Source: Ancrocorticia populi
GTDB lineage: Bacteria; Actinomycetota; Actinomycetes; Actinomycetales; Actinomycetaceae
Reading direction: 5' to 3'
Length of the DNA: 64,000 nt
NCBI RefSeq assembly: GCF_003123745.1
Contig: NZ_QETB01000004.1
Coordinates: 124,001 to 188,000, forward strand
Shown here: in pieces, positions 1 to 64,000 of the stretch
Numbering within the stretch: the first letter of the stretch is position 1
Layout: every line of letters begins with the position of its first letter
Translations under genes and position numbers: made by a program
Notes under the pieces: generated by a model
The model's input: the letters and a program-made list of their open reading frames with translations, nothing else
Database searches by the model: none
What the model was told of the DNA's origin: nothing

Positions 1-743
1 CCGTACAGCAGCACACCACGGGGAATCTTCGCGCCCATCGCGTGGAACCGTTCGGGCGCCGTCAAAAACTCGGTGATCTCCGCCAACTCCGCCACAGCTT
101 CGTTCTCCCCGGCAACGTCAGCAAAGGTGACGCCGGGCCGATCCCCCTCGAACTTCGAGCGATCACGTAGCTTCCCGAACCCCCCTGCCCCGGATTGAAT
201 CTTCGGGAAGAAATAGAGAAACACCCCGAATATCACAATCATCGGTATCAGCATGGTGAGCATGGATCCCCACACCGAAGTCTGGGGAACCTGCGAATCG
301 TAGCCCAGTTTGGGTTCGGCCTTCTCCACCAGCTCGGCCACCTGTTCGGCCTGAGCCCGCACGTAGGAGAACTCTACGAGATCTCCTGCCTCACTGATTT
401 TGCCGTCCTTATCCATCGTCTCGGTGGGCTCTGTGAGCCATAACCGCACACGCTGGCTGCCCTCTGTCAGTTCAGCTCGCTCAACGGTATCGCCTTCGAG
501 GAGCTCGATGCCTTCCGAAGTTGTCACCGAACTGAAACGCTCAGAGCTCAAGAACGCCCACACGCCCAGCGCGATCGCAACCGCTACGGCACCCACAACG
601 CCCGCGATGATCCACAGCAGCCGTCGCTTCTTCGGGTTCCCGTCCTGCGGTTCCTCAGGGGGCACGGGCATGTCCCGTGCGGCCTCGGGCAGCTCCTCCT
701 GCGGCCCCTCCTGAGCCACCTCAGGCGGTGGAGTCTCGATCAT
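1..743 (-). CDS. ftsH: ATP-dependent zinc metalloprotease FtsH, N-terminal part (cut by window edge)
   Basis: Membrane-anchored AAA+ protease that degrades damaged membrane proteins and short-lived regulators. Reading leftward from the ATG at 741-743, the protein has an acidic, proline-rich cytosolic start of about 45 residues. A first membrane segment follows (WIIAGVVGAV...), then an extracytoplasmic domain of about 100 residues, a second membrane segment (MLTMLIPMIVIFGVFLYFF), and the linker with FADVAGENEA. The frame leaves the window at GAKIPRGVLLYG, just before the Walker A motif, so the ATPase core and the HEXXH protease are not visible. The start lies 9 bases after the hpt stop, so the two genes are probably co-transcribed, the common actinobacterial hpt-ftsH order. 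Identity is secure; only about 247 residues can be read. Confidence 0.95.
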   Translation of the reverse strand, partial: MIETPPPEVAQEGPQEELPEAARDMPVPPEEPQDGNPKKRRLLWIIAGVVGAVAVAIALGVWAFLSSERFSSVTTSEGIELLEGDTVERAELTEGSQRVRLWLTEPTETMDKDGKISEAGDLVEFSYVRAQAEQVAELVEKAEPKLGYDSQVPQTSVWGSMLTMLIPMIVIFGVFLYFFPKIQSGAGGFGKLRDRSKFEGDRPGVTFADVAGENEAVAELAEITEFLTAPERFHAMGAKIPRGVLLY

Positions 744-752
744 GTACGTTCC

Positions 753-1307
753 CTATCCCCCGTATACGTGCGGCGCCAGCGTCCCAATGAAGGGAAGATG
801 GCGGTAATCCTCGGCATAGTCCAGCCCGTAGCCCACCACGAATTCATTGGGAATATCAAAGCCGAGGAAATCCACATCGATCTCCACCTTGGCGGCCTCG
901 GGCTTGCGTAGCATCGTGGCGATCCGTACGGACCTAGCGCCACGCGATTCGAGGTTGGATTTGAGCCACGAAAGAGTGAGACCGGAATCAATGATGTCCT
1001 CAATAATGAGGACATCGCGCTCCATCACGTCCGTATCCAAATCCTTCAAGATCCGAACCACACCGGAGGACTTGGTGCCACTGCCATAGGAGGAGACGGC
1101 CATCCAGTCCATCGTGACAGGCGCGTGAATCTTGCGTACCAGATCCGCCACCACCATGACGGCACCACGCAGCACGCCTATCACCAAGATGTCCTCGCTG
1201 CCATACACCTCATCGATGTCACGGGCCATCTCGTCAAGCTTGTTCTGGAGCTGTTCCTCCGTCAGCAAGATCTTCTCGAGATCGTTGCCCATGTCCTTCG
1301 CGTCCAT
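753..1307 (-). CDS. hpt: hypoxanthine phosphoribosyltransferase
   Basis: Purine salvage enzyme making IMP or GMP from hypoxanthine or guanine plus PRPP. The PRPP-binding loop is visible as VLIIEDIIDSGLT, with the SSYGSGTKSSG flexible loop before it and the C-terminal base-binding stretch FVVGYGLDYAEDYRHLP. I chose the ATG at 1307 (MDAKDMGNDLEK, 184 aa). A GGAAAGGAC ribosome site precedes it, and this length fits the family better than the upstream candidates at 1322 and 1328. The start lies inside the 3' end of tilS, a 74-base out-of-frame overlap. It is followed by ftsH after 9 bases, so tilS-hpt-ftsH looks like one transcript. Confidence 0.95.
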   Translation of the reverse strand: MDAKDMGNDLEKILLTEEQLQNKLDEMARDIDEVYGSEDILVIGVLRGAVMVVADLVRKIHAPVTMDWMAVSSYGSGTKSSGVVRILKDLDTDVMERDVLIIEDIIDSGLTLSWLKSNLESRGARSVRIATMLRKPEAAKVEIDVDFLGFDIPNEFVVGYGLDYAEDYRHLPFIGTLAPHVYGG

Positions 1308-2397
1308 CACGGTCCTTTCCATGGTCATGCTTATGGCGCTTGTCTAAGCCTAGCCCCTCGAAGGTGATCCGCCCTCCCCGTTGGACTGCTCGAATCCCCG
1401 GTAGGTCGATTCCGCGCCCACCACCGGGCCCGGTCACCAGTTCGTCTAAATGATCGATGTGCCATCCCACAAGTTCGCCGCCACGCGCCCCCGCCTCTAA
1501 CGCCAGCTCACGCAACACCCGCGTACGCACGGCCCGCGGCAACTCGCGCAACGGCTTAATCTCGGGTTCACTACCCAGCCGCTCACGTTCGTGGGTGGCC
1601 CAGGAGGTGAGGGCTTCGTCGTCGGCCTGAAGAAGTTTTGCAGTACGTGCGAGATTTGGGACGATAACGGACCCCAAATCCTCCTCAAGCACCCTTAGTG
1701 CATGCGAGCGGAGGGCGGTACGGCGGAGCAGGCTGCCATCTTTGGCGCGCCAGGAGGAGGTGGGATCGTTAGTGGGGTCGTCCACCCATTCGATGCCGGC
1801 GTCTCGGAGTCCGGCGCGCAGATCCTGCCGGCGCAGGCCGAGAAGCGGGCGAAGTGCCAGAATGTCCGGGTATTCGGGGAGCGGGCCAACGGGGAGCATG
1901 CCGCGCAGGGAGCGAGCGCCAGAGCCGCGAGCCAGCCCGAGTAGGACGGTTTCGGCCTGATCGTCCGCCGTATGGCCGAGCAAAACGGCGGCCGCTGGGG
2001 TTTCGCTGGGTGATTCGGTACCGAAGTCAGTGGCTGCGCGGGCGATGGCCCCGTATCGGGCCGTGCGGGCCATCCCTTCGGGACCAGCGCTGGCCCCGGC
2101 GGGGGCGGCATCAACTCGGGCGATGAGGGTTTGCCGCGCGCCGAGGGCTTGAAGGCGGGCAGTGACGTCCCGGGCTTCTCCCGCGGATTCTGGGCGCAGG
2201 CCGTGATCCACGGTGAGGGTATCGATGATGAGGCCCTCGTGGCGGGCAACAAACAGGGCCGCAGCCGCCAGAGCCATCGAATCGGACCCACCAGAAACCG
2301 CGACGAGAAGGCGGGTGCCGGAGCCGATCTGGGCTTGATTTAGAGCGTCTCGGAGGGCCCGCCGCGCGGCGGCGTTCGCCGGATGGGGACCGCTCAT
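1234..2397 (-). CDS. tilS: tRNA(Ile)-lysidine synthase
   Basis: Modifies C34 of the CAU-anticodon isoleucine tRNA to lysidine, so that it reads AUA codons. The N-type ATP pyrophosphatase loop LLVAVSGGSDSMAL lies near residue 35 and the LLGHTADDQAET helix near 135, both hallmarks of TilS. The ATG at 2397 forms an ATGA overlap with the stop of the upstream metalloprotease gene, and I prefer it to the in-frame ATG at 2415. The last 40 or so residues (rich in K, H, D, G) are low-complexity and run out of frame over the start of hpt, so the end of the protein is atypical. Confidence 0.93.
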   Translation of the reverse strand: MSGPHPANAAARRALRDALNQAQIGSGTRLLVAVSGGSDSMALAAAALFVARHEGLIIDTLTVDHGLRPESAGEARDVTARLQALGARQTLIARVDAAPAGASAGPEGMARTARYGAIARAATDFGTESPSETPAAAVLLGHTADDQAETVLLGLARGSGARSLRGMLPVGPLPEYPDILALRPLLGLRRQDLRAGLRDAGIEWVDDPTNDPTSSWRAKDGSLLRRTALRSHALRVLEEDLGSVIVPNLARTAKLLQADDEALTSWATHERERLGSEPEIKPLRELPRAVRTRVLRELALEAGARGGELVGWHIDHLDELVTGPGGGRGIDLPGIRAVQRGGRITFEGLGLDKRHKHDHGKDRDGREGHGQRSREDLADGGTAPEQA

Positions 2398-3425
2398 AGC
2401 ACGCGATGCACCCAAGTGAGCGGAGACGCGAGCTCAGCTGGAGATGGCGCGTTCAGCGGATCGTCCCACAGGCGGTTCAGTCCCTCGATACCCGCCTCAT
2501 CAATCACTCCGTGAACAAAGGATTTCCCCGAGGAATATTGGGACATCTTCAGGTCCATACCGGTGAGCTTATAGACGAAGGTCTTGAGCGGATTCGAGGA
2601 GGCGCGGCGCTCGGTCATCGCGCGCTTGAGCTTGGTCAGGCTGGGGATCATTCGGCGGGAGACATTGTTCATCATGTATTCGGCATGGCCTTCAAGCAGG
2701 CTCATGATGGCCGTGAGCTCCCCGCCAGGACCCTCGGAAAGCGAAAAGTCGTCGGATGCCGTGCCATTCATGACCGGGCGCACCCGGGAGATCACATAAT
2801 CGCGAATCCACGGGGCCTGAGCGAACTGGGCTGCGTGGGTGAGCTCGTGAACGGACACCCATAGAGCTAGATCACTTTGATCCAGATCGTAGGAGCGGCC
2901 GAACGCCACGATATTGGGGGCTACAAGGAGGAGGCGCCCATCCGTTCCCGTGAAGGGATCGTATTGGCCCAGCACCGAGGAAGCCATGACCGCCAGCCCA
3001 GCTCCCATACCCGCCGAGGTGGCCAGATCCGAGGCCGATTCGATGCCGGACTGGGCGCGCTCGCGCAGAGTTGTGGCGGCTTCGGAGAAGCTCGTGCCGG
3101 GCTGGGTGGGCATTGGCAGGCCAGTGGATTGGAATGGTTCGGACAGATTAGCCGCTGTGGCCGGCTGGGCGGCCCGGGCAATCGCGTTGAATGACTGGGC
3201 CGCGGCCTCTGCCCACCGTGTTCGGTCCACCACGCGCACCGGAATCTGGGAGGTGAAGCTCGCCTGATCTAGCCCGCTGACCTCGGCCACGATACTTGGG
3301 GCGCGCTCGGCACTTTCTCGGAGACGTTTGGCAGCCTGCAGCGCCTCGTCAGTTGTCGCCGGGGGTTGGCGGCCCGCCAAGCCCCCGGAAATGCGTCCAA
3401 CAAGTCGTGAATCGAGATTCATCAT
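2394..3425 (-). CDS. zinc-dependent metalloprotease, DUF2342 family
   Basis: Actinobacterial family often annotated as 'coenzyme F420 biosynthesis associated' or putative hydrolase; its substrate is not established. The 343-residue protein carries a clear zincin motif HELTHAAQF near residue 190 and a downstream EGHAEYMMN that could supply the third ligand. No signal peptide is visible, so it is probably cytoplasmic. The start is ATGATG at 3425/3422 with only a weak ribosome site. The stop overlaps the tilS start by ATGA, and 39 bases separate it from dacB upstream. A dacB - DUF2342 - tilS - hpt - ftsH order is typical of actinobacteria, which supports the identification. Confidence 0.88.
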   Translation of the reverse strand: MMNLDSRLVGRISGGLAGRQPPATTDEALQAAKRLRESAERAPSIVAEVSGLDQASFTSQIPVRVVDRTRWAEAAAQSFNAIARAAQPATAANLSEPFQSTGLPMPTQPGTSFSEAATTLRERAQSGIESASDLATSAGMGAGLAVMASSVLGQYDPFTGTDGRLLLVAPNIVAFGRSYDLDQSDLALWVSVHELTHAAQFAQAPWIRDYVISRVRPVMNGTASDDFSLSEGPGGELTAIMSLLEGHAEYMMNNVSRRMIPSLTKLKRAMTERRASSNPLKTFVYKLTGMDLKMSQYSSGKSFVHGVIDEAGIEGLNRLWDDPLNAPSPAELASPLTWVHRVL

Positions 3426-3464
3426 ATGACTACCGTACGCGGCCGGTAGTAAAGCGGCGAATCC

Positions 3465-4826
3465 CTAAAGGGCCGCGAGGGTACCAAGGAAATCGTCGAT
3501 CACTTGGCGAGTTCCGGGGGCGTTGCCTTCCTCAATGTTGTCCACCAGCACCGAGAACGTGAGAAGACGTCCCGAATCCGTATACAGGTAACCGGACAAG
3601 GAAGCTGCAGTAATCAGCGTGCCCGTCTTGCCACGAATTCGGCCGCCTAGATCGCCGGTGAGGCGGTCGCCCAGCGTTCCGTTTAGGCCCGCAACTGGCA
3701 GGCCCGACGCCAGGGCCTCAAGGTTGCAGCCCTCGCATGTGTAGACGTTCGTGAGGATCGTGGTTTGCAGTTCCGTGGTGACCCGATTCGAGACGGAGAG
3801 ACCGGAGTTGTCCGCCACCTTCACTCCCTCCATTGGGTAGTCCAGCGAGGTGAGGATGTCCGTGGTTGCCTGTGCTGCACCCTCGAACGTTCCCTCCTCA
3901 CCCTGGCTAACTCCCACGAGGTGGCCCAGCACCTCGGCCAAGGAATTGTTGGAGTCAGTGAGCATAAGATCTACCCACACCCGCACACTCGCGCTCTCTA
4001 CTGTGCCAATTGTGGTGGCGTTGTCCGGGGCTGTGGCTGGATCAATCACGTCCGCCTTAATTCCCCTCTCGGAAAGGGCATCGGCGAATACACTGACGGC
4101 ATCGCCTCCCGGATCGCTGGAGTATTGCCCCGAATCGTTGCGCCCGAAGTCCACGGCAATCGGACTCATTGGCATGACGTAGGCCGTATCTGAACCTTCA
4201 ACGTCGGGGTGATAGTCCGTACCTGAGAAGAGGGAAGAATCAACGGATAGCTTGATGCTGGTTTCGCCTTGCTCGGTTAGCTGTTCGGCAACCTGATCGG
4301 CCAGATCCCCGAGGCCAGCGTGTCCGTTCACCGCGGCGGGGTCTCCTTCACCTGCCGCCAACATGACGTCCCCGCCTCCCACAAGGTAGAGCGTGCCATC
4401 GGCAAACGAAGCGGTTGTTTTCATCGTCGTATCCGGCCCCAGCTCCTCGAGTGCTACAACGCTCGTAAGAAGCTTCTGGTTGGAGGCCGGCAGTCGCGCC
4501 TCAGTTTCATTGAGAGCGCCCAGTTCTTCTCCCGTCAGTGTATCCGTCACGCGCACAGATGGATCGCCCTTGAGCCTAGAATCGTCCACGAAGCCTGTGA
4601 TGGCTGCCGATACGGCCTGCGTAGATGGAACGGCAACCTCTTCATCAAACACAGGGGAGGTAGGGTCAGAGGCCCCAATCGGTTCAATACTCGGGTATTC
4701 TTGAGCAGAATCGGCAACCGGCCGCGTTGTTATGAGTCCCGGGGTAAGATCGAAGGCATCCGCTAGAACGTAGGAGCCGCCGAGCGCCAGCACGGCGATT
4801 ACTGCAACCTGAGTTTTACGATTCAC
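3465..4826 (-). CDS. dacB: D-alanyl-D-alanine carboxypeptidase/endopeptidase (PBP4 type)
   Basis: Secreted or membrane-tethered low-molecular-weight penicillin-binding protein that trims or cleaves peptidoglycan stem peptides. All three serine-peptidase motifs are present in order: SNQK (SxxK), the SxN motif inside DNSGLSVSN, and KTG in RGKTGTL. The start is uncertain. I take the GTG at 4826, giving VNRKTQVAVIAVLALGGSYV, a short basic stretch followed by a hydrophobic anchor (453 aa). A longer start at 4886 would run into the divergent ppa ribosome site. The gene is divergent from ppa, sharing an intergenic promoter region of about 75 bases. Two cysteines in VYTCEGCNLEAL could form a disulfide. 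Confidence 0.9.
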   Translation of the reverse strand: MNRKTQVAVIAVLALGGSYVLADAFDLTPGLITTRPVADSAQEYPSIEPIGASDPTSPVFDEEVAVPSTQAVSAAITGFVDDSRLKGDPSVRVTDTLTGEELGALNETEARLPASNQKLLTSVVALEELGPDTTMKTTASFADGTLYLVGGGDVMLAAGEGDPAAVNGHAGLGDLADQVAEQLTEQGETSIKLSVDSSLFSGTDYHPDVEGSDTAYVMPMSPIAVDFGRNDSGQYSSDPGGDAVSVFADALSERGIKADVIDPATAPDNATTIGTVESASVRVWVDLMLTDSNNSLAEVLGHLVGVSQGEEGTFEGAAQATTDILTSLDYPMEGVKVADNSGLSVSNRVTTELQTTILTNVYTCEGCNLEALASGLPVAGLNGTLGDRLTGDLGGRIRGKTGTLITAASLSGYLYTDSGRLLTFSVLVDNIEEGNAPGTRQVIDDFLGTLAAL

Positions 4827-4900
4827 ACTGCTAGTGTCGCATAAAGCTAACCGGTCAGGCTCACGCCTGACCGAAGCCATCAGCACGAAGGAGAATGCCG

Positions 4901-5401
4901 ATGATGGAATTCGATGTCACTATCGAGATCCCTAAGGGTAACCGGAACAAGTACGAGCTTGATCATGAGAGCGGGCGCATCCGCCTTGATCGCATGCTCT
5001 TCACCTCCACTCGCTACCCTGACGATTACGGGTTCATCGATGACACCCTCGGAGAAGACGGTGATCCCCTTGACGCCCTCGTTCTCCTCGAAGAGCCCAC
5101 CTTCCCCGGCTGCGTGATTCGCTGCCGTGCGCTCGGCATGTTCCGCATGCGCGATGAGCATGGCGGCGATGACAAGGTGCTGTGCGTGCCTTCCGGGGAT
5201 CAGCGCGCCTCTTGGCGTACCGAGATCGAGGATGTCTCCGAATTCCATCGCCTCGAGATCCAGCACTTCTTCGAGGTGTATAAGGACTTGGAGCCGGGTA
5301 AGTCGGTTGAAGGTGCCCATTGGGTTGGCCGCGCAGACGCCGAGGAAGAGATCCAGCGTTCCTATGATCGCGCCAAAGAAGAGGGCTACTACGATCACTG
5401 A
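4901..5401 (+). CDS. ppa: inorganic pyrophosphatase (family I)
   Basis: Hydrolyses pyrophosphate to drive biosynthetic reactions. The Mg-binding signature [10 protein letters not shown] is intact, preceded by YPDDYGFI, and the protein starts in the conserved way ([17 protein letters not shown]). A GAAGGAG at 4887-4893 favours the ATG at 4901 (7-base spacing) over the ATG at 4895, which lies too close; the ATG at 4904 is also possible. The 166-residue length is normal for the family. A long perfect hairpin at 5439-5476 follows, so it is likely monocistronic. Confidence 0.95.
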
Positions 5402-5438
5402 GTAAGCACACAGAAGCTTGAGCGCCTCAAGCACAGAG

Positions 5439-5476
5439 AAAACGGTGGTGTGACTTTGAGGTCACACCACCGTTTT
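5439..5476 (+). terminator. intrinsic terminator after ppa
   Basis: A perfect 16-base stem (AAAACGGTGGTGTGAC with its complement) around the 6-base loop TTTGAG. The A-rich and T-rich stem ends make it usable in either direction. It lies 38 bases past the ppa stop and also between ppa and the convergent NlpC/P60 gene. Confidence 0.88.
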
Positions 5477-5556
5477 CATATACCTTTTTGTTCAGGATTC
5501 ACCCTGTTGCTGAGTACGAGGGTTATGTCCCTCGCATCGAACCACAACGTGAATAC

Positions 5557-5619
5557 TGAGCGGATCCTGACCTAGGCTGAGCGGATCCAGACCGGGGCCG
5601 AGCGGCCCTGACCGGGAAG
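5557..5619. repeat. three degenerate 21-bp tandem repeats
   Basis: Units at 5557-5577, 5578-5598 and 5599-5619 share a core like GAGCGGATCCTGACC. The block sits directly after the stop of the NlpC/P60 gene and outside any gene I accept. The period is a multiple of three, so it could be a remnant of a repeat-encoding 3' coding end. Confidence 0.6.
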
Positions 5620-5621
5620 GA

Positions 5622-7184
5622 TTAGCCGAATACTCGGACCACCTTGGAAGGGGTTCCAATCCAGCTGTCCGGCCCGATCCGGGTACCCATCCCCGGGTTC
5701 CAAGCACCAATGTTCTGCCCACCACCGAGGCTGATCGCCACGTGGCCCGGCCAGAACAGAATGTCACCGGGCTTCGCCTGGGAGTAAGGCACCGTGTACC
5801 CTACCGACGGCGTGAAGCTGGTGCGGTTATAACCATTAATCGTCACACCCTGAAGGCTGTACACGTATTGCACGAATCCGATGCAATCCCAACCGGAGGT
5901 CGACTTACCGCCCCAGACGTACGGAATGCCAATAAAGGACTTCGCCTTACTGACAATCGCGGCAGCAGAACCCGTGCTGGGCTTCGGCTTCGACGGAGTC
6001 GTCTGTGTTGGCTTAGGCGCAGGCGTCTGAGTCTTGGTTGGCTTAGGCGCAGGCGTCTGAGTCTTGGTCGGCTTAGGCGCAGGCGTCTGAGTCTTGGTTG
6101 GCTTAGGCGCAGGCGTTGTCGTCGTGGGCTTGGGCGCAGGCGTCTTGGTCTGCGTCGGCGCGGGCGTGGATGTAGCCGTTGGCTTGGGCGCGGTGGTGGC
6201 CTCTGGCTGGGTAGGTTCGGAAGTCGGCTCGCTGGTTTCAGCGGGTTCGGCCGCATCTGATTCAGACGTATCCTCGCCGGCTGCAGCCTCGTCGCCAGCT
6301 GCAGCATCATCGGTAGCTTCCTCGCCGCTCGCCGCATCGTCCTCAGCCGAATTATCGGCCACTGGCGCCTGATCAGCGTTCTCGGTGAAGAGAGCCTCAG
6401 CGGCTTCAATCTTCTCCTGCTGGGCTACCTTAGCCTCCTCCTTGGCCTTGGCTTCCTTCTTATCCTGAAGGTCACGCTCAATCTTGGCGGTGGTGCCCTT
6501 CTGAGCTGCAAGCTGAGTTACCAGTTCCTCACGCTGAGTACTGATCTCGTCGAGGCGCTGGGTAGATTCCTTTTCCTCTGCGGCGGCGTCATCGGCAGCC
6601 TTCTTGGCCTTGTCCGCAGCCTTCTGATACTTCTCCGTCTTGGCAGTGGCCTCATCTCGCATGGAGTTGGCTACGTCCTGAAGCGCCTCAAACTCCTGAA
6701 CGCGCTTATCAGCATCCTGACCCACAAGATCGTAAGCGCGGGAGTACTGAGTGGCTTCTTCGAAGGAACTACCACCTAAGAGGTACTCGGCACCCGGAAG
6801 CATCCCCGCACCATCGCGATACATCGCGGCGGAAACCTGCCCCAGATCCTGCTTGGCATCTTCCACCTTGGCAGCTGCATCATCAGCAGCCTTGTTGGCG
6901 TAGACGGCCTCATCGAGCGCATCTTGAAGCTTCGCTTCGGCCTCAAGCTGAGCAGCCTTCGCGTCCGCAGCCTTGTTTCCAAGTTCATTGTTTTCCGCGG
7001 CGAGCTGGGCGAGTTCAACTTCAATGCTGCTCAGGCTTTCGGTGGTTTCCTGCTCAGCGGCCTTCGAATCCTCGAGTGCCTTACTATCCGAATCGTCGGC
7101 GGCAACGGGCGCGGCAATGCTGCCCGCAACTACCGCGATAGCGGCCGTCAAAGACAACGAGCCGCGAATCCTAGATTTACCCAC
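5622..7184 (-). CDS. secreted NlpC/P60 peptidoglycan endopeptidase with coiled coil and repeat linker
   Basis: Cell-wall hydrolase of the RipA/PcsB-like layout, predicted to cut peptide stems during septation. A signal peptide opens the protein (hydrophobic core LTAAIAVVAGSIAAPVAA, cleavage after AADD or nearby). Residues of roughly 30-270 are an Ala/Lys/Glu-rich coiled coil. A long acidic, Thr/Pro-rich linker follows with near-identical 10-residue repeats KPTKTQTPAP. The C-terminal NlpC/P60 domain has the catalytic Cys in GWDCIGF and His in WPGHVAISLG. The GTG at 7184 is chosen because a GGAG lies 5 bases upstream; the GTG at 7208 is the alternative. It is the only gene of its transcript; ppa lies convergent. 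Identification of the family is firm, the exact bond cleaved is not known. Confidence 0.9.
   Translation of the reverse strand: MGKSRIRGSLSLTAAIAVVAGSIAAPVAADDSDSKALEDSKAAEQETTESLSSIEVELAQLAAENNELGNKAADAKAAQLEAEAKLQDALDEAVYANKAADDAAAKVEDAKQDLGQVSAAMYRDGAGMLPGAEYLLGGSSFEEATQYSRAYDLVGQDADKRVQEFEALQDVANSMRDEATAKTEKYQKAADKAKKAADDAAAEEKESTQRLDEISTQREELVTQLAAQKGTTAKIERDLQDKKEAKAKEEAKVAQQEKIEAAEALFTENADQAPVADNSAEDDAASGEEATDDAAAGDEAAAGEDTSESDAAEPAETSEPTSEPTQPEATTAPKPTATSTPAPTQTKTPAPKPTTTTPAPKPTKTQTPAPKPTKTQTPAPKPTKTQTPAPKPTQTTPSKPKPSTGSAAAIVSKAKSFIGIPYVWGGKSTSGWDCIGFVQYVYSLQGVTINGYNRTSFTPSVGYTVPYSQAKPGDILFWPGHVAISLGGGQNIGAWNPGMGTRIGPDSWIGTPSKVVRVFG
6007..6126. repeat. 30-bp coding tandem repeats in NlpC/P60 linker
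   Basis: About four near-identical 30-base units encode KPTKTQTPAP-type decapeptides in the Pro/Thr linker. Units differ by single bases (for example TTGG versus TCGG at the unit boundary). Such arrays change copy number by slippage and set the reach of the catalytic domain through the wall. Confidence 0.85.
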
Positions 7185-7629
7185 AATTATCTCCGTCAAT
7201 GTGCGCACTAAATTCCATACGACCCTGAATCTATAACATTTCTGTCAAAATTGAAACACTTACAACAGTATTCACACAGTTATCTTTTGTAACATCCGTT
7301 TCACCCACCACAGCCATGTTCGCATAAATCGCCGAAATACCGCCATAAACCCCGCCAATTGTGGCGTCCTCACGTACATACTTCTGTTATCTTCGGTCGT
7401 CTCACACTGCAATTGGCCCGTTATAATCTCATGCCCTGAGACATTCAGCCTTTCACTTGACGCCTCCCCACTGTGGCCGCTTATGCTTCCGTTTATGACC
7501 ATGCGAATGTCCAATTAGCGCGCACCTCGTGCGCTTCCCAGCCCATCCGAACAATTATTGTGCGGGCTGGTAAGGACAAATTGGCCAACAGGCGTGTCCG
7601 CCGCCCGCTCCCAATGAGGGAGAAAAGAA
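7185..7629. promoter_or_regulatory. divergent control region, nlpC-type gene and metY leader
   Basis: 445 bases without an acceptable gene. The left part is AT-rich (promoter of the leftward wall hydrolase). Near metY there is a small perfect hairpin GCGCACCTCGTGCGC at 7520-7534, an inverted pair CAGCCC (7539) / GGGCTG (about 7565), and CCTCGT at 7525 that could pair with ATGAGG next to the metY ribosome site. I do not recognise a known SAM or T-box riboswitch. Confidence 0.4.
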
Positions 7630-8931
7630 ATGACTAACATCAACGATTCATGGACTTTCGACACGCTTCAGGTCCACGCCGGGCAAGTCCCAGATCCACA
7701 GTTCGGAGCCCGCGCGCTCCCTATCTACCAGACCACGTCTTACGTGTTCCAAGATGCCGATCAGGCCGCCGGGCGCTTCGCTCTGACCGATCCGGGCCCG
7801 ATCTACACCCGTCTAAACAATCCCACGAGCACCGTGGTGGAAGAGCGCATCGCGGCTCTTGAGGGAGGCGCCGCCGCCCTCCTGCTCGCCTCGGGCGAAG
7901 CCGCAGAGTTCTACACGTTCCTCAACCTTGCTCAGGCCGGGGACAACATCGTCTCCTCGCCATCTCTGTACGGCGGTACGTACCAGCTTCTTAAGACAAC
8001 GCTCAAGCAGCTGGGCATCAACGTCCACTGGGTGGAGGATCCGGACAGCATCGATTCGTGGCGCGCAGCTATCGATGAAAACACGAAGGCCCTCTACGGC
8101 GAAACCATCCCGAACCCCAAGGGCGATATTCTTGATCTTGAGCCGCTCGGTAAACTGGCCCACGAACACGACATCCCGCTGGTTGTGGACAACACGATCG
8201 GCACTCCCTACAACGTTCGCCCGCTTGAGCACGGCGCGGACATCGTAGTGGAATCGGCCACCAAGTTCCTCGGCGGCCACGGCACCGCCCTTGGTGGAGT
8301 CATCACGGAGAAGGGCGATTTCAACTGGGCGAACGGCAAGTTCCCCCTGCTAGCCACCCCCGATGAGAGCTACAACGGCATCACATTCTCAGACCTTGGC
8401 CCAGGCGGCTTCGTCACCCGCATCCGCGCCACACTCCTGCGGGATACCGGTGCCACCATCTCCCCGTTCAACGCCTTCCTGATCGCTCAGGGCCTCGAAA
8501 CCCTTTCGCTGCGCATGGAGCGCCACCTGAGCAATACGCGCGCCGTCGTCGACTTCCTTGATAAGCGCGACGAAGTAGAGTTCGTACGCTACTCGGGACT
8601 GGTCACTTCTCCCTACTACGAACTCGCGCAAAAGTACGCGCCTAAGGGCGCGGGCTCAGTCTTCACGTTCGAACTCAAGGGTGGACGCGAGGCCGGCATC
8701 GCCTTCGTCAACGCACTCACTCTGTTCTCAAACCTTGCAAATATCGGAGACGTTCGTTCCCTCGTGATTCACCCGGCCTCCACTACACATTCCCAGTTGG
8801 ACGACGACGAATTGGCCGCCTCCGGCATTTCCGCGGGGACGATTCGCCTCTCGATTGGAATTGAAGGAATCGACGATATCCTTGCCGATCTCACACGTGG
8901 CCTTCAGGCTGCAGCAAAGGTGTCCGCCTAA
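7630..8931 (+). CDS. metY: O-acetyl-L-homoserine sulfhydrylase
   Basis: PLP enzyme that makes homocysteine from O-acetylhomoserine and sulfide, the direct sulfhydrylation route to methionine. The protein has the Cys/Met-metabolism fold: YTRLNNPT near the N-terminus, the cofactor region [12 protein letters not shown], and the PLP lysine in [12 protein letters not shown]. The C-terminal [14 protein letters not shown] and [16 protein letters not shown] are typical of MetY rather than MetB. A GGGAG ribosome site lies 7 bases before the ATG. The stop TAA abuts the metX start with no gap, so the two are translationally coupled. Length 433 aa is normal. Confidence 0.95.
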
Positions 8932-10179
8932 ATGTGTCCTCCACCCGCTCCCCGTTTCCTTGTTGGCCATCCGCAACTCGATCCTGTGACCGATGCGGAG
9001 CCCATCGGGGACTTCGATACCGGCTACCATCCACGCCCTCGGTTGAATATTCCGGCCTCGGGGGCATGGAAGGAAGGCGATGATCCCGGGGAGCGGGTGT
9101 TTGAGGACATCGGCCCACTAGAGCTGGAGCTTGGCTCGCGCCTGCCCAACGTGCGGATGGCTTACGAGACGTGGGGGGAGCTCAATGCGGATGGCAGCAA
9201 TGCCGTCCTGCTCTGTCACGCTCTAACGGGCGATTCACACGCGACAAGCAAATCAGGCAACAGCGGCTGGTGGCACGGGATCGTGGGCCCGGGCAAGGCC
9301 ATCGACACTACCAAATACTTCGTTGTGTGTCCCAACGTATTGGGTGGCTGCCAGGGAACCACGGGACCATCATCGATTGCGCCTGACGGGCGCCCGTGGG
9401 GGCCGCGATTTCCCGAGATCACGATGCGGGACATGGTGGCGGCCGAAGCAAAGCTGGCCGATATCCTCGGTGTGCGCGTGTGGGCGCTGATTGCCGGAGC
9501 ATCCTTTGGCGGGAACCTAGTCATGGAGTGGGCTGGGTCTTTCCCCGAGCGCACCGGGGCGATCGCCGTGCTCGTCTCGGGGCCGGCCTCCACCGCCGAG
9601 CAGGTTGCCTTCGCTCACTTCCAAAAGGAAGCCATCCTCCTAGACCCCAAGTTCCGCGGCGGCCACTACTACGATGCCGCCGACGGGGATGGGCCGCATG
9701 ACGGATTGGGTTTGGCTCGCGAGATCGCGCACTTAACATATCGGTGCGCACCCGAGCTTGCCAGCCGCTTCGATCGCACACCCCAAGAGGGCGAGGATCC
9801 CCTGCACGGCGGGCGATTCGCCGTAGAGAGTTATCTGGATTACCACGCCTATAAGCTGGCCATGCGGTTTGACGCCAACTCATACCTTGTCATCAATCAA
9901 GCCTTCATCACTCACGATATCGGGCGCGGACGCGGTGGGACTACGGCGGTGCTGGAGAATCTGCGCATGCCGGCCCTCGTGGTGCAGGTTGATTCCGATC
10001 GCCTTTTCTATCCGGATGATATGCAGGCTTTGGCAGATACCTTGCCCGGCGCCGGGCCGGTTCTCACCGTGTCCTCGCGGCACGGCCACGATGGCTTCCT
10101 CGTGGAGAACGATCAGGTTTCGGCAATTCTCGAGGACTTCTTGGCCACCCTCCCTATTGGCGGGTCTCTCCCCAATTAA
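8932..10179 (+). CDS. metX: homoserine O-acetyltransferase
   Basis: Acetyl-CoA-dependent alpha/beta-hydrolase-fold transferase that produces the metY substrate. Visible features: LCHALTGDSHA, GTTGPSS, the nucleophile elbow GASFGGNLVMEW, the Asp in VQVDSDRLFYP, and the His in SRHGHDGFLVEN. The ATG immediately follows the metY stop. Residues of about 1-40 precede the fold and are poorly conserved. It supplies O-acetylhomoserine directly to MetY, so the pair forms a two-step module. The IS110 target site begins 24 bases after the stop, so the insertion lies just outside the operon. Confidence 0.94.
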   Translation: MCPPPAPRFLVGHPQLDPVTDAEPIGDFDTGYHPRPRLNIPASGAWKEGDDPGERVFEDIGPLELELGSRLPNVRMAYETWGELNADGSNAVLLCHALTGDSHATSKSGNSGWWHGIVGPGKAIDTTKYFVVCPNVLGGCQGTTGPSSIAPDGRPWGPRFPEITMRDMVAAEAKLADILGVRVWALIAGASFGGNLVMEWAGSFPERTGAIAVLVSGPASTAEQVAFAHFQKEAILLDPKFRGGHYYDAADGDGPHDGLGLAREIAHLTYRCAPELASRFDRTPQEGEDPLHGGRFAVESYLDYHAYKLAMRFDANSYLVINQAFITHDIGRGRGGTTAVLENLRMPALVVQVDSDRLFYPDDMQALADTLPGAGPVLTVSSRHGHDGFLVENDQVSAILEDFLATLPIGGSLPN

Positions 10180-10211
10180 CTGGTGCTCTGCCCCTCATCC
10201 CATTTTTGACG

Positions 10212-10442
10212 CTGTAAGTATTGGGGTTGGCTGGTCTGGGACGAGCTGGCAGGGTTGGTGGTGGCTGTTCTCGGGGCTGGGCGTGACCCTTTTTGACGCT
10301 GTTCCCACTCTTGGTGGTGACTAGGGTTTGATATGTCCGCCTAGTGCTCGGGGGTGGCCGCTACCTGCCCGGTCCACGATGGTGATTTGATCAGAAGCTT
10401 GTCCACCCTGCGGGGCGTGACTTTTTACAGCATTATCCCGCC
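10212..10442 (+). ncRNA. candidate IS110 bridge RNA, copy 1
   Basis: Non-coding 5' end of the element, conserved with copy 2. Known IS110 bridge RNAs have a target loop and a donor loop, each with a left guide equal to the DNA top strand and a right guide complementary to it. Here TTTTTGACGCTG at 10290-10301 equals the left flank at 10203-10214. GGGTTTG at 10324-10330 is the reverse complement of the right flank CAAACCC (11580-11586). For the donor loop, AGAAGC at 10393-10398 equals the right end of the IS, and TTACAG at 10425-10430 is complementary to the left-end CTGTAA. Hairpins lie between guide pairs (CCACTCTTGGTGG in the target loop). RNA ends are not known. Confidence 0.75.
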
Positions 10443-10511
10443 GTGAAACTTTCCCGGACTGGTAACGGCCTACGGTCATTCTTTATCAGTTCTAGTGAAA
10501 GGATCACCGCA

Positions 10512-11564
10512 ATGTCTATCGTTGCAGATCATCACGGGTTTGTCATTGGCGTGGACTGCCACGCCAAAAACCACGTCTACAGTATCGCCACTGCCAGGGG
10601 CGACATTCTGGCCACACGCCAGTTCCCGACCACGGCGGCGGGGATGGGTCGGGCCATTTCTTGGGTCGGGAGAACCACTGGTGGGGACATGTCGGCGCTG
10701 TTTGCGATTGAGGGAACCGCCACCTATGGGGCCAACCTATCCCGGCTGGCCGCCCGGGCCGGCTACACGCGAGTCGAGGCCCCCTGGACAGGAAAGTCTT
10801 CCAAGGGCAAGAGCGACGAGATTGATGCCGGCAAGATCGCACGGGCGACCCTAGCCTGCCAGATCGACCAGCTACGTGACCCACGCGCGGACGGGATCCG
10901 CGGAGCCCTCGCCATTTTGCTGGCTAGCCGCAACCAGATCCAAACAGCCAAGACCAGTGCGAAAAACCAGTTGACCGCCCTGACCCGGTTCCACGATCTG
11001 GGTATCGATGTACGCAAGACAATGAGCATGAAACAGATCCGAGCCATCGCTACCTGGCAGGCCCGCGATACTGGAGATATTGCCGTGTTCTACGCCAGAC
11101 GGGAAGCAATCGACCTAGCACAGTCGATCCTTCAGCTGGAGAAGAAGGCAGCCACCAATCAGGCTGAGATCCTCGCCTTGGTTCGCCAGTCCGAAGCCGG
11201 GCCCTTGTTGGAAGAGAAAGGGTATGGTCCGATCTCGGTGGCCCAGATCTTCGTGTCGTTCTCCCATGCCGGCCGGATCGAGACCGAAGCCAAGTTCGCC
11301 GCCTTAGCCGGGGTTAACCCGGTCCCGGCTTCCTCCGGCAATACCGTGCGCCACCGCCTCAACAGGGGCGGTGATAGGCAGCTCAATAGTGCCCTGCACA
11401 CGATCGCGTTGACGAAAATGAGAACCGACGAACAAACCAAAGCCTATGTCGCTCGCCGCCGCCTAGAAGGTAAAACCGACCGTGAAATCCGCCGCTGCCT
11501 CAAACGCTACCTCGCCCGCCACGCCTACCGAACACTCAACCACACCCCACCCACCCAACCTTGA
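10512..11564 (+). CDS. IS110-family transposase (DEDD/Tnp_20), copy 1
   Basis: RNA-guided recombinase of about 350 residues. The RuvC-like domain shows the first Asp in IGVDCHAKNH, Glu in FAIEGTATYG, and the paired acids in KSDEIDAGKIAR. The C-terminal Tnp domain has GYGPISVAQIFVSF and the catalytic-serine region NPVPASSGNTVRHRLN. I use the ATG at 10512 (MSIVADHHGF), which has an AAAGGA site upstream. The in-frame ATG at 10443 would translate part of the non-coding end. The protein is about 90% identical by eye to copy 2, with scattered substitutions and no frameshift, so both may be active. Confidence 0.92.
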   Translation: MSIVADHHGFVIGVDCHAKNHVYSIATARGDILATRQFPTTAAGMGRAISWVGRTTGGDMSALFAIEGTATYGANLSRLAARAGYTRVEAPWTGKSSKGKSDEIDAGKIARATLACQIDQLRDPRADGIRGALAILLASRNQIQTAKTSAKNQLTALTRFHDLGIDVRKTMSMKQIRAIATWQARDTGDIAVFYARREAIDLAQSILQLEKKAATNQAEILALVRQSEAGPLLEEKGYGPISVAQIFVSFSHAGRIETEAKFAALAGVNPVPASSGNTVRHRLNRGGDRQLNSALHTIALTKMRTDEQTKAYVARRRLEGKTDREIRRCLKRYLARHAYRTLNHTPPTQP

Positions 11565-11579
11565 CAAACATAGAAGCAT

Positions 11580-11693
11580 CAAACCCGGTTTGGTTTCTAG
11601 AGAGTTGACGTAGACCCGAACAACTCCATCGGGAGCTGACGCAAAGCCGGTTTGGTTTCTATAGGCTTGACGCAATCTCTGGGACGACGACAG
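11580..11693. repeat. intergenic repeat array with TGACGCAA units
   Basis: Right of IS copy 1, CCGGTTTGGTTTCTA occurs at 11585-11599 and again at 11647-11661, a 62-base period. Each is preceded by CAAA(C/G) and followed by a TTGACG site (about 11604 and 11667). Joining the IS flanks shows the first unit was TGACGCAAACCCGGTTTGG, interrupted by the element. The block ends in GGGACGACGAC, the second motif of this intergenic repeat family. Confidence 0.7.
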
Positions 11694-11729
11694 GTCTACA
11701 CCTCCGCATCCACGTGGCATGATAAAACT

Positions 11730-12773
11730 ATGAACGTATGGGAGGACGACCTTCTAGGTCTTGGTTACGTACAGATGACCCTTCCCTTGCAGAGGGACGA
11801 TGAGGGGCCCGTTGTGGCCACTCTGATCAAGTACGTGCCCGAATTCGATCCGGGATCACGGGAGATCCCTGCGTCTCCAATTTTCGCAGTCTTGGCCGTG
11901 CACGGCTGGAACGATTATTTCTATCACCGCGAACTTGCTAGGGCCATCGCCGCCGCGGGTGGAGCCTTCTACGCCGTAGATCTCCGGAAGTATGGACGCA
12001 GCCTGCGGGACTGGCAGACGTTCGGCTACATCACCGATCTGACTGATTATAGTCAGGAGATCAAGGCCTGCCTTCAGGTGATTGCCGCTGACCATGACTC
12101 CATCCCACTCGTGCTTTACGGCCACTCCACCGGTGGGCTTATCACTGCGCTGTGGGCCGATGCCAACCACGGGCAGATCGACGGGCTCATCCTAAATTCC
12201 CCGTGGTTAGAGTTGCAGGCCTCTACGTCAATCCGTCAGATGGGCACTCCTATTATCGACCTTGTGGCCCGGCTTTCTCCGAAGACCGAAATCCCGCTTC
12301 CGGAAAACGATTTCTATCAACGAGCCCTGACGGCAACTCCCCCGCCGGGTGCGGAGAAGATTCCGAACGTTCCAGCGGGCACAACCGATCCATTTTGGAC
12401 CACGGGTTGGGAACCGGACCCTCGCTACCGGCGTGGTTTGGGCCAGCCCGTACGCGCTGCTTGGCTGGCCGCGATCCTCAAAGGCCAAGCTCGGGTGGCC
12501 GATGGGCTCTCGATTCGCTGTCCGGTTCTTGTGCTGACTTCAGCCTCATCCGTGACAGCGGCGAGCGAATGGCGCGAAGAACAGCGCGCCAAGGATTCGG
12601 TACTCGACGTTGAACAAATATGGAAGCGCGTGGCCCACTTAGGAAACCATGTAACGCTGGCCAAGCTGGAAGGCGCTATTCACGACGTTGTTCTTTCCCG
12701 CGAATCCGTGCGCAACAAAGCGTTCAATGAGATCAACCATTTCATCCGCGCTTACGTGACGAACGAATACTAG
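11730..12773 (+). CDS. alpha/beta hydrolase (serine aminopeptidase S33 / lysophospholipase-like)
   Basis: Predicted cytoplasmic serine ester or lipid hydrolase of 347 residues; the substrate is unknown. The oxyanion region LAVHGWNDYFYHRELA and the nucleophile elbow YGHSTGGLITAL are clear, and the His is in GAIHDVVLSRE near the C-terminus. The acid residue is probably the one after VLVLTSAS. I take the ATG at 11730 (MNVWEDDLLGLG); the ribosome site is weak, and no better start is visible downstream. The gene has its own promoter region carrying the TGACGCAA repeat array. Its TAG stop overlaps the stop of the convergent gene in a shared CTAG. Confidence 0.85.
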   Translation: MNVWEDDLLGLGYVQMTLPLQRDDEGPVVATLIKYVPEFDPGSREIPASPIFAVLAVHGWNDYFYHRELARAIAAAGGAFYAVDLRKYGRSLRDWQTFGYITDLTDYSQEIKACLQVIAADHDSIPLVLYGHSTGGLITALWADANHGQIDGLILNSPWLELQASTSIRQMGTPIIDLVARLSPKTEIPLPENDFYQRALTATPPPGAEKIPNVPAGTTDPFWTTGWEPDPRYRRGLGQPVRAAWLAAILKGQARVADGLSIRCPVLVLTSASSVTAASEWREEQRAKDSVLDVEQIWKRVAHLGNHVTLAKLEGAIHDVVLSRESVRNKAFNEINHFIRAYVTNEY

Positions 12774-14482
12774 AGTTCACCGAGGCGTTTGCCTCCGGGA
12801 ACGCGCCACACACTCCAACCGTCAACACCAGCGATTCCCGAAGCGGCCGATGCCGCTTCAGAAGGATCGGTGTACACCCGCCCATCCGGCAGCACGATCG
12901 TGCCCCACGCCGTGACCCGGGCAGATAGGCTGATGTTGCGACGCCGCTGGCTCCACACCACTGAAAAAGGGGCACCATAGCGCTGAGCGATCTGAATGAG
13001 GCGGCTGGGAGTTCCCACATGGTCGTGATCAGCAGCCCGCTGAACCGCTTCGGAAGAGAACGTTGCCGCAGATGATTCGGAGATCGTTTGCGGCACTGGG
13101 CGGCCGCCGTGCACCGGCGCGGAGTTCTCCCACAGATCCTGCTCTCGCCGAGATCCAGAAGCATCAGTCGATTGGGCGAAGGCCGTTGGACCCGTGTACC
13201 CGGGAACGTTCGCGAATGCCGAAGGCGCGGCACCGCGCTCGGGGCGGTCAAGCCGCACTGGACGCTCCGGACCGGATTCGGTAGCAGGCTTATCGCGGGA
13301 GATCTGCGAGCGCCTACTGTGGGAGCGCCGCGGCTTCTTTTCCTGAACCGGTGCCTCGGACTCTTCGCCTGCCAACATCGACCGAAGCTGATCGATCTGC
13401 GCCTCCGTGGACAATTCCTCGGGCTCTTCGAGCACGTCAGTCTCGGGCTTATCCTGCTTCTCTGGCGCATTCCGCACAACCTGAGGCTGCACTGGTTCGG
13501 GCTGTTCAGGGTGCTCCGTAACCTGCTCCGCAAATACCTCGATCGATTCTGAAGGCGACACAGATTCTTCAACTGCCGGTTCAGGCTGGCCAGCCACAGG
13601 CTCGGGATCATCCACCGGCTCCTGCGAACTTGCATTGCCCCCCGAGCCCCAATTCTCTGGAAGCGCCGGTCCCGCAGCTTCTTCGCCTACGATCTCACCG
13701 CTTACGGCTTCCGGCTCGACTTCTTGCTCGGACTCAATGGGATCGAGTGCCGGTTCTGGCAATGTTTCTGCTATCGCTTCAGGAGTAGCAGTTTCCTGCG
13801 GCGCAGGCGATTCATCGAGCTCTGTCACCTCCGCAGCAAGGGGCAGCTCTTCAGGCCCTGATGCTTCAGCCGGAGCATCCAGAAGCTGTTCGTTGTAATG
13901 CTGAGCGGAGGAAAGGATGGCCCCTAGCCGTCCGGGTTGAGGCCGCAGTTGCTCGAAAGAGACCAAGACCTGTGATCCACCGTCATGGAGGGAGGCCCTG
14001 CGAACATCCAAACCGCCGCCTGCAAGGGCATCTACTGCTGCACGGACCGTATCGTCAATGCCAAGAACCACCAAGTACAGGCGCGGTCCAGGGGCAGGAT
14101 GCGGCGGGCACGCATCAAGGAACAACCGCCAATCGCGGGGGAAGCTGCGGGCACCCGGCCCATAGATGAGAGCGAGGCTAGAGCGGCTCATTTCCCCATG
14201 CCGGCCAGCGCGCGCCAAGGAGCCAAGAAGCTCGTCCGCGTCAAGGTAATCGATCACTTCAACTGTCACAGTTTGACCAGTTGGATCCAGCGCAATGAGT
14301 GATTCTCGCGAACCGTCGCTAGCAGGCTCAGATTGCCACGCGACCGGGAACAAGGGAACGTCCAACAGCTCAATCACGCGTTCCCGAATTGCCGCCATAG
14401 ATTCAGCTGTTACTCCGGCATCGCTTGTGCTCACTGCCTGAGCAGGAACCAATCGCCCATTTTCAAGCGCGAAAACCGACAT
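12770..14482 (-). CDS. protein with degenerate nuclease-like N-domain, acidic linker and RAMA/DUF4357-like C-domain
   Basis: A 570-residue protein in three parts. Residues about 30-190 resemble a restriction-endonuclease-like fold (LIALDPTGQTVTVEVIDYLD, where active nucleases have D...ExK). The usual lysine is missing, so catalysis is doubtful. Residues about 200-400 are a disordered Glu/Pro/Ser-rich linker with a basic patch (KKPRRSHSRRSQ). The last 80 residues contain ILPDGRVYTDPSEAASAASG and GWSVWRV. This pattern matches RAMA/DUF4357 domains, which are predicted readers of modified DNA. The ATG at 14482 is the likely start. The gene stands alone and is convergent with the hydrolase gene. 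Its function is unknown. Confidence 0.6.
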   Translation of the reverse strand: MSVFALENGRLVPAQAVSTSDAGVTAESMAAIRERVIELLDVPLFPVAWQSEPASDGSRESLIALDPTGQTVTVEVIDYLDADELLGSLARAGRHGEMSRSSLALIYGPGARSFPRDWRLFLDACPPHPAPGPRLYLVVLGIDDTVRAAVDALAGGGLDVRRASLHDGGSQVLVSFEQLRPQPGRLGAILSSAQHYNEQLLDAPAEASGPEELPLAAEVTELDESPAPQETATPEAIAETLPEPALDPIESEQEVEPEAVSGEIVGEEAAGPALPENWGSGGNASSQEPVDDPEPVAGQPEPAVEESVSPSESIEVFAEQVTEHPEQPEPVQPQVVRNAPEKQDKPETDVLEEPEELSTEAQIDQLRSMLAGEESEAPVQEKKPRRSHSRRSQISRDKPATESGPERPVRLDRPERGAAPSAFANVPGYTGPTAFAQSTDASGSRREQDLWENSAPVHGGRPVPQTISESSAATFSSEAVQRAADHDHVGTPSRLIQIAQRYGAPFSVVWSQRRRNISLSARVTAWGTIVLPDGRVYTDPSEAASAASGIAGVDGWSVWRVPGGKRLGEL

Positions 14483-14610
14483 GCCAAATACCCCCTGAAC
14501 TGGGCTTGCGAGACTCCCTTAGTTTAGTCGAGTTTCAGCACTTCTAGTACTGGCACACGCTCCGCCTTAGTGTCTCCACTAACCCAATTAATATTAACGT
14601 GAAAGTCAGG

Positions 14611-17487
14611 CTATTCCGATAGACGCGACGCTGTAGCCCTCCCGTCACGCAGAAGCTCGGCCAGATGAATACCGTGAGATCCCTCCAATTGAGCGGCTTG
14701 AGTACGGCACGAGAATCCATCGGCTAAGAAGATAGCGTTCTTATCGGCATGTCGTAAGGCGGGCAGAAGCTTGTTCTCTGCCACCGCCACGGAAACGTCA
14801 TAGTGGCCCGCCTCCATACCGAAGTTTCCGGCCAAGCCACAGCAGCCCGTCACCTTGGTGATTGTTGCCCCGGTCCGTTTGAGCAGCTCCTCATCTGTGC
14901 GCCATCCCATAACCGAGTAGTGATGGCAATGGGGCTGAACCACAATTTCTACACCGGTCAGATCTGGAACGGAGAACTCTTCGGCAGGACCAATCGGTGC
15001 CGGGGCCGTGAGCAGTTCGGAGAGGGTGTACGTCATCTTCGAAACCAGCTCGCTGCGGGCATCCTCAGGAAGTAGATCCAGAAGATCAGAGCGCAGGACG
15101 GCCGTACATGAAGGCTCCACACCAACGATCGGAATACCGTTGGCGGCAAATGGTGCCAACACCTCTAGGAGGTGTGTCAGTTTCCTCTTTGCGGACGTTA
15201 GCTGACCGGTAGAGATCGAGGTAAGGCCGCAGCAGGTTGACTCCGGCGGAATGAGGACGGTGTAGCCAGCTTTCTGCAGCAGCTCAACCTCCGCGCGCGC
15301 ACCGCTCGAATCTAGGGTCTCAGAGAACGAATCGGCCCACAGCATCACGTAGCGCTTATTCCCCAGCTTGCTGGGATTAAACGAGGAGAGGCCCTTTGCC
15401 TGAGGAGACCGCGAAAACCGCTTGGTCGCGAACTTCGGCATGCCGCGACGGGGATCAATCCCGAAGATCTTGAATCCAATCTTCCTCACGGGTGCTATGG
15501 ACATGAAAGCATTAGCAACTCCGGCAACGAACGGCACCTTAGTGACAGCTCCTGCCAACGTTGGCAGGTTACCAAGCGTATAATGAGTGCGTGGCCGCTT
15601 CTTGCCCTGATAGGCGCGGAAGAGAACCTCACTGCGGTAGCGTGCCACATCGATGCCCGTGGGGCAGTCTCGCGAGCACGCCTTGCATGATAGGCACAGA
15701 TCGAGCGATTCAAGAACCTCGGGCGAATCCCAATCTGAGAAGAGCTCCCCATTGGCAAGCTCTTGAAGCACACGGGCACGCCCGCGGGTCACGTCCTTCT
15801 CATCCTGAGTTGCCGCATAGGACGGACACATGAAGAAGCCTGCATCAAATCGATCGGCACGGCAGTTACCTACTCCGGTGCAGCGGTGCACGGCTTGGGT
15901 AAAGCTATCGTCGTCGTCCCCAAAATGGAATCCACCCGCGTAGCTGAGCACGCGTGCCTCCGGGCGGCGCAGTAGGCCGTCAACGGTGTCTGGGTTCACG
16001 AGTACGCCGGGATTCAGGATACCGGCCGGATCGAACAGCGCCTTGACCTGAGCGAAAGTCTCGATAATTTCGGGCGAGTACATGCGTGGAAGCATCTCGG
16101 AGCGCGCGCGGCCATCTCCGTGTTCGCCGGATAGGCTGCCACCGTGGGAGGCCACCAAGTCCGCAGCTTGTTCCATGAAGGCCCGGAAAATCGGCGTGCT
16201 GGTTCGCGAATCGATGGGGAAATCGATGCGGATGTGCACGCATCCATCGCCGAAGTGCCCGTACATAAGCCCGTCTAGTCCGTGCTTGTTCAGCAGGGCG
16301 CGCAGCTCGCGCAGGTAATTGCCCAGTTTCTCCGGGGGAACGGCGGAATCCTCCCACCCTGCCCACGCCGGATGATCCTCAGGCGTCCGCCCGCCAAGGC
16401 CAGCGCCATCGGCGCGGATACGCCACAGTTCATCGGCTTCGGGCCCGGCGGGGCAAACTCGGTATGAGGTGGTGTTCGCTGTACGCGCCAGCTCCTCGGC
16501 GCGTGCAAGAACGTCATCCTTGCTTTCGCCTTCCTCGGCACCGATCTCGATGAACAGCCATCCGCCACCGGCGGGAAGCTCAGGTACGGAACCCTTATGG
16601 CGGCGAACAACCTCGACAAGGTGGGCATCTACGCCCTCCACCGCCAGTGGATTGTATGCCAGCAGTGCCGGAACATCGTCCGCGGCAGCAGGCATATCCT
16701 CGTACCCCAGCACCACGAGGGCCGGTGACTGGGCCACGGGGACCAGCCGCACGGTAGCCTCCGTGACAACCGCGAGCGTACCCTCCGACCCGACGAGGAA
16801 CTTCGCTAGATCCGTCCCGTTTTCCGGCAGGAGGTGCTCCAGAGAGTAGCCGGACACTTGACGCTTGAAACGCCCCATCTCCGTCCGGATAGTGGCCAGG
16901 TGATCGCTCACGATTTCGGAGAGTCCATCGACCACCGTGTCTCCGCGGCCCGCGACGATCTGGGTGCCGTCCGCAAGAAAGGCGGTGAGTTCGTGAATGT
17001 TATCGGCCGTGCGCCCGTAGGCAACGGCGTGCGGACCACATGCGTTGTTCCCGATCATGCCGCCAAAAGTCGCGCGGTTCTGCGTAGAGGGATCCGGCCC
17101 GAAACGCAGGCCGAACTTACCGGCCGCCTTCTGAAGGCTGGCCTCGATCACACCTGGCTGGACACGTGCGGTCCTCTTCTCAGGATCGATCTCCAGTATC
17201 TTGTCCATGTGACGTGAAAAATCTAGAACGATTCCCGGGCCCACGGCATTGCCTGCACAGGAGGTTCCCGCACCGCGTGAGGTAAGCGGAACACCGGTTT
17301 CGCGCGCTACGGCGAGGGCCGCAGCCACATCATCGGCATCCTTTGGGTAGGCCACAACCTTGGGGACTACACGATATGTTGAGCCATCTGTTGAGTATTC
17401 GGCCCTGCGCCGCGTTGACCCGTCCACTTCGCCTTTGAGGACGTCTTGGAGCTTTCCGGCTACATCATCGCTTGTCATCTGGTCCAT
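14611..17487 (-). CDS. fused FAD-linked and Fe-S (GlcD/GlcF-like) 2-hydroxyacid dehydrogenase
   Basis: A 958-residue enzyme of the YdiJ/Dld class, predicted to oxidise a D-2-hydroxyacid (D-lactate, glycolate or D-2-hydroxyglutarate) and pass electrons to the respiratory chain. The FAD-binding domain is first (TSRGAGTSCAGNAVGPGIVLDF split over two strands, then FGGMIGNNACGPHAVAYG). A FAD-oxidase C domain follows (GHFGDGCVHIRIDFP, LSGEHGDGRARSEML). Next are Fe-S segments (CTGVGNCRAD...CPSYAAT and CLSCKACSRDCPTG) and two CCG-type cysteine boxes (ESTCCGLTSI, TGCCGLAGNFGM). The ATG at 17487 is the likely start; a second lies at 17478. It follows the RuBisCO-PRK operon in the same direction, 260 bases away, which makes glycolate a candidate substrate (inference). 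Confidence 0.88.
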   Translation of the reverse strand: MDQMTSDDVAGKLQDVLKGEVDGSTRRRAEYSTDGSTYRVVPKVVAYPKDADDVAAALAVARETGVPLTSRGAGTSCAGNAVGPGIVLDFSRHMDKILEIDPEKRTARVQPGVIEASLQKAAGKFGLRFGPDPSTQNRATFGGMIGNNACGPHAVAYGRTADNIHELTAFLADGTQIVAGRGDTVVDGLSEIVSDHLATIRTEMGRFKRQVSGYSLEHLLPENGTDLAKFLVGSEGTLAVVTEATVRLVPVAQSPALVVLGYEDMPAAADDVPALLAYNPLAVEGVDAHLVEVVRRHKGSVPELPAGGGWLFIEIGAEEGESKDDVLARAEELARTANTTSYRVCPAGPEADELWRIRADGAGLGGRTPEDHPAWAGWEDSAVPPEKLGNYLRELRALLNKHGLDGLMYGHFGDGCVHIRIDFPIDSRTSTPIFRAFMEQAADLVASHGGSLSGEHGDGRARSEMLPRMYSPEIIETFAQVKALFDPAGILNPGVLVNPDTVDGLLRRPEARVLSYAGGFHFGDDDDSFTQAVHRCTGVGNCRADRFDAGFFMCPSYAATQDEKDVTRGRARVLQELANGELFSDWDSPEVLESLDLCLSCKACSRDCPTGIDVARYRSEVLFRAYQGKKRPRTHYTLGNLPTLAGAVTKVPFVAGVANAFMSIAPVRKIGFKIFGIDPRRGMPKFATKRFSRSPQAKGLSSFNPSKLGNKRYVMLWADSFSETLDSSGARAEVELLQKAGYTVLIPPESTCCGLTSISTGQLTSAKRKLTHLLEVLAPFAANGIPIVGVEPSCTAVLRSDLLDLLPEDARSELVSKMTYTLSELLTAPAPIGPAEEFSVPDLTGVEIVVQPHCHHYSVMGWRTDEELLKRTGATITKVTGCCGLAGNFGMEAGHYDVSVAVAENKLLPALRHADKNAIFLADGFSCRTQAAQLEGSHGIHLAELLRDGRATASRLSE

Positions 17488-17747
17488 TGGTCCATTGTGC
17501 ACGTCAACCCCTGCCAATTTCTGGGCCGTCTGGCATACGCAAAGGGACTCGCACCTAATTCGCCAAGATGAAGTGCGGGGTTGCGTCAACTCCCGGGTAG
17601 CCCGGCTCGGAGTTGCGTCAACTCTCTGGTACGGAGATTTACGACGACGACGTCTCCTCCAGCCCGCACCCACTTACGTACGTTGGTGCGGAGGCGAGGC
17701 TTCGTCGTCGCCCTCCAATTTACTCAAGTCTCTGGAAGGTGGGCCCT
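17488..17747. promoter_or_regulatory. 260-base intergenic region with paired TGACGCAA repeats and CGTCGTC hairpin
   Basis: No gene seen. On the minus strand GTTGACGCAAC occurs twice, at about 17617-17627 and 17582-17592, separated by a GC-rich spacer. ACGACGACGACG at 17641-17652 and TCGTCGTCG at 17702-17710 flank a possible hairpin CCGCACC/GGTGCGG. The region would hold the 3' end of the PRK transcript and the promoter of the FAD/Fe-S dehydrogenase gene. Confidence 0.55.
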
Positions 17748-18656
17748 CTACGCGATACTCGGGCTCCTCAACCCGGTTAATCCGCGCGCCTTCCGAGAAT
17801 TCTCCACGAGGCGCCAGATCATCGGGGTGAAGATCAGTTGCATGGACAGCTCCATCTTTCCACCGGGGACAACGATGGCATTGGCTCGAGACATGAAGGA
17901 ACCCTCAATCATCGAGAGCAGATAGGGAAAATCGATTCCGCGAGGATTGGCGAAACGGATCACCACCATCGATTCGTCCAGTGTGGGTATCCATCGGGCG
18001 TCGAATGGGTTCGACGTATCCACGAGCGGAACTCGCTGGAAGTTTATATCTGTGTTGGTGAATTGCGGGCATATGTAATGGACGTAATCGGGCATACGCC
18101 GCAGGATCGTGTCTGTGACATCCTCGGTGGAGTACCCCCGCTTGGAGTGATCTCGGTGAATCTTCTGAATCCACTCGAGGTTAATGATGGGGACAACGCC
18201 TATGCACAAATCCACGTGTTTGGCGATATCTACATCGTCCGTTTTCACCGCGCCGTGCAGGCCCTCGTAGTAGAGGAGATCGGTTTGTGCTTCAAGATCC
18301 TCCCACGGGGTGAAGGTTCCGGGATCGCATCCGAATTCGAAAGCCTCATCTTCGTCATGCACATAGTTTCTGATCCGGCCGGTACCGTCTTTGCCGTACT
18401 GCTCAAAGAGTTTCTCTAAGCTAGTGAAATCGTTGGCCTCCGGCCCGAAGTGGCTGGGCGGAGCAATCCCCGCCGCCGTCGCCTCGTTAAACACTCGCTT
18501 CATCTCAAAGCGATCAAAGCGATGAAACGAATCGCCATGCACGATCGTGGATGTAATAGATTCGCGCCGGAAAATCTGCTCGAAGGTTTCCGTGACCGTA
18601 CTTGTGCCAGCTCCGGAGGAACCGGTGATGGCCACAATGGGATGTTTGCGGGACAT
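17748..18656 (-). CDS. cbbP: phosphoribulokinase (bacterial type I)
   Basis: Phosphorylates ribulose 5-phosphate to ribulose 1,5-bisphosphate, the RuBisCO substrate, and has no other well-known role. The 302-residue protein matches proteobacterial octameric PRK closely: P-loop GSSGAGTSTV, HGDSFHRFDR, YVHDEDEA, LLYYEGLHGAV (Walker B), IGVVPIINLEWIQKIHRD, INFQRVPLVDTSNPF and RGIDFPYLLSMI. GGAGGAG lies just ahead of the ATG. The start follows the FBPase-like gene by 8 bases, so it is the third gene of the cbbM operon. With RuBisCO it completes the two unique Calvin-cycle reactions. Identification is very secure. Confidence 0.96.
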   Translation of the reverse strand: MSRKHPIVAITGSSGAGTSTVTETFEQIFRRESITSTIVHGDSFHRFDRFEMKRVFNEATAAGIAPPSHFGPEANDFTSLEKLFEQYGKDGTGRIRNYVHDEDEAFEFGCDPGTFTPWEDLEAQTDLLYYEGLHGAVKTDDVDIAKHVDLCIGVVPIINLEWIQKIHRDHSKRGYSTEDVTDTILRRMPDYVHYICPQFTNTDINFQRVPLVDTSNPFDARWIPTLDESMVVIRFANPRGIDFPYLLSMIEGSFMSRANAIVVPGGKMELSMQLIFTPMIWRLVENSRKARGLTGLRSPSIA

Positions 18657-18664
18657 AGCTCCTC

Positions 18665-19741
18665 CTAGTGAAGAAAATACAAGGATCGGTTATGGAACAG
18701 TGGCGAGTTTGCTAGGCCCACGTATCCCTCTTCCTCTTCAACCGCATATCGCTCAATCAGAGACACGTCATAGCGCGCCCCAAGGATGATCGATGTCCGA
18801 TAATCGAGTGAATCAGGCACCAACTCGCTCAGTGAGGCCGAGCCGCTAGACGCGCCGCCCCCTGCCTGTTCGATGATGGTCGCGAGCGCATCGGCCGCAT
18901 GGAGTAGGCGCAGCCCCGGAGTGTCTGGAGCGCCAAGAGTACCCGGTTGGCTCTGCAACTCCGGCATCATGAAGAGCCCTCCATTGAGTAGGATCCGGTA
19001 AGTGCCGATGAGCGCGGAGTTATTCCATCGGATCTCGAGGCCACGCCCCTCGGAATCTGCTTCGGCGATGCGCTCATCCACGTATCGGGTGATTGCCGGC
19101 GGCCACTTGGGGCCGTTGGACAGATTGACCGCGAGGACATCCGAAGATTCGGGCAGTCTCATGTGCGGATGAGTCAGAACGAAACTGCCAATCCTCCGAT
19201 CGAGGGTAAAACCGTCCACGCCCTGCCCAGTAGTCACGATCAGGACCGTGGATGGCCCAAGCAGTCCCATCCCGGCGCAAACCCGTTCGTTGTTCGGGTT
19301 AAGAAAATCCTCCATGCTCCCGTTGGTATACCCCGGTTCAGCGCGGCGCCTCACCGTGAACGTGAGGCCCACGGGTTGGTTTTCCACAAGCTTGCTCGAT
19401 CCCAGATGTACCTCAAAGCACAACAGGTAGGGCGCCTGCGGATCCTCGGAAATCACGTGGATCTCACTCCCGCCTGCCTCGTCCGCCAACGCTACGGCCG
19501 CCACCTGCGGCAAGTTGGAGACCTGATCCAGAACCGTCTCGGTGGTACGCCGATAGAGTTCGCGCCGAAGCTCTGCTGGGTCTCCCGCCTGAGACGAATC
19601 CAGAACGAGCGGTCCACGGCTCACATCGGAAGCCAAGAGCCTCACGCACACAGCAATGGCATTGACGAGGTGCGTATATGGCGGCCCAGTATGGCCCTCC
19701 TCCGCGTCAGGCAGATAGCGTGTCAGGGTACAGGTTGCCAT
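18665..19741 (-). CDS. class I fructose-1,6-bisphosphatase-like protein, metal site lost
   Basis: 358 residues that follow the class I FBPase fold: GLLGPSTVLIVTTGQGVDGFTLD, GSFVLTHPHMRLPE, WPPAITRYVDE, LLNGGLFMMP and IIEQAGGGASSG are all recognisable. Key catalytic positions are replaced. The SEE metal-binding step reads ADE (residues 86-88), the DPLDGSSN signature reads EVHLGSSK (110-117), and the YE of LLYE reads HA in LLHAADALA. Loss of nearly all metal ligands predicts no bisphosphatase activity, yet the frame is intact and tightly packed, 3 bases after cbbM and 8 before cbbP. A structural or regulatory role, or an altered reaction, is inference. Confidence 0.75.
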   Translation of the reverse strand: MATCTLTRYLPDAEEGHTGPPYTHLVNAIAVCVRLLASDVSRGPLVLDSSQAGDPAELRRELYRRTTETVLDQVSNLPQVAAVALADEAGGSEIHVISEDPQAPYLLCFEVHLGSSKLVENQPVGLTFTVRRRAEPGYTNGSMEDFLNPNNERVCAGMGLLGPSTVLIVTTGQGVDGFTLDRRIGSFVLTHPHMRLPESSDVLAVNLSNGPKWPPAITRYVDERIAEADSEGRGLEIRWNNSALIGTYRILLNGGLFMMPELQSQPGTLGAPDTPGLRLLHAADALATIIEQAGGGASSGSASLSELVPDSLDYRTSIILGARYDVSLIERYAVEEEEGYVGLANSPLFHNRSLYFLH

Positions 19742-19744
19742 CGC

Positions 19745-21118
19745 TCACAGCCCCAGACGAGCTCTCCACCCGGGGAACAACTCATCGGCATCACCCGGGA
19801 AAGACTCAAAGGCACGAGCGAACTCATGATGGTCCTTTGCCCACTCCACGGGATCGGCGCCGGCCTCCCAACATGCATGTGCCTGACGGAGGGAGAGTGC
19901 ACCGGCGGCGGGGCCGTCGATGTGGCCATAGGAGCCACCACCGGCCGTATTGAGAACGTTTGCGTGGCCGAGGTTCGTGAAGAAACCCGGAAGCCGGAGT
20001 GCGTTCATTCCACCCGAGACGATGGGCATCGTGGGCTTCATCCCGTACCACTTCTGGTAGTAGGCAGGGCCCTGATATTCGTCTCGTTCGATGATGAAGG
20101 CGGTTGCGCGATCGTCTGCCGCCCCTTCCATCTTGCCATAACCCATCGTCCCCACGTGAATGCCGGAGGCGCCCTGAAGGCGAGCCATCTTCGCCAGCAC
20201 GTAGGCGGTGTAGCCGCGGTTAGAATTGGGTGATGTGACCATCCCGTGGCCGGCTCGATGGTAGTGCAGGAACTGATTCGGGAAGTGACGGCGTGCCGTG
20301 GTGATCATCCCGGGGCCGCCAACGAATCCGTCTACTAGGAACGCCACCTTGTCCGCATCGGGGCCAAAGCTCTCGAGTATGAACTCCCCGCGCGCCAGCA
20401 TCTCATCGTGATCATCCGCGGTGATATTGGCACTGAACAACTTGGCCTCGCCCGTTTCGTCCATCGCGCGTTTCATGGCGTCATAAACCAGCGGAATGGT
20501 CTCCCGCAACGGCGCAAACACCTGATTACCCTGCGGTTCATCATTCTTGATGAAATCACCACCCAGCCAGAACTCATAGGCTGCCTTGGCGAATGGCTCG
20601 GGCCGCAGGCCAAGCTTCGGTTTAATAATTGTTCCGGCGATGTAGCCGCCGTTCTCCACGGGCTTGCCTAAGATCCTCCACAGATCCTGCGCCCCCTTTG
20701 CCGGCCCATCGAACAACTCAATCGCCCGTCGTGGCATGTAGAAGTCATACATTTTGGCATAGGCGATATCCCCCATGCCTTGGTTGTTGCCGATGGTCAG
20801 GGTCAGGAAGGACACCATCATCATTCGGCCGTCACGAATGTTCCGATCGAAGAGTCCAAGCGGATAGGCAATCCGAATCTCTTCGGCTTCTTCGTTCGCG
20901 TAATACACCAATGCGTCAAACCGCTTGGTGAAATCGTCCGTGGTGGAAACAACCACGTTTGTTCCAGTGGATGATTCCGCCGCAAAATGGGCGGCGGCCT
21001 CCAAGTAGCCGGTTCCCGCCTTCGGCTTGAATGTGTAGGCGCACAGAATGTGCTGGCCCTGATTAATTAGGTCCTCTTCACTGAGGTTGAGGTCCACATA
21101 CCGTGATGACTGATCCAT
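19745..21118 (-). CDS. cbbM: ribulose-1,5-bisphosphate carboxylase/oxygenase, form II large subunit
   Basis: Fixes CO2 onto ribulose 1,5-bisphosphate to give two 3-phosphoglycerates. The 457-residue sequence resembles Rhodospirillum rubrum CbbM, including the opening [10 protein letters not shown]. Catalytic elements are complete: [10 protein letters not shown], the carbamylated-lysine motif [21 protein letters not shown], the loop-6 lysine in [18 protein letters not shown], and the phosphate-binding [10 protein letters not shown]. Form II enzymes work as dimers without a small subunit, and no cbbS is present. A GGGGGA site precedes the ATG. It is the first gene of cbbM - FBPase-like - cbbP. 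Such an operon is unexpected in this type of actinobacterium and suggests horizontal transfer. Confidence 0.97.
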
Positions 21119-21391
21119 GAGCGAATCCCCCGTTCAAGTTCAATGTTGCGGTAAGCCTATGCGGCGGATATCACAGAACAGGGGACCTTTGGAAAGACGG
21201 GGTTAAGGCCCGATTTACCAAGGAAAGGAAGCATGGGTTCTAACCCAACTTCTGCCAACCTTTTGGTGTCAGTGTATGGTTTTTTAAACGATAGGCAAGC
21301 ACGTGTTCCCAGCTATTGACACGATTTGTGAGACGTCTCCCGTATGCCATTTACGCCCCGCTCCAACTCGACTGGTGGCCAGTGGAGCCGC
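21119..21391. promoter_or_regulatory. upstream region of cbbM
   Basis: About 270 bases with no accepted gene between cbbM and the feoC-like gene. It should hold the cbbM promoter. The stretch near 21270-21295 is AT-rich (TGGTTTTTTAAACGATAGG). No adjacent cbbR-type LysR regulator gene is present, and I cannot assign an operator. Confidence 0.35.
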
Positions 21392-21637
21392 CTATACCGC
21401 CAGCGAACACCCGGCGCAGTGAATGCGCGCCTCGGCGCCAAGCGACTCAGTGGCGTGGCACGCCCCCATCCCAGAGGAACACAACGAGCTCGCCTCCGCC
21501 AAAAGTCCGAGCCTCTGAAAATGATCAAGCATCGTCTTGACGAATACTTCGCTCGTGTGACACTTAGCAGCCACAGAGGTAACGGTGTTGCCGCGAGAGA
21601 GCTCTTCCAGGACCCGCTCCGTCACGTCTCCACTCAT
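21392..21637 (-). CDS. feoC: FeoC-like winged-helix protein with C-terminal cysteines
   Basis: 81 residues starting at the ATG of an ATGA overlap with the feoB stop (21635-21637). The first 55 residues look like a small helix-turn-helix (VLEELSRGNTVTSVAAKCHTSEVFVKTMLDHFQRLGLL). The tail has four cysteines (SLCSSGMGAC ... HCAGCSLAV). That layout, and its place after feoB, fit FeoC proteins, which bind iron or an Fe-S cluster and tune FeoB. It is short and diverged, so the name rests largely on context. Confidence 0.65.
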   Translation of the reverse strand: MSGDVTERVLEELSRGNTVTSVAAKCHTSEVFVKTMLDHFQRLGLLAEASSLCSSGMGACHATESLGAEARIHCAGCSLAV

Positions 21638-23712
21638 GAGATGAACAGGCTTCCGATCTGGAAGATCGCGGTGGCTAGCACCCACGCGATCCCGAGCTGG
21701 GCAACAACCGCTACAGCCGTCTTCTTCCCGCCGATCAGCTTGGCCTGCTCGGCCACGGTGGCCATGCAGGGCGTATACGCCAAAACGAAAACGAGGAATG
21801 CAAAGGCCGCCAGGCCCTCGTAGCCAGCCCCGGCCGATTCACCGAGGGACTCCCTCAGGAGCTGAGGCAGCTTCCCCATATCGTCTCCATTGTCCTCCGC
21901 GTCCCCCGCATCTACCTCAGGATCAAGGTTGTAGGAGGTCACGATCGAGGACACCACGGTCTCTTTGGCTACAAAGCCCGTCATCAAAGCGCCCGTCATG
22001 TGCCATTCGCCAAATCCGGCGGGTTCGAATACTGGTTCAAGGACCCGGGCGGTGGACCCATATAGCGAATCCTCCATGGCAAGCTCGGGATCGGCGAAAC
22101 CTTCATCCGCCCCGCTCATCGGCACGGCACCCATGAACCACACCACGAGGGTCATGAGCACGATGATCTTTCCGGCGCCGGTGACGAACGCCCATGCGCG
22201 CTGCCAGGTGGTGCGCAGAAGCACCACGAGCCGCGGGACTTGGTAGGCGGGCAGTACCAGCATGAGAGGCGTGCTCTCCTCGTCCTTCGTGATGAAGTGC
22301 TTGAGCACCCACGCACCCGCAACGATCAAGATGAATGAAATAAGGTACATCGCGAACACGACCGTGCCGGCATGCCCACCGAAGAACACCTTCCCGATCA
22401 TCAAGTAGATAGTCAGACGGGCCGCACACGAGGTGTATGGAGTAATGAGGACGGTGACGAGCCGCTGCTTGGCGGACGGCAGGGTCCGTGCCGCGGCTAG
22501 CGATGGCAGGTTACATCCGAATCCCATGATGAGTGGCAGAATTACGCGCCCATCCAGCCCGATCCGTCGCATGAGCCGATCCCCAAGGAACGCCACGCGG
22601 GCCATGTACCCGGAATCCTCCAGCACAGAGAGCGCCGCGTAAATCACGAACATGAGCGGGAAGAAGCTGGCTACAACGCCCATACCCACGCACAGGCCAT
22701 TGACGAGAATCGATTCGATCCATGTCCCGTCCGCCCCGAGCGCCCCAAGTATCCACGCCACGCCGTTAGCGAGGGAAATGGCACCTTCCTCCGTGGAGGA
22801 GAAAATTCCATCAAACCAGTCCTGAACCGGTCCCACCCATGAACCGGCCATCTGGAACAGGAGCCACAGCAAACCAAAGAAGGTGAGCGTACCCGCCAGA
22901 GGATGCAGCAAGAAGCGGTCGATCCTATCGGATCGAGAGAGCTTGACGGCATCCTTACGTGGCGCCCGCGCCCGCGATTCCACGCCTTCCACCCACGTGA
23001 ATAGTGTGGCGGCGCGCTCCACCTCGGAGTCCCCGGCCGCCCCGTGCTGACATTCTTGGCAGGTACACGCAGAATCGGCGGCGTAGCCGGGGGCGTGCGG
23101 ATCCGCCTGAAGCCCAGCAACATGCGGCCGGTTCTCCAACGCCGCGCTCACCATCGCGTCCACCGCTTGATAGCCGGCTCCGTCGCGCGGATCTACCGCC
23201 ACCATGGGAATGCCGGTGGCGCGGGCCAATTCAGCAACGTTGATGGGTTCGCCGTTTTGCTCGGCCACGTCACTCATGGTGATGGCCGCCGCCACGGGAT
23301 GCCCGGTTTGCGCGAGCTGGGCCAACAGATAGAGGGAGCGCGTGAGCGAGCCACCGTCCAGCACGGCCAGCACCAGATCGATTCCCAGCCCAGCGGCAGG
23401 ATCGGTGAGCGAGCCCGGGGCACCAGCCACGGTATCTGTCACAACCTGTTCGTCCGGGCTTGCCGCGATCAACGAGTATGTTCCCGGTAGGTCCAGCACA
23501 CGCAGCCCGAGGCTCCGCCACGTCCCGGCCATCACCGTCACGGTGGTTCCAGGCGCATTTACCACCTTTTGACGGGCACCGGTCACGTGATTAAAGAACG
23601 TCGATTTACCAACGTTTGGATTACCCACCAACGCGATGGTGGGCGTCGTTCCATTTTTGCGCATTGTGGTTGTAGCGGGGGCTCCACTTGGCCCGCAATT
23701 GGGACAGCTCAT
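21634..23712 (-). CDS. feoB: ferrous iron transport protein B
   Basis: GTPase-coupled Fe(II) transporter of the cytoplasmic membrane, 692 aa. The N-terminal G domain shows ALVGNPNVGKSTFFN (G1), a conserved Thr (TTVTV), VLDLPGTYSL (G3), and TMSD in place of NMxD (G4). A cysteine cluster CTCQECQHG lies in the linker. The membrane half has two Gate regions with LPLIMGFGCNLPSL and AYTPCMATV, each with the conserved transport cysteine. ATGA overlaps at both ends join it to feoA upstream and the feoC-like gene downstream. Confidence 0.95.
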   Translation of the reverse strand: MSCPNCGPSGAPATTTMRKNGTTPTIALVGNPNVGKSTFFNHVTGARQKVVNAPGTTVTVMAGTWRSLGLRVLDLPGTYSLIAASPDEQVVTDTVAGAPGSLTDPAAGLGIDLVLAVLDGGSLTRSLYLLAQLAQTGHPVAAAITMSDVAEQNGEPINVAELARATGIPMVAVDPRDGAGYQAVDAMVSAALENRPHVAGLQADPHAPGYAADSACTCQECQHGAAGDSEVERAATLFTWVEGVESRARAPRKDAVKLSRSDRIDRFLLHPLAGTLTFFGLLWLLFQMAGSWVGPVQDWFDGIFSSTEEGAISLANGVAWILGALGADGTWIESILVNGLCVGMGVVASFFPLMFVIYAALSVLEDSGYMARVAFLGDRLMRRIGLDGRVILPLIMGFGCNLPSLAAARTLPSAKQRLVTVLITPYTSCAARLTIYLMIGKVFFGGHAGTVVFAMYLISFILIVAGAWVLKHFITKDEESTPLMLVLPAYQVPRLVVLLRTTWQRAWAFVTGAGKIIVLMTLVVWFMGAVPMSGADEGFADPELAMEDSLYGSTARVLEPVFEPAGFGEWHMTGALMTGFVAKETVVSSIVTSYNLDPEVDAGDAEDNGDDMGKLPQLLRESLGESAGAGYEGLAAFAFLVFVLAYTPCMATVAEQAKLIGGKKTAVAVVAQLGIAWVLATAIFQIGSLFIS

Positions 23713-23984
23713 CGGCCCGCCACCGCGGTGGCACTAGCCTCGACACCACCGCCGCTGCCCGCAGCAATGACATCCGCGTCAATCAGCCGCGCAGACCTAT
23801 GATCCACAGCCACCCGCGAACCCGCAATATTAAGGACTAGCCCACCGAAGCCCGCGTGCTGTGTCACAACTGCGTGCGCACCTGGGCGCACACCCAACTC
23901 TTGCATCCGAAGAATACTGCGCTCCGGCAACGCTACCGAAGTCAGCTCAATTCTGGTCCGGATCGGACAATCACAAAGCCTCAT
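23709..23984 (-). CDS. feoA: ferrous iron transport protein A
   Basis: Small SH3-like protein (91 aa) that assists FeoB. The typical pattern LTSVALPERSILRMQELGVRPGA and the final VAVDHRSARLIDADVIA strand are present. The ATG at 23984 lies 6 bases from the end of a DtxR-like box. A glycine/alanine tail of about 15 residues overlaps the feoB start (ATGA). Confidence 0.88.
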   Translation of the reverse strand: MRLCDCPIRTRIELTSVALPERSILRMQELGVRPGAHAVVTQHAGFGGLVLNIAGSRVAVDHRSARLIDADVIAAGSGGGVEASATAVAGR

Positions 23985-23989
23985 GTTCG

Positions 23990-24008
23990 TTAGGTTAGCC
24001 TTCTCATT
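23990..24008. promoter_or_regulatory. DtxR/IdeR-like iron box upstream of feoA
   Basis: TTAGGTTAGCCTTCTCATT matches the first 12 positions of the consensus TTAGGTTAGSCTAACCTAA well and the second half poorly. It lies directly before the feoA start, so iron-bound DtxR or IdeR would repress the feo operon. The imperfect right half lowers confidence. Confidence 0.6.
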
Positions 24009-24120
24009 CCTAACTCGAAACCCGTCGCGCCCGCTACGGCCAGATCAGCACCCAGAACGGCACAATTCGTTGGTTATCCGCTTCACATGTGAGGGTACGA
24101 AGTCCCTACTGGGGAGTATG

Positions 24121-24160
24121 TTTCGTCGTCGTTCCAGTTCTTTTTCCAACGACGACGAAA
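24121..24160. repeat. inverted CGTCGTC repeat
   Basis: TTTCGTCGTCGTT at 24121-24133 and its exact complement at 24148-24160, separated by 14 bases rich in T. It sits between the feo promoter and the ppdK terminator and belongs to the CGTCGTC motif family found at about ten intergenic sites of the window. Confidence 0.75.
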
Positions 24161-24161
24161 A

Positions 24162-24189
24162 CGGGGGCGGCACCCACGTGCCGCCCCCG
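24162..24189 (-). terminator. terminator hairpin after ppdK
   Basis: CGGGGGCGGCAC and its complement around a 4-base loop, 17 bases past the ppdK stop. Reading leftward, the stem is followed by TTTTCGTCGTCGTT instead of a pure T tract. Confidence 0.8.
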
Positions 24190-24206
24190 CCTATCGGTCC
24201 TAGAAA

Positions 24207-26915
24207 CTAGGCTACATCGTTGCTAATCGCAGCGCGCCCAGCCTCCAACCGCGCAATCGGAACGCGGAACGGGGAGCAGGATACGTAGTCCAGGCCCACG
24301 GAATCGAAGAAGTGGATGGACGTGGGGTCACCGCCGTGTTCGCCACAAACACCGCAGTGGAGTTCGGGCTTCGCGGAGCGGCCGCGCGCCACGCCTTCCT
24401 TGACCAGCGCACCCACGCCGTGGATATCGATCGTCTCGAACGGAGAGATGCCGAACACGCCCGCGTCGAAGTACTCGTTGAAGAACGAGGCCTCAACGTC
24501 ATCACGCGAGAAGCCCCAGGTGGTCTGGGTCAGATCGTTCGTGCCGAAGGAGAAGAAATCGGACTCCTTAGCGATGTCCTCGGCGGTCATGGCCGCGCGC
24601 GGAAGCTCGATCATGTTGCCAACAGGCAGATCAACCTCAACGCCGGACGCCTCAGAAACTTCCTTGAAAATCTCCGTTGCTTCGTCACGGACGATCTGAA
24701 GCTCGCGGACGGAGCCGATAAGCGGAACCATGATCTCTGGCTGGGGATCAAGTCCCTTTTGCTTGCAGGCTACGTACGCTTCTGCGATGGCGCGGATCTG
24801 AAGGGAGAACAGGCCGGGGATCTTCAGGCCAAGGCGCACACCGCGTAGGCCGAGCATCGGGTTCTGCTCATGGTTCGCACGAACAGCGGCCATGACCTTC
24901 TTCTCGTGAGCGGTGATTTCCTCGCCACGCTCCGTCTTGAGGGCCAACTTGATCGACATCTCGGTCAGGTCGGGCAGGAACTCGTGTAGCGGCGGGTCGA
25001 TGAGGCGCACAGTGACGGGTCGGCCGTCCATTGCCTCGAAGATACCCTCGAAATCGCCCTTCTGGAGCGGGGTCAGAGCATCGAACGCTTCCTGACGCTC
25101 ATCCTCCGTGTCCGCGAGGATCACGTTCTCAATGAGCTGGCGGCGGTCCCCTAGGAACATGTGCTCGGTGCGGCACAGGCCAATACCCTGAGCACCGAAC
25201 TCGCGCGCACGCCGAGCATCCTCGGGGTTATCCGCGTTGGCGCGAACCAGAAGGTGACGCTTGGAATCGGCGCGGGTCAGAATGCGATCCACGGCCTCGA
25301 CAAGTTCCTTCGTGGCATCGTCTGGGGAGGCGGCCAAGCCAGCCTCTAGACCGTGGGAAATATAGGTCATGACCGGGGAATCAACCACCGGTACGTTGCC
25401 TTCGAAGATCTCACCCGTGGTGCCGTCGATGGCGATAATGTCCCCGCGCTTGAACTGCTTGCCGGTGGACTTCACGTCAACCGTTCCTGCGGCCTCATCA
25501 ACAACGAGGTCCTCAGCGCCAACAACACAGCACCGGCCCATGCCACGCGCCACGACGGCTGCGTGGGAGGTCTTGCCACCGCGAGCAGTCAGAACGCCCG
25601 TTGCGGCAACCATACCGGCCAGATCATCCGGGTTAGTTTCGCGGCGAACCAGAACTACGGAGGCCCCGGCGTTCGTACGCTCGATGGCCTGCTCGTTGTT
25701 CAAGACGATCTCGCCAACAGCCGCGCCCGGAGAGGCGGCCATTCCGCGTGAAATGATCGTCTTGTCAGCGTCCTTATCGAACTGCGGGAACAGGAGGGCG
25801 GTGAGCTGATCACCCGTCACGCGGGTGACGGCCTCATCCTGAGTAATGAGGCGCTCGTCCACGAGCTGGGCGGCCACGCGGAATGCGGCACCAGCGGTGC
25901 GCTTGCCCACGCGGGTCTGGAGCATCCAGAGCTTGCCCTCTTCGATGGTGAACTCAATGTCGCACAGATCGCGGTAGTGGGTTTCCAGCTTATGCATGAT
26001 GCCCACGAGTTCGTCATAACACTTCTTGTCCAGCTTCTCGAGATCCGCGAGAGAAAGGGTGTTGCGGATACCTGCCACAACATCCTCACCCTGAGCGTTG
26101 ACGAGGTAATCGCCGTACACGCCGGAGTGACCGGTGGATGGATCGCGAGTAAAGCAGACGCCCGTACCGGACTTATCACCCATGTTGCCGAACACCATGG
26201 TGCAGATGTTCACGGCGGTGCCGATATCGTTGGGGATGCGCTCACGGCGGCGATAGATGGCGGCGCGATCGGTGTTCCAGGAGCGGAACACGGCCTCAAT
26301 CGCCAGATCCATCTGCTCGCGCGGATCCTGTGGGAAGGGCTTACCTGTGTCCCGAAGAACAACGTCCTTGAACTGCGCCACGAGCTCCTTGAGGTCCTCG
26401 GTGGTCATATCAAGATCGCCGGCGTAACCCTTGGTGTGCTGGAGCTCCTCGATGGGTTTGGAGAAGTGTTCTCCATCGATGTCCAGAACAGTCTTTCCGA
26501 ACATCTGGATGAGGCGGCGGTAGGAATCCCAGGCGAAACGATCGTTGCCGGACTTCGCTGCCAAACCCTCAACGGATTCATCGTTCAGGCCGATGTTCAG
26601 AACGGTCTCCATCATGCCGGGCATGGAGAACTTTGCGCCAGAGCGCACGGAGACAAGAAGAGGATCCTCGGCTGCGCCAAGGGTCTTACCCATCTGCTGC
26701 TCAACTGCGCGAAGCTGTGCGGTTACCTCAACGTCCAGGCTCTCGGGGGTAGCCCCCAAGTTGAGGTAGCTGCGGCATGCATCCGTAGTAATTGTGAATC
26801 CTGGGGGAACAGGTAGGCCAAGGTTGGTCATCTCGGCGAGGTTTGCACCCTTGCCGCCGAGCAAGTCCTTCATGTCCTTGTTGCCCTCGGTGAATGAATA
26901 GACGTACTTCGTCAT
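24207..26915 (-). CDS. ppdK: pyruvate, phosphate dikinase
   Basis: Interconverts pyruvate, ATP and phosphate with PEP, AMP and pyrophosphate; in anaerobes it often replaces or reverses pyruvate kinase. The 902-residue protein has the ATP-grasp start (LLGGKGANLAEMTNLGLPVPPGFTI, read in two parts), and the phosphohistidine motif GGKTSHAAVVARGMG. The PEP/pyruvate barrel carries GLCRTEHMF, SFGTNDLTQTTWGFSRDD and the cysteine in HCGVCGEHGG. A GGAGGAC ribosome site precedes the ATG. It is transcribed alone, with a hairpin terminator behind it. The pyrophosphate it makes would be cleared by ppa. Confidence 0.96.
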   Translation of the reverse strand: MTKYVYSFTEGNKDMKDLLGGKGANLAEMTNLGLPVPPGFTITTDACRSYLNLGATPESLDVEVTAQLRAVEQQMGKTLGAAEDPLLVSVRSGAKFSMPGMMETVLNIGLNDESVEGLAAKSGNDRFAWDSYRRLIQMFGKTVLDIDGEHFSKPIEELQHTKGYAGDLDMTTEDLKELVAQFKDVVLRDTGKPFPQDPREQMDLAIEAVFRSWNTDRAAIYRRRERIPNDIGTAVNICTMVFGNMGDKSGTGVCFTRDPSTGHSGVYGDYLVNAQGEDVVAGIRNTLSLADLEKLDKKCYDELVGIMHKLETHYRDLCDIEFTIEEGKLWMLQTRVGKRTAGAAFRVAAQLVDERLITQDEAVTRVTGDQLTALLFPQFDKDADKTIISRGMAASPGAAVGEIVLNNEQAIERTNAGASVVLVRRETNPDDLAGMVAATGVLTARGGKTSHAAVVARGMGRCCVVGAEDLVVDEAAGTVDVKSTGKQFKRGDIIAIDGTTGEIFEGNVPVVDSPVMTYISHGLEAGLAASPDDATKELVEAVDRILTRADSKRHLLVRANADNPEDARRAREFGAQGIGLCRTEHMFLGDRRQLIENVILADTEDERQEAFDALTPLQKGDFEGIFEAMDGRPVTVRLIDPPLHEFLPDLTEMSIKLALKTERGEEITAHEKKVMAAVRANHEQNPMLGLRGVRLGLKIPGLFSLQIRAIAEAYVACKQKGLDPQPEIMVPLIGSVRELQIVRDEATEIFKEVSEASGVEVDLPVGNMIELPRAAMTAEDIAKESDFFSFGTNDLTQTTWGFSRDDVEASFFNEYFDAGVFGISPFETIDIHGVGALVKEGVARGRSAKPELHCGVCGEHGGDPTSIHFFDSVGLDYVSCSPFRVPIARLEAGRAAISNDVA

Positions 26916-27213
26916 TAAAAAGTCCTCCGTCGGAGCTGCTTTGTATTCCGCTGGTGCGGGGCCACCCCTAAGGTTAACACTGACTATGGTCCCGGATATA
27001 CCGGCCTGACCAAAGTATCGCTAGGCGATACGCTTGCGCAGCCCTCGGGGCGATCCGGAGCGCCGCAGAACCGGCACGTTCTTCTGCGAATTATCAAGGC
27101 AAACCGGGCCTTCTGGCCCAAGCAGACCTCGCTCAAACCGGCTGGAACAAGCCGGATCGCGGCATTTCCGCCTCTTGGCCACCCGCGAACCTCAGCAAAC
27201 GCCCGGATGTCCC
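26916..27213. promoter_or_regulatory. ppdK upstream region with palindromes
   Basis: About 300 bases without a credible gene. A perfect inverted repeat GTATCGCTAGGCGATAC lies at 27015-27031, near the expected ppdK promoter and a plausible operator. A second hairpin CCGGCT...AGCCGG lies at about 27138-27155, 59 bases beyond the fhs stop, and may terminate fhs. Confidence 0.45.
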
Positions 27214-28854
27214 CTAGTGCAGTCCCGAAATTGTCCCATCGGCTGAGACAGAGATATCACAGGCCGAAGGTCTCTTGGGCAGGCCGGGCATGGTCATGAT
27301 CGAACCCGAGATCAGCACGACGAATCCCGCCCCGGCCGAGAGCCGCACCTCCCGGATCGGCACATCGAAGCCGGACGGCGCACCTAGGACTTTTGGATCT
27401 GTGGAGAAGGAGTACTGAGTCTTGGCAATACACACGGGGAGGCGGCCATATCCGGCCTTCTGGAGCCGTGTTAATTCACGTTGGGCGGCCCGGGTGAACG
27501 TGGCACCTGCCCCTCCGTAGACGCGGCGGACCACGGTCTGAGCCTTGTCCTCCAACGTCGCTTCGTTCGAGTAACACAAGGTGGTGTGGCTCGGGCTCTC
27601 CAGCGCGCGCACGGTGGCATGGGCCAGATCGACCGCGCCTTCGCCGCCCTCCCCAAAGTGGTTCGAAAGAGCCACATCAACTTCCAGCTCTCCCATTGCC
27701 TCCTCGATCGCTGCGATCTCCGCCGGCGTATCCGCACCGAATTGGTTGATGGCTACGAGCACCTTCTGCCCGAACACCTCCTGAAGGGTCCTCACATGCT
27801 TGGTCAGATTGGGCATGCCGGCGCGCACTGCCTCCACGTTCTCTTTTTCTAGATCGGCCAAGTCTTGGCCGCCGTGGTACTTGAGAGCGCGCACGGTAGC
27901 CACCACGATCGAAAGATCGGGTGCCAGCCCCGCCTGCCGGCACATGACGTCAAAGAACTTCTCCGCTCCCAGGTCTGCCCCAAAGCCAGCCTCTGTGATG
28001 GCAACGTCTCCTAGCCCCAGCGCCGCCTTCGTTGCGATCACCGAATTGCAGCCGTGAGCGATGTTGGCGAAGGGGCCACCGTGCACAATCGCCGGGGATC
28101 CTTCAAGTGACTGCACCAGATTCGGCGCGAGTGCATCACGCAAGACCGCAGTAAGGGCCCCTGTCACGCCAAGGTCCGCCACGGTGACGTCGTCGCCCTC
28201 AAAATCTGCACCCACCACGATCTGGGAGAGCCTCTCGGACAGGTCAGTAAGCGACGTTGCCATGCAGAAAGTGGCCATAATCTGACTGGCCGCGGTGATA
28301 TCGAATCCGGATTCGCGCGTTACGCCACCCGTGCGCCCACCCAGCCCCACTACAACGTCACGCAGCGCCCGATCATTGACGTCCATTGCCCGGCGAATGC
28401 AGATCGTCCGCGGATCGATCTCCACCGTTGCGAAATGCAGGGCGTTATCCACTACAGCCGCCAGCAGATTGTTTGCCTCGGCGATTGCGGCGAAATCGCC
28501 CGTGAAATGCAGATTAATGTCATCTGAGGGAATCAGCTGAGCCTTGCCGCCGCCCGTGGCCCCGCCCTTCATACCAAATACGGGGCCCATCGAGGGTTCG
28601 CGCAGCGCCATCACTGCGTTCACGCCGATCTGACGTAGGCCATCCGCCAGCCCTATTGTTGTGGTGGTCTTGCCCTCGCCCGCCGGTGTAGGCGAGATCG
28701 CGGTTACGAGAATCAGGCGCGAATCCCGCTCCGGCAGATCCAGCAGGTAGTTGAGATCGATCTTGGCCTTATCGGAGCCGTACCGCAGCACGGATCGCTC
28801 TGGAATTCCAAGTGAGGTGGCCACGTCGTTGATGGTTTTTGGAGAATTCAGCAC
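27214..28854 (-). CDS. fhs: formate--tetrahydrofolate ligase
   Basis: Loads formate onto tetrahydrofolate using ATP, feeding one-carbon units to purine synthesis. The P-loop region SPTPAGEGKTTTTIGLADGL is present near residue 53. ALREPSMGPVFGMKGGATGGG follows in segments, then FTGDFAAIAEANNLLAA and GFGADLGAEKFFDVMCR. Length 546 aa is typical. The GTG at 28854 is the likely start. It is a separate transcription unit from rpiB, which ends in a hairpin at 28945-28978. Confidence 0.96.
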   Translation of the reverse strand: MLNSPKTINDVATSLGIPERSVLRYGSDKAKIDLNYLLDLPERDSRLILVTAISPTPAGEGKTTTTIGLADGLRQIGVNAVMALREPSMGPVFGMKGGATGGGKAQLIPSDDINLHFTGDFAAIAEANNLLAAVVDNALHFATVEIDPRTICIRRAMDVNDRALRDVVVGLGGRTGGVTRESGFDITAASQIMATFCMATSLTDLSERLSQIVVGADFEGDDVTVADLGVTGALTAVLRDALAPNLVQSLEGSPAIVHGGPFANIAHGCNSVIATKAALGLGDVAITEAGFGADLGAEKFFDVMCRQAGLAPDLSIVVATVRALKYHGGQDLADLEKENVEAVRAGMPNLTKHVRTLQEVFGQKVLVAINQFGADTPAEIAAIEEAMGELEVDVALSNHFGEGGEGAVDLAHATVRALESPSHTTLCYSNEATLEDKAQTVVRRVYGGAGATFTRAAQRELTRLQKAGYGRLPVCIAKTQYSFSTDPKVLGAPSGFDVPIREVRLSAGAGFVVLISGSIMTMPGLPKRPSACDISVSADGTISGLH

Positions 28855-28944
28855 GCTTTCATTCTAGGCCACCACGTAGCGGACTTCAGGCCGTTTTGGG
28901 GCTATTTCTAACGACGACGACGGATGCCAGCGCAGCTATTTACA

Positions 28945-28978
28945 CGAAGAGGGCTCCCCAAAAGGGAAGCCCTCTTCG
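28945..28978 (-). terminator. terminator hairpin after rpiB-like gene
   Basis: CGAAGAGGGCT pairs with AGCCCTCTTCG across a 12-base loop, 11 bases past the rpiB-like stop. A CGTCGTCGTCG motif lies a further 23 bases downstream on the same strand (28910-28922). Confidence 0.75.
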
Positions 28979-28989
28979 AACTGCTAGTC

Positions 28990-29445
28990 TCAGTCCTCTT
29001 CGTAGGAGCAGATCGCTGCAACCTTCGGAGCCGAATGAGATTCGGGATCGAAGGTGTAGTTGAAGAACTCCTTGGCGAGGCGGCGGGCCAGCTCAAGGCC
29101 GATCACTCGCTCACCGAGGCAGAGAACCTGCGCATCGTTGGATAGCACGAGGCGCTCAACGGAGAACGAATCGTGCGCGGTGGAGGCGCGAATGCCCTTT
29201 ACCTTGTTAGCGGACATTGCAACGCCCATGCCGGTACCACAGATGAAGACACCACGATCCGCCTTGCCGTCCGCAATCATGCGTGCGGCGTTAACGGCAA
29301 CGTGGGGGTAATCCACGTCTTCGCCCTTTGTGATGCCAGCATCAATCACTTCGTCGATCCGAGGATCCGCCTCAAGGTCAGCCTTGATAACGTCCTTGTA
29401 ATCAACACCAGCGCTGTCGCCCGCGACTACTACACGGAAACCCAT
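28990..29445 (-). CDS. rpiB: RpiB/LacAB-family sugar-phosphate isomerase
   Basis: 151-residue aldose-ketose phosphate isomerase. It has the catalytic Cys in [15 protein letters not shown] and the family motif [23 protein letters not shown]. True RpiB converts ribulose 5-phosphate and ribose 5-phosphate, but RpiB relatives beside dihydroxyacetone-type kinases can act on erythrulose 4-phosphate. Its neighbour dhaKL starts the same transcript 40 bases upstream, so a tetrulose route is possible. It could also supply the pentose phosphate pool of the PRK/RuBisCO branch. A broken paralogue lies at 48936-49235. Confidence 0.85.
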
Positions 29446-29485
29446 ATCATTACCTTTCGTTGAAAAGCCTTACTTCCTCATTATC

Positions 29486-31201
29486 TCACTTTGTTGCCAG
29501 CTGGTCAGCCACCGTTCTCATAAGCATTGAGAACGAAATGGCACCGGGATCCGGAGTTCCCACCGATTTGCCGCCGTGCGTGCGTGCACGGCCCTTTTTC
29601 GCTGCAAACGAAGCGGTATCTGCGGCGGCATTCTCGGCCGCTGTTGCGGCCTCATCCCAAGCCTCAGCTAGCGGCTTGTCGCCAGCACCTTCGAGGGCGT
29701 CTGCGAACGGGACCGTTGCGTCAACCATCGTCTTGTCGCCTACAACCGCTCCGCCCATCTCCTCGATGGCCTTCGTGCCTCCTACCACGGCGGCAATGAT
29801 CGCAGCATCGTCTACGGCTTCGCCATCGGATAGGCCGTTTCCAACGCGAGCAAGTGCTCCGCCCCAAAGAGCGCCGGCTGTTCCGCCTGCTCCTTCGGAC
29901 CACGCTGCGCCCGCACGGGCCAGCAGAGTCTTCGATCCGGCTCCGGCCGCTACGCTCTGGCGGGCCGATTCAGCTGCGGCGGTTGAACCGAGCACCATGC
30001 CCTGGCCGTGATCGCCGTCCCCGGCAACCGAATCCATCTTGCCTAGGTCATGCTCCGCATCCCGCGTAGTCTTCTCGAGCGCTTCGAGGATGACCGCGAT
30101 CTTCTTGGCTTGCTCAGCCGATTCCGGGGCACCAGCACTGGCTGCTTCCTCGGTCTCCGCGGTCACCTCGCGGCGGGTTGCACCGCTGTTCTCCACCGAT
30201 CCCGAGCGGAAAGCCGGCGTATCAGCCGCTGCCAACCAGTAGCGCTCTAGGTCCTCATCGAGGAACGTGAGCGTGAGGGAAACACCCGCCATGTCCAGCG
30301 AGGTCACCTGCTCATCCACCACGGGGCGTATGATCTCGAGGCCCGCCTTGCGCAGCAGCTTAGAGATCCGGCTGTAGAGGAGGAAGAGCTCCTCGTACTT
30401 TGTTGCGCCCAGACCGTTCACCAGCACGGCTACGCGGCCGTCGTATCCGTCTTCTCCCCGGGGAGGCTCTTCTTCGAGGATCTTGGACACCAGCAGTTCG
30501 GCTAGGTCATCGGCCGTTCCCAGCTTCTCCGTCGCAATTCCGGGTTCGCCGTGGATTCCTAGGCCAAGGCCGAAGGTTCCTTCCTCCACCGTGAAGAGCG
30601 GCTCAGTGGATCCGGGCAAGGTACAGCCTGAGAAGGCCACACCTAAAGAGCGCGTCTTATCGTTGACGTGGCGGGCCACAGCCTCCACCTCATCGATCGA
30701 GTGCCCCTCCGCGGCCGCAGCGCCCACAACCTTAACTACCGGGAAATCTCCCGCGATGCCGCGACGCTGCAGATGGTTCTGCGGGGAATCTGAGGCGATA
30801 TCATCAGTGATCTCGACGATTCGAATGTCGTATCCTTCGGCGCGCAGCTGCTCTGCTGCTTGACCGAAATGAAGCACGTCTCCTGCGTAGTTCCCGAACA
30901 TCATCAGGGTGCCAGCACCGTTGTCCGCTGCGCGGATCACAGAGCGTGCCTGAGACGCGGACGGGGAGGCAAAGATGTTGCCGCATACCGATCCATGAGC
31001 TATGCCGGGGCCAACCCACCCCGCGAACGCCGGGTAGTGTCCCGAGCCTCCGCCCACTACCAGCGCAACCTCGGATTCGGGGCTTGCGGCGGTTCGGACA
31101 ACGCCGCCGTGCACCGGCTGCACATACTCACTGTAGATCTCAGTGAATCCCTCAAGGGAATCCTTCGGAAACTCTTCCGGGTCATTCACAATCTTGGTCA
31201 T
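29486..31201 (-). CDS. DhaK-DhaL fusion, ATP-dependent dihydroxyacetone/ketotetrose kinase
   Basis: 571 residues. The DhaK part binds the ketose covalently through a His (GLGIHGEPGI near residue 215) and has VVGGGSGHYPAFAGWVG and HGSVCGNIFASPS. An Ala/Glu linker of about 40 residues (330-370) leads to the DhaL nucleotide domain with VAGDGDHGQGM, the Asp-rich Mg site, and WSEGAGGTAGALWGGAL. The fused form is the ATP-using type (as in Citrobacter), not the PTS-dependent DhaK/L/M, although a PTS enzyme I gene lies just upstream. AAGGAG precedes the ATG. Substrate could be dihydroxyacetone or erythrulose. Confidence 0.9.
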   Translation of the reverse strand: MTKIVNDPEEFPKDSLEGFTEIYSEYVQPVHGGVVRTAASPESEVALVVGGGSGHYPAFAGWVGPGIAHGSVCGNIFASPSASQARSVIRAADNGAGTLMMFGNYAGDVLHFGQAAEQLRAEGYDIRIVEITDDIASDSPQNHLQRRGIAGDFPVVKVVGAAAAEGHSIDEVEAVARHVNDKTRSLGVAFSGCTLPGSTEPLFTVEEGTFGLGLGIHGEPGIATEKLGTADDLAELLVSKILEEEPPRGEDGYDGRVAVLVNGLGATKYEELFLLYSRISKLLRKAGLEIIRPVVDEQVTSLDMAGVSLTLTFLDEDLERYWLAAADTPAFRSGSVENSGATRREVTAETEEAASAGAPESAEQAKKIAVILEALEKTTRDAEHDLGKMDSVAGDGDHGQGMVLGSTAAAESARQSVAAGAGSKTLLARAGAAWSEGAGGTAGALWGGALARVGNGLSDGEAVDDAAIIAAVVGGTKAIEEMGGAVVGDKTMVDATVPFADALEGAGDKPLAEAWDEAATAAENAAADTASFAAKKGRARTHGGKSVGTPDPGAISFSMLMRTVADQLATK

Positions 31202-31323
31202 CGTTTTCTCCTTGTTGTTTCATTGCTCATGCGTTGCGCACTTTTCGGATGAGTGCGAACTCATTGGTCTGATTGAAGCTCCTTTCAGCACATTTGAGAC
31301 TCCGACCACAGTGGCTTGCGAGC

Positions 31324-33021
31324 CTACCGAATCTCGAGCGCTTGGCTGGCGAGGATGCGAGCGTGTTTGGCATCCCTAGCCTGGTTGATCGCCTCGGCGG
31401 CAGCCTCACATTGTCTAAAGCTAACCGCAGAGATCTGGGCGCCAACTGAGGAAACTGCCGAAGAGGCCATGGACAAGGACGTCACGCCCATGCCAAGCAG
31501 TACACAGGCCAGAAGCGGATCGGCGGCGGCCTCCCCGCATACCCCCACGGGCTTGCCAAGCTTCATGCCAGCGGCGGCCGTGTGAGCGATTAGTTGGAGG
31601 ACGGCTGGCTGCCACGGATCCGTATATTCCGCGAGGTGAGGCGAGAGGCGATCGGCCGCCATCACGTACTGAGTGAGATCGTTGGTGCCAACCGAAACAA
31701 AATCCACGAGCTCCAAGAACTGTTCGGCCTGAACCGCCACAGCTGGAACCTCAACCATGATGCCACCAACCATCCCACGCCTGCGGACCTCCTCGGCGAA
31801 CCATTCGGCCTCACGCAGGGTTGCCACCATCGGTGCCATAACCCAGTTCTTGCCGGGGTGATCCTTGGCTGCTAGCGCGATGGCGTCCAGCTGGTGTTGG
31901 AGCAGTTCAGGATTCTGGCCACTGGTGCGCAGGCCACGTACACCCAGAGCCGGGTTTTCCTCCTCCTCACTGTTGGCGTACGGAACAGGTTTGTCGGATC
32001 CGGCATCGAGTGTGCGGACAACAACCTTGCCGTCTTGGTAAGCGTGGAACACAGGCGCGTAGACCGCCGCTTGTTCCTCAATCGAAGGTTCCACAACCGT
32101 GTCCAAGAAACACATCTCCGTGCGGAACAGGCCGATGCCCTCGGCCTCACCGTGCGCTGCTGTTGTGGCGGTTGGCCCATCCTGAACATTCACAAGCAGC
32201 TCTGCGTGATGGCCATCCGTTGTTTGCGCGGGCCCACGCCACTCATGGATCTTTTCGCGCCACGCGTGATACTTCGTCACGCTTTCTTGGGCGCGCTCCG
32301 GGTCCGCGTTCCTAGTGATCTTGCCAAGGCCGCCGTCCAACAAAACAAGTTCGCCGGTTTTGACTTCCCTCAGCTCACGCATGGCTACGATGCACGGAAT
32401 ACCCAACTGCCGAGCAATAATCGCGGTATGGGATGTGGGCCCACCGAACTCCGTAGCTACACCAATAATGAGTTTCGGGTTCAGGCCCGCCGTATCAGCT
32501 GGTGCCAGATCGTCAGCAAGGAGAACAACAGGTTCGTCCGGAGTGGGAATACCCGGCTCGGGTTCGCCGAGGATTTCGGCAACGATCCTGTCCCGCACAT
32601 CACGAAGGTCCGTCACGCGCTCGGCCATCATACCGCCGGCCTTTTCGAAGAGCGTCACGTATTTCTCGGTTGAACGGACAAGGGCCTGAACGGCTGGCAA
32701 GCCCGCCTTCATGATGTAGGACTGAACGTCCTTCTCCACGCCACGGTCCACCGCCAGCGCCGCGGACATCTTCAGTACATCGCCAGCAGAGCCAATCGTT
32801 GTGGCACTTCGCGAGGCCAGCCTGCTCGAAACCGTCTTGGCAGCTTCTTGATACTTGGCGAACTCACCCGCGCGTTTTTCCGTCGAAATCGAAGGGGCCT
32901 GAGTTGGAGGCACATCCGGCCGGATCACCCACATTGCAGGCGCGTACGCCATACCTGTAACCACTGGTGTGCCGTGAACGTCCGTACTCAACGTTCGATC
33001 ATTTGTTTCTTCTTGAGTCAT
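31324..33021 (-). CDS. ptsI: phosphoenolpyruvate-protein phosphotransferase (PTS enzyme I)
   Basis: Transfers phosphate from PEP to HPr. The 565-residue protein has the HPr-binding helical domain, the phosphohistidine motif ATEFGGPTSHTAIIARQLGIP, the PEP barrel with GIGLFRTEMCFLD and VDFVSVGTNDLTQYVMAADR, and the active Cys in GVCGEAAAD. The ATG at 33021 is chosen because GAGGAA lies upstream; a GTG at 33042 is possible. No HPr or EII gene is seen in the window, so its partners are elsewhere. It is upstream of dhaKL with a 122-base gap and the same direction; co-transcription is possible but not shown. Confidence 0.9.
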   Translation of the reverse strand: MTQEETNDRTLSTDVHGTPVVTGMAYAPAMWVIRPDVPPTQAPSISTEKRAGEFAKYQEAAKTVSSRLASRSATTIGSAGDVLKMSAALAVDRGVEKDVQSYIMKAGLPAVQALVRSTEKYVTLFEKAGGMMAERVTDLRDVRDRIVAEILGEPEPGIPTPDEPVVLLADDLAPADTAGLNPKLIIGVATEFGGPTSHTAIIARQLGIPCIVAMRELREVKTGELVLLDGGLGKITRNADPERAQESVTKYHAWREKIHEWRGPAQTTDGHHAELLVNVQDGPTATTAAHGEAEGIGLFRTEMCFLDTVVEPSIEEQAAVYAPVFHAYQDGKVVVRTLDAGSDKPVPYANSEEEENPALGVRGLRTSGQNPELLQHQLDAIALAAKDHPGKNWVMAPMVATLREAEWFAEEVRRRGMVGGIMVEVPAVAVQAEQFLELVDFVSVGTNDLTQYVMAADRLSPHLAEYTDPWQPAVLQLIAHTAAAGMKLGKPVGVCGEAAADPLLACVLLGMGVTSLSMASSAVSSVGAQISAVSFRQCEAAAEAINQARDAKHARILASQALEIR

Positions 33022-33096
33022 GGCAGCTTCCTCAACATACACTTACTGACGCCAGTGTAACCTATATCACCACCCATATTTCCCAGTATTATCAGG

Positions 33097-34017
33097 ATGT
33101 ATAGACGACCAGTCAGTATGACCTCGACAACCAAAATTGCTGAGTCCACTGTAAAACCGACAACAGGCGTTGACCCGCATGACATTGCAGGGATCATCCT
33201 TACTGGGCACGGTAACGGTCTCTACCTCGCAGACGAATTCGGCAACCAAGTGCGCAACGGCATCGTATCCAGCGATTCGCGCGCCCAGCCGATCGTGGAC
33301 CGCTGGATAAACGATGGCAGCTTCCAGGAGAAGTGCCAGCCTGTTACCCTCCAGTCCCTGTTCGCTGGAGGCCCTCTGGCCATCCTTGCGTGGATCTCGG
33401 AGAACAAGAATCTTGCCCGGTCTTACAAGCTTCTCATGGACGAAGTCTGGTGCAAGAAGTATGCCAACCAGAGCCACATTCGGGACATGCGTAAGTGCAC
33501 TGTGGGACTGGTTGGCGTGGGCAACATCGGCTCGCGTGTGGCGAAGCGCCTCGCAGGCTTTGAGTCTCGCGTGATCGCCTATGATCCGTACCTGCGGCCA
33601 GAACAGGTTGAGGAGCTCGGAATTGAGCGTGTGGAAACGCTCGAGGAGTTGCTAGCCCAGTCCGATTTCGTTTCGCTGCACATGCGCATTAGCGAGGACA
33701 CCCATCACATGATCAACGCGGATGCTCTCGCGCTCATGAAGCCCACCGCTTACCTAGTAAACACGGCGCGCGCCGATCTTGTGGATGAGGAAGCCCTAGC
33801 CGGCGCTCTGTCCGACCACCGCATCGGCGGCGCCGCAATCGATGTGTACGCCGATGAGCCACTCGCTGAGGATCACCCTACCTCAGCCTGGACAACATCA
33901 CGCTGACACCGCATCTGGCGGGCACCTCAGCGGACACGATGCAGGCCTCGGTGGAGATCGGAGTTGAGGAGCTGACGCGATACCTAAAGGGAGAGCCGCT
34001 GCACACCCTCTGCTAAT
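33097..34017 (+). pseudogene. chimeric remnant: FGGY kinase fragment fused to frameshifted D-2-hydroxyacid dehydrogenase
   Basis: The first 100 residues or so look like the inner part of an FGGY sugar-kinase N-domain (IAGIILTGHGNGLYLADEFG, GIVSSDSRAQPIVDRW, FAGGPLAILAW), without the ATP-binding start. From about residue 102 (33400) the frame becomes a D-2-hydroxyacid dehydrogenase NAD domain: VGLVGVGNIGSRVAKRLAGF, NTARADLVDEEAL with the catalytic Arg, and DVYADEPL with the Glu. At about 33880 a one-base loss shifts the frame; the next frame continues YLSLDNITLTPHLAGTS with the catalytic His and ends at 34017. Two deletions therefore destroyed a kinase-dehydrogenase region. IS110 copy 2 lies 11 bases beyond. 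Confidence 0.8.
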
Positions 34018-34044
34018 TCCCCGGGATTGATGCTTCTATGTTTG

Positions 34045-35097
34045 TCAAGGTTGGGTGGGTGGGGTGTGGTTGAGTGTGCGGTAGGCGTGGCGGGCGAGGT
34101 AGCGTTTGAGGCAGCGGCGGATTTCACGGTCGGTTTTACCCTCGAGGCGGCGGCGAGCGACGTAGGCTTTGGTTTCCTCGTCGGTCCTCATTCTCGTTAA
34201 CGCGATCGTATGGAAAGCACGGTTAAGCTGCCTGTCACCGCGCCTGTTGAGCCGGTGGCGCACGGTGTTGCCTGAGGAAGCAGGAACCGGGTTAACCCCG
34301 GCCAAGGCGGCGAACTTGGCCTCGGTTGCGATCCGGCCGGCATGGGAGAAAGACACGAAGATCTGGGCTACCGAGATCGGACCATATCCTTTCTCTTCCA
34401 ACAAAGGCGCGGCTTCGCACTGGCGAACCAACGCCAGAATCTCCGCCCGGTTACTGTCCGCTTTCTTCTCCAACTGAAGAATCGACTGTGCGAGGTCGAT
34501 CGCTTCCCTCATCGCGTAGAACACGGCAATATCCCCAGTATCGCGAGCCTGCCAGATAGCGATCGTCTTGACCTGTTTCATGCTGACGGCCTTGCGTACA
34601 TCGATACCCAGATCATGGAAACGCATCAGTGCGGTTAACTGGTTTTTCGCACTGGTCTTGGCTGTTTGGATCTGGTTGCGGCTAGCCAGCAAAATGGCGA
34701 GGGCCCCGCGGATCCCGTCCGCGCGTGGATCCCTCAACTGGTCGATCTGACAGGCCAAGGTCGCTCGTGCGATCTTGCCGGCATCGAGCTCATCGCTCTT
34801 ACCCTTACAGGAGGTGGCCGTCCAGGGGGCCTCGACTCGCTTGTAGCCGGCCCGGACAACGTGCCGGGACAGGTTGGCCCCATAGGTGGCGGTCCCCTCA
34901 ATCGCGAACAGTGCCGACATGTCCCCACCGGTGTGTTTCCCGGCCCACGAGATAGCCCGATCCATCCCCGCCTTCGTGGCCGGGAACTGGCGAGTAGCGA
35001 GAATATCGCCCCTAGCGGCGGCGATACTGTAGACATGGTTTTTGGCGTGGCAGTCCACGCCTATGACAAACCCGTGATGATCTGCAACGATAGACAT
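34045..35097 (-). CDS. IS110-family transposase (DEDD/Tnp_20), copy 2
   Basis: 350 residues from the ATG at 35097, with the AAAGGA site conserved from copy 1. Catalytic residues are intact: GVDCHAKNH, FAIEGTATYG, KSDELDAGKIAR, and the serine region NPVPASSGNTVRHRLNRRGD. It differs from copy 1 at about one residue in ten, for example in the SRHVVRAGYKRVEAPWTATSC segment. There is no frameshift, so the enzyme should be functional. It could act on either element's bridge RNA. Confidence 0.92.
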   Translation of the reverse strand: MSIVADHHGFVIGVDCHAKNHVYSIAAARGDILATRQFPATKAGMDRAISWAGKHTGGDMSALFAIEGTATYGANLSRHVVRAGYKRVEAPWTATSCKGKSDELDAGKIARATLACQIDQLRDPRADGIRGALAILLASRNQIQTAKTSAKNQLTALMRFHDLGIDVRKAVSMKQVKTIAIWQARDTGDIAVFYAMREAIDLAQSILQLEKKADSNRAEILALVRQCEAAPLLEEKGYGPISVAQIFVSFSHAGRIATEAKFAALAGVNPVPASSGNTVRHRLNRRGDRQLNRAFHTIALTRMRTDEETKAYVARRRLEGKTDREIRRCLKRYLARHAYRTLNHTPPTQP

Positions 35098-35166
35098 TGC
35101 GGTGATCCTTTCACTAGAACTGATAAAGAATGACCGTAGGCCGTTACCAGTCCGGGAAAGTTTCAC

Positions 35167-35397
35167 GGCGGGATAATGCTGTAAAAAGTCACGCCCCTTT
35201 CGGGGTGGACAAGCTTCTAATCAAATCACCATCGTGGACCGGGCAGGTAGCGGCCACCCCCGAGTACTAGACGGACATATCAATCCCTAGACACCACCAA
35301 GAGTGGGTACAGCGTCAACTAGAGTCACGCCCAGCCCCAAGAACAGCCACCACCAACCCTGCCAGCCAGTCCCAGACCAGCCAACCCCATACTTACA
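35167..35397 (-). ncRNA. candidate IS110 bridge RNA, copy 2
   Basis: Read on the minus strand, the left target guide AGTTGACGCTG (35310-35320) equals the left flank (35396-35406). The right target guide GGGATTG (35281-35287) is the reverse complement of the right flank CAATCCC (34023-34029). The guides differ from those of copy 1 (TTTTTGACGCTG, GGGTTTG) exactly as the two insertion sites differ. Donor guides AGAAGC and TTACAG are unchanged, as are the element ends. The donor-loop hairpin is CCCCGAAAGGGG here and CCCTGCGGGG in copy 1, so the stem is kept while the loop varies. Confidence 0.75.
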
Positions 35398-36039
35398 GCG
35401 TCAACTCTCTGCTTGAGGCGACAGCGCCTCACTCCATTTCTGACGCAATTGCGGATGATGACACCCAGGGCGGGGCCGGTATGGCCCCGCCCTTTTGTCG
35501 TCGTCAAAAAGAGGCTGGGCCGAGAGCTCCTCGATGAGGCTAACCGTCCCACCCTGCTACACGTTCAGAACCTTCTGAACTCGTCCGAACAAATATGACA
35601 TGCGCTAACGCACGAAGGTCGCCATGGGGCAGATTGATGAGGCTCTCGCGGACCATTTTGGGTAGCACGAGCATTCTCAGGAATCCCCTCCGAGCCTCTC
35701 CCAGAGTATTGAAAACACTACTTCCGAAGGTTGGAACACTTAGGATCCAAACACGCCCCAACCATTGACGGGCCTCAACAGTATCCTTGCACCGCTAAGT
35801 ATCAGCTGCGGTGGCGATTGCGTATACCTTCCAGCATCAACAGCCGCCGCCGAGTCACTCAGTTTGCTCCGAAGATTGTCCGATTCCGCAATTGAGCATG
35901 CATGGTTTCGCGTCAGGGCGCATCGCCCTCCCAATAACGCTCCGCGTGCATTCACGCACGAAGTTATGCGGATCAACCGCCCAGAATGTGTTTGGCCATG
36001 GAAATAGCGGGGCGTCGAGGTCCCAAGCGGATTGTTACG
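35398..36039. other. 640-base region without recognisable gene
   Basis: Between IS copy 2 and the macrodomain gene I find no credible coding frame; short frames on both strands lack ribosome sites and family features. It starts with TGACGCAA-type repeat sequence (TCTGACGCAATTGCGG at about 35440) and a GC-rich terminator with a GTCGTCGTC tail. The remainder may be decayed sequence associated with the deletions seen left of the IS. Confidence 0.5.
35468..35496 (+). terminator. GC-rich hairpin with TTTTGTCGTCGTC tail
   Basis: GGGCGGGGCC pairs perfectly with GGCCCCGCCC across a GGTAT loop and is followed by TTTTGTCGTCGTC. No gene ends directly before it on this strand. It may be a remnant left after gene loss. 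Confidence 0.7.
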
Positions 36040-36537
36040 TTACGGCAACCGGCTTTCGACCACATCGAGGATTCCCGGATCGCGTACAACGATGACAGCA
36101 TCGTCCACGCTCGTAGGAGTCTTTGCGATCGTCGAAATCGCTACATCAATCGCGTCATCCAGAGGCCACCCGTAGATACCCGCGCTAATGAGCGGAAACG
36201 CTACGATCTCAGCACCCAGCTCATCGGCAACGCCAAGCGATCGCTTATAGCACGACTGGAGCAGCGCCCGATCCTTCTGACCCGCCCGATAATTCGGCCC
36301 GACTGTATGGATGACCCACTGGGCAGGCATGTTTCCCGCGGTAGTCCATCCCGCGTCACCCGTAGGCAGGCCGTTCGGAAAGCGCGCGATACAGTCTTTC
36401 AAGATGGCCGGCCCTCCCGCCCGGTGGATGGCGCCATCTACGCCGCCTCCACCTCTCATCTGATTGTTAGCGGCGTTCACAACGGCGTCAACGTCCTGCT
36501 CAGTTATATCTCCAAGTACTGCTGTGATCGCGACCAT
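36040..36537 (-). CDS. macrodomain protein (O-acetyl-ADP-ribose deacetylase, MacroD/YmdB type)
   Basis: 165-residue single macrodomain that binds ADP-ribose and may remove it, or its acetylated form, from proteins. Ligand motifs are complete: GDITEQDVDAVVNAANNQM, RGGGGVDGAIHRAGG, and the phosphate loop PLISAGIYGWP near residue 120. The ATG at 36537 (MVAITAVLGD) is the conserved start; an upstream ATG at 36600 would add 21 unlike residues. It is not clearly in an operon. The nearby gene is a vapC toxin, transcribed in the same direction 255 bases upstream. Confidence 0.92.
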   Translation of the reverse strand: MVAITAVLGDITEQDVDAVVNAANNQMRGGGGVDGAIHRAGGPAILKDCIARFPNGLPTGDAGWTTAGNMPAQWVIHTVGPNYRAGQKDRALLQSCYKRSLGVADELGAEIVAFPLISAGIYGWPLDDAIDVAISTIAKTPTSVDDAVIVVRDPGILDVVESRLP

Positions 36538-36759
36538 AGTTCTAGTGTACGAGCGCAAAGACGATCGTGGGCGGGAACCATGGACGCTCCCCACCTCCAC
36601 ACTGGGACTATCGGCAAATCCCGATAGACCGTCCGTATCTAGATATCGTGATGCTCAGCGGCCGAACCGGCACGCTTCGGCCGCTTAATTCTTGAACCGT
36701 GACGAATCCCGCCCCAAACCGTTCCGAAGCGTTAATTCAGCCACGGAAAATCTCGTTGT

Positions 36760-36790
36760 GAGTTACAACTGCCGCTACCGGTTGCCACTG
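36760..36790. repeat. degenerate 31-bp repeat, left of vapBC
   Basis: This block (GAGTTACAACTGCCGCT...GGTTGCCACTG) is 22/31 identical to the block at 37571-37601 on the other side of vapBC. It ends 2 bases from the vapC stop. Each block contains two GTTGCCA-like half-units. Confidence 0.5.
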
Positions 36791-36792
36791 TC

Positions 36793-37251
36793 TCAACGGA
36801 AACTGTGAGCTGAATCAGCCGTAGCCATTCCCAGCTCGTGGCAAGCATCAAGAACCTGCCGATCACCAGAGACCATCGTTGTCCCTTCGATCAGTGCGGC
36901 ACCGGCCACGTGCACTGCATCGAAGCCTCTCAAGGGAAACCGCCTCGCGAGGCCAGCGGCAGTGCCGATCAGCCGGCTATCTACATCGATGAAATCCACA
37001 CCTGTCAGAAGGCGATCTCCTTGCGCTTGCGCAGCGGCATACTGCTGATCCGTCAATCTGTGGAGCCTCCGCGCCTTCGCGAGTGCCGCCGCCGTTTCCA
37101 CTATCAACAATCGGGTGGCGATAACCCTGCGTGCTGCGTGCCAGATTTGCACACACCGGGCAGTCCCCAGCTCGTCAATCACAAGAGGAACGAATGTCGA
37201 CGTATCGAAGTAGGCAGTGCCGTTATCCGCGCTGCTCAGCAACAAGATCAC
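36793..37251 (-). CDS. vapC: VapC-type PIN-domain toxin
   Basis: Predicted Mg-dependent ribonuclease toxin of 152 residues or slightly fewer. The four acidic PIN positions are visible: Asp in AYFDTSTF, Glu in IVETAAALA, Asp in RGFDAVHVA, and Asp in VSGDRQVLDA. The GTG at 37251 gives a 29-base overlap with the upstream antitoxin gene, the usual coupling of such pairs. The first ten residues (MILLLSSADN) are atypical, so the functional start may be slightly later. Confidence 0.88.
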   Translation of the reverse strand: MILLLSSADNGTAYFDTSTFVPLVIDELGTARCVQIWHAARRVIATRLLIVETAAALAKARRLHRLTDQQYAAAQAQGDRLLTGVDFIDVDSRLIGTAAGLARRFPLRGFDAVHVAGAALIEGTTMVSGDRQVLDACHELGMATADSAHSFR

Positions 37252-37480
37252 TCACCGTCCCCGTACCTTTCACAGGTGCGGGTTCCGGCCTAGAGATGGC
37301 TATTGCGGGAGTGATCACACCCGATTCAACTAACCGATGCCAGCCTGCACCGTCTTCGATCGGGACTAGCCGAGCAACAGGCTTTCCGCGATCTGTAACA
37401 ACCACTTCATCGCCTTGAGCAACCGTACGAAGATGCTCGCTCAAATGCGCCTTGAGGTCACGTACACCAACTACAGTCAT
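37223..37480 (-). CDS. vapB: VapB antitoxin (Phd/YefM family)
   Basis: 85 residues. The N-terminal DNA-binding part has the classic pattern VGVRDLKAHLSEHLRTVAQGD and VVVTDRGKPVARLVPIE. The C-terminal part should wrap and inhibit VapC. The ATG at 37480 is chosen (MTVVGVRDLK); a GTG lies 9 bases upstream. Together with VapC it would repress its own promoter. Confidence 0.88.
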   Translation of the reverse strand: MTVVGVRDLKAHLSEHLRTVAQGDEVVVTDRGKPVARLVPIEDGAGWHRLVESGVITPAIAISRPEPAPVKGTGTVSDLVAEQRG

Positions 37481-37570
37481 CTTTCCCACCCCAACAATGT
37501 AGTCACTTAAGAAGATATTAGCTGACTACATCGTCGCGAATCTATATCCATTCGCGAGACTCCCCGTTTT

Positions 37571-37670
37571 GGGTTGCCAGTGCCGCTGTGAGTTGCCAGT
37601 GTAGTGGCATCCCACAGCGCTAAGCACAACCCAAAGAGCTAAGCCCAACCCACAGCGCCAACCACCCCGA
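37571..37670. repeat. degenerate 19-20-bp repeats between vapB and deoR
   Basis: The plus strand shows GGGTTGCCAGTGCCGCTGT followed by GAGTTGCCAGTGTAGTGGC. The minus strand shows GGGTTGTGCTTAGCGCTGT and GGGTTGGGCTTAGCTCTTT. They form a loose inverted array. No gene lies in this stretch. Confidence 0.5.
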
Positions 37671-37681
37671 ATGAGACCGCG

Positions 37682-38461
37682 TCAGCTCCCGCCCGCCCGC
37701 ACAACATTGGCCCCGCGAGCCTCGAGATCACTGACGATCTCGGGATCCAGATCCGCTTCAACGATCACGCCATCATAGTCAGCGGCATCCGCCACGCGGT
37801 AGAGGGCGGAGCGGTGGAATTTCGTCGTCGTTACTAGTAAGTAAGAGGTACGTGCGGTACGGCGCATCGTATCCTTATACTCGGCCACATTTTCGTAGGG
37901 GTGATACACAACGCCGTCGGTGACCGCGGCGGCAGAAAATATCGCGACGTCCGCGCGCATCCGGCCAAGCATATCGATAGCGGCTGGCCCAAAATTCGCG
38001 TCTAAATGCCGATCGTACTGGCCCCCGATCGTGATGAGGTCCCAACGGGGATTCTCAATCGCCAACTGGCTGATCTTCCAATTGTTCGTGATGATGGTCA
38101 GGGAGGGAATGTCCGCGAGGGCGGCGATCGCGGAATACGCGGTGGAAGAATCGTCGGTCAGAACGGACATCCCGCGCGAAACATAGGGACGCATGGCCTG
38201 CGCAAGCGCTGCCTTTTCCTCAATGTCGTGTTCCATCCGGTATCGCATCGAGGTTTCCGAGAGCGTTGTGGCAACGGCTGTCACTTCGCCGCGAAAGCGA
38301 TCGATGATCCGCCCGCTCTCCAGATCATGCAGGTCCCGATATAGCGTCATGGGCGATACGCTGACGATCTGCTGTAGATCATCAATCTTCACCGAGCCGT
38401 GTTCCAGCACAAACTCAGTGATGGCGCGCTGCCGCTCCTCTTTGTTTTGTGGCTTTGGCAT
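37682..38461 (-). CDS. DeoR-family transcriptional regulator
   Basis: 259-residue regulator with an N-terminal DeoR helix-turn-helix (IDDLQQIVSVSPMTLYRDLHDLE) and a C-terminal sugar-phosphate sensor resembling an isomerase (LTDDSSTAYSAIAAL, TIITNNWKISQLA, IGGQYDRHLDANFGPAA, DVAIFSAAAVTDG). These proteins usually release DNA when they bind a phosphorylated sugar. It lies at the downstream end of the polyol cluster, after a terminator, and is the likely local controller of those genes. An intergenic CGTCGTCGTC motif at 38500-38512 lies about 40 bases before its start. Confidence 0.9.
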   Translation of the reverse strand: MPKPQNKEERQRAITEFVLEHGSVKIDDLQQIVSVSPMTLYRDLHDLESGRIIDRFRGEVTAVATTLSETSMRYRMEHDIEEKAALAQAMRPYVSRGMSVLTDDSSTAYSAIAALADIPSLTIITNNWKISQLAIENPRWDLITIGGQYDRHLDANFGPAAIDMLGRMRADVAIFSAAAVTDGVVYHPYENVAEYKDTMRRTARTSYLLVTTTKFHRSALYRVADAADYDGVIVEADLDPEIVSDLEARGANVVRAGGS

Positions 38462-38596
38462 GTCCGTTCCGTTGGCTAGGTGGTGACGTTGGGTTTTTCC
38501 CGACGACGACGAACCACTTCCCTCCCCTCACAACCATCTGCATGTCAGTGCATGGTAGGTGCTGGAATTTGCAAGTGGTAAAGGGGGCAGGTGCTG

Positions 38597-38626
38597 AAAG
38601 TGGCGGGGTCGGAACCCCGCCACTTT
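38597..38626 (-). terminator. terminator at end of polyol cluster
   Basis: AAAGTGGCGGGG pairs with CCCCGCCACTTT around a TCGGAA loop, 14 bases past the GpsA-like stop on the minus strand. Confidence 0.85.
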
Positions 38627-38640
38627 TCAACTAAATGGTC

Positions 38641-39702
38641 TTACTTGAGGCCGCCGAAGAACTTGTCCCACGGCATCTCGAGCGGAGCATCTTCAGCCAC
38701 AACGGAGTACAGGAAGCGGCAGAGGGGGTATTCCTCCGGGCCGATCACTCCACGTTCGGTCAGTGGCTTGAGGGCTGCACCAATCACGTTGATGGCGGCA
38801 ACGCCTTCGAGCGTTACGCCCTTCATCAGGCGATCGCGCACCTCGGAGAAGGGGACGCCTTCGCCAACGAATCCGCCGGCCTTGACGTTGCGGCCGCCAG
38901 CGGAGGTCACGTACATATCGCCAACTCCGCCAAGCCCGGTGGCTGTATCCGGGTTGCCGCCCATGAGCTTGATGAAGGAGGTCAGCTCGCGTTGCCCCTG
39001 TGCAAACACCGCTGCCGAGTAGTTGTACATGACGTAGCGGTCATTTTCCTTGCCCGCCTTGCGGAGCATGCCATCTGCGAAGCCAGCCGCGAACGCGTAT
39101 ACGTTCTTGGTGGCCGCACCCGTCTCGTATCCATCGAAATCGAGCGAAGTCCACACATGGTAGTAATCCGTGCGGAAGAGGTTAGCGATAAAGTCCAGAT
39201 CGTCCTGATCGTGTCCGCAGAACACCACGCATGTGTCGTGATGGACTGCAAGCTCGCCAGCGATCGAAGGGCCGGTGATGGCGTTCCAAGAGATCTGCTC
39301 TGCGAGTTCCGGATCAAGGTAGGACTTGATGACATTCGGAAGGAGCTTGAGCGTGCCATCATCATCGGCGCGCATACCCTTCGTGATAGTCAGGAGCTTC
39401 TGTCCCGGCTCTAGGAGATTGGCCAACTGCTCGCCGGCCCACTCAATTCCGAAGGAGTTCACACCGCACATCACAACGTCCGCGCCGTGAACAACCTCAG
39501 CGGCTTCCTCAAGCTGATGGGCTGTCACGCCATCGTTGACCTTCAGGCCAAGATCCGGATGGACGCCAGTCTTCTGGATCGAATCGATGATCTCGCGGTC
39601 AAGGAAGGTTCCGATGAGGTGAACATCGTTTCCATTTTCAGAGGACGGGAAAGAGAGGGCCGTGGCCATGATTCCCGCGCCAAGTACTGCGATCTTTGCC
39701 AT
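38641..39702 (-). CDS. GpsA-like NAD(P)-dependent polyol-phosphate dehydrogenase
   Basis: 353 residues of the glycerol-3-phosphate dehydrogenase family. Motifs: VLGAGIMATALS (dinucleotide binding), TITKGM, ITGPSIAGELA, the catalytic Lys in AATKNVYAFAAGFADGM, and GLGGVGDMYVTSAGGRN. The sequence is off the usual GpsA line (for example TKGM and a shortened N-domain). With sugar kinases directly upstream, its substrate may be another polyol phosphate. The ATG at 39702 is chosen over a long upstream frame that runs through the preceding kinase gene; AGAAGG lies before it. The kinase stop is 28 bases away. Confidence 0.82.
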   Translation of the reverse strand: MAKIAVLGAGIMATALSFPSSENGNDVHLIGTFLDREIIDSIQKTGVHPDLGLKVNDGVTAHQLEEAAEVVHGADVVMCGVNSFGIEWAGEQLANLLEPGQKLLTITKGMRADDDGTLKLLPNVIKSYLDPELAEQISWNAITGPSIAGELAVHHDTCVVFCGHDQDDLDFIANLFRTDYYHVWTSLDFDGYETGAATKNVYAFAAGFADGMLRKAGKENDRYVMYNYSAAVFAQGQRELTSFIKLMGGNPDTATGLGGVGDMYVTSAGGRNVKAGGFVGEGVPFSEVRDRLMKGVTLEGVAAINVIGAALKPLTERGVIGPEEYPLCRFLYSVVAEDAPLEMPWDKFFGGLK

Positions 39703-39730
39703 TTTCTGTACCTTCTTATTCTTTCTGTTC

Positions 39731-41269
39731 CTATTTCTTGTTTGACTGAGCGTAGATCCGCTCGAAAAGCGGGGCAAGGGCCGGGTAGATGTCCTTTTGG
39801 ATATCCGCCCACTGCCCGTATGTCTCGTACGCCTCCATATTAGGTTCGGTGCGTTCAATGAAGGTGGCCATGGCTTCGGAGGCACTCTGCACATCTGAGT
39901 AGGCACCAATTCCGGCCATTGCCATCATCGCCGCACCCTGAGCACTTACCTCCTCAACGCCGGAAACAACCATGGGCAGGCCCGTAGCGTCTGCAATGAT
40001 TTGGCGCCACAGCGGACTGCGGGATCCGCCACCCGTGCAGCGGAGCTCGCGGATTTGGCGGCCCGTGGACGCCTGCACACGTTCTAGGTTCTCGCGCAGC
40101 TCAATGGCCATTCCCTCGAGGATCGAGCGGTACACGTGGGCCCTTGTGTGGGCCGAGCCAAATCCCACCATCATACCCTTGGCAAAAGGGTCCCAATGAG
40201 GAGACTGCACGGCGTTCCAGTAGGGGACAGTCAGTAGGCCGGCGCTTCCCGGTTCAATGCCGGCGGCTGCCTCGTCCAGTTCTGGATCGAGTGCTCCATC
40301 CAGAAGTGGGTTTCCCAATTCCTTGCGGAACCAGTTGGCCAGAACCGAGCCTGAATTTTGAACAATTTCGAGCACGTAAGAACCTGGGATGCCGCCAAGA
40401 AGGGTGCGGTAGGCCGGCGAATACTGATACTCAAATGAGTGAACGCCGGAGACAATCGAAGTTCCCACGTTGACGTAGGCGAGGTCCTCCGCGATCGCGG
40501 CGGTTCCTAATCCCGCGGCTTGGCCATCGCCCACACCGGCAACAAGTACCACGCCCTCGGGCAGGGCCCATGAGGAGAGGAGATCCGGGGCGATAGGACC
40601 GATGATCGAGGCTGGTTCTGCAAGGTCAGCCATTTGGTCACGCCGTACGCCAGCGATATCTAGGAGTTCTGGAGAATAGTCGCGGCCTGCGATATCTAGG
40701 AGGTTGAGGGTATCTGCGCTGCCCATGGCTGAGACCCAGCGGCCAACGAGCTTCTTTGCTAGGTAAGCGTGGACATCTACAACCTTGTCGGCAGCAGCTA
40801 GCACTTCAGGCTCATGGCGGGACAGCCATGTCATTTTGTAAAGGGCTGGAGTGGTATCCGCGGGCTTGCCCGATAGTTCGTGGATATGGGGCGATCCGAA
40901 TTCTTTGATCTCTTCGCCAGCCCGGGAATCCAGCCACAAGACGGCGTGGCGGAGGGCGGCACCGTTTTCATCCACGAGGGCGAAGGATTCTCGCTGATGA
41001 GTGATGCACATGGCGGATACGCGCGCACGGTCTTCGACGCTCAGGCCGGCGGCAGCTTGGGCGATTGCCGTTGAGGTGGACTCCCACCATTGGGCTGGAT
41101 CGTGTTCGTACTGATCCATCGCCGGGGTGAATAGATCGATCTCTGCCTTGCCGGAGGAGAGAACCTCACCCACTTTATTAACAACTACCGCTTTGGTTGC
41201 GGATGTTGACGAATCGATAGCAATGACTAGTGGTTCCGTGGTTTTAGATTGTTCCTTGGTCTCAGACAT
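39731..41269 (-). CDS. FGGY-family carbohydrate kinase, xylulokinase-like
   Basis: 512-residue ATP-dependent sugar or polyol kinase. The first phosphate loop is IAIDSSTSATKAVVV; further FGGY features are CITHQRESFALVDENG, VLWLDSRAGEEI, VGDGQAAGLG, VNVGTSIVSG and the signature RCTGGGSRSPLWRQIIADATG. I chose the ATG at 41269 with AAGGAGTTGCA upstream; the upstream frame has no ribosome site. The closest group seems to be xylulokinase, but kinases of this family cannot be assigned a substrate by motif alone. It forms a pair with the GpsA-like dehydrogenase downstream, suggesting kinase-then-oxidation of a polyol. Confidence 0.85.
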   Translation of the reverse strand: MSETKEQSKTTEPLVIAIDSSTSATKAVVVNKVGEVLSSGKAEIDLFTPAMDQYEHDPAQWWESTSTAIAQAAAGLSVEDRARVSAMCITHQRESFALVDENGAALRHAVLWLDSRAGEEIKEFGSPHIHELSGKPADTTPALYKMTWLSRHEPEVLAAADKVVDVHAYLAKKLVGRWVSAMGSADTLNLLDIAGRDYSPELLDIAGVRRDQMADLAEPASIIGPIAPDLLSSWALPEGVVLVAGVGDGQAAGLGTAAIAEDLAYVNVGTSIVSGVHSFEYQYSPAYRTLLGGIPGSYVLEIVQNSGSVLANWFRKELGNPLLDGALDPELDEAAAGIEPGSAGLLTVPYWNAVQSPHWDPFAKGMMVGFGSAHTRAHVYRSILEGMAIELRENLERVQASTGRQIRELRCTGGGSRSPLWRQIIADATGLPMVVSGVEEVSAQGAAMMAMAGIGAYSDVQSASEAMATFIERTEPNMEAYETYGQWADIQKDIYPALAPLFERIYAQSNKK

Positions 41270-41354
41270 TGCAACTCCTTCGTTGGCCGTGAGGTGAGCC
41301 GGCTGCCGTGGTAGCTGACCGTGCCGGCTCATTTGTATGAGAATGCAGCGGATT

Positions 41355-41392
41355 GAAGAGGCCCACTCGCCACCAGACGAGTGGGCCTCTTC
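41355..41392 (-). terminator. hairpin between araD and FGGY kinase
   Basis: GAAGAGGCCCACTCG and its exact complement around an 8-base loop, 5 bases beyond the araD stop and 86 bases ahead of the kinase start. It may only attenuate, since the downstream genes share direction and theme. Confidence 0.8.
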
Positions 41393-41397
41393 ATCTG

Positions 41398-42102
41398 CTA
41401 GTGCTGGCCGTACACGTTTTGGTATCGGTCATAGAGCGAATCGATGTGCTCCTGAGCAACAGGAACAAGCGTGCCGATTTGCTCTGCCGCAGCTACGGTA
41501 CGAGCCACCTCTTCAACCATGACAGCCGCCTTGACGGCACCCGTGGCGTTCTTGCCGATCGTGAACGGCCCGTGATTGGCCATGAGGACCGCAGGGGATC
41601 GCGATTCACGCAGCGTTTCAACGATACCTCGACCAATCGAATCGTCACCGATGATGGCGAACGGGCCTACGGGGACTTCCCCGCCGAACTCATCACCCAT
41701 CATCGTGAGGACGCACGGGATGGGCCGATGCACCGCGGCGAAAGCCGTGGCATATGTAGAGTGGGTATGTACCACGCCACCAACCTCGGGCATGTGGCGA
41801 TACACGTAGGCGTGTGCCGCTGTATCCGAGGATGGCGAAAGGCGATCCGGCGTTCCATCAACGATCTTGTTGCCGTCCAAGGTGCATACCACCATGGCGT
41901 CCGCAGACAGCTCGTCGTAGCGAACGCCCGACGGCTTGATAACGAACAGATCGGCACCCGGCACGCGGCTGGACACGTTCCCTGCCGTCCATACCACGAG
42001 GTTATTGGCTGGAAGCTCCGCGTGGAGCGCCGCCACCTCCTCCCGAGTGGCCTGAACGGCGTTCTGAATGTCCTGCGATAGTTCTGAAAGTACCAGTGTC
42101 AT
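41398..42102 (-). CDS. araD: L-ribulose-5-phosphate 4-epimerase
   Basis: 234-residue class II aldolase-fold epimerase converting L-ribulose 5-phosphate to D-xylulose 5-phosphate. Zinc ligands are in VVHTHSTYATAFAA and ANHGPFTIG; TAGNVSSRVPG and IKPSGVRYDELS form the phosphate site; the C-terminal RYQNVYGQH is typical of AraD. The start overlaps the araB stop by ATGA. Together with AraB it converts L-ribulose to the pentose phosphate pool. Confidence 0.94.
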   Translation of the reverse strand: MTLVLSELSQDIQNAVQATREEVAALHAELPANNLVVWTAGNVSSRVPGADLFVIKPSGVRYDELSADAMVVCTLDGNKIVDGTPDRLSPSSDTAAHAYVYRHMPEVGGVVHTHSTYATAFAAVHRPIPCVLTMMGDEFGGEVPVGPFAIIGDDSIGRGIVETLRESRSPAVLMANHGPFTIGKNATGAVKAAVMVEEVARTVAAAEQIGTLVPVAQEHIDSLYDRYQNVYGQH

Positions 42103-43787
42103 TCTGCTACATACCCCCGTTGCTCTTCGAATACCTGAAGCTTGATGTCCTTCAGACGGTGCATTGGCGATTGACCGTTGTAGCGTCCGAAGTAATCGTG
42201 CATTTCCTTATAGATGTCGTACAGCGCATCATACTTACGGGCTCGATCCTCATCGGGTACGTATGCGTGATGCTCCACGTTTGCCATTGCTTCAGCCGCC
42301 GCGTACACATCCGAATAAATGCCAGCAGCCACAGCGGCAAATACGGCCGAACCGAGTGCCCCGGACTGCTCCGAAAGCGAGACGGTGATCGGACGGCGGG
42401 TGATGTCGGAGAACAACTGCATGTAGAACTTGTTCTTCAGCAGGCCACCAGCCGCGACGATCTCATCGATCGCAATACCGTGATCCTCGAAGTTGTCCAC
42501 GATCACACGGGCACCAAAGGCCGTACCTTCCAAAAGGGCAAGGTACATCTCATCGGCCGTTGTGGTTAGCGTTTGGCCCATGATCAAGCCCGACAGGTGT
42601 GCATCGGCAAGGATTGAACGGTTACCGTTGTGCCAATCAAGGGCCACGAGGCCATGTTGGCCAACGTCTTGAGCCGCGGCCTTCTCTGCGAGAAGCTCGT
42701 GGATGGAGACACCGCGGCTATCCGCTTCCTCGTAGAAGGCTGCGGGGACACAGTTGTCGATAAACCAGGCGAAGATGTCACCCACGGCCGTTTGGCCGCC
42801 CTCGAATCCCCAGAGGCCGTCAACTGCGCCACCGAGAACCGTTCCGAAGGTTCCTGGGCAATCGTGGTATTCCTTGCCGTTCACCACGTAGCAGGACGAG
42901 GTACCCATGATTGCGGTGAGCTGACCGGGGCGAACTGCGTTCGTGCCAGCAACCACCACATGCGCGTCAATGTTGCCGGATGCAACGGCTGTCCCAGCGG
43001 TCAGCCCCATCAGCTTCGCCATGTCCTCGGTCAGCTCGCCAACCTTGCCGCCCAGCGGAAGGACCTCGTGGCTCATCTTGTCATCAAACACATGGCCAAA
43101 GCCCGGCTTGACGGCCTCAAGGTACTCGTAGGAAGGATACTTGCCATCCTGGAACATCCGCTTGTAACCGGAATCGCCCTCCGCGTATGTTAGGTTGCCC
43201 GTCATCCGCCAAGTCAGCCAATCGAGGAGATTCACGATCTCGTCTGTGGCCTCGTAAACCTCTGGGGCAACCTCGAATACCTCGAGGGCCTTGGGCAGGA
43301 GGAGCTCCGAGGAGAGCACGCCACCGTAACGGCCGAGCCACTTTTCGCGGCGCGCCTCAGCAACCTTCACCAGGCGATCGGCCTGATTCTGGGCACCGTG
43401 ATGCTTCCACAGCTTCACGTATGCATGAATGTTGTTCTTGAAATCCGGCTTGTTACACAGCGGCTCGCCCTCTTTATCCGTGAAGAAGACGGTTGCAGAC
43501 GTTGCGTCCACGCCAATACCCACGATATCGGCTGGATCAACGCCGGCATCCTTGACAGCTCCCGGGACCGCTGTTGCAAGTACCTCAAGGTAGTCATCCG
43601 GATTTTGCAAAGCGAACTCGGGCGGCAACGGCTGGTTGTCACCGGCCGTTAGGGTGCGGTCCATAACCGCATAACGATATTCCGTGACAGCCGTACCCAT
43701 CTGCTTACCGTCGGCGGCATCTACCACCACGGCTCGCCCAGACAGGGTACCGAAATCAATACCTACAAGGTACTTGTGATCGGACAT
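42099..43787 (-). CDS. araB: L-ribulokinase
   Basis: 562-residue FGGY kinase of the AraB type, phosphorylating L-ribulose at C5. Diagnostic stretches: VGIDFGTLSGRAVVVD, GIGVDATSATVFFTD, YVKLWKHHGAQNQADRL, LLDWLTWRMTGN, IMGTSSCYVVN, and AAGGLLKNKFYMQLFSDITR. AAGGAG lies 8 bases ahead of the ATG. araA (L-arabinose isomerase), the usual source of L-ribulose, is not in the window. A dehydrogenase gene occupies the place upstream, so L-ribulose may come from a pentitol instead (inference). Confidence 0.94.
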   Translation of the reverse strand: MSDHKYLVGIDFGTLSGRAVVVDAADGKQMGTAVTEYRYAVMDRTLTAGDNQPLPPEFALQNPDDYLEVLATAVPGAVKDAGVDPADIVGIGVDATSATVFFTDKEGEPLCNKPDFKNNIHAYVKLWKHHGAQNQADRLVKVAEARREKWLGRYGGVLSSELLLPKALEVFEVAPEVYEATDEIVNLLDWLTWRMTGNLTYAEGDSGYKRMFQDGKYPSYEYLEAVKPGFGHVFDDKMSHEVLPLGGKVGELTEDMAKLMGLTAGTAVASGNIDAHVVVAGTNAVRPGQLTAIMGTSSCYVVNGKEYHDCPGTFGTVLGGAVDGLWGFEGGQTAVGDIFAWFIDNCVPAAFYEEADSRGVSIHELLAEKAAAQDVGQHGLVALDWHNGNRSILADAHLSGLIMGQTLTTTADEMYLALLEGTAFGARVIVDNFEDHGIAIDEIVAAGGLLKNKFYMQLFSDITRRPITVSLSEQSGALGSAVFAAVAAGIYSDVYAAAEAMANVEHHAYVPDEDRARKYDALYDIYKEMHDYFGRYNGQSPMHRLKDIKLQVFEEQRGYVAE

Positions 43788-43813
43788 AGAGATCGTCTCC
43801 TTATGTGGTTGCC

Positions 43814-45181
43814 TCAGGCTTCTGGGTGGCGGTGTTGCCCCCAGAAACCTTCGGGAGAGAACAGCTCCTCAACTACTGTGTCGAGGATGCCGAGGTCAGT
43901 AAAGATGTCCAGAATCGTGTAACGAGACCGGATCATCTGTGCCTTAAAGTGGGTCTCGCGGAAGCGATCCCAGTCAATTTCGAGCATCTCGGGATGGTAT
44001 GGGCCGCCAACTGTCTTGATGCGGTCCATCGCGTCCTGAGCCGGAATGATCTGCTTGGCAGCGCTCTCGCGCAGTTCGGGCCATACCTTCTTGAGGAGCT
44101 CGATGCGGGCAACGAGCTCATCGCCCTCAGTACGCTTGTTGAGCGAGTGCTTAACCGCCTCACCCTGAATACGGGGAAGAAGCATCGAGCGAACCGTGCT
44201 CTCGATATACTCGGGCGACTTCACGGACGCAAGCGCGTGATCGATATCGAAGTCCTCCGGCTCCATCTTCAGGAATAGCTCCCACATGGCCAAAGAGGCA
44301 ATGGTGCCAACGCCCACCTTCATGCCGTGAGATAGCGGCGGTTCCCAATCGAGGCCGTGTCCCTCCATCTCCCACGTGTGGGAGAACTGGTGGCCAGCCC
44401 CAGAGGCCGGACGCGAGGACTTAGCGGCCTGCATGGCGAGGCCAGACATGATCTGGCCTTCACCGAGGAGCTCGATTGCCTTGAGATCGCCAGCAGCAAG
44501 CTCTGCCGGATGGGCCAGAGACTCGCGCAGCGGGCCCTGAACAAGGCTCCAGACGTAGGGATCGATTGCTTCGATTCCAAGCCGATCGGCAAGGATCCAG
44601 TCCGCACCAGCGGGAATCTTCTCGATCAGATCGCCGTAACCGGTGTAGGTCAGGCGCGCGGGCGCCGCTGCCATCACGGCGTTGTCTGCAACCAGAGCCT
44701 GAGGGGCCGGGCAGTCACGCGTAATCTTGAAGCCGTCTTTGGCGATAGAAGCACCGAAAGCAGCGTAGCCATCCACTGATGCTGCGGAGCATACATTCAG
44801 GTACTGGCGCCCCAGCTCACCCGAAGCGAGCTTGGCTAAATCGTTGATGGTACCGCCACCGATTGAGCAGATGAACGTGTTGTCCAGTACCTTGACGTGA
44901 TCGCGAAGGATTTCCACGTTCTCGTAGCCGGCATATACCGTGGGTTTGCCCGGGAAGAGGTATGGATCCTCGGCGAACTCAACCCCGGCTTCCTTGAGGG
45001 ATGCCACAACGGTTTCGCCCGCTGCGGCGAATGTGTTTTCGTCAGCGACAACGAGAACCCGGACGCCCGGGAACTGCTCAGCGAAGATCTTGCCAGTCTC
45101 GCCAAGGACATCATCTCCGAACGCGATTGCCTTTGTCTCATCAGCCGTTTTCAGGGCTTTGTCAATGAGTTCGCTTGCCAT
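43814..45181 (-). CDS. AraM/EgsA-family dehydrogenase (sn-glycerol-1-phosphate dehydrogenase-like)
   Basis: 455-residue metal-dependent dehydrogenase of the dehydroquinate synthase-like fold. Visible are FICSIGGGTINDLAKL (nucleotide loop), SAASVDGYAAFGASI, ADWILADRLG and the metal His residues in GAGHQFSHTWEMEGHGLDWEPPLSHGMKV (several short segments). Bacillus AraM, in an arabinose operon, is a G1P dehydrogenase, and polyol-phosphate relatives exist. Here it precedes araB by 26 bases, so it may oxidise a pentitol or a pentitol phosphate. AGAGGAAG lies before the ATG. It is somewhat longer than typical AraM. Confidence 0.82.
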   Translation of the reverse strand: MASELIDKALKTADETKAIAFGDDVLGETGKIFAEQFPGVRVLVVADENTFAAAGETVVASLKEAGVEFAEDPYLFPGKPTVYAGYENVEILRDHVKVLDNTFICSIGGGTINDLAKLASGELGRQYLNVCSAASVDGYAAFGASIAKDGFKITRDCPAPQALVADNAVMAAAPARLTYTGYGDLIEKIPAGADWILADRLGIEAIDPYVWSLVQGPLRESLAHPAELAAGDLKAIELLGEGQIMSGLAMQAAKSSRPASGAGHQFSHTWEMEGHGLDWEPPLSHGMKVGVGTIASLAMWELFLKMEPEDFDIDHALASVKSPEYIESTVRSMLLPRIQGEAVKHSLNKRTEGDELVARIELLKKVWPELRESAAKQIIPAQDAMDRIKTVGGPYHPEMLEIDWDRFRETHFKAQMIRSRYTILDIFTDLGILDTVVEELFSPEGFWGQHRHPEA

Positions 45182-45224
45182 AATCTTCCTCTTTCACTCT
45201 CTACCTATAGGCCAAAGTTCGGAT

Positions 45225-45247
45225 GGCGGGCTGCAAAGCAGCCCGCC
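45225..45247 (-). terminator. short hairpin between FGGY kinase and AraM-like gene
   Basis: GGCGGGCTGC pairs with GCAGCCCGCC around AAA, with no T tract. It lies 14 bases past the upstream kinase stop; it may modulate expression or protect the mRNA rather than stop transcription. Confidence 0.65.
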
Positions 45248-45260
45248 ACCATCTTAGTTC

Positions 45261-46841
45261 CTATTGAGCTGCCACCACATGGTCAACAACTTCGTGCGTA
45301 AGTTCCTGAACCAGTGGGTACTGCTCGCAGTACTTATCGGCGAAGAACTTGTACTCCTCATGACGGGCCATGTTCGGCTCGATGTGCTCGCGCTCGTGAA
45401 CCATGTTGTCCGCTGCCTCCTGAACTGAGCCGTACAGGCCAGCACCGGCGGCCGCGAGGATGCAAGACCCGAGGGTGACCGCGTCGCCCACCTCTGTAAG
45501 GGTGATCGGAACACCGGTCACGTCGGCGTGCATCTGGGTCCACATGCGGGACTTCGTCGAACCACCACAGGCGACGAACTCCTTGACCTCGAAGCCGGCG
45601 TCGCGCAGCTTACGCATGTTCGCTTCGACTCCGTAGCACACGGCTTCCTGAATGGACTTGTACATGTGCTCGCGGGTGTGTGCCAGCGAGAGGCCGGTAA
45701 ATACACCCCGTGCCTTCGAGTCCGAATACGGGGTGCGGTTACCCTGGAAGTACTCGTTAAGGATCAGTCCATCGCAGCCGATCGGAATATCAGCGCTACG
45801 GCGGTTCATGATGTCGTAAACCGAAAGGCCAATCTGATCAGCAGCGGCCGAGATATCAGTGCAGAACTGATCCTTGAACCACTTGAGCACAGAACCGGAG
45901 GAGACTAGCGAGGTCTCCACCGTGTACTGACCGGGCACCACACCATCGGTGTAGCCACCGAAGAAGCCTGGGCCAGAAACTGGGTCTGGAGACTGCCCAG
46001 ACATCACGTGAGAGGAGCCCGTCACTAGCGTCATCTTGCCTGGGCGGAGAACGTTAAGGCCGATCTGGCCGTGCCATGCATCGCCACCACCCTGAGCAAC
46101 TGGCGTGCCTGGGATAAGGCCAAGTTCTTCGGCGGCGCTACGCTGGAGACCACCAATGTTGCTGCCAAGATCGTTCACTACTTCTGGCAGCTTCTCAAAA
46201 ACGTCACCCGCGCCGGCCTCTTCGTAGAGGTCTACAGGCCATCCGCCGTTGTCGCGATCGTAGTAAGCGCGATGTGCGGCCGTGTTGATATTGAGCGTGT
46301 ACTCGCCGGTCAGCTTGAAGGTCAGCCAGTCGGGGGCATCAATCAGGCGATAGGCGTTCTTGTACGTATCGGGCTCGTTTTCCCGGAGCCACGCTGCCTT
46401 GAAGGGGTACCACTCAGCCGTTGGGGGCAGGGTGCCGTTACCGGTGTAGCGGCGCGCCGTGGACTGCGTGTTGATCACGCGGGCAGACTGCTCGGTTGCC
46501 CGAACGTCCATCCACATGATGGCGTTTCGCAGCGCGTCACCATTGCGGTCCAGCGCAACCACCGTCATCGTTGTTGCGTCATAGGAGATGCCGGCGATTT
46601 CGTGTGGCTGCAAGCCCGAGCGCTGCAGAACCAGACGGGTGGAGGCCACGAGTGCCTGCCACCAATCATCGGGGGACTGCTCAGCCCAGCCGGGATGGGG
46701 GTGAATCGTCTTGTAAGTGGTTGCCGCAAAGGAAACGGGCGATCCGGCCAGATCGAAGATCCCGACTCGGCACGATTCGGTACCGAAATCGATTCCCATG
46801 ACGAATGGGCCACCAGGACGTGTTGTTTGGTTAACGGACAA
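45261..46841 (-). CDS. FGGY-family carbohydrate kinase, substrate unknown
   Basis: 526-residue sugar or polyol kinase, the third of its family in the cluster and distinct from the other two. Motifs: VMGIDFGTESCRVGIFDL, GISYDATTMTVVALDRNG, IMWMDVRATEQSARV, LVTGSSHVMSGQ, and FVACGGSTKSRMWTQMHADVTG. I chose the TTG at 46841, which has GGAGG 6 bases upstream; another TTG lies at 46856. It resembles D-ribulokinase and erythritol-kinase groups, but no motif decides. It is followed by the AraM-like dehydrogenase, giving a second kinase-dehydrogenase pair. Confidence 0.85.
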   Translation of the reverse strand: MSVNQTTRPGGPFVMGIDFGTESCRVGIFDLAGSPVSFAATTYKTIHPHPGWAEQSPDDWWQALVASTRLVLQRSGLQPHEIAGISYDATTMTVVALDRNGDALRNAIMWMDVRATEQSARVINTQSTARRYTGNGTLPPTAEWYPFKAAWLRENEPDTYKNAYRLIDAPDWLTFKLTGEYTLNINTAAHRAYYDRDNGGWPVDLYEEAGAGDVFEKLPEVVNDLGSNIGGLQRSAAEELGLIPGTPVAQGGGDAWHGQIGLNVLRPGKMTLVTGSSHVMSGQSPDPVSGPGFFGGYTDGVVPGQYTVETSLVSSGSVLKWFKDQFCTDISAAADQIGLSVYDIMNRRSADIPIGCDGLILNEYFQGNRTPYSDSKARGVFTGLSLAHTREHMYKSIQEAVCYGVEANMRKLRDAGFEVKEFVACGGSTKSRMWTQMHADVTGVPITLTEVGDAVTLGSCILAAAGAGLYGSVQEAADNMVHEREHIEPNMARHEEYKFFADKYCEQYPLVQELTHEVVDHVVAAQ

Positions 46842-46949
46842 TGAAAACCTCCACAATGAAGTTCGAGTTGGAGCTGCTGATAAATAATGCGCTGGCTACC
46901 GTGCCCGAGCAGACGCGGACATCGGGCCAACGAGATCCGGACTTACCAA

Positions 46950-47798
46950 TCAGGAATCGGAATCAGACCATCCCCACTCATTCCGGATCTCTTCAGGAAT
47001 GAGGTGATCGATTCGCTCTAGGACATATGTGGGCTGCTCAGCTTCAGGAAGGGCCTGAGCTTCTTCCAAAGTTGAATCGCCCGTTAACAAGAGTGTTGAT
47101 GCCATACCAGTGTTGATCGCCATCCCAATATCTGTCATAAGACGATCTCCAACCATCATGCAGTTGGTGGGATCAACATCTAGATCGCCAAGGGCTGCCG
47201 TGAGCATGACAGCTTCGGGCTTACCCATGTTCGCTACACACTTTGTTCCGGTACAAGCCTCAATCGCTGCCACAATAGAGGCCGCGTCGGGCTCTCCGCG
47301 CCCGCCAGGGAACGGGCAGTAGCGATCAGGGTTTGTGGTGATGAGAATTGCTCGCTTGTGATACCAAATGGCGTCGAAAGCGATTTGAAGCTTGCGATAC
47401 TCGAACGTGCGATCGTAGGAGGCAATGACGATGTCGATTTCCTCAGGATTGTCGCTCATCTTGATTCCCGCGGCAGCCAAAGCATCCTTGAGTGGCTGTT
47501 CCGAAATCGGGAACACGGTCGCGTCGGGGTGATTGGCCTTAAGCCACCGCGTTGTTGTGACTACGGTGTTAGCGATTTCCTCTACGGGTGTTGGAATATC
47601 GAGCTTTTCAAGCTTTGCTAGGTACTGGTGGGGATCCTTAGTCGGATTATTGGACAGGAACCTCACGGGCTTTCCCAAGGTACGCAGGCCTTCGATCAGC
47701 CGCTTTGCGCCGGGGAGAAGATGATCACCTAGGTAAATGGTGCCATCCATATCGAATACGTAGGCGTCATAAAGCTTAGTTGGTGACGTGTACTGCAC
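46950..47798 (-). CDS. HAD-IIA family phosphatase (NagD-like)
   Basis: 282-residue haloacid dehalogenase with DMDGTIYLGDHLLPGA (nucleophile Asp), FLSNNPTKD (motif II), the lysine in NMGKPEAVMLTAAL and VGDRLMTDIGMAINTGM (motif IV Asp). NagD relatives dephosphorylate sugar phosphates or UMP, and some remove phosphoglycolate-type by-products. In this cluster it could relieve accumulation of dead-end sugar phosphates, or act on a pathway intermediate. It lies between the membrane protein and the FGGY kinase, in the same direction. Confidence 0.88.
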   Translation of the reverse strand: MQYTSPTKLYDAYVFDMDGTIYLGDHLLPGAKRLIEGLRTLGKPVRFLSNNPTKDPHQYLAKLEKLDIPTPVEEIANTVVTTTRWLKANHPDATVFPISEQPLKDALAAAGIKMSDNPEEIDIVIASYDRTFEYRKLQIAFDAIWYHKRAILITTNPDRYCPFPGGRGEPDAASIVAAIEACTGTKCVANMGKPEAVMLTAALGDLDVDPTNCMMVGDRLMTDIGMAINTGMASTLLLTGDSTLEEAQALPEAEQPTYVLERIDHLIPEEIRNEWGWSDSDS

Positions 47799-47833
47799 CT
47801 TGGCGCTCCTTGGTTTTCATGTTGTTTTGGGGC

Positions 47834-47861
47834 GGTGGTGCCGGGCGAACCCGGCACCACC
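47834..47861 (-). terminator. hairpin after the 338-aa membrane protein gene
   Basis: GGTGGTGCCGGG pairs with CCCGGCACCACC across CGAA, 28 bases past the membrane-protein stop. The flanking CAAAAC on the minus strand is a weak tail. Confidence 0.75.
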
Positions 47862-47889
47862 AGTTTGTTGAAAGGATCAACAGGCCTTA

Positions 47890-48906
47890 CTAGGCGACGA
47901 TCGCGCCGATTGCGTAGAGCACCGTTGTCATCGTCCAAATGGCGAATGCCGGAGGATCGATGTGTGTATCGCCATTGGCGCACGTTGTACGCGAGAGGAA
48001 CTCGCCAACCACGCCGGCAATCAGGCCGAAGAGACCCGCGAGCAGCAACGGCACAACAAGCGCCCCGCTGGTCCACGTGCCCGGATCTGAGCCAGCGAAC
48101 AGCGGTGCAAACTGGAGCGCCGCGATCGAAGCAATGATCGTCATGTGGTGGGTAACTGGTGTGTTGAGCCCGCACGTCAGGAAGACCAAAGTAATAGCCG
48201 AGATCGCCCATCCAACGAGCTGTGCGTGGCCTACGATTCCTGGGTTGATCGGGTAGATGTACATGATCAACATGAGGGTAGCGAAGCCGGACAAAAGGCC
48301 GGAGAAGAATCCGATCAAAGCTGAGTGTGACCACTTCTCCTGATGTGCAACCCAATGCTTGTCTCCGCCAACCCACAGGAGCGGGCCCTGCTCGGTGGAG
48401 AACAAGCCAGTGCTACCGAACATGTAACGGCAGGCAATTGCGACGATGATAATCGTGAGCGCCACGGTGTCCGTGGAACCCAGAACATCGTTGTCATAGT
48501 GCATCGAAGCGTCGGACACCTTGAATTGAGGCAGAATCCAACCGATGAACTGGTTGAGGGTGTAGCCGACCATGCCGAAGACACCACCAACAACATAAAT
48601 GTCCGCCTTCGAAAGACCCGAAAGCGGCGTGATAATGTCACGTCCATTCATGCCAGCTGGCATATAGTTCTTTTTAGCGGCGTATGCCGCGGCTGCAGCA
48701 CCACCAGCGAAGGCGATGTGCGGGCCGAACACTGGGCCGAACACGACGGAATCCATGAACGTGGCGGCGTCGAATCCGCCCATGTAGCCGGCAAGGCCAA
48801 CCATGTACATGAAGCCGGTCATAATAAAGGCGGTCTGGCCGCCGATTGCTGCGCCGAATGCGCCGCCACCGAAGGCGGCTATCAGCCATAGGGGATCAAA
48901 ATCCAC
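47890..48906 (-). CDS. multi-pass membrane protein, candidate permease of the polyol cluster
   Basis: 338 residues with about nine hydrophobic segments, starting with the glycine-rich WLIAAFGGGAFGAAIGGQTA. Others are IYVVGGVFGMVGYTLNQFIG, TVALTIIIVAIACRYMF and VVPLLLAGLFGLIAGVVGEF. A loop has conserved-looking charged and histidine residues (GGDKHWVAHQEKWSH), and a THHMT sequence lies before the seventh segment. There is no ABC, MFS or PTS signature, and I do not recognise the family. It is the first intact gene of the cluster and the only transport candidate, so a role in polyol or sugar uptake is inference from position. Confidence 0.55.
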   Translation of the reverse strand: MDFDPLWLIAAFGGGAFGAAIGGQTAFIMTGFMYMVGLAGYMGGFDAATFMDSVVFGPVFGPHIAFAGGAAAAAYAAKKNYMPAGMNGRDIITPLSGLSKADIYVVGGVFGMVGYTLNQFIGWILPQFKVSDASMHYDNDVLGSTDTVALTIIIVAIACRYMFGSTGLFSTEQGPLLWVGGDKHWVAHQEKWSHSALIGFFSGLLSGFATLMLIMYIYPINPGIVGHAQLVGWAISAITLVFLTCGLNTPVTHHMTIIASIAALQFAPLFAGSDPGTWTSGALVVPLLLAGLFGLIAGVVGEFLSRTTCANGDTHIDPPAFAIWTMTTVLYAIGAIVA

Positions 48907-48935
48907 GTTGATTTCCTCTACTAGGTGGTTAGTGT

Positions 48936-49235
48936 TTACTCGCAGCTCTTGTGTGTTTCAAGAACTGCCGCTTTCGGGACCAAGAAAGTGGTGGAACCAA
49001 AACCGCATTCCGGCCGCTTCCTCGCTACCCGTTGTACCGGCCCCTTCCCTTTGAGCCACTGCCCAGAAGGAGGAACCTGTGCGCTATTGGAGGGTACCAG
49101 ACGCCCACGGAAGAGTGAGTCATGAGCCACACCGATGACTTCGTCTACACGCTCAACAGACTCCAAGTCCTCTGCGAGGATCTCCTTGTAGCCATCGTCA
49201 GCGATGTCGGCTGCAACAACGATCCGCAATCCCAT
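48936..49235 (-). pseudogene. rpiB paralogue with internal deletion
   Basis: The first 36 residues (MGLRIVVAADIADDGYKEIL..., VDEVIG) match the start of the intact RpiB at 28990-29445. The next residues AHDSLFRGRLVPSNSAQV match the region near residue 95 of RpiB, so about 57 codons, including the catalytic CGTGMG, are deleted. After SNSAQV the match is lost. A GAAGGG ribosome site and an AT-rich upstream region remain, so it may still lie in the leader of the cluster mRNA. Confidence 0.8.
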
Positions 49236-49697
49236 GCTGCGCCCTTCTTTAGGTGCTCCCGAACTCTACAACGGCGGCCAACACCACCACGTGGAGGTGC
49301 CGACTGTCCTGCCGAGACTAACACCCGTTGTGTTAAATCTTGCGATTGTCATGTTACTTTGCACATACTCTCAGTTAGCTGGGACACATTTGGGAATGCG
49401 TGCATGTTTGGGTCCTATTTCCTAGTTTCACAACCTGACTTAGAGAATCCTTGCCACATTGGCATTCCTCGAGAGCGACGCAGTTCACAGGCCACAGTGA
49501 CCAGTTCCCAAATTTGCCAAGCGTTCAACCGGCTGGAGTATTTCCAAACTCATCCTTCAGTCGAATCTGCACACCCAACGGGCGTTTTTCTCATAAAACC
49601 ATGTGAAAACTATCGGTCAGAATTACACTGAACTTTGCGCTTCACATACGGCCGTCGGCGCCAGCTCGATGATCCGAAGACATTCTTGGCCGCCCTA
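49236..49697. promoter_or_regulatory. presumed promoter region of the polyol cluster
   Basis: 460 bases with no accepted gene between the rpiB remnant and the serine hydrolase. It should contain the leftward promoter of the cluster (AT-rich stretch around 49325-49390) and the operator of the DeoR-type regulator, which I cannot pinpoint. Confidence 0.4.
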
Positions 49698-50948
49698 CTA
49701 CGCCTCCACTGCGGCATTGGCCGCTGCCACAAGTAATAGATTGTGCGGCAAAGCCCCATCAAACCCTGGAGTAGACATCGTCATGATAACGGTGTCATTC
49801 GCCGGGTTATTCACGAACTTGGTGGAGAAGAATCCCTGCCAGCTGTATGCCCCAGCACCACCCAAGTAGGTGGAAGACCCGACGGGCGCATTTACTCCTT
49901 CTTGAATGTCCAGTTGATAGCCCCACTTATTCTGCGTGAGCTGCCAGTTTGTCAGGTCGCCGATTTCGTTGTGTGTCATGAGGTCTACAGCGGACTGGCT
50001 CAGCACACGTACGCCGTCAAGCTCTCCCCGATTCAACAACATTTGGGCAAAGCGGTAGTAATCATAGGTTGTGGAATGCAGCCCGCCGGCGCCAGAGAAG
50101 AACCGCTTGGCCCCTCCGAACCCATAGTCCACGCCCATCATGCCCAGACCCAATGGGAAGTCCTCGGTCTGCCTATCCTTCGTACCTGCCCAGTAGACGG
50201 CAGCCACCCTATCCGTGACCTCCTCTGGAGGATAAAACCAGATCTCGTTCATGCCAAGCGGCTCGAAGATATTGCGCCGTAGATAGGTATCGAAATCCAC
50301 CCCCGAAACAACCTCCACAAGCCTGCACAGCGTATCCACGGAGTTATTGGAGTAGTCGAATACCTCTCCCGGGTTTGCCATCAGAGGCTGGCGTGCTAAC
50401 AGCTTCACCTTAGATTCCAGCGTCGCGTCCGTGATCTGGAAATCGTCTGGCACGCCCCCTTCCGCGTAATACTTGGGTACGGTCCGGTACGCGTATTTGT
50501 CGCTTTCGGCGTCATACCACCACGTGTTGGTCATTCCGGCGGTCATCGAAAGCAGGTGATGGATCGTGATCGGATTGGCTGCAGGAACCAGCGTATCCTC
50601 CCCGCCCGCCCCTTCCTTCGCCACGTACATCTGCGTGAACTCTGGCAGATACTTCGCGATCGGATCCGCGAGTGATATCAGACCCCGATCCCATAGCTGC
50701 ATGACCGCAGCAGCGCTCGGAACTTTGGACATGGAAGCGAGCCGGAAGATGGAGTCTCGTTCCATCGGTACACCATCGTTCGCGTTTCCGAATGCCTTGA
50801 AATAGCAGATCTTACCGTGCCGCGCCACCAAAATGACGGTGCCTTGATAGGCGTCCTCGCTCATGTGTCTGGCCACTAGATCATCGATATGGGACAGATA
50901 TTCGCTGGACACACCCACGCTTTCGGGGTCTACAACCTCAATAGCCAT
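49698..50948 (-). CDS. beta-lactamase-fold serine hydrolase (class C-like/EstB type)
   Basis: 416 residues, no signal peptide, so probably a cytoplasmic esterase rather than a resistance enzyme. The SxxK motif is LASMSKVPSAA, the YxN motif YSNNSVDTL, and the third motif region GGAGAYSW replaces KTG. LLSMTAGMTNTWW and the cofactor-free fold match the EstB/LovD group. It is transcribed alone, between the polyol cluster promoter and the clpC terminator region. Substrate unknown. Confidence 0.87.
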   Translation of the reverse strand: MAIEVVDPESVGVSSEYLSHIDDLVARHMSEDAYQGTVILVARHGKICYFKAFGNANDGVPMERDSIFRLASMSKVPSAAAVMQLWDRGLISLADPIAKYLPEFTQMYVAKEGAGGEDTLVPAANPITIHHLLSMTAGMTNTWWYDAESDKYAYRTVPKYYAEGGVPDDFQITDATLESKVKLLARQPLMANPGEVFDYSNNSVDTLCRLVEVVSGVDFDTYLRRNIFEPLGMNEIWFYPPEEVTDRVAAVYWAGTKDRQTEDFPLGLGMMGVDYGFGGAKRFFSGAGGLHSTTYDYYRFAQMLLNRGELDGVRVLSQSAVDLMTHNEIGDLTNWQLTQNKWGYQLDIQEGVNAPVGSSTYLGGAGAYSWQGFFSTKFVNNPANDTVIMTMSTPGFDGALPHNLLLVAAANAAVEA

Positions 50949-51069
50949 GTCTCTCCTTCAACACTCGTACATCCTCGTACGATGGCGCCACCGTGACGCA
51001 CGCCATAAGTATAGAGTGTCAGGCCAAGACGCGCCTACTGCCACCCTCGGTTTCCACGTCGCAGAGATC

Positions 51070-51118
51070 TGACGCAAACCCGAGATTGGGGGGCGGTGAC
51101 AGTTTGGGACGACGACGA
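51070..51118. repeat. unoccupied TGACGCAAACCC site with CGACGACG motif
   Basis: TGACGCAAACCC at 51070-51081 equals the junction inferred for the target of IS110 copy 1. It is followed 27 bases later by GGGACGACGACG, next to the clpC terminator. This is an empty member of the intergenic repeat family. Confidence 0.65.
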
Positions 51119-51159
51119 AGGCGGGTGGGACAAGGCTCTCGCCTTGTTCCACCCGCCTT
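51118..51159 (-). terminator. clpC terminator
   Basis: An 18-base stem (AAGGCGGGTGGGACAAGG with its complement, one G-T pair) around CTCTCG, 20 bases past the clpC stop. Read leftward, the stem is followed by CGTCGTCGTCCC where a T tract would normally stand. Confidence 0.85.
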
Positions 51160-51179
51160 TTACTCGGGCAGTCTAGTGA

Positions 51180-53762
51180 CTAGTGTGCTGCCGATAGCCC
51201 ACTGGGCTGAGGGTTCTCACCGGGGCGGCGATTATCCACGCCCGCGGTCAAACTATCCATCTCGCCGGGATCGGTGACCTCCACAGTATCCTCGGGCAAA
51301 GGCTCATCGGCATTCTGCCCGTGGAACGTGAACGTCATCGGGATGTTCTCGCTATCCACGTCCACGACGATGTTCTGGCCGCGCTCGAATTCTCCGAAGA
51401 GCAGCTTCTCGGACAACACATCCTCGATGTCGCGCTGGATAGCGCGGCGCAACGGACGGGCACCTAGAACTGGATCGTATCCACGATCCGCAAGGAGCTC
51501 CTTGGAGGCCCGAGTCAGGTAGATGTGCATATCCTGATTGGCAAGCCGCTTATCCAGCTTGGAGACCATGAGATCCACGATCTGCAGGATCTCCTCGCGG
51601 TGAAGCTGCGGGAACACGATCGTATCGTCAACACGGTTCAAGAACTCTGGACGGAAGTGGTCCTTGAGGGCCTCTCCCACACGGCGCTTCATCCGCTCAT
51701 AGGACGTTGTGGTGTCCTGATCGAACTGGAAGCCTGTGGTCACGCCCTTGGCGATGTCCTTCGTTCCGAGGTTTGTGGTCATGATGATGATGGTGTTCTT
51801 GAAGTCCACCATGCGCCCCTGCGAATCCGTGAGGCGTCCCTCTTCAAGAATCTGGAGCAGGGAATTGAAGAGGTCCTGATGGGCCTTCTCAATCTCATCA
51901 AACAGAACCACGGAGAACGGCTTACGGCGGACCTTTTCGGTGAGCTGGCCACCCTCTTCGTAACCCACGTATCCGGGAGGGGCACCGAACAGTCGCGAGA
52001 CCGTGTGCTTCTCCGAGTACTCGGACATATCAAGGGTGATAAGCGCCGATTCGTCCCCGAACAGGAACTCTGCGAGCGCCTTGGCAAGCTCGGTCTTTCC
52101 AACACCCGTCGGGCCAGCAAAGATGAACGAGCCGCCGGGGCGGTCCGGATCCTTGAGTCCAGCGCGAGTACGGCGGATGGCCTGCGAAAGCGCCACCACA
52201 GCCTCGTTCTGGCCGATCACTCGCTTGTGCAGTTCCTCTTCCATACGCAGCAGCTTGGCGGATTCGGCTTCGGTCAGCTTAAACACTGGGATGCCGGTTG
52301 CCATGGACAGGACTTCGTTGATGAGCTCCTCATCAACCACGGACACAACGTCCATGTCCCCATCCTTCCAAGCCTGTTCACGCTCGGCACGCTGGGAGGC
52401 GAGCTGCTGCTCCTCATCACGAAGAGAGGCGGCCTTCTCGAAGTCCTGACCGTCAATGGCGGCTTCCTTCGAGCGGCGCACACCAGCAATCTTCTCATCA
52501 AGTTCGCGAAGCTCAGGTGGAGCTGTCATCTTACGGATGGCAAGGCGCGCTCCGGCCTCGTCGATCAGATCGATAGCCTTATCTGGCAAGAACCGATCAT
52601 TGATATAGCGGTCCGAGAGGGAGGCTGCAGCCTCTAGTGCCTCGTCAGTAATCGTTACGCGATGGAAGCTCTCGTAGCGATCGCGCAGACCCTTTAGGAT
52701 CTCCACGGTCTGAGGCACGGTGGGCTGATCCACCTGAATCGGCTGGAAGCGACGCTCCAAAGCGGCGTCCTTCTCAATGTGCTTACGGTACTCATCTAGC
52801 GTAGTTGCGCCAATCACCTGAAGCTCGCCACGAGCCATCATGGGCTTTAGTAGCGAGGCAGCGTCTAGAGCACCTTCAGCAGCACCCGCACCCACCATCG
52901 TGTGGATCTCATCGATGAACAGGATGATATCGCCGCGCGTGTTGACCTCTTTCAATATCTTCTTCATGCGCTCCTCGAAGTCACCGCGGTAGCGCGAGCC
53001 GGCAACAAGTGAGCCCATATCCAACGAATAGAGCTGCTTATCCTTCAGGGTCTCGGGAACATCGCCCGCGCCAATCGCCTGAGCGAGGCCCTCAACAACG
53101 GCAGTTTTACCAACGCCGGGCTCGCCGATCAAGACGGGGTTGTTCTTGGTACGGCGTGAGAGAACCTGCATTACTCGCTCGGTCTCCACGTGACGCCCGA
53201 TCACCGGATCGAGCTTATGTTCACGAGCAGACTGGGTGAGGTTACGGCCGAACTGATCCAGCACCGTTGAGCCGGCCTTCTGGCCTTCGCGAGCGCCGCC
53301 ACCAACGCCCACAGGCTCCTTACCCTGGAATCCAGAGATGAGCTGATTGACCTGATTGCGCACACGCGGCAGGTCCGCGCCCAGCTTCATGAGAACCTGG
53401 GCGGCTACGCCGTCGGGCTCACGGGTCAGGCCGAGCAGAAGGTGCTCGGTGCCGATGTATGAGTGGCCCAACTGAAGGCCCTCACGCATCGCGTATTCGA
53501 TGACCTTCTTGGCGCGAGGTGTAAAGGGGATGTGGCCGGCCGGTGGCTCCTGTCCCTCCCCGATGATGTCTATGACCTGGTCCCTCACATCGTCGAGCGT
53601 GATGCCAAGCGCCTCTAGCGCTTTGGCAGCCACACCTTCACCCTCACGGATGAGCCCGAGGAGGATGTGCTCGGTACCTAGGTAGTTGTGTTTGAGGTTT
53701 CGAGCCTCCTCCTGCGCGAGCACGATGACTCGGCGGGCGCGATCGGTAAACCGTTCGAACAT
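51180..53762 (-). CDS. clpC: ATP-dependent Clp protease ATPase subunit ClpC
   Basis: Hsp100 unfoldase (860 aa) that feeds substrates to ClpP and governs protein quality control. Two N-terminal Clp repeats ([20 protein letters not shown] and [20 protein letters not shown]), a first AAA module ([15 protein letters not shown]), a middle coiled domain, and a second module ([21 protein letters not shown]) are clear. The ATG at 53762 ([11 protein letters not shown]) has AAGGAGTGTCA upstream; the longer upstream frame is unsupported. It is monocistronic with a strong terminator. Confidence 0.97.
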
Positions 53763-53852
53763 TGACACTCCTTGGATGGCACAAGTTAATTCACTTAACT
53801 GTAACGACGCCCCGGGCCGGATATGCCAACTGTTCGCCACAGGCGTTAGGCG

Positions 53853-54305
53853 CTAGGCCTCCACCAGAATCGTGAACGGACCATCGTTAACGATCTGGAC
53901 TTCCATCATCGCACCGAACTTCCCTTCTTCAACATGCAGCCCATATGTTTCGCGGAGCTCGCGGGCCACATCTTCTACCAATGGTTCCGCCACCGGGCCG
54001 GGTGCCGCGTGGGACCACCCTGGCTTGCGGCCTTTGCGCACATCGGCGTACAGCGTGAACTGGGAGATGAGGAGGATCGATGCAGCCGATTCTTCGGCGC
54101 TCACGCGACGCGATGGGTCGTCGTCGCCCTCAATATTCCGCAGAATACGCAACTGCGCAATCTTCCTGGCAATTTTCGAGGTCTGGGCGGCCCCATCACC
54201 GTGAGTAGCACCTACCAGGACGCAAAGCCCGGTGCCGATGGAGCCCAAGACTTCGCCCTCCACACTCACCTGCGCCCGCGTTACACGCTGAATTACTGCG
54301 CGCAT
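53853..54305 (-). CDS. dtd: D-aminoacyl-tRNA deacylase
   Basis: 150-residue editing enzyme that removes D-amino acids (and glycine from tRNA-Ala). It carries the conserved MRAVIQRVTRAQVSVEGE start, LLISQFTLYADVRKGRKPGW, and the C-terminal GxMMEVQIVNDGPFTI with the cis-proline region. The DNA includes CGTCGTCG encoding GDDD, a coding occurrence of that motif. It is the last gene of a leftward group starting at ygfZ or the FABP gene. Confidence 0.94.
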   Translation of the reverse strand: MRAVIQRVTRAQVSVEGEVLGSIGTGLCVLVGATHGDGAAQTSKIARKIAQLRILRNIEGDDDPSRRVSAEESAASILLISQFTLYADVRKGRKPGWSHAAPGPVAEPLVEDVARELRETYGLHVEEGKFGAMMEVQIVNDGPFTILVEA

Positions 54306-54347
54306 GATGTTCCCTTCGCACGTATCTTTCTTCTGGCTTATCGGCGG

Positions 54348-54680
54348 CTACCAGCCACCGCGCTGGCTGCGCTGGCCGCCACGACGGCCCCGCTTTTGTG
54401 GCATCCGGGAGCGGACCGGACCTAGATAGTAGATCGGTGCCACGATCGCCGCGATGGAGAGCAGCCATCCAAACATTAACGGAATGTTGTAGGCAAACCC
54501 GTTAAGCGAGACAAGAAGTGAGGCGATGAGCCCAACCAGCCAGCGCGTCTTCGTGGTTCCGGCGTATACAAAATCCGAGGAGGAGCGGAAGGCGGCGGCG
54601 ATTAGAGCCCATAGCGCCAGCCCGATCACAACCACGGAGATGGTGAGGCTGATCCATCCCATGGCGCCGTAATACGACAT
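54348..54680 (-). CDS. DUF2516-family membrane protein
   Basis: 110 residues with three hydrophobic segments (ISLTISVVVIGLALWALIAAA, WLVGLIASLLVSLNGFA, MFGWLLSIAAIVAPIYYLG) and a basic, glycine-rich tail. The FVYAGTTKTRWL and APIYYLGPVR blocks match actinobacterial DUF2516 proteins, which have no known role. Its ATG overlaps the ygfZ stop (TGATG), so they are coupled. Confidence 0.75.
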   Translation of the reverse strand: MSYYGAMGWISLTISVVVIGLALWALIAAAFRSSSDFVYAGTTKTRWLVGLIASLLVSLNGFAYNIPLMFGWLLSIAAIVAPIYYLGPVRSRMPQKRGRRGGQRSQRGGW

Positions 54681-55849
54681 CAGTGACCTCCCAATGACGG
54701 GCCTCCGCCGGGAGCGCCCCGGCTAGACGCGCCGCGTCCCCTGAACTCGTTACCGGGGCGGACCTCCGGCGAGGCGCTGGACTTGCCATCTGGGGATACG
54801 ATCGGCTCTTGACTCGCCTGGAACTTCCCGATGCTGACAACCGCGTCCGGATCCAGATTTCGGCGCAGGAGCGCGAGGGCTAGAGGCCCCTCCTCGTAGT
54901 GACGCACACCTGAGGTCACCTGACCAACCGTTCGGTCTCCGAAAAGCACAGGATCGCCGTGTGCTGGAAGCTTATCGGGCGGGCCCTCCAGATACAAAAG
55001 AGTTAACCTCCGTGGTGGCTTGCCAAGGTTGACCAACTTCGCCACAGTTTCCTGACCGCGATAGCAGCCCTTTTCGAGGTGAACTGCCGTCCTAATCCAA
55101 TCGAGCTCGTGCGGAAGGGAGCGCTCTCCCACTTCTAATGCCTGACGCGGCCGCCAATACCCCACGCGAAGGGCCTCCCATGCGGTGACGCCCGCGGGAG
55201 AAAGACCTTCGTCTTCGATCAGATGGGTTGCTGCCGTCTCTAGATCGGCTCGGTTGATCAAGGCGATCATACGGTGCGCACCGGCCGCTGGATGGTCATC
55301 ATCGGGCGGGCCATACGTTGCAGCGAAGGGTGCTGTATCCGGCCACGGATCATCCCAGACAAGCGGAGTGGAGCCATCTGGGTTCAGGGCTACAGTCTCT
55401 AGTGCTTTGTGGATTCCGCCGTAGCCACCAAACATGGTGATATCCGGGCGGTCAATCGCCGCAACGTCCATCATGAACTTCATAGACATGAGGAACTCGC
55501 GTAGTGGCGCACCGGCGCCTACGTCCGCGAGCAACCACGTGGATTCGGCGGTCTGAAGCACTCCGGCCACGCTCTCAATGTGGCCCGTGGGACTGAGGAC
55601 CATAAGCTCTGTGGATTCTCCGGGTTTGAGGTTCTCCACATCCTGCGTTGTTAACAGGTGGAGCAGCTTGAGCCGGTCAGGCCCACGGAGTTCGATAACC
55701 TCTCGGTTAGAAAGATCGGTAAATGCCTCCCCCGCATCCAAAGCTCGTTGCTCCGGGAAAGGGGCGGTGTAGTGTGCGGCGATGCCTTGATCAAGATCGT
55801 CGGCTTCCACGGCGTGAAGGAGAGATATCAGTGGGCTCTTTTCGGACAT
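54680..55849 (-). CDS. ygfZ: folate-binding protein YgfZ/GcvT-like
   Basis: Tetrahydrofolate-dependent factor for assembly or repair of certain Fe-S enzymes. The diagnostic KGCYRGQETVAK motif is near residue 265. The N-terminal half has LTTQDVENLKPGESTELMVLSPTG, and WEALRVGYWRPRQALE precedes the motif. A glycine-rich disordered tail of about 40 residues ends the 389-residue protein. It follows the FABP gene by 9 bases. Confidence 0.9.
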   Translation of the reverse strand: MSEKSPLISLLHAVEADDLDQGIAAHYTAPFPEQRALDAGEAFTDLSNREVIELRGPDRLKLLHLLTTQDVENLKPGESTELMVLSPTGHIESVAGVLQTAESTWLLADVGAGAPLREFLMSMKFMMDVAAIDRPDITMFGGYGGIHKALETVALNPDGSTPLVWDDPWPDTAPFAATYGPPDDDHPAAGAHRMIALINRADLETAATHLIEDEGLSPAGVTAWEALRVGYWRPRQALEVGERSLPHELDWIRTAVHLEKGCYRGQETVAKLVNLGKPPRRLTLLYLEGPPDKLPAHGDPVLFGDRTVGQVTSGVRHYEEGPLALALLRRNLDPDAVVSIGKFQASQEPIVSPDGKSSASPEVRPGNEFRGRGASSRGAPGGGPSLGGH

Positions 55850-55858
55850 TACCTCGCC

Positions 55859-56437
55859 CTACTCAGACGCTTGGCCGCGAGAGAGGCGGCCGGCCATATA
55901 GCTTCGTAACTCCGCCCCGAAAGCCGCCATATCGTAGGCCACAAAGAAGTCTGACTGCACAAGGCCTCCCACGAGCCGTGCCTCAGTCATTTCAGCTGCC
56001 GTGGGTGAGCCAGCGATAGCATCGGCGGCCAGTTGAAGCTGGGGCCCCTTAATAAGACCAACCCAAGTGGTGGCATGGCCAGCAGGCGAAGCCGTCATAG
56101 CCTCGAGGAGCGTTGCTCCATCGCGCTTTTCGGCGCCAGGGGTAGCGCGCAAATAGCCCGTGGCCGAACTCCAGAGTTCACCCTTGGACAGTTCGTCATA
56201 CATGGCCGCCCCGGGTACTTCCTGATCAACGGCGCCAGCAGGTTCGTTGGCTAGCCAGACGTCTGAGCGAATACGGAGGTATGGGCCATTATTGTCATTA
56301 TCGATCGTCAATTCGTGAAGGTAAGCCGCCGCATCGATACCTTCGTATTCGAGCACACCAGCTCCGCGCCACGAATCCATTAGCCACGCCATGGGATAGC
56401 ACTCGGGTGCAAGATTCTCCGGGATTTGAAAGACCAT
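55859..56437 (-). CDS. FABP/nitrobindin-family protein
   Basis: 192-residue beta-barrel protein of the DUF1794/THAP4-like group, whose members can bind heme. MAWLMDSWRGAGVLEY is the conserved opening, GELWSSATGYLRATP and VGLIKGPQLQLAAD form middle strands, and AYDMAAFGAELRSYMAGRL is the C-terminal helix region. In heme-binding relatives a His stands near the end (typically PHxSxRL); here the position appears to be Tyr, so heme binding is uncertain. It lies between a membrane protein and ygfZ in one direction, a common actinobacterial pairing. Confidence 0.82.
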   Translation of the reverse strand: MVFQIPENLAPECYPMAWLMDSWRGAGVLEYEGIDAAAYLHELTIDNDNNGPYLRIRSDVWLANEPAGAVDQEVPGAAMYDELSKGELWSSATGYLRATPGAEKRDGATLLEAMTASPAGHATTWVGLIKGPQLQLAADAIAGSPTAAEMTEARLVGGLVQSDFFVAYDMAAFGAELRSYMAGRLSRGQASE

Positions 56438-56446
56438 GTGCCAAGG

Positions 56447-57274
56447 CTAGAGCACAAGAAGGGCGAGGGCATACCCAACAACGCCGATGGCGGAAACCGG
56501 GATCAGGCCGAAACCGGCCCGTGCCACTCCCCCGTCACGCATCCCCACCATGCGAGCGAGCCCATCAAGGCCCCACATCACAAGCCCAAGACACACCGCT
56601 AGGAAAAGGCATGGCCACCAGCCCATATCGGGCAAGAAATACTGAGCGATCGCAGCACCCGCCAACGCCCCGAGGGGCACACCAATCAACCGAGCCGTCC
56701 CGAGGAACAGAATCGAAACAGTGAGAGCCCCACCGATCCCGCCAGCGCAAAGAAGTCCGAGGTATCCGCCACCCTGAGTCCGGGCCATCAGCATCCACAG
56801 CGAACCCATCATGGTGATGAGCGCGGCGGTGTATGTGCCAGATACCTGTCGGAGCAGATTCTCCCTCGGGCCGGGCCGGAACATCTCCGCCAAGAACACA
56901 AGCAGAACCGATAACGCCGCCACCAACGCTAGATCTTCTGCCGTCCCAAGAGACGCGGCCGCTAATGCGCCAGCGGCCACCACGAGGAGGCACACTCGCG
57001 CAATTCCCTCGTGCGGCAGCTCTAGCAGGCGCGGTAAGGAGAACGCCAAGAAGCCCATAACGGCAGCCAATCCGGCAAGAAGAACTATGAACCTCACACC
57101 GAAAGGATCAAGCACCACCGCCTGCAACTGCACATCTGCCGAAGACGATCCGGCCCCTTTACCGTACGCAGCTTGTGCCATACCAGCGCCCAACAGCACA
57201 ACCCCAACCAACGCTGGCAGCATGATGCCGAGGAATTGCCTGCGCGTTTCTGGAAATGATCGGAGCTGTTCCAC
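56447..57274 (-). CDS. multi-pass membrane protein of unknown function
   Basis: 275 residues with seven or eight hydrophobic segments, such as IMLPALVGVVLLGAGMAQAA, FIVLLAGLAAVMGFLAFSL and CLFLAVCLGLVMWGLDGLA. I do not recognise a family. The stop lies 9 bases before the FABP gene, so it is probably the first gene of membrane protein - FABP - ygfZ - DUF2516 - dtd. The ATG at 57274 follows a CGACGACGG-containing intergenic region shared with the divergent glnR-like gene. Confidence 0.65.
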   Translation of the reverse strand: MEQLRSFPETRRQFLGIMLPALVGVVLLGAGMAQAAYGKGAGSSSADVQLQAVVLDPFGVRFIVLLAGLAAVMGFLAFSLPRLLELPHEGIARVCLLVVAAGALAAASLGTAEDLALVAALSVLLVFLAEMFRPGPRENLLRQVSGTYTAALITMMGSLWMLMARTQGGGYLGLLCAGGIGGALTVSILFLGTARLIGVPLGALAGAAIAQYFLPDMGWWPCLFLAVCLGLVMWGLDGLARMVGMRDGGVARAGFGLIPVSAIGVVGYALALLVL

Positions 57275-57601
57275 CTCAGAATCTTCTCACGTCGAACCGG
57301 TCCACGGGCAACGTTGGTCCAGATCCCGCGTGTCCGGGCCACCCCGAAGCCAGGCTTCGTACGTGGCCCATTCCTTTACTTTGACGACGACGGCGAATTA
57401 CCACCGTGTTTCACGAAAATGACACTTTTGTATCTTTGAGCCATGAAAGGAGCTGCTCAAGCGGCGAGAGATCATACCTTTTCAGTGACATGCCGCCAAT
57501 CTATATTCGGAAGGCTCACACCGTGAACAGCTATTCTCAGCGCGCGCATAGTAGGCACCCGTGCAACTATGATGGGTCTGTTACTACCAACGGGAGGTGC
57601 G
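57275..57601. promoter_or_regulatory. divergent promoter region, membrane protein / glnR-like gene
   Basis: 327 bases without a gene. GACGACGACGG at 57383-57393 belongs to the dispersed motif family. The right end carries the GGGAGGTGCG ribosome site of the regulator. Confidence 0.4.
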
Positions 57602-58276
57602 ATGGCAGGAATAGTACTGTTCACGTCTGAACCGGCAGCGCCCACAGATGTCCTCCCCGGGCTGGCCCTCCTCACACTCGATGTAGAAGTAGCGCCACTG
57701 ACAACTTCCGCCCTAGCGATGAACTTGGACGCTGACACACTCATTCTTGATGGGCGGAGGGATCTTGTTTCAGCCCGCTCTCTATGCCGTGCTGCCAGCG
57801 GCGCGATGGAAGCCCCACCAATCCTCCTCGTGCTCGAAGAAGGAGGATTCGCAGTAGTTGCCGTCTCATGGGGCGCAACCGATACCGTGTTATACAGCGC
57901 TCCCCCGGCCGAGATTCAAGCCCGCATCCGGATGATGAGTGATCGGGCTCAGGCTGAGGCACGCCAAGAGAGCATTGATCAAAGCATTCTGGCAATCGGA
58001 GGGTTAACCATCGATTCCAACGCTTTCATGGCCCGCGCTGGCGATCGGCAGCTCAATCTGACGTACAAGGAGTTCGAACTCCTCCGATATCTTGCCGCAA
58101 ATCCAAACAAGGTGATCTCCCGCGACGGACTGCTCCAGGAAGTTTGGGGATATGACTACTTCGGAGGCTCACGAACCGTCGATGTGCATGTCCGCAGGCT
58201 CCGAGCCAAACTGGGGCCAGAGTACGAATCCCTCATTTCCACCGTGCGCAACGTTGGCTACCGGTTCGACGCCTAA
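57602..58276 (+). CDS. GlnR-type orphan response regulator (winged helix)
   Basis: 224-residue regulator. The receiver half is divergent, with ADTLILDGRRDLVSARSLCR, LEEGGFAVVAVSWGATD and APPAEIQARIRMM, as in GlnR proteins, which act without phosphorylation. The C-terminal OmpR/PhoB winged helix is strongly conserved: LNLTYKEFELLRYLAANPNK, LLQEVWGYDYFGGSRTVDVHVRRLRAKLG, RNVGYRFDA. The ATG at 57602 has GGGAGG upstream. In many actinobacteria glnR lies near pst/phoU genes, as here. Control of nitrogen genes, with cross-talk to phosphate, is the family role. Confidence 0.82.
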   Translation: MAGIVLFTSEPAAPTDVLPGLALLTLDVEVAPLTTSALAMNLDADTLILDGRRDLVSARSLCRAASGAMEAPPILLVLEEGGFAVVAVSWGATDTVLYSAPPAEIQARIRMMSDRAQAEARQESIDQSILAIGGLTIDSNAFMARAGDRQLNLTYKEFELLRYLAANPNKVISRDGLLQEVWGYDYFGGSRTVDVHVRRLRAKLGPEYESLISTVRNVGYRFDA

Positions 58277-58409
58277 TCAGCAGCCCGACACAACTTACTC
58301 CTAAGTAGTTTTCGGCCACTTTTCCTTGAAATATCAGCGTTTCGAGTCGCAGTGAATTCGCGACCAAAAAGTTATCAAATGAATGCGAGACATGCACGAT
58401 CTTGGGTGT

Positions 58410-58549
58410 TATGCTGTTTGTACGACATCGGATCACGGAAGCCCCGGGCTCCAACTATTGCCGCTCCGAGCGGCCTTCGCGCCGACTGGCGCTCTCGGGT
58501 TCGGTGTCTTACAGGTAAGAGCCGCACAATGTGCGGCTCTTACCTTTTT
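58410..58549 (+). ncRNA. candidate small RNA with strong intrinsic terminator
   Basis: TATGCT at 58410-58415 could be a -10 element. About 100 bases later a perfect 14-base stem (58514-58527 with 58531-58544) is followed by TTTTT, the best intrinsic terminator of the window. Between them lie further hairpins (GCCGCTCCGAGCGGC, GCGCCGACTGGCGC). It lies 140-270 bases beyond the glnR-like stop, so it may equally be that gene's 3' region. No coding frame is convincing. Confidence 0.45.
58514..58549 (+). terminator. intrinsic terminator downstream of glnR-like gene
   Basis: GGTAAGAGCCGCAC-AAT-GTGCGGCTCTTACC followed by five T residues; perfect stem and canonical tail. Confidence 0.92.
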
Positions 58550-58615
58550 CTCTGTTCAGGCTTGAGGCCGGGAGCAGGGGTTAAAGGGGTTATTCCGGCT
58601 CTGCCCACGCGGCAA

Positions 58616-58644
58616 GGTAAACAGAAGGTGAACAAATGGTGAAA
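58616..58644. promoter_or_regulatory. PHO box-like direct repeats
   Basis: GGTAAAC, GGTGAAC and GGTGAAA start at 58616, 58627 and 58638, an exact 11-base period with 4-base spacers. Their complement GTTTACC/GTTCACC/TTTCACC matches the repeat of actinobacterial PhoP boxes (consensus GTTCACC). It lies about 290 bases upstream of the DUF47-pit pair and suggests phosphate-starvation control. Confidence 0.7.
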
Positions 58645-58933
58645 AGCCGGGACTATATCAAGAAAACGGTGCACCATCCCACACTGGCTCTAGGCCGTAC
58701 GGCCTAGGGTGTTTCACTGGCAGGGTTAGCGGCTCAAAGTCCGCGATAATCCGCCGATTCTGCGTTAGTTGCACAGCTAGAATCAGCGGCTCTGAGACCT
58801 CCATACTTGCCGGATTTGTGGCCGATTATGATAGTAATCTCCCCAAGTAGATAGGACTGCGCGTTCACATGGCCTATTCTGCTTAGTGGAATGCCGTTCA
58901 TCTTGCGGCAACCTTGAACCTCAAGGAGATCTC
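58645..58933. promoter_or_regulatory. leader of the DUF47-pit operon with palindromes
   Basis: A perfect 18-base palindrome CTAGGCCGTACGGCCTAG lies at 58690-58707. A stem CCGCCGATTCT / AGAATCAGCGG lies at 58751-58761 and 58779-58789. No gene is present; these could be regulator sites or an RNA leader structure. Confidence 0.45.
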
Positions 58934-59554
58934 GTGGCTTTTAAGAAGTCCAAATCTGATGGCCTGTTCGAGCTATTGGCGGATCAATCGCAATACCTCG
59001 TACAAGCGGCCGACATCCTGACCAAAATTATCGGTGCAGACCCTCAAAGCCGCAGCGCCCTGAACGATGAGCTCCATAAGGTTGAGCACAGGGCTGACGA
59101 AGCTTGCCACACAGTGCTGCGCAAGGTGAACCAGTCCTTCGTTCTCCCCTTCGATCGCGAGGATCTCTACGAGCTCGCCTCGGTAGTGGACGATTGTATT
59201 GATCTTATGGATGAGGCCGGGGACAACATCGTCCTGTACAAGCCAGGCATGCTCCCTGACGGCGTGAACACTCAGGTGGAGATCCTTCGCAACTGCGCTG
59301 CACTCAGCCATGACACCTTGGGTCAGCTCTCGGTGATCAATGAGAAGACCCGAGACTTCTGGATCGAAATCAACCAGCTGGAGAATCAAGGCGATCAGGT
59401 CTATCGCAAGATGGTCAGCTCACTGTTCGAGAACGCTACAGACGCCCTCGAGGTCATGAAGGTCAAGCTGGTACTTGACGTGATCGAGGATGCCATCGAC
59501 GCCTTCGAGAAACTCTCGGGCACCATTGAATCGATCGCGATCAAGGAGTCCTGA
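58934..59554 (+). CDS. DUF47 PhoU-like protein, Pit accessory regulator
   Basis: 206-residue all-helical protein related to PhoU that pairs with Pit transporters and modulates phosphate uptake. It shows two PhoU-like three-helix repeats with acidic metal-type residues: KVEHRADEACHTVL, DREDLYELASVVDDCIDLMDEAGD, and VLDVIEDAIDAFEKL. I chose the GTG at 58934, 5 bases after AAGGAG, giving VAFKKSKSDG. A GTG at 58886 lacks a ribosome site. The pit gene begins 2 bases after the stop. Confidence 0.92.
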   Translation: MAFKKSKSDGLFELLADQSQYLVQAADILTKIIGADPQSRSALNDELHKVEHRADEACHTVLRKVNQSFVLPFDREDLYELASVVDDCIDLMDEAGDNIVLYKPGMLPDGVNTQVEILRNCAALSHDTLGQLSVINEKTRDFWIEINQLENQGDQVYRKMVSSLFENATDALEVMKVKLVLDVIEDAIDAFEKLSGTIESIAIKES

Positions 59555-59556
59555 TC

Positions 59557-60576
59557 TTGACCGAGACCCTTCTGCTGGTCATATTCATTGTTGCCGTAGC
59601 GTTCATTTTTGACTTCACGAACGGCTTCCATGATGCGGCGAACGCAATCGCCACCTCCGTTGCTACTCGCGCACTGACCACCCGTCAAGCGCTCACGATG
59701 GCGGCGGTTATGAACTTTATCGGCGCTTTCCTAGGCACTGGGGTCGCGGAGACCATCGGCGGTGGAATCATCCACATCCCCGATGCCGAAACGGCCCACG
59801 TTGGCCTAGCGATTGTACTGGGCGCCCTTGCCGGCGCCATCATCTGGAACCTCATCACATGGTGGTTCGGGTTGCCTTCTTCTTCATCCCACGGCCTCAT
59901 TGGCGGCCTCGCCGGTGCAGGCCTTGTGGGCGCACTGACTGTTCACTGGGACGTCATCTTGGACAAGGTGGTGATCCCCATGGTGCTCTCTCCGGTGGTG
60001 GGCTTCGTGCTGGCCTACCTAGTCATGAAGATCCTGCTTGCCTTCTTGGCGAACGCCTCATACAAGCCCACGATGCGCCGTTTCCGGCACCTCCAAACAA
60101 TTTCGGCTGCGGCAATGGCACTGGGCCACGGCCTTCAGGACGCACAGAAGACCATGGGTGTTGTGGTCCTCGCGCTCGTTGCTGGCGGTTACCATGAGCC
60201 GGGCGATTCCGGCATCCCTAACTGGGTAAAGATTGGCGCCGCTCTGGCAATTTCGTTGGGCACATACTCGGGTGGCCAGCGCATCATGAAGACACTCGGA
60301 CAGAAGATCATCGATCTTGACCCAGCCCGGGGCTTTGCAGCAGAGGGAGTCGCAGCCGGCGTGCTGTACACAACCGCATTCGTGTGGGCCGCTCCAATCT
60401 CCACAACGCACACAATCACCTCGGCGATCATGGGTGTGGGCGCGACGAGGCGGCGTTCAGCCGTGCGCTGGAGCGTTGCCGGAAACATCGTAACCGCTTG
60501 GGTTCTCACGATTCCCGCCTCCGCCACTATTGCCGCAGCAGTGACATGGCTTCTCCTGCAGGTTATCCCCGCCTAA
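59557..60576 (+). CDS. pit: low-affinity inorganic phosphate transporter Pit
   Basis: 339-residue PiT/PHO4-family permease driven by the proton gradient. The PHO4 signature near the N-terminus is FIFDFTNGFHDAANAIAT, repeated in the second half as SAAAMALGHGLQDAQKTMG. GLPSSSSHGLIGGL and WAAPISTTHTITSAIMGVG are the typical paired loops. The start is a TTG at 59557, with AAGGAGTCC about 8 bases upstream inside the DUF47 gene. About ten membrane segments. It is convergent with pstB. Confidence 0.95.
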   Translation: MTETLLLVIFIVAVAFIFDFTNGFHDAANAIATSVATRALTTRQALTMAAVMNFIGAFLGTGVAETIGGGIIHIPDAETAHVGLAIVLGALAGAIIWNLITWWFGLPSSSSHGLIGGLAGAGLVGALTVHWDVILDKVVIPMVLSPVVGFVLAYLVMKILLAFLANASYKPTMRRFRHLQTISAAAMALGHGLQDAQKTMGVVVLALVAGGYHEPGDSGIPNWVKIGAALAISLGTYSGGQRIMKTLGQKIIDLDPARGFAAEGVAAGVLYTTAFVWAAPISTTHTITSAIMGVGATRRRSAVRWSVAGNIVTAWVLTIPASATIAAAVTWLLLQVIPA

Positions 60577-60629
60577 CACTCGCAGCTCCAGTAAGCGCAG
60601 TCGCGTGAAGTTACTAATTGACACATAAA

Positions 60630-60651
60630 GGGCCCGCCAGCCGGCGGGCCC
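60630..60651 (+). terminator. hairpin between pit and pstB, convergent
   Basis: GGGCCCGCC pairs with GGCGGGCCC around AGCC; on the plus strand it is followed by TTCGTCGTCGTTC. It lies between two convergent stops and could serve both genes. Confidence 0.82.
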
Positions 60652-60669
60652 TTCGTCGTCGTTCAAAAA

Positions 60670-61449
60670 CTAACCGAACCGCCCGGAAACGTAATCCTCC
60701 GTGGCCTTCTCAGACGGGTTGGAGAATATGGTCTCTGTCTCCGCGAACTCGACCAACCGCCCGGGCGCCCCGGCCCCGTCAATGTTGAAGAAGCCTGTCA
60801 TCTGTGAAACGCGAGCCGCCTGCTGCATATTGTGGGTCACGATCACGATAGTGTAGGTGGCCTTGAGCTCCGTCATGAGGTCCTCGATGGCCAGAGTGGA
60901 GATGGGGTCTAGCGCCGAACATGGTTCGTCCATTAGGAGCACGTCAGGCTGAACCGCGATAGCGCGCGCAATGCACAACCGCTGCTGCTGACCACCGGAA
61001 AGCGAGGAGCCGGGACGCCCCAGCCGATCCTTGACTTCCTCCCACAGGTTCGCCCCACGAAGGGAGCGCTCCACGATCTCATCCGCATCCGACTTCTTGA
61101 GCTTCTTGTTGTTCAAGCGAATACCCGCCAAAACGTTATCGCCAATGGACATCGTAGGAAATGGATTGGGGCGCTGAAACACCATGCCCACGTGCCCGCG
61201 AACGTCCACGGGATCGATCCCGGGCGCGTAAATGTCCAACCCGTCAATTCTCACCCCACCCTCCACGTACGCACCGGGGATCACCTCGTGCATGCGGTTG
61301 AGGGAGCGGAGGAAGGTGGATTTGCCGCATCCTGAGGGGCCGATCAAAGCCGTGACCGAAGATGGGTTGATATGGACATTCACGTCCTCCACGGCCTTGT
61401 GCTGGCCATAGTAGATGCTTTCGTTTGTTACATCGATGCCTTGTGACAC
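60670..61449 (-). CDS. pstB: phosphate ABC transporter ATP-binding protein
   Basis: 259-residue ATPase of the high-affinity phosphate importer. Walker [36 protein letters not shown] (Q loop), [17 protein letters not shown] (signature), [15 protein letters not shown] (Walker B) and [14 protein letters not shown] are all present. I chose the GTG at 61449 ([10 protein letters not shown]) with AAAGGGA upstream, which gives the standard PstB length. The in-frame start at 61512 would overlap pstA. It is the last gene of the pst operon. Confidence 0.95.
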
Positions 61450-61483
61450 TGGTGTCCCTTTCCGAGAAACTTGCCCATCATTA

Positions 61484-62563
61484 TTACCCCTTGGGTGCGA
61501 ACCAGTGGGCAATGAGCTTCGCGATGAGGTTGAGAATAAGTACCAGCACTACCAAGACGAGTGCCCCGCCCCATGCCAGCGAGAAATTGCCGGCAACGTA
61601 CTGGTTATAGACGAACACTGGCAGAGTCATCACCCTGTCGTTGAATAGTGAGAAGTTGTAGTAATCGGTGGATCCCGCGGTGATAAGGAGCGGGGCAGAT
61701 TCACCAATGATTCGGGCGGTGGCAATAACGCATCCGGATACGATGCCCGGAAGCGCTGTGCGTAACACAACCTTGACGATGGTTCGAGATTTCGTGACAC
61801 CCAAGGCGTAGGCGGCCTCGCGCAGTTCGTTCGAGACTAGGCGCAGCATCTCTTCGGTGTTTCGCACCACGAGTGGGGTCATGAGCACCACGAGTGCAGC
61901 CGCGCCCATAAAGCCGGATCGGTACCCTGGATCGCCCACGAGGAGGGGCAACATCGCGGCGGCGAATAGCCCAGCCACAATTGAGGGAATGCCCGTCATG
62001 ATGTCCACGAGGAACGTGATGACCTTCTTCAGCCATCCGCCCTCATACTCGACGAGGTAAATGGCTGTGAAGACGCCGAGTGGAATCGCGATGAGCGCCG
62101 TGGAGAGAGTAACCTCCAACGTGCCGATGATGGCATGGCCGGCACCGGGGACGGCCCCCTCTAGCGTCATGCCCTCTGTGGTGTGGTTGAGGAACGCGCC
62201 AGACATGACGCCAAGACCGTTCACCACCACTGTGTACAGCAGCGAGAGCAGAGGCACCACGGCCAGCAGAAACGAGCCTCCGATGAGGGTTGTTGCTAGG
62301 CGATCTGAACTGTGGCGCGCACCTTCGTAGTTGCGGGACAGGATGAGAATCGCGGCCAGATAGATCAGCACCGCCACTATCGTCATTCCCATGATGTTGG
62401 ACGTCCCATCCGGGCCGCCGAAGGCCAGAACAGATGCCAGTGCTGACACGGCACCTACGGCCCACGGCACCCACTTGGGTAAACGCTTGGTCCCGGCCTT
62501 CGTAGGGTCACCTACCTTGGGTTCCGCATCGTTTCTAACCGCGACGAATTCCGATTCACTCAT
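61484..62563 (-). CDS. pstA: phosphate ABC transporter permease PstA
   Basis: 359-residue inner-membrane permease. A cytosolic N-tail and two extra N-terminal membrane segments precede the usual six-helix domain. Permease features are [17 protein letters not shown], the ATPase-coupling loop [25 protein letters not shown], and [15 protein letters not shown]. The start overlaps the pstC stop by ATGA. Works with PstC as the membrane channel. Confidence 0.94.
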
Positions 62564-63663
62564 GCGTTCGCTCCTGAAAACTCTGAATAACGGGCCATCA
62601 CGCGGCGGGCAGCAAAGTTCACCACGAAGGTGAGGATGAACAAGAGCAGGCCGAGCCCGATGAGGAACTGGCGTTCAAGGCCACCTTGGGCTTCGGGCCA
62701 GTTCAAGGCAATCTGTGAAGCGATCGTAGAGTGCTGGCCCGGGGACATCACGGAGAAGTTCACTTGGAGACCAGCGGATAGAACCATGAGGAGCGCCATC
62801 GTTTCTCCGAGCGCACGGCCGAGGCCCAGCATCGCGGCCGAAACTATCCCAGATCGGCCAATAGGCAGCACCGTCATCCGGATCATCTCCCAGCGGGTAG
62901 CACCAAGCCCAAGCGCTGCCTCTTCAAGGAGCTTGGGTGTTTGCAGGAATACTTCCCTGCACAGGGAGGTAATGATGGGAAGGATCATGATCGCCAGGAC
63001 TAGGCCACCCATCAGGATGTTGCGTGCGGGCGGGACGAAATGAACGAGGTCCGGGGTGAGCGGCCACCAGTCGAAGTTGTCCGCCATATAACCCATACCT
63101 GGGATGTTGCCTACCCACCATTCCATCGCGGGAGTGAGGATATCGGAGATCCACGCAAAGATCGGACGGATCACCGGCTCTAGGGTGTTCATTCCCCACA
63201 GCCCGAACACTACGGAGGGAATCGCGGCGAGGAGGTCTACAACGTAACCTAACGCTCCGGCGAACCGTCGCGGGGCGAAGTGAGAGATAAAGAGCGCGAT
63301 TCCGATGGCAAATGGTGTGGCCACCAAAAGGGCGATGGTCGCTGAGAGGACCGTGCCGAATAGAGCTGCTCCGGCGAACTGCCAGAAGCTCATACCGCGA
63401 GTGAATCCCACCTCGCTCTGAACGGTCTCATCCGATGCGATGAAAGCGGGGTAAGACTGCGATACAAGGAAGAAGGTTACCGCACCAAGCAGCAGGATGA
63501 TGATGATTCCTGCGCCCTTCGCGATACCGGCAAACACGGCATCGCCGCGTCCCTGAACGGCCTTCTTCTGTGGCCTCGTCGTTTTCGCTGGCGTTGCCGC
63601 CGCGGCCCCTTCAGACGCGTTCTTCGCTTTCTCAGGTAGTTTCACGATTGTCTCTGCTGCCAC
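62560..63663 (-). CDS. pstC: phosphate ABC transporter permease PstC
   Basis: 367-residue permease. Features are AIPSVVFGLWGMNTLEPVI, the coupling loop KLLEEAALGLGATRWEMIRM and LGRALGETMALLMVL, typical of PstC. I chose the GTG at 63663, 5 bases after AAGGAG. A longer frame from a GTG at 63726 would abut the pstS stop and has no ribosome site. The first 50 residues are basic and cytosolic. It sits between pstS and pstA in one operon. Confidence 0.93.
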   Translation of the reverse strand: MAAETIVKLPEKAKNASEGAAAATPAKTTRPQKKAVQGRGDAVFAGIAKGAGIIIILLLGAVTFFLVSQSYPAFIASDETVQSEVGFTRGMSFWQFAGAALFGTVLSATIALLVATPFAIGIALFISHFAPRRFAGALGYVVDLLAAIPSVVFGLWGMNTLEPVIRPIFAWISDILTPAMEWWVGNIPGMGYMADNFDWWPLTPDLVHFVPPARNILMGGLVLAIMILPIITSLCREVFLQTPKLLEEAALGLGATRWEMIRMTVLPIGRSGIVSAAMLGLGRALGETMALLMVLSAGLQVNFSVMSPGQHSTIASQIALNWPEAQGGLERQFLIGLGLLLFILTFVVNFAARRVMARYSEFSGANA

Positions 63664-63722
63664 ATGTACTCCTTGTGCGGCGATGGGGCTGGATACTAGC
63701 CTGTAGTACCCAGCCCGGCCAA

Positions 63723-64000
63723 TCACTCAATGGTGTCAATTGCAGCCTGCACCTCGTCGCGCAGCTCATCGGAGATCGGGGCGTTTCCGCCACCAGCCTT
63801 CGTTGCAACTTCTTGGCCCTCGGCCGAAGCAACGTAGGTGAAGTAGGCCTTGACGTTCTCCGCCACGGCGGGATCGTCATATGTCTGGCAACCAATCAGA
63901 TAGCTGACCATCACGATCGGGTAAGCATCTTCAACCGAGCCGTCGCGCACCAGATCAAAGGAGATGATCGTGTCGGTTGCGTCCTCGGCTGGTGCCGAGT
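63723..64000 (-). CDS. pstS: phosphate-binding protein PstS, C-terminal part (cut by window edge)
   Basis: The visible 92 codons end a periplasmic-type phosphate-binding protein: VEDAYPIVMVSYLIGCQTYDD, AYFTYVASAEGQEVATKAGGGNAPIS, then stop. PstS proteins end in just this way (AYP ... Y, then the terminal helix). Its signal and lipid-anchor region lie beyond position 64000. It is first in pstS-pstC-pstA-pstB; the promoter, and any second PHO box, would lie outside the window. Confidence 0.92.
   Translation of the reverse strand, partial: SAPAEDATDTIISFDLVRDGSVEDAYPIVMVSYLIGCQTYDDPAVAENVKAYFTYVASAEGQEVATKAGGGNAPISDELRDEVQAAIDTIE

Follow-up and report, generated by a model that had tools for sequence, protein, structure and literature searches.

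A fructose-bisphosphatase homologue stripped of its catalytic residues, conserved beside phosphoribulokinase in actinobacteria with PPi-dependent phosphofructokinase

Introduction

Why would a Calvin-cycle operon hold on to a fructose-bisphosphatase (FBPase) gene whose product has lost the residues that make it an enzyme? The question is raised by a cbb operon in the window, the 64,000-nucleotide stretch of Ancrocorticia populi DNA analyzed here, in which an initial annotation recognized an FBPase-like protein without metal ligands, took it to be under selection and suggested that it could be a pseudoenzyme which regulates RuBisCO or PRK or binds a sugar phosphate. The product of this open reading frame is here named FbpL. 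PPi-dependent phosphofructokinase (PPi-PFK) is reversible and stands in for FBPase and SBPase in some Calvin cycles (PMC4287430), and a 2025 review of phosphofructokinases remarks that organisms possessing it might be expected to inactivate or lose their FBPase genes; the same review leaves undecided whether PPi-PFK serves any organism as the principal enzyme for both directions (PMC12203962). RuBisCO genes have already been published for Tessaracoccus and Propionicimonas (PMC13286885), as has RbcL of form IA or II for Propionicimonas, Propionicicella and Flaviflexus (PMC12999727). In the open-access literature, we found neither a report of an FBPase-derived pseudoenzyme in a RuBisCO or cbb operon nor a description of the FBPase homologue of these loci as catalytically dead.

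Results

An FBPase fold between RuBisCO and phosphoribulokinase

The cassette holds three genes, all read from the minus strand:

19745..21118, minus strand: cbbM, 457-aa large subunit of form II RuBisCO with its catalytic motifs (Pfam, NCBIfam NF010002, motifs)
18665..19741, minus strand: fbpL, 358-aa protein of the class I FBPase fold that lacks the catalytic residues (ORF, Pfam, PDB sequence and fold, residue table)
17748..18656, minus strand: prk, phosphoribulokinase (PRK) of the proteobacterial type, 302 aa (Pfam, NCBIfam NF011997, motifs)

The neighbours score well above their NCBIfam cut-offs, the cbbM product with 847 bits against 489 (NF010002) and the prk product with 495 against 362 (NF011997). 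Between them, the fbpL frame opens with an ATG and runs through its 358 codons without an internal stop, starting 3 nt after the cbbM stop and ending 8 nt before the prk start, so that the operon context and tight spacing first described hold. The fold assignment is likewise borne out: both the N and the C domain of Pfam FBPase are matched over cut-off (70.7 and 73.8 bits), sequence comparison with the PDB returns the class I FBPases 7k74 and 2gq1 as best relatives, and Foldseek with an AF2 model (pLDDT 85.7, pTM 0.87) places E. coli FBPase 2gq1 first (E 8e-25, TM 0.77/0.88). As modelled, the protein adopts the fold of class I FBPases.

Loss of the catalytic residues

Five stretches of the gene, all on the minus strand, record what has been lost and what has been kept (catalytic positions follow rabbit FBPase numbering):

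19556..19612, minus strand: what remains, in shortened form, of the dynamic catalytic loop (rabbit 52-72), with the Asp74 region (alignment)
19478..19486, minus strand: SEE, with the metal ligands Glu97/Glu98, replaced by ADE (sequence alignment)
19391..19414, minus strand: EVHLGSSK in place of DPLDGSSN, with Asp118, Asp121 and the phosphate loop (sequence alignment; AF2 model)
18896..18907, minus strand: LLYE replaced by LLHA, which removes Glu280 and changes Tyr279 to a His that is invariant in clade I (sequence alignment)
18677..18703, minus strand: conserved C-terminal tail PLFHNRSLY, also retained in genome G181, which lost the rest of the gene

The alignment confirms the three substitutions originally noted (SEE to ADE, DPLDGSSN to EVHLGSSK, and Ala for the Glu of LLYE) and extends the loss beyond them to Asp74, Tyr264, Lys274 and the shortened 52-72 loop. 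Residue by residue, the window protein carries D74Y, E97A, E98D, D118E, D121L, N125K, Y264M, K274G and E280A, the pairing at E97/E98 being ambiguous by one residue (homologues have A or S there, along with G in most cases). The metal-ligand set E97, D118, D121 and E280, together with Asp74, is thus gone, replaced by A, E, L, A and Y, and residues 115-121 of the AF2 model, part of the old phosphate-binding loop, have a pLDDT under 50. Against the class 1 equivalog NF006779, with its cut-off of 349 bits, FbpL reaches only 186 and four of its homologues 263-300, all below; in the same test an intact cbbF scores 529, the Nocardia protein 450 and the Methyloversatilis protein 441. Judged from its residues, FbpL very probably has no FBPase activity.

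FbpL across genomes

The initial annotation had called for homologues to be searched for the same substitutions. Across the window's family and named GTDB genomes, 12 further FbpLs were found, making 13 carriers in total: the window genome, five others of its family, Tessaracoccus lapidicaptus, Tessaracoccus sp. MC1679, a Propionicimonas MAG and other actinobacterial MAGs, with named Propionibacteriaceae among the carriers of clade I. The catalytic set is lost in all 12 and their frames are full-length; D74, D121, Y264 and K274 are missing from every one of the 13 proteins and E280 from 12, at lengths of 339-429 aa and without a stop anywhere. Catalytic loss in FbpL is a family trait, and a frameshift or assembly artefact is ruled out by the agreement of 13 independent genomes. 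The setting is equally constant. A form II cbbM lies near fbpL in all 13 (80-86% identical to that of the window in the other carriers), and fbpL stands directly upstream of prk in all 13 across gaps of 8-19 nt, an order kept in three genomes with divergent cbbM. This strict linkage is nonetheless ancestral, inherited from ordinary cbbF-cbbP operons.

By comparison, the catalytic set is kept almost without exception in 73 other cbbF genes, the partial losses falling into the Nocardia/Antrihabitans, Nakamurella and Methyloversatilis groups, all three of which keep D118 and D121. Nocardia cbbF (L051, L056 and others in L055-L093) has E98Q and E280G, and that of Antrihabitans (L075) E97Q, E98Q and E280G; by sequence, this may possibly be another partial loss of FBPase activity. 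The gene adjoins one whose product matches the form II query at only ~32%, and GlpX is also present in both Nocardia genomes tested. The Nakamurella MAG shows D74N, E97D and Y264D. In the Methyloversatilis group (L044, L054, L092, L095; 7983-9077) the FBPase adjoining prk carries E98G, G122C and S124N, and M. universalis encodes another two class I FBPase copies elsewhere in its genome, its sole PFK having the PPi-type motif GGND/PKTVDND.

In the FbpL of locus L012 (9880-11169), a low-complexity insertion of ~75 residues, placed between positions 264 and 274, interrupts the former substrate loop. One genome goes further: G181, the seventh genome of the window's family with cbbM, keeps cbbM, prk and PPi-PFK and has lost fbpL except for its tail. 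What is left directly upstream of prk (L154, ~9780-10019) is a ~70-aa ORF that contains the FbpL tail motif and ends in APLFRDRTLFLARGD, a short match to FbpL (E 0.04). Since this genome deleted fbpL and kept cbbM and prk, at least one lineage can do without FbpL.

Selection and rate of evolution

Codon models give an omega of 0.059 for FbpL of clade I, 0.057 for canonical cbbF, 0.036 for prk and 0.029 for cbbM, values from a wide codon set in which synonymous sites are near saturation; fixing omega at 1 for FbpL worsens the fit by 873 lnL. Sister pairs that diverged after the loss yield counts-based (NG86) omegas of 0.17, 0.25 and 0.34 for FbpL and, within those pairs, of 0.05-0.10 for prk and cbbM. 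Relative to PRK, the median rate ratio is 3.0 in clade I, 7.4 in clade II and 1.5 for intact cbbF; constraint on FbpL is weaker than on canonical cbbF, with evolution ~2 times (clade I) to ~5 times (clade II) as fast. Former active-site positions have a mean conservation of 0.58 against a gene mean of 0.52 (permutation p 0.16), as compared with 0.89 against 0.73 in intact cbbF. Within clade I, N245, A248 and H279 are invariant in 11 of 11 sequences and H121 is found in 10 of 11, the window protein being without it. Taken together, these comparisons speak for a protein-level constraint that is real and no longer centred on catalysis.

Random decay among homologues, which the initial annotation had named as the outcome that would speak against selection, did not appear: there is no stop, and dN/dS is far below 1. 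The claim of selection therefore stands on the open frames, the low omega and the losses common to homologues. Of the pseudoenzyme proposal, the part that holds from comparative data is the loss of residues under purifying selection; the absence of FBPase activity is read from those residues. A conserved FBPase-derived pseudoenzyme is, on these sequence comparisons, well supported.

A background without another recognisable FBPase and with PPi-PFK

FbpL is the sole class I FBPase in the 213 genomes of the window's family, where it occurs in exactly six, all with cbbM; no class II FBPase (GlpX) exceeds its cut-off in any of the 213, and the relatives without cbbM have no recognisable FBPase of either class. 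Neither a class II nor a second class I gene was found in the 7 other carriers, and a search of the carriers for classes III and V gave only one fragment, in G044, an isolated 82-residue match to the class III C-terminus in a 140-aa ORF (G044:C128:2391-2627). A hidden second FBPase was considered and set aside, as the search of classes I, II, III and V turned up nothing beyond this fragment.

PPi-PFK is nearly universal in the same family. The enzyme of the window genome (403 aa, G000:C6:79393-80604) matches its NCBIfam equivalog with 728 bits against a cut-off of 395 and has the GGDD motif, and PPi-PFK is found in 209 of 213 family genomes, including all 199 of good quality. Its motif is present in 12 of the 13 FbpL carriers; one carrier, the MAG G204, has no PPi-PFK match. 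An ATP-type PFK is also present in the window genome. We further observed there an open frame with two tandem PFK domains, like eukaryotic ATP-PFK (G000:C1:883688-885709; L142), and a tandem two-PFK-domain frame of 744-901 aa occurs in every FbpL carrier genome.

The gene content of the PPi-PFK variant of the Calvin cycle is thus found, namely RuBisCO, PRK and a PPi-PFK gene, with no working FBPase or SBPase gene detected. By analogy, PPi-PFK probably takes over the dephosphorylation of FBP and SBP, and an active FBPase would therefore be redundant or drive a futile cycle. That the lineage has PPi-PFK and no other FBPase would explain why catalysis was lost in FbpL. This reason was missed by the initial annotation, whose substitutions, selection and pseudoenzyme reading are supported and whose proposed regulatory role is plausible.

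One origin or two?

In the PRK tree, the two clade II loci (L013, L014) join Rhodocyclales/Sulfuritalea and separate from the remaining carriers, and a single group of FbpL carriers is rejected (p-AU 0.0025). All carriers fall together in the CbbM tree, and the FBP tree, with its long branches, is compatible with one or two origins. Clades I and II have different replacement residues at most catalytic sites. Because the PRK tree rejects one carrier group, FbpL probably originated twice independently, with catalysis lost both times in the same context; the simplest reading is that an fbp-prk pair was acquired twice beside the same cbbM lineage and each time lost its activity.

Discussion

What, then, is the protein for? 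The best explanation that we can offer, which as a whole we give about an even chance, is that a redundant cbbF turned into a non-catalytic, PRK-linked partner in actinobacteria with PPi-PFK. A normal cbbF would have come in as part of a form II RuBisCO/PRK cassette, its hosts being actinobacteria otherwise devoid of a recognisable FBPase. Reversible PPi-PFK would already convert FBP to F6P, and probably SBP to S7P, yielding PPi, so that FBPase activity would have been redundant and also harmful, since it would presumably have worked against the ATP- and PPi-PFKs in a futile cycle. Loss of the metal ligands and of the catalytic loop may have followed, the protein itself being kept, folded, probably oligomeric, non-catalytic and co-translated with PRK. 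Because FbpL has been retained under selection, a non-catalytic role can be argued, and a regulatory one is plausible: FbpL would most likely bind PRK, with RuBisCO a less likely target, and tune its activity or stability, possibly when the remodelled pocket is occupied by a sugar phosphate. The role as a partner of PRK is the likeliest of the specific roles, and we put it forward tentatively, as something short of an even bet. The fullest version, in which FbpL is a metabolite-sensing pseudoenzyme that arose twice, its pocket binding a Calvin-cycle sugar phosphate and its contact with PRK gating the RuBP supply to form II RuBisCO in a PPi-based, FBPase-free cycle, is speculative and rather unlikely to be right in every part.

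Several observations could be read in another way, with FbpL as a decaying relic that has no function of its own and whose frame persists only through translation coupling to prk over the 8-19 nt between them. It evolves faster than canonical cbbF, its active-site columns have lost their former special conservation, the L012 protein tolerates its ~75-aa insertion, and in G181 the gene has been cut down to a ~70-aa ORF ending in the tail directly before prk. Coupling, however, demands a frame and not a protein, whereas an omega far below 1 and a pTM of 0.87-0.89 demand selection at the protein level; moreover, G181 demonstrates that the body can be removed with prk kept, yet 13 genomes hold FbpL at full length. 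We therefore regard a relic as unlikely. A new enzymatic activity, acting on a different phosphate ester or using another metal, would call for a rebuilt site, for which H121, H279, N245, A248 and R74 together with the retained acidic residue at 118 and R243/W244 are candidates, and the new residues fixed in clade I are what such a site would look like. Conservation of the former active site is nevertheless no higher than the gene average, for which reason a specially conserved rebuilt site was rejected and is kept here only as a rival; H121 is absent from the window protein, clade II has other residues, and differences fixed among 11 sequences may be plain shared ancestry. The odds of a new enzyme are accordingly poor.

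Could FbpL instead be a weak residual FBPase/SBPase, the only one that these genomes have? It is the one class I FBPase homologue per carrier genome, and some members have kept acidic residues near 98 and 118. Against this stand the loss of Asp74, Asp121 and the catalytic loop, and of Glu280 in 12 of 13; the scores of all FbpLs tested, which lie below the NCBIfam class 1 cut-off with the intact enzymes above it; and the family relatives that live without cbbM and without any FBPase, along with G181, which keeps cbbM and prk without FbpL. Residual activity thus seems very improbable, and the non-catalytic partner of PRK is the reading that we prefer.

Set beside known systems, FbpL resembles the class I CbbF of cbb operons (Sulfuritalea/Rhodocyclales, Nocardia) in fold, length, the PLFxxRxLF tail, R243/W244 and its place directly upstream of prk, but it differs in having neither the metal ligands nor Asp74, Tyr264, Lys/Arg274 and the dynamic loop, in falling below the class 1 cut-off, and in evolving faster. 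With the PPi-PFK Calvin cycle of Methylococcus capsulatus and chemosynthetic symbionts (PMC4287430), the lineage shares RuBisCO and PRK, a PPi-PFK gene and the lack of a detectable working FBPase/SBPase; there, however, as that paper describes it, the FBPase/SBPase genes are absent, whereas here a conserved dead homologue stays in the operon, and the reversal of PPi-PFK is predicted. The kept fold, lost catalytic residues and purifying selection are those of pseudoenzymes in general. Here an entire bacterial family has PPi-PFK but lacks a recognisable FBPase, and within it an acquired Calvin-cycle FBPase appears to be caught after catalysis and before gene loss. The question left by the review can therefore be put to the test in organisms that grow in culture, for instance Tessaracoccus, a relative with the same cassette. 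If FbpL does bind PRK, it would add a new point at which RuBisCO metabolism is controlled.

Other features of the loci

Further conserved cbb partner genes were sought around the cassette and discarded as candidates, the flanking genes scanned differing between genomes. In the window, prk is followed by a gene for an FAD/4Fe-4S oxidase of the glycolate or lactate dehydrogenase type (14611-17673, minus strand), no counterpart of which was seen next to prk in a comparison with five relatives from the family; a tie to phosphoglycolate salvage is only a guess. Some 6 kb past the end of the cassette lies an ORF (10443-11564, plus strand) that resembles, by eye only, an IS110-family transposase. In Tessaracoccus lapidicaptus, a heliorhodopsin gene stands directly upstream of cbbM (L016, 5342-6343, minus strand).
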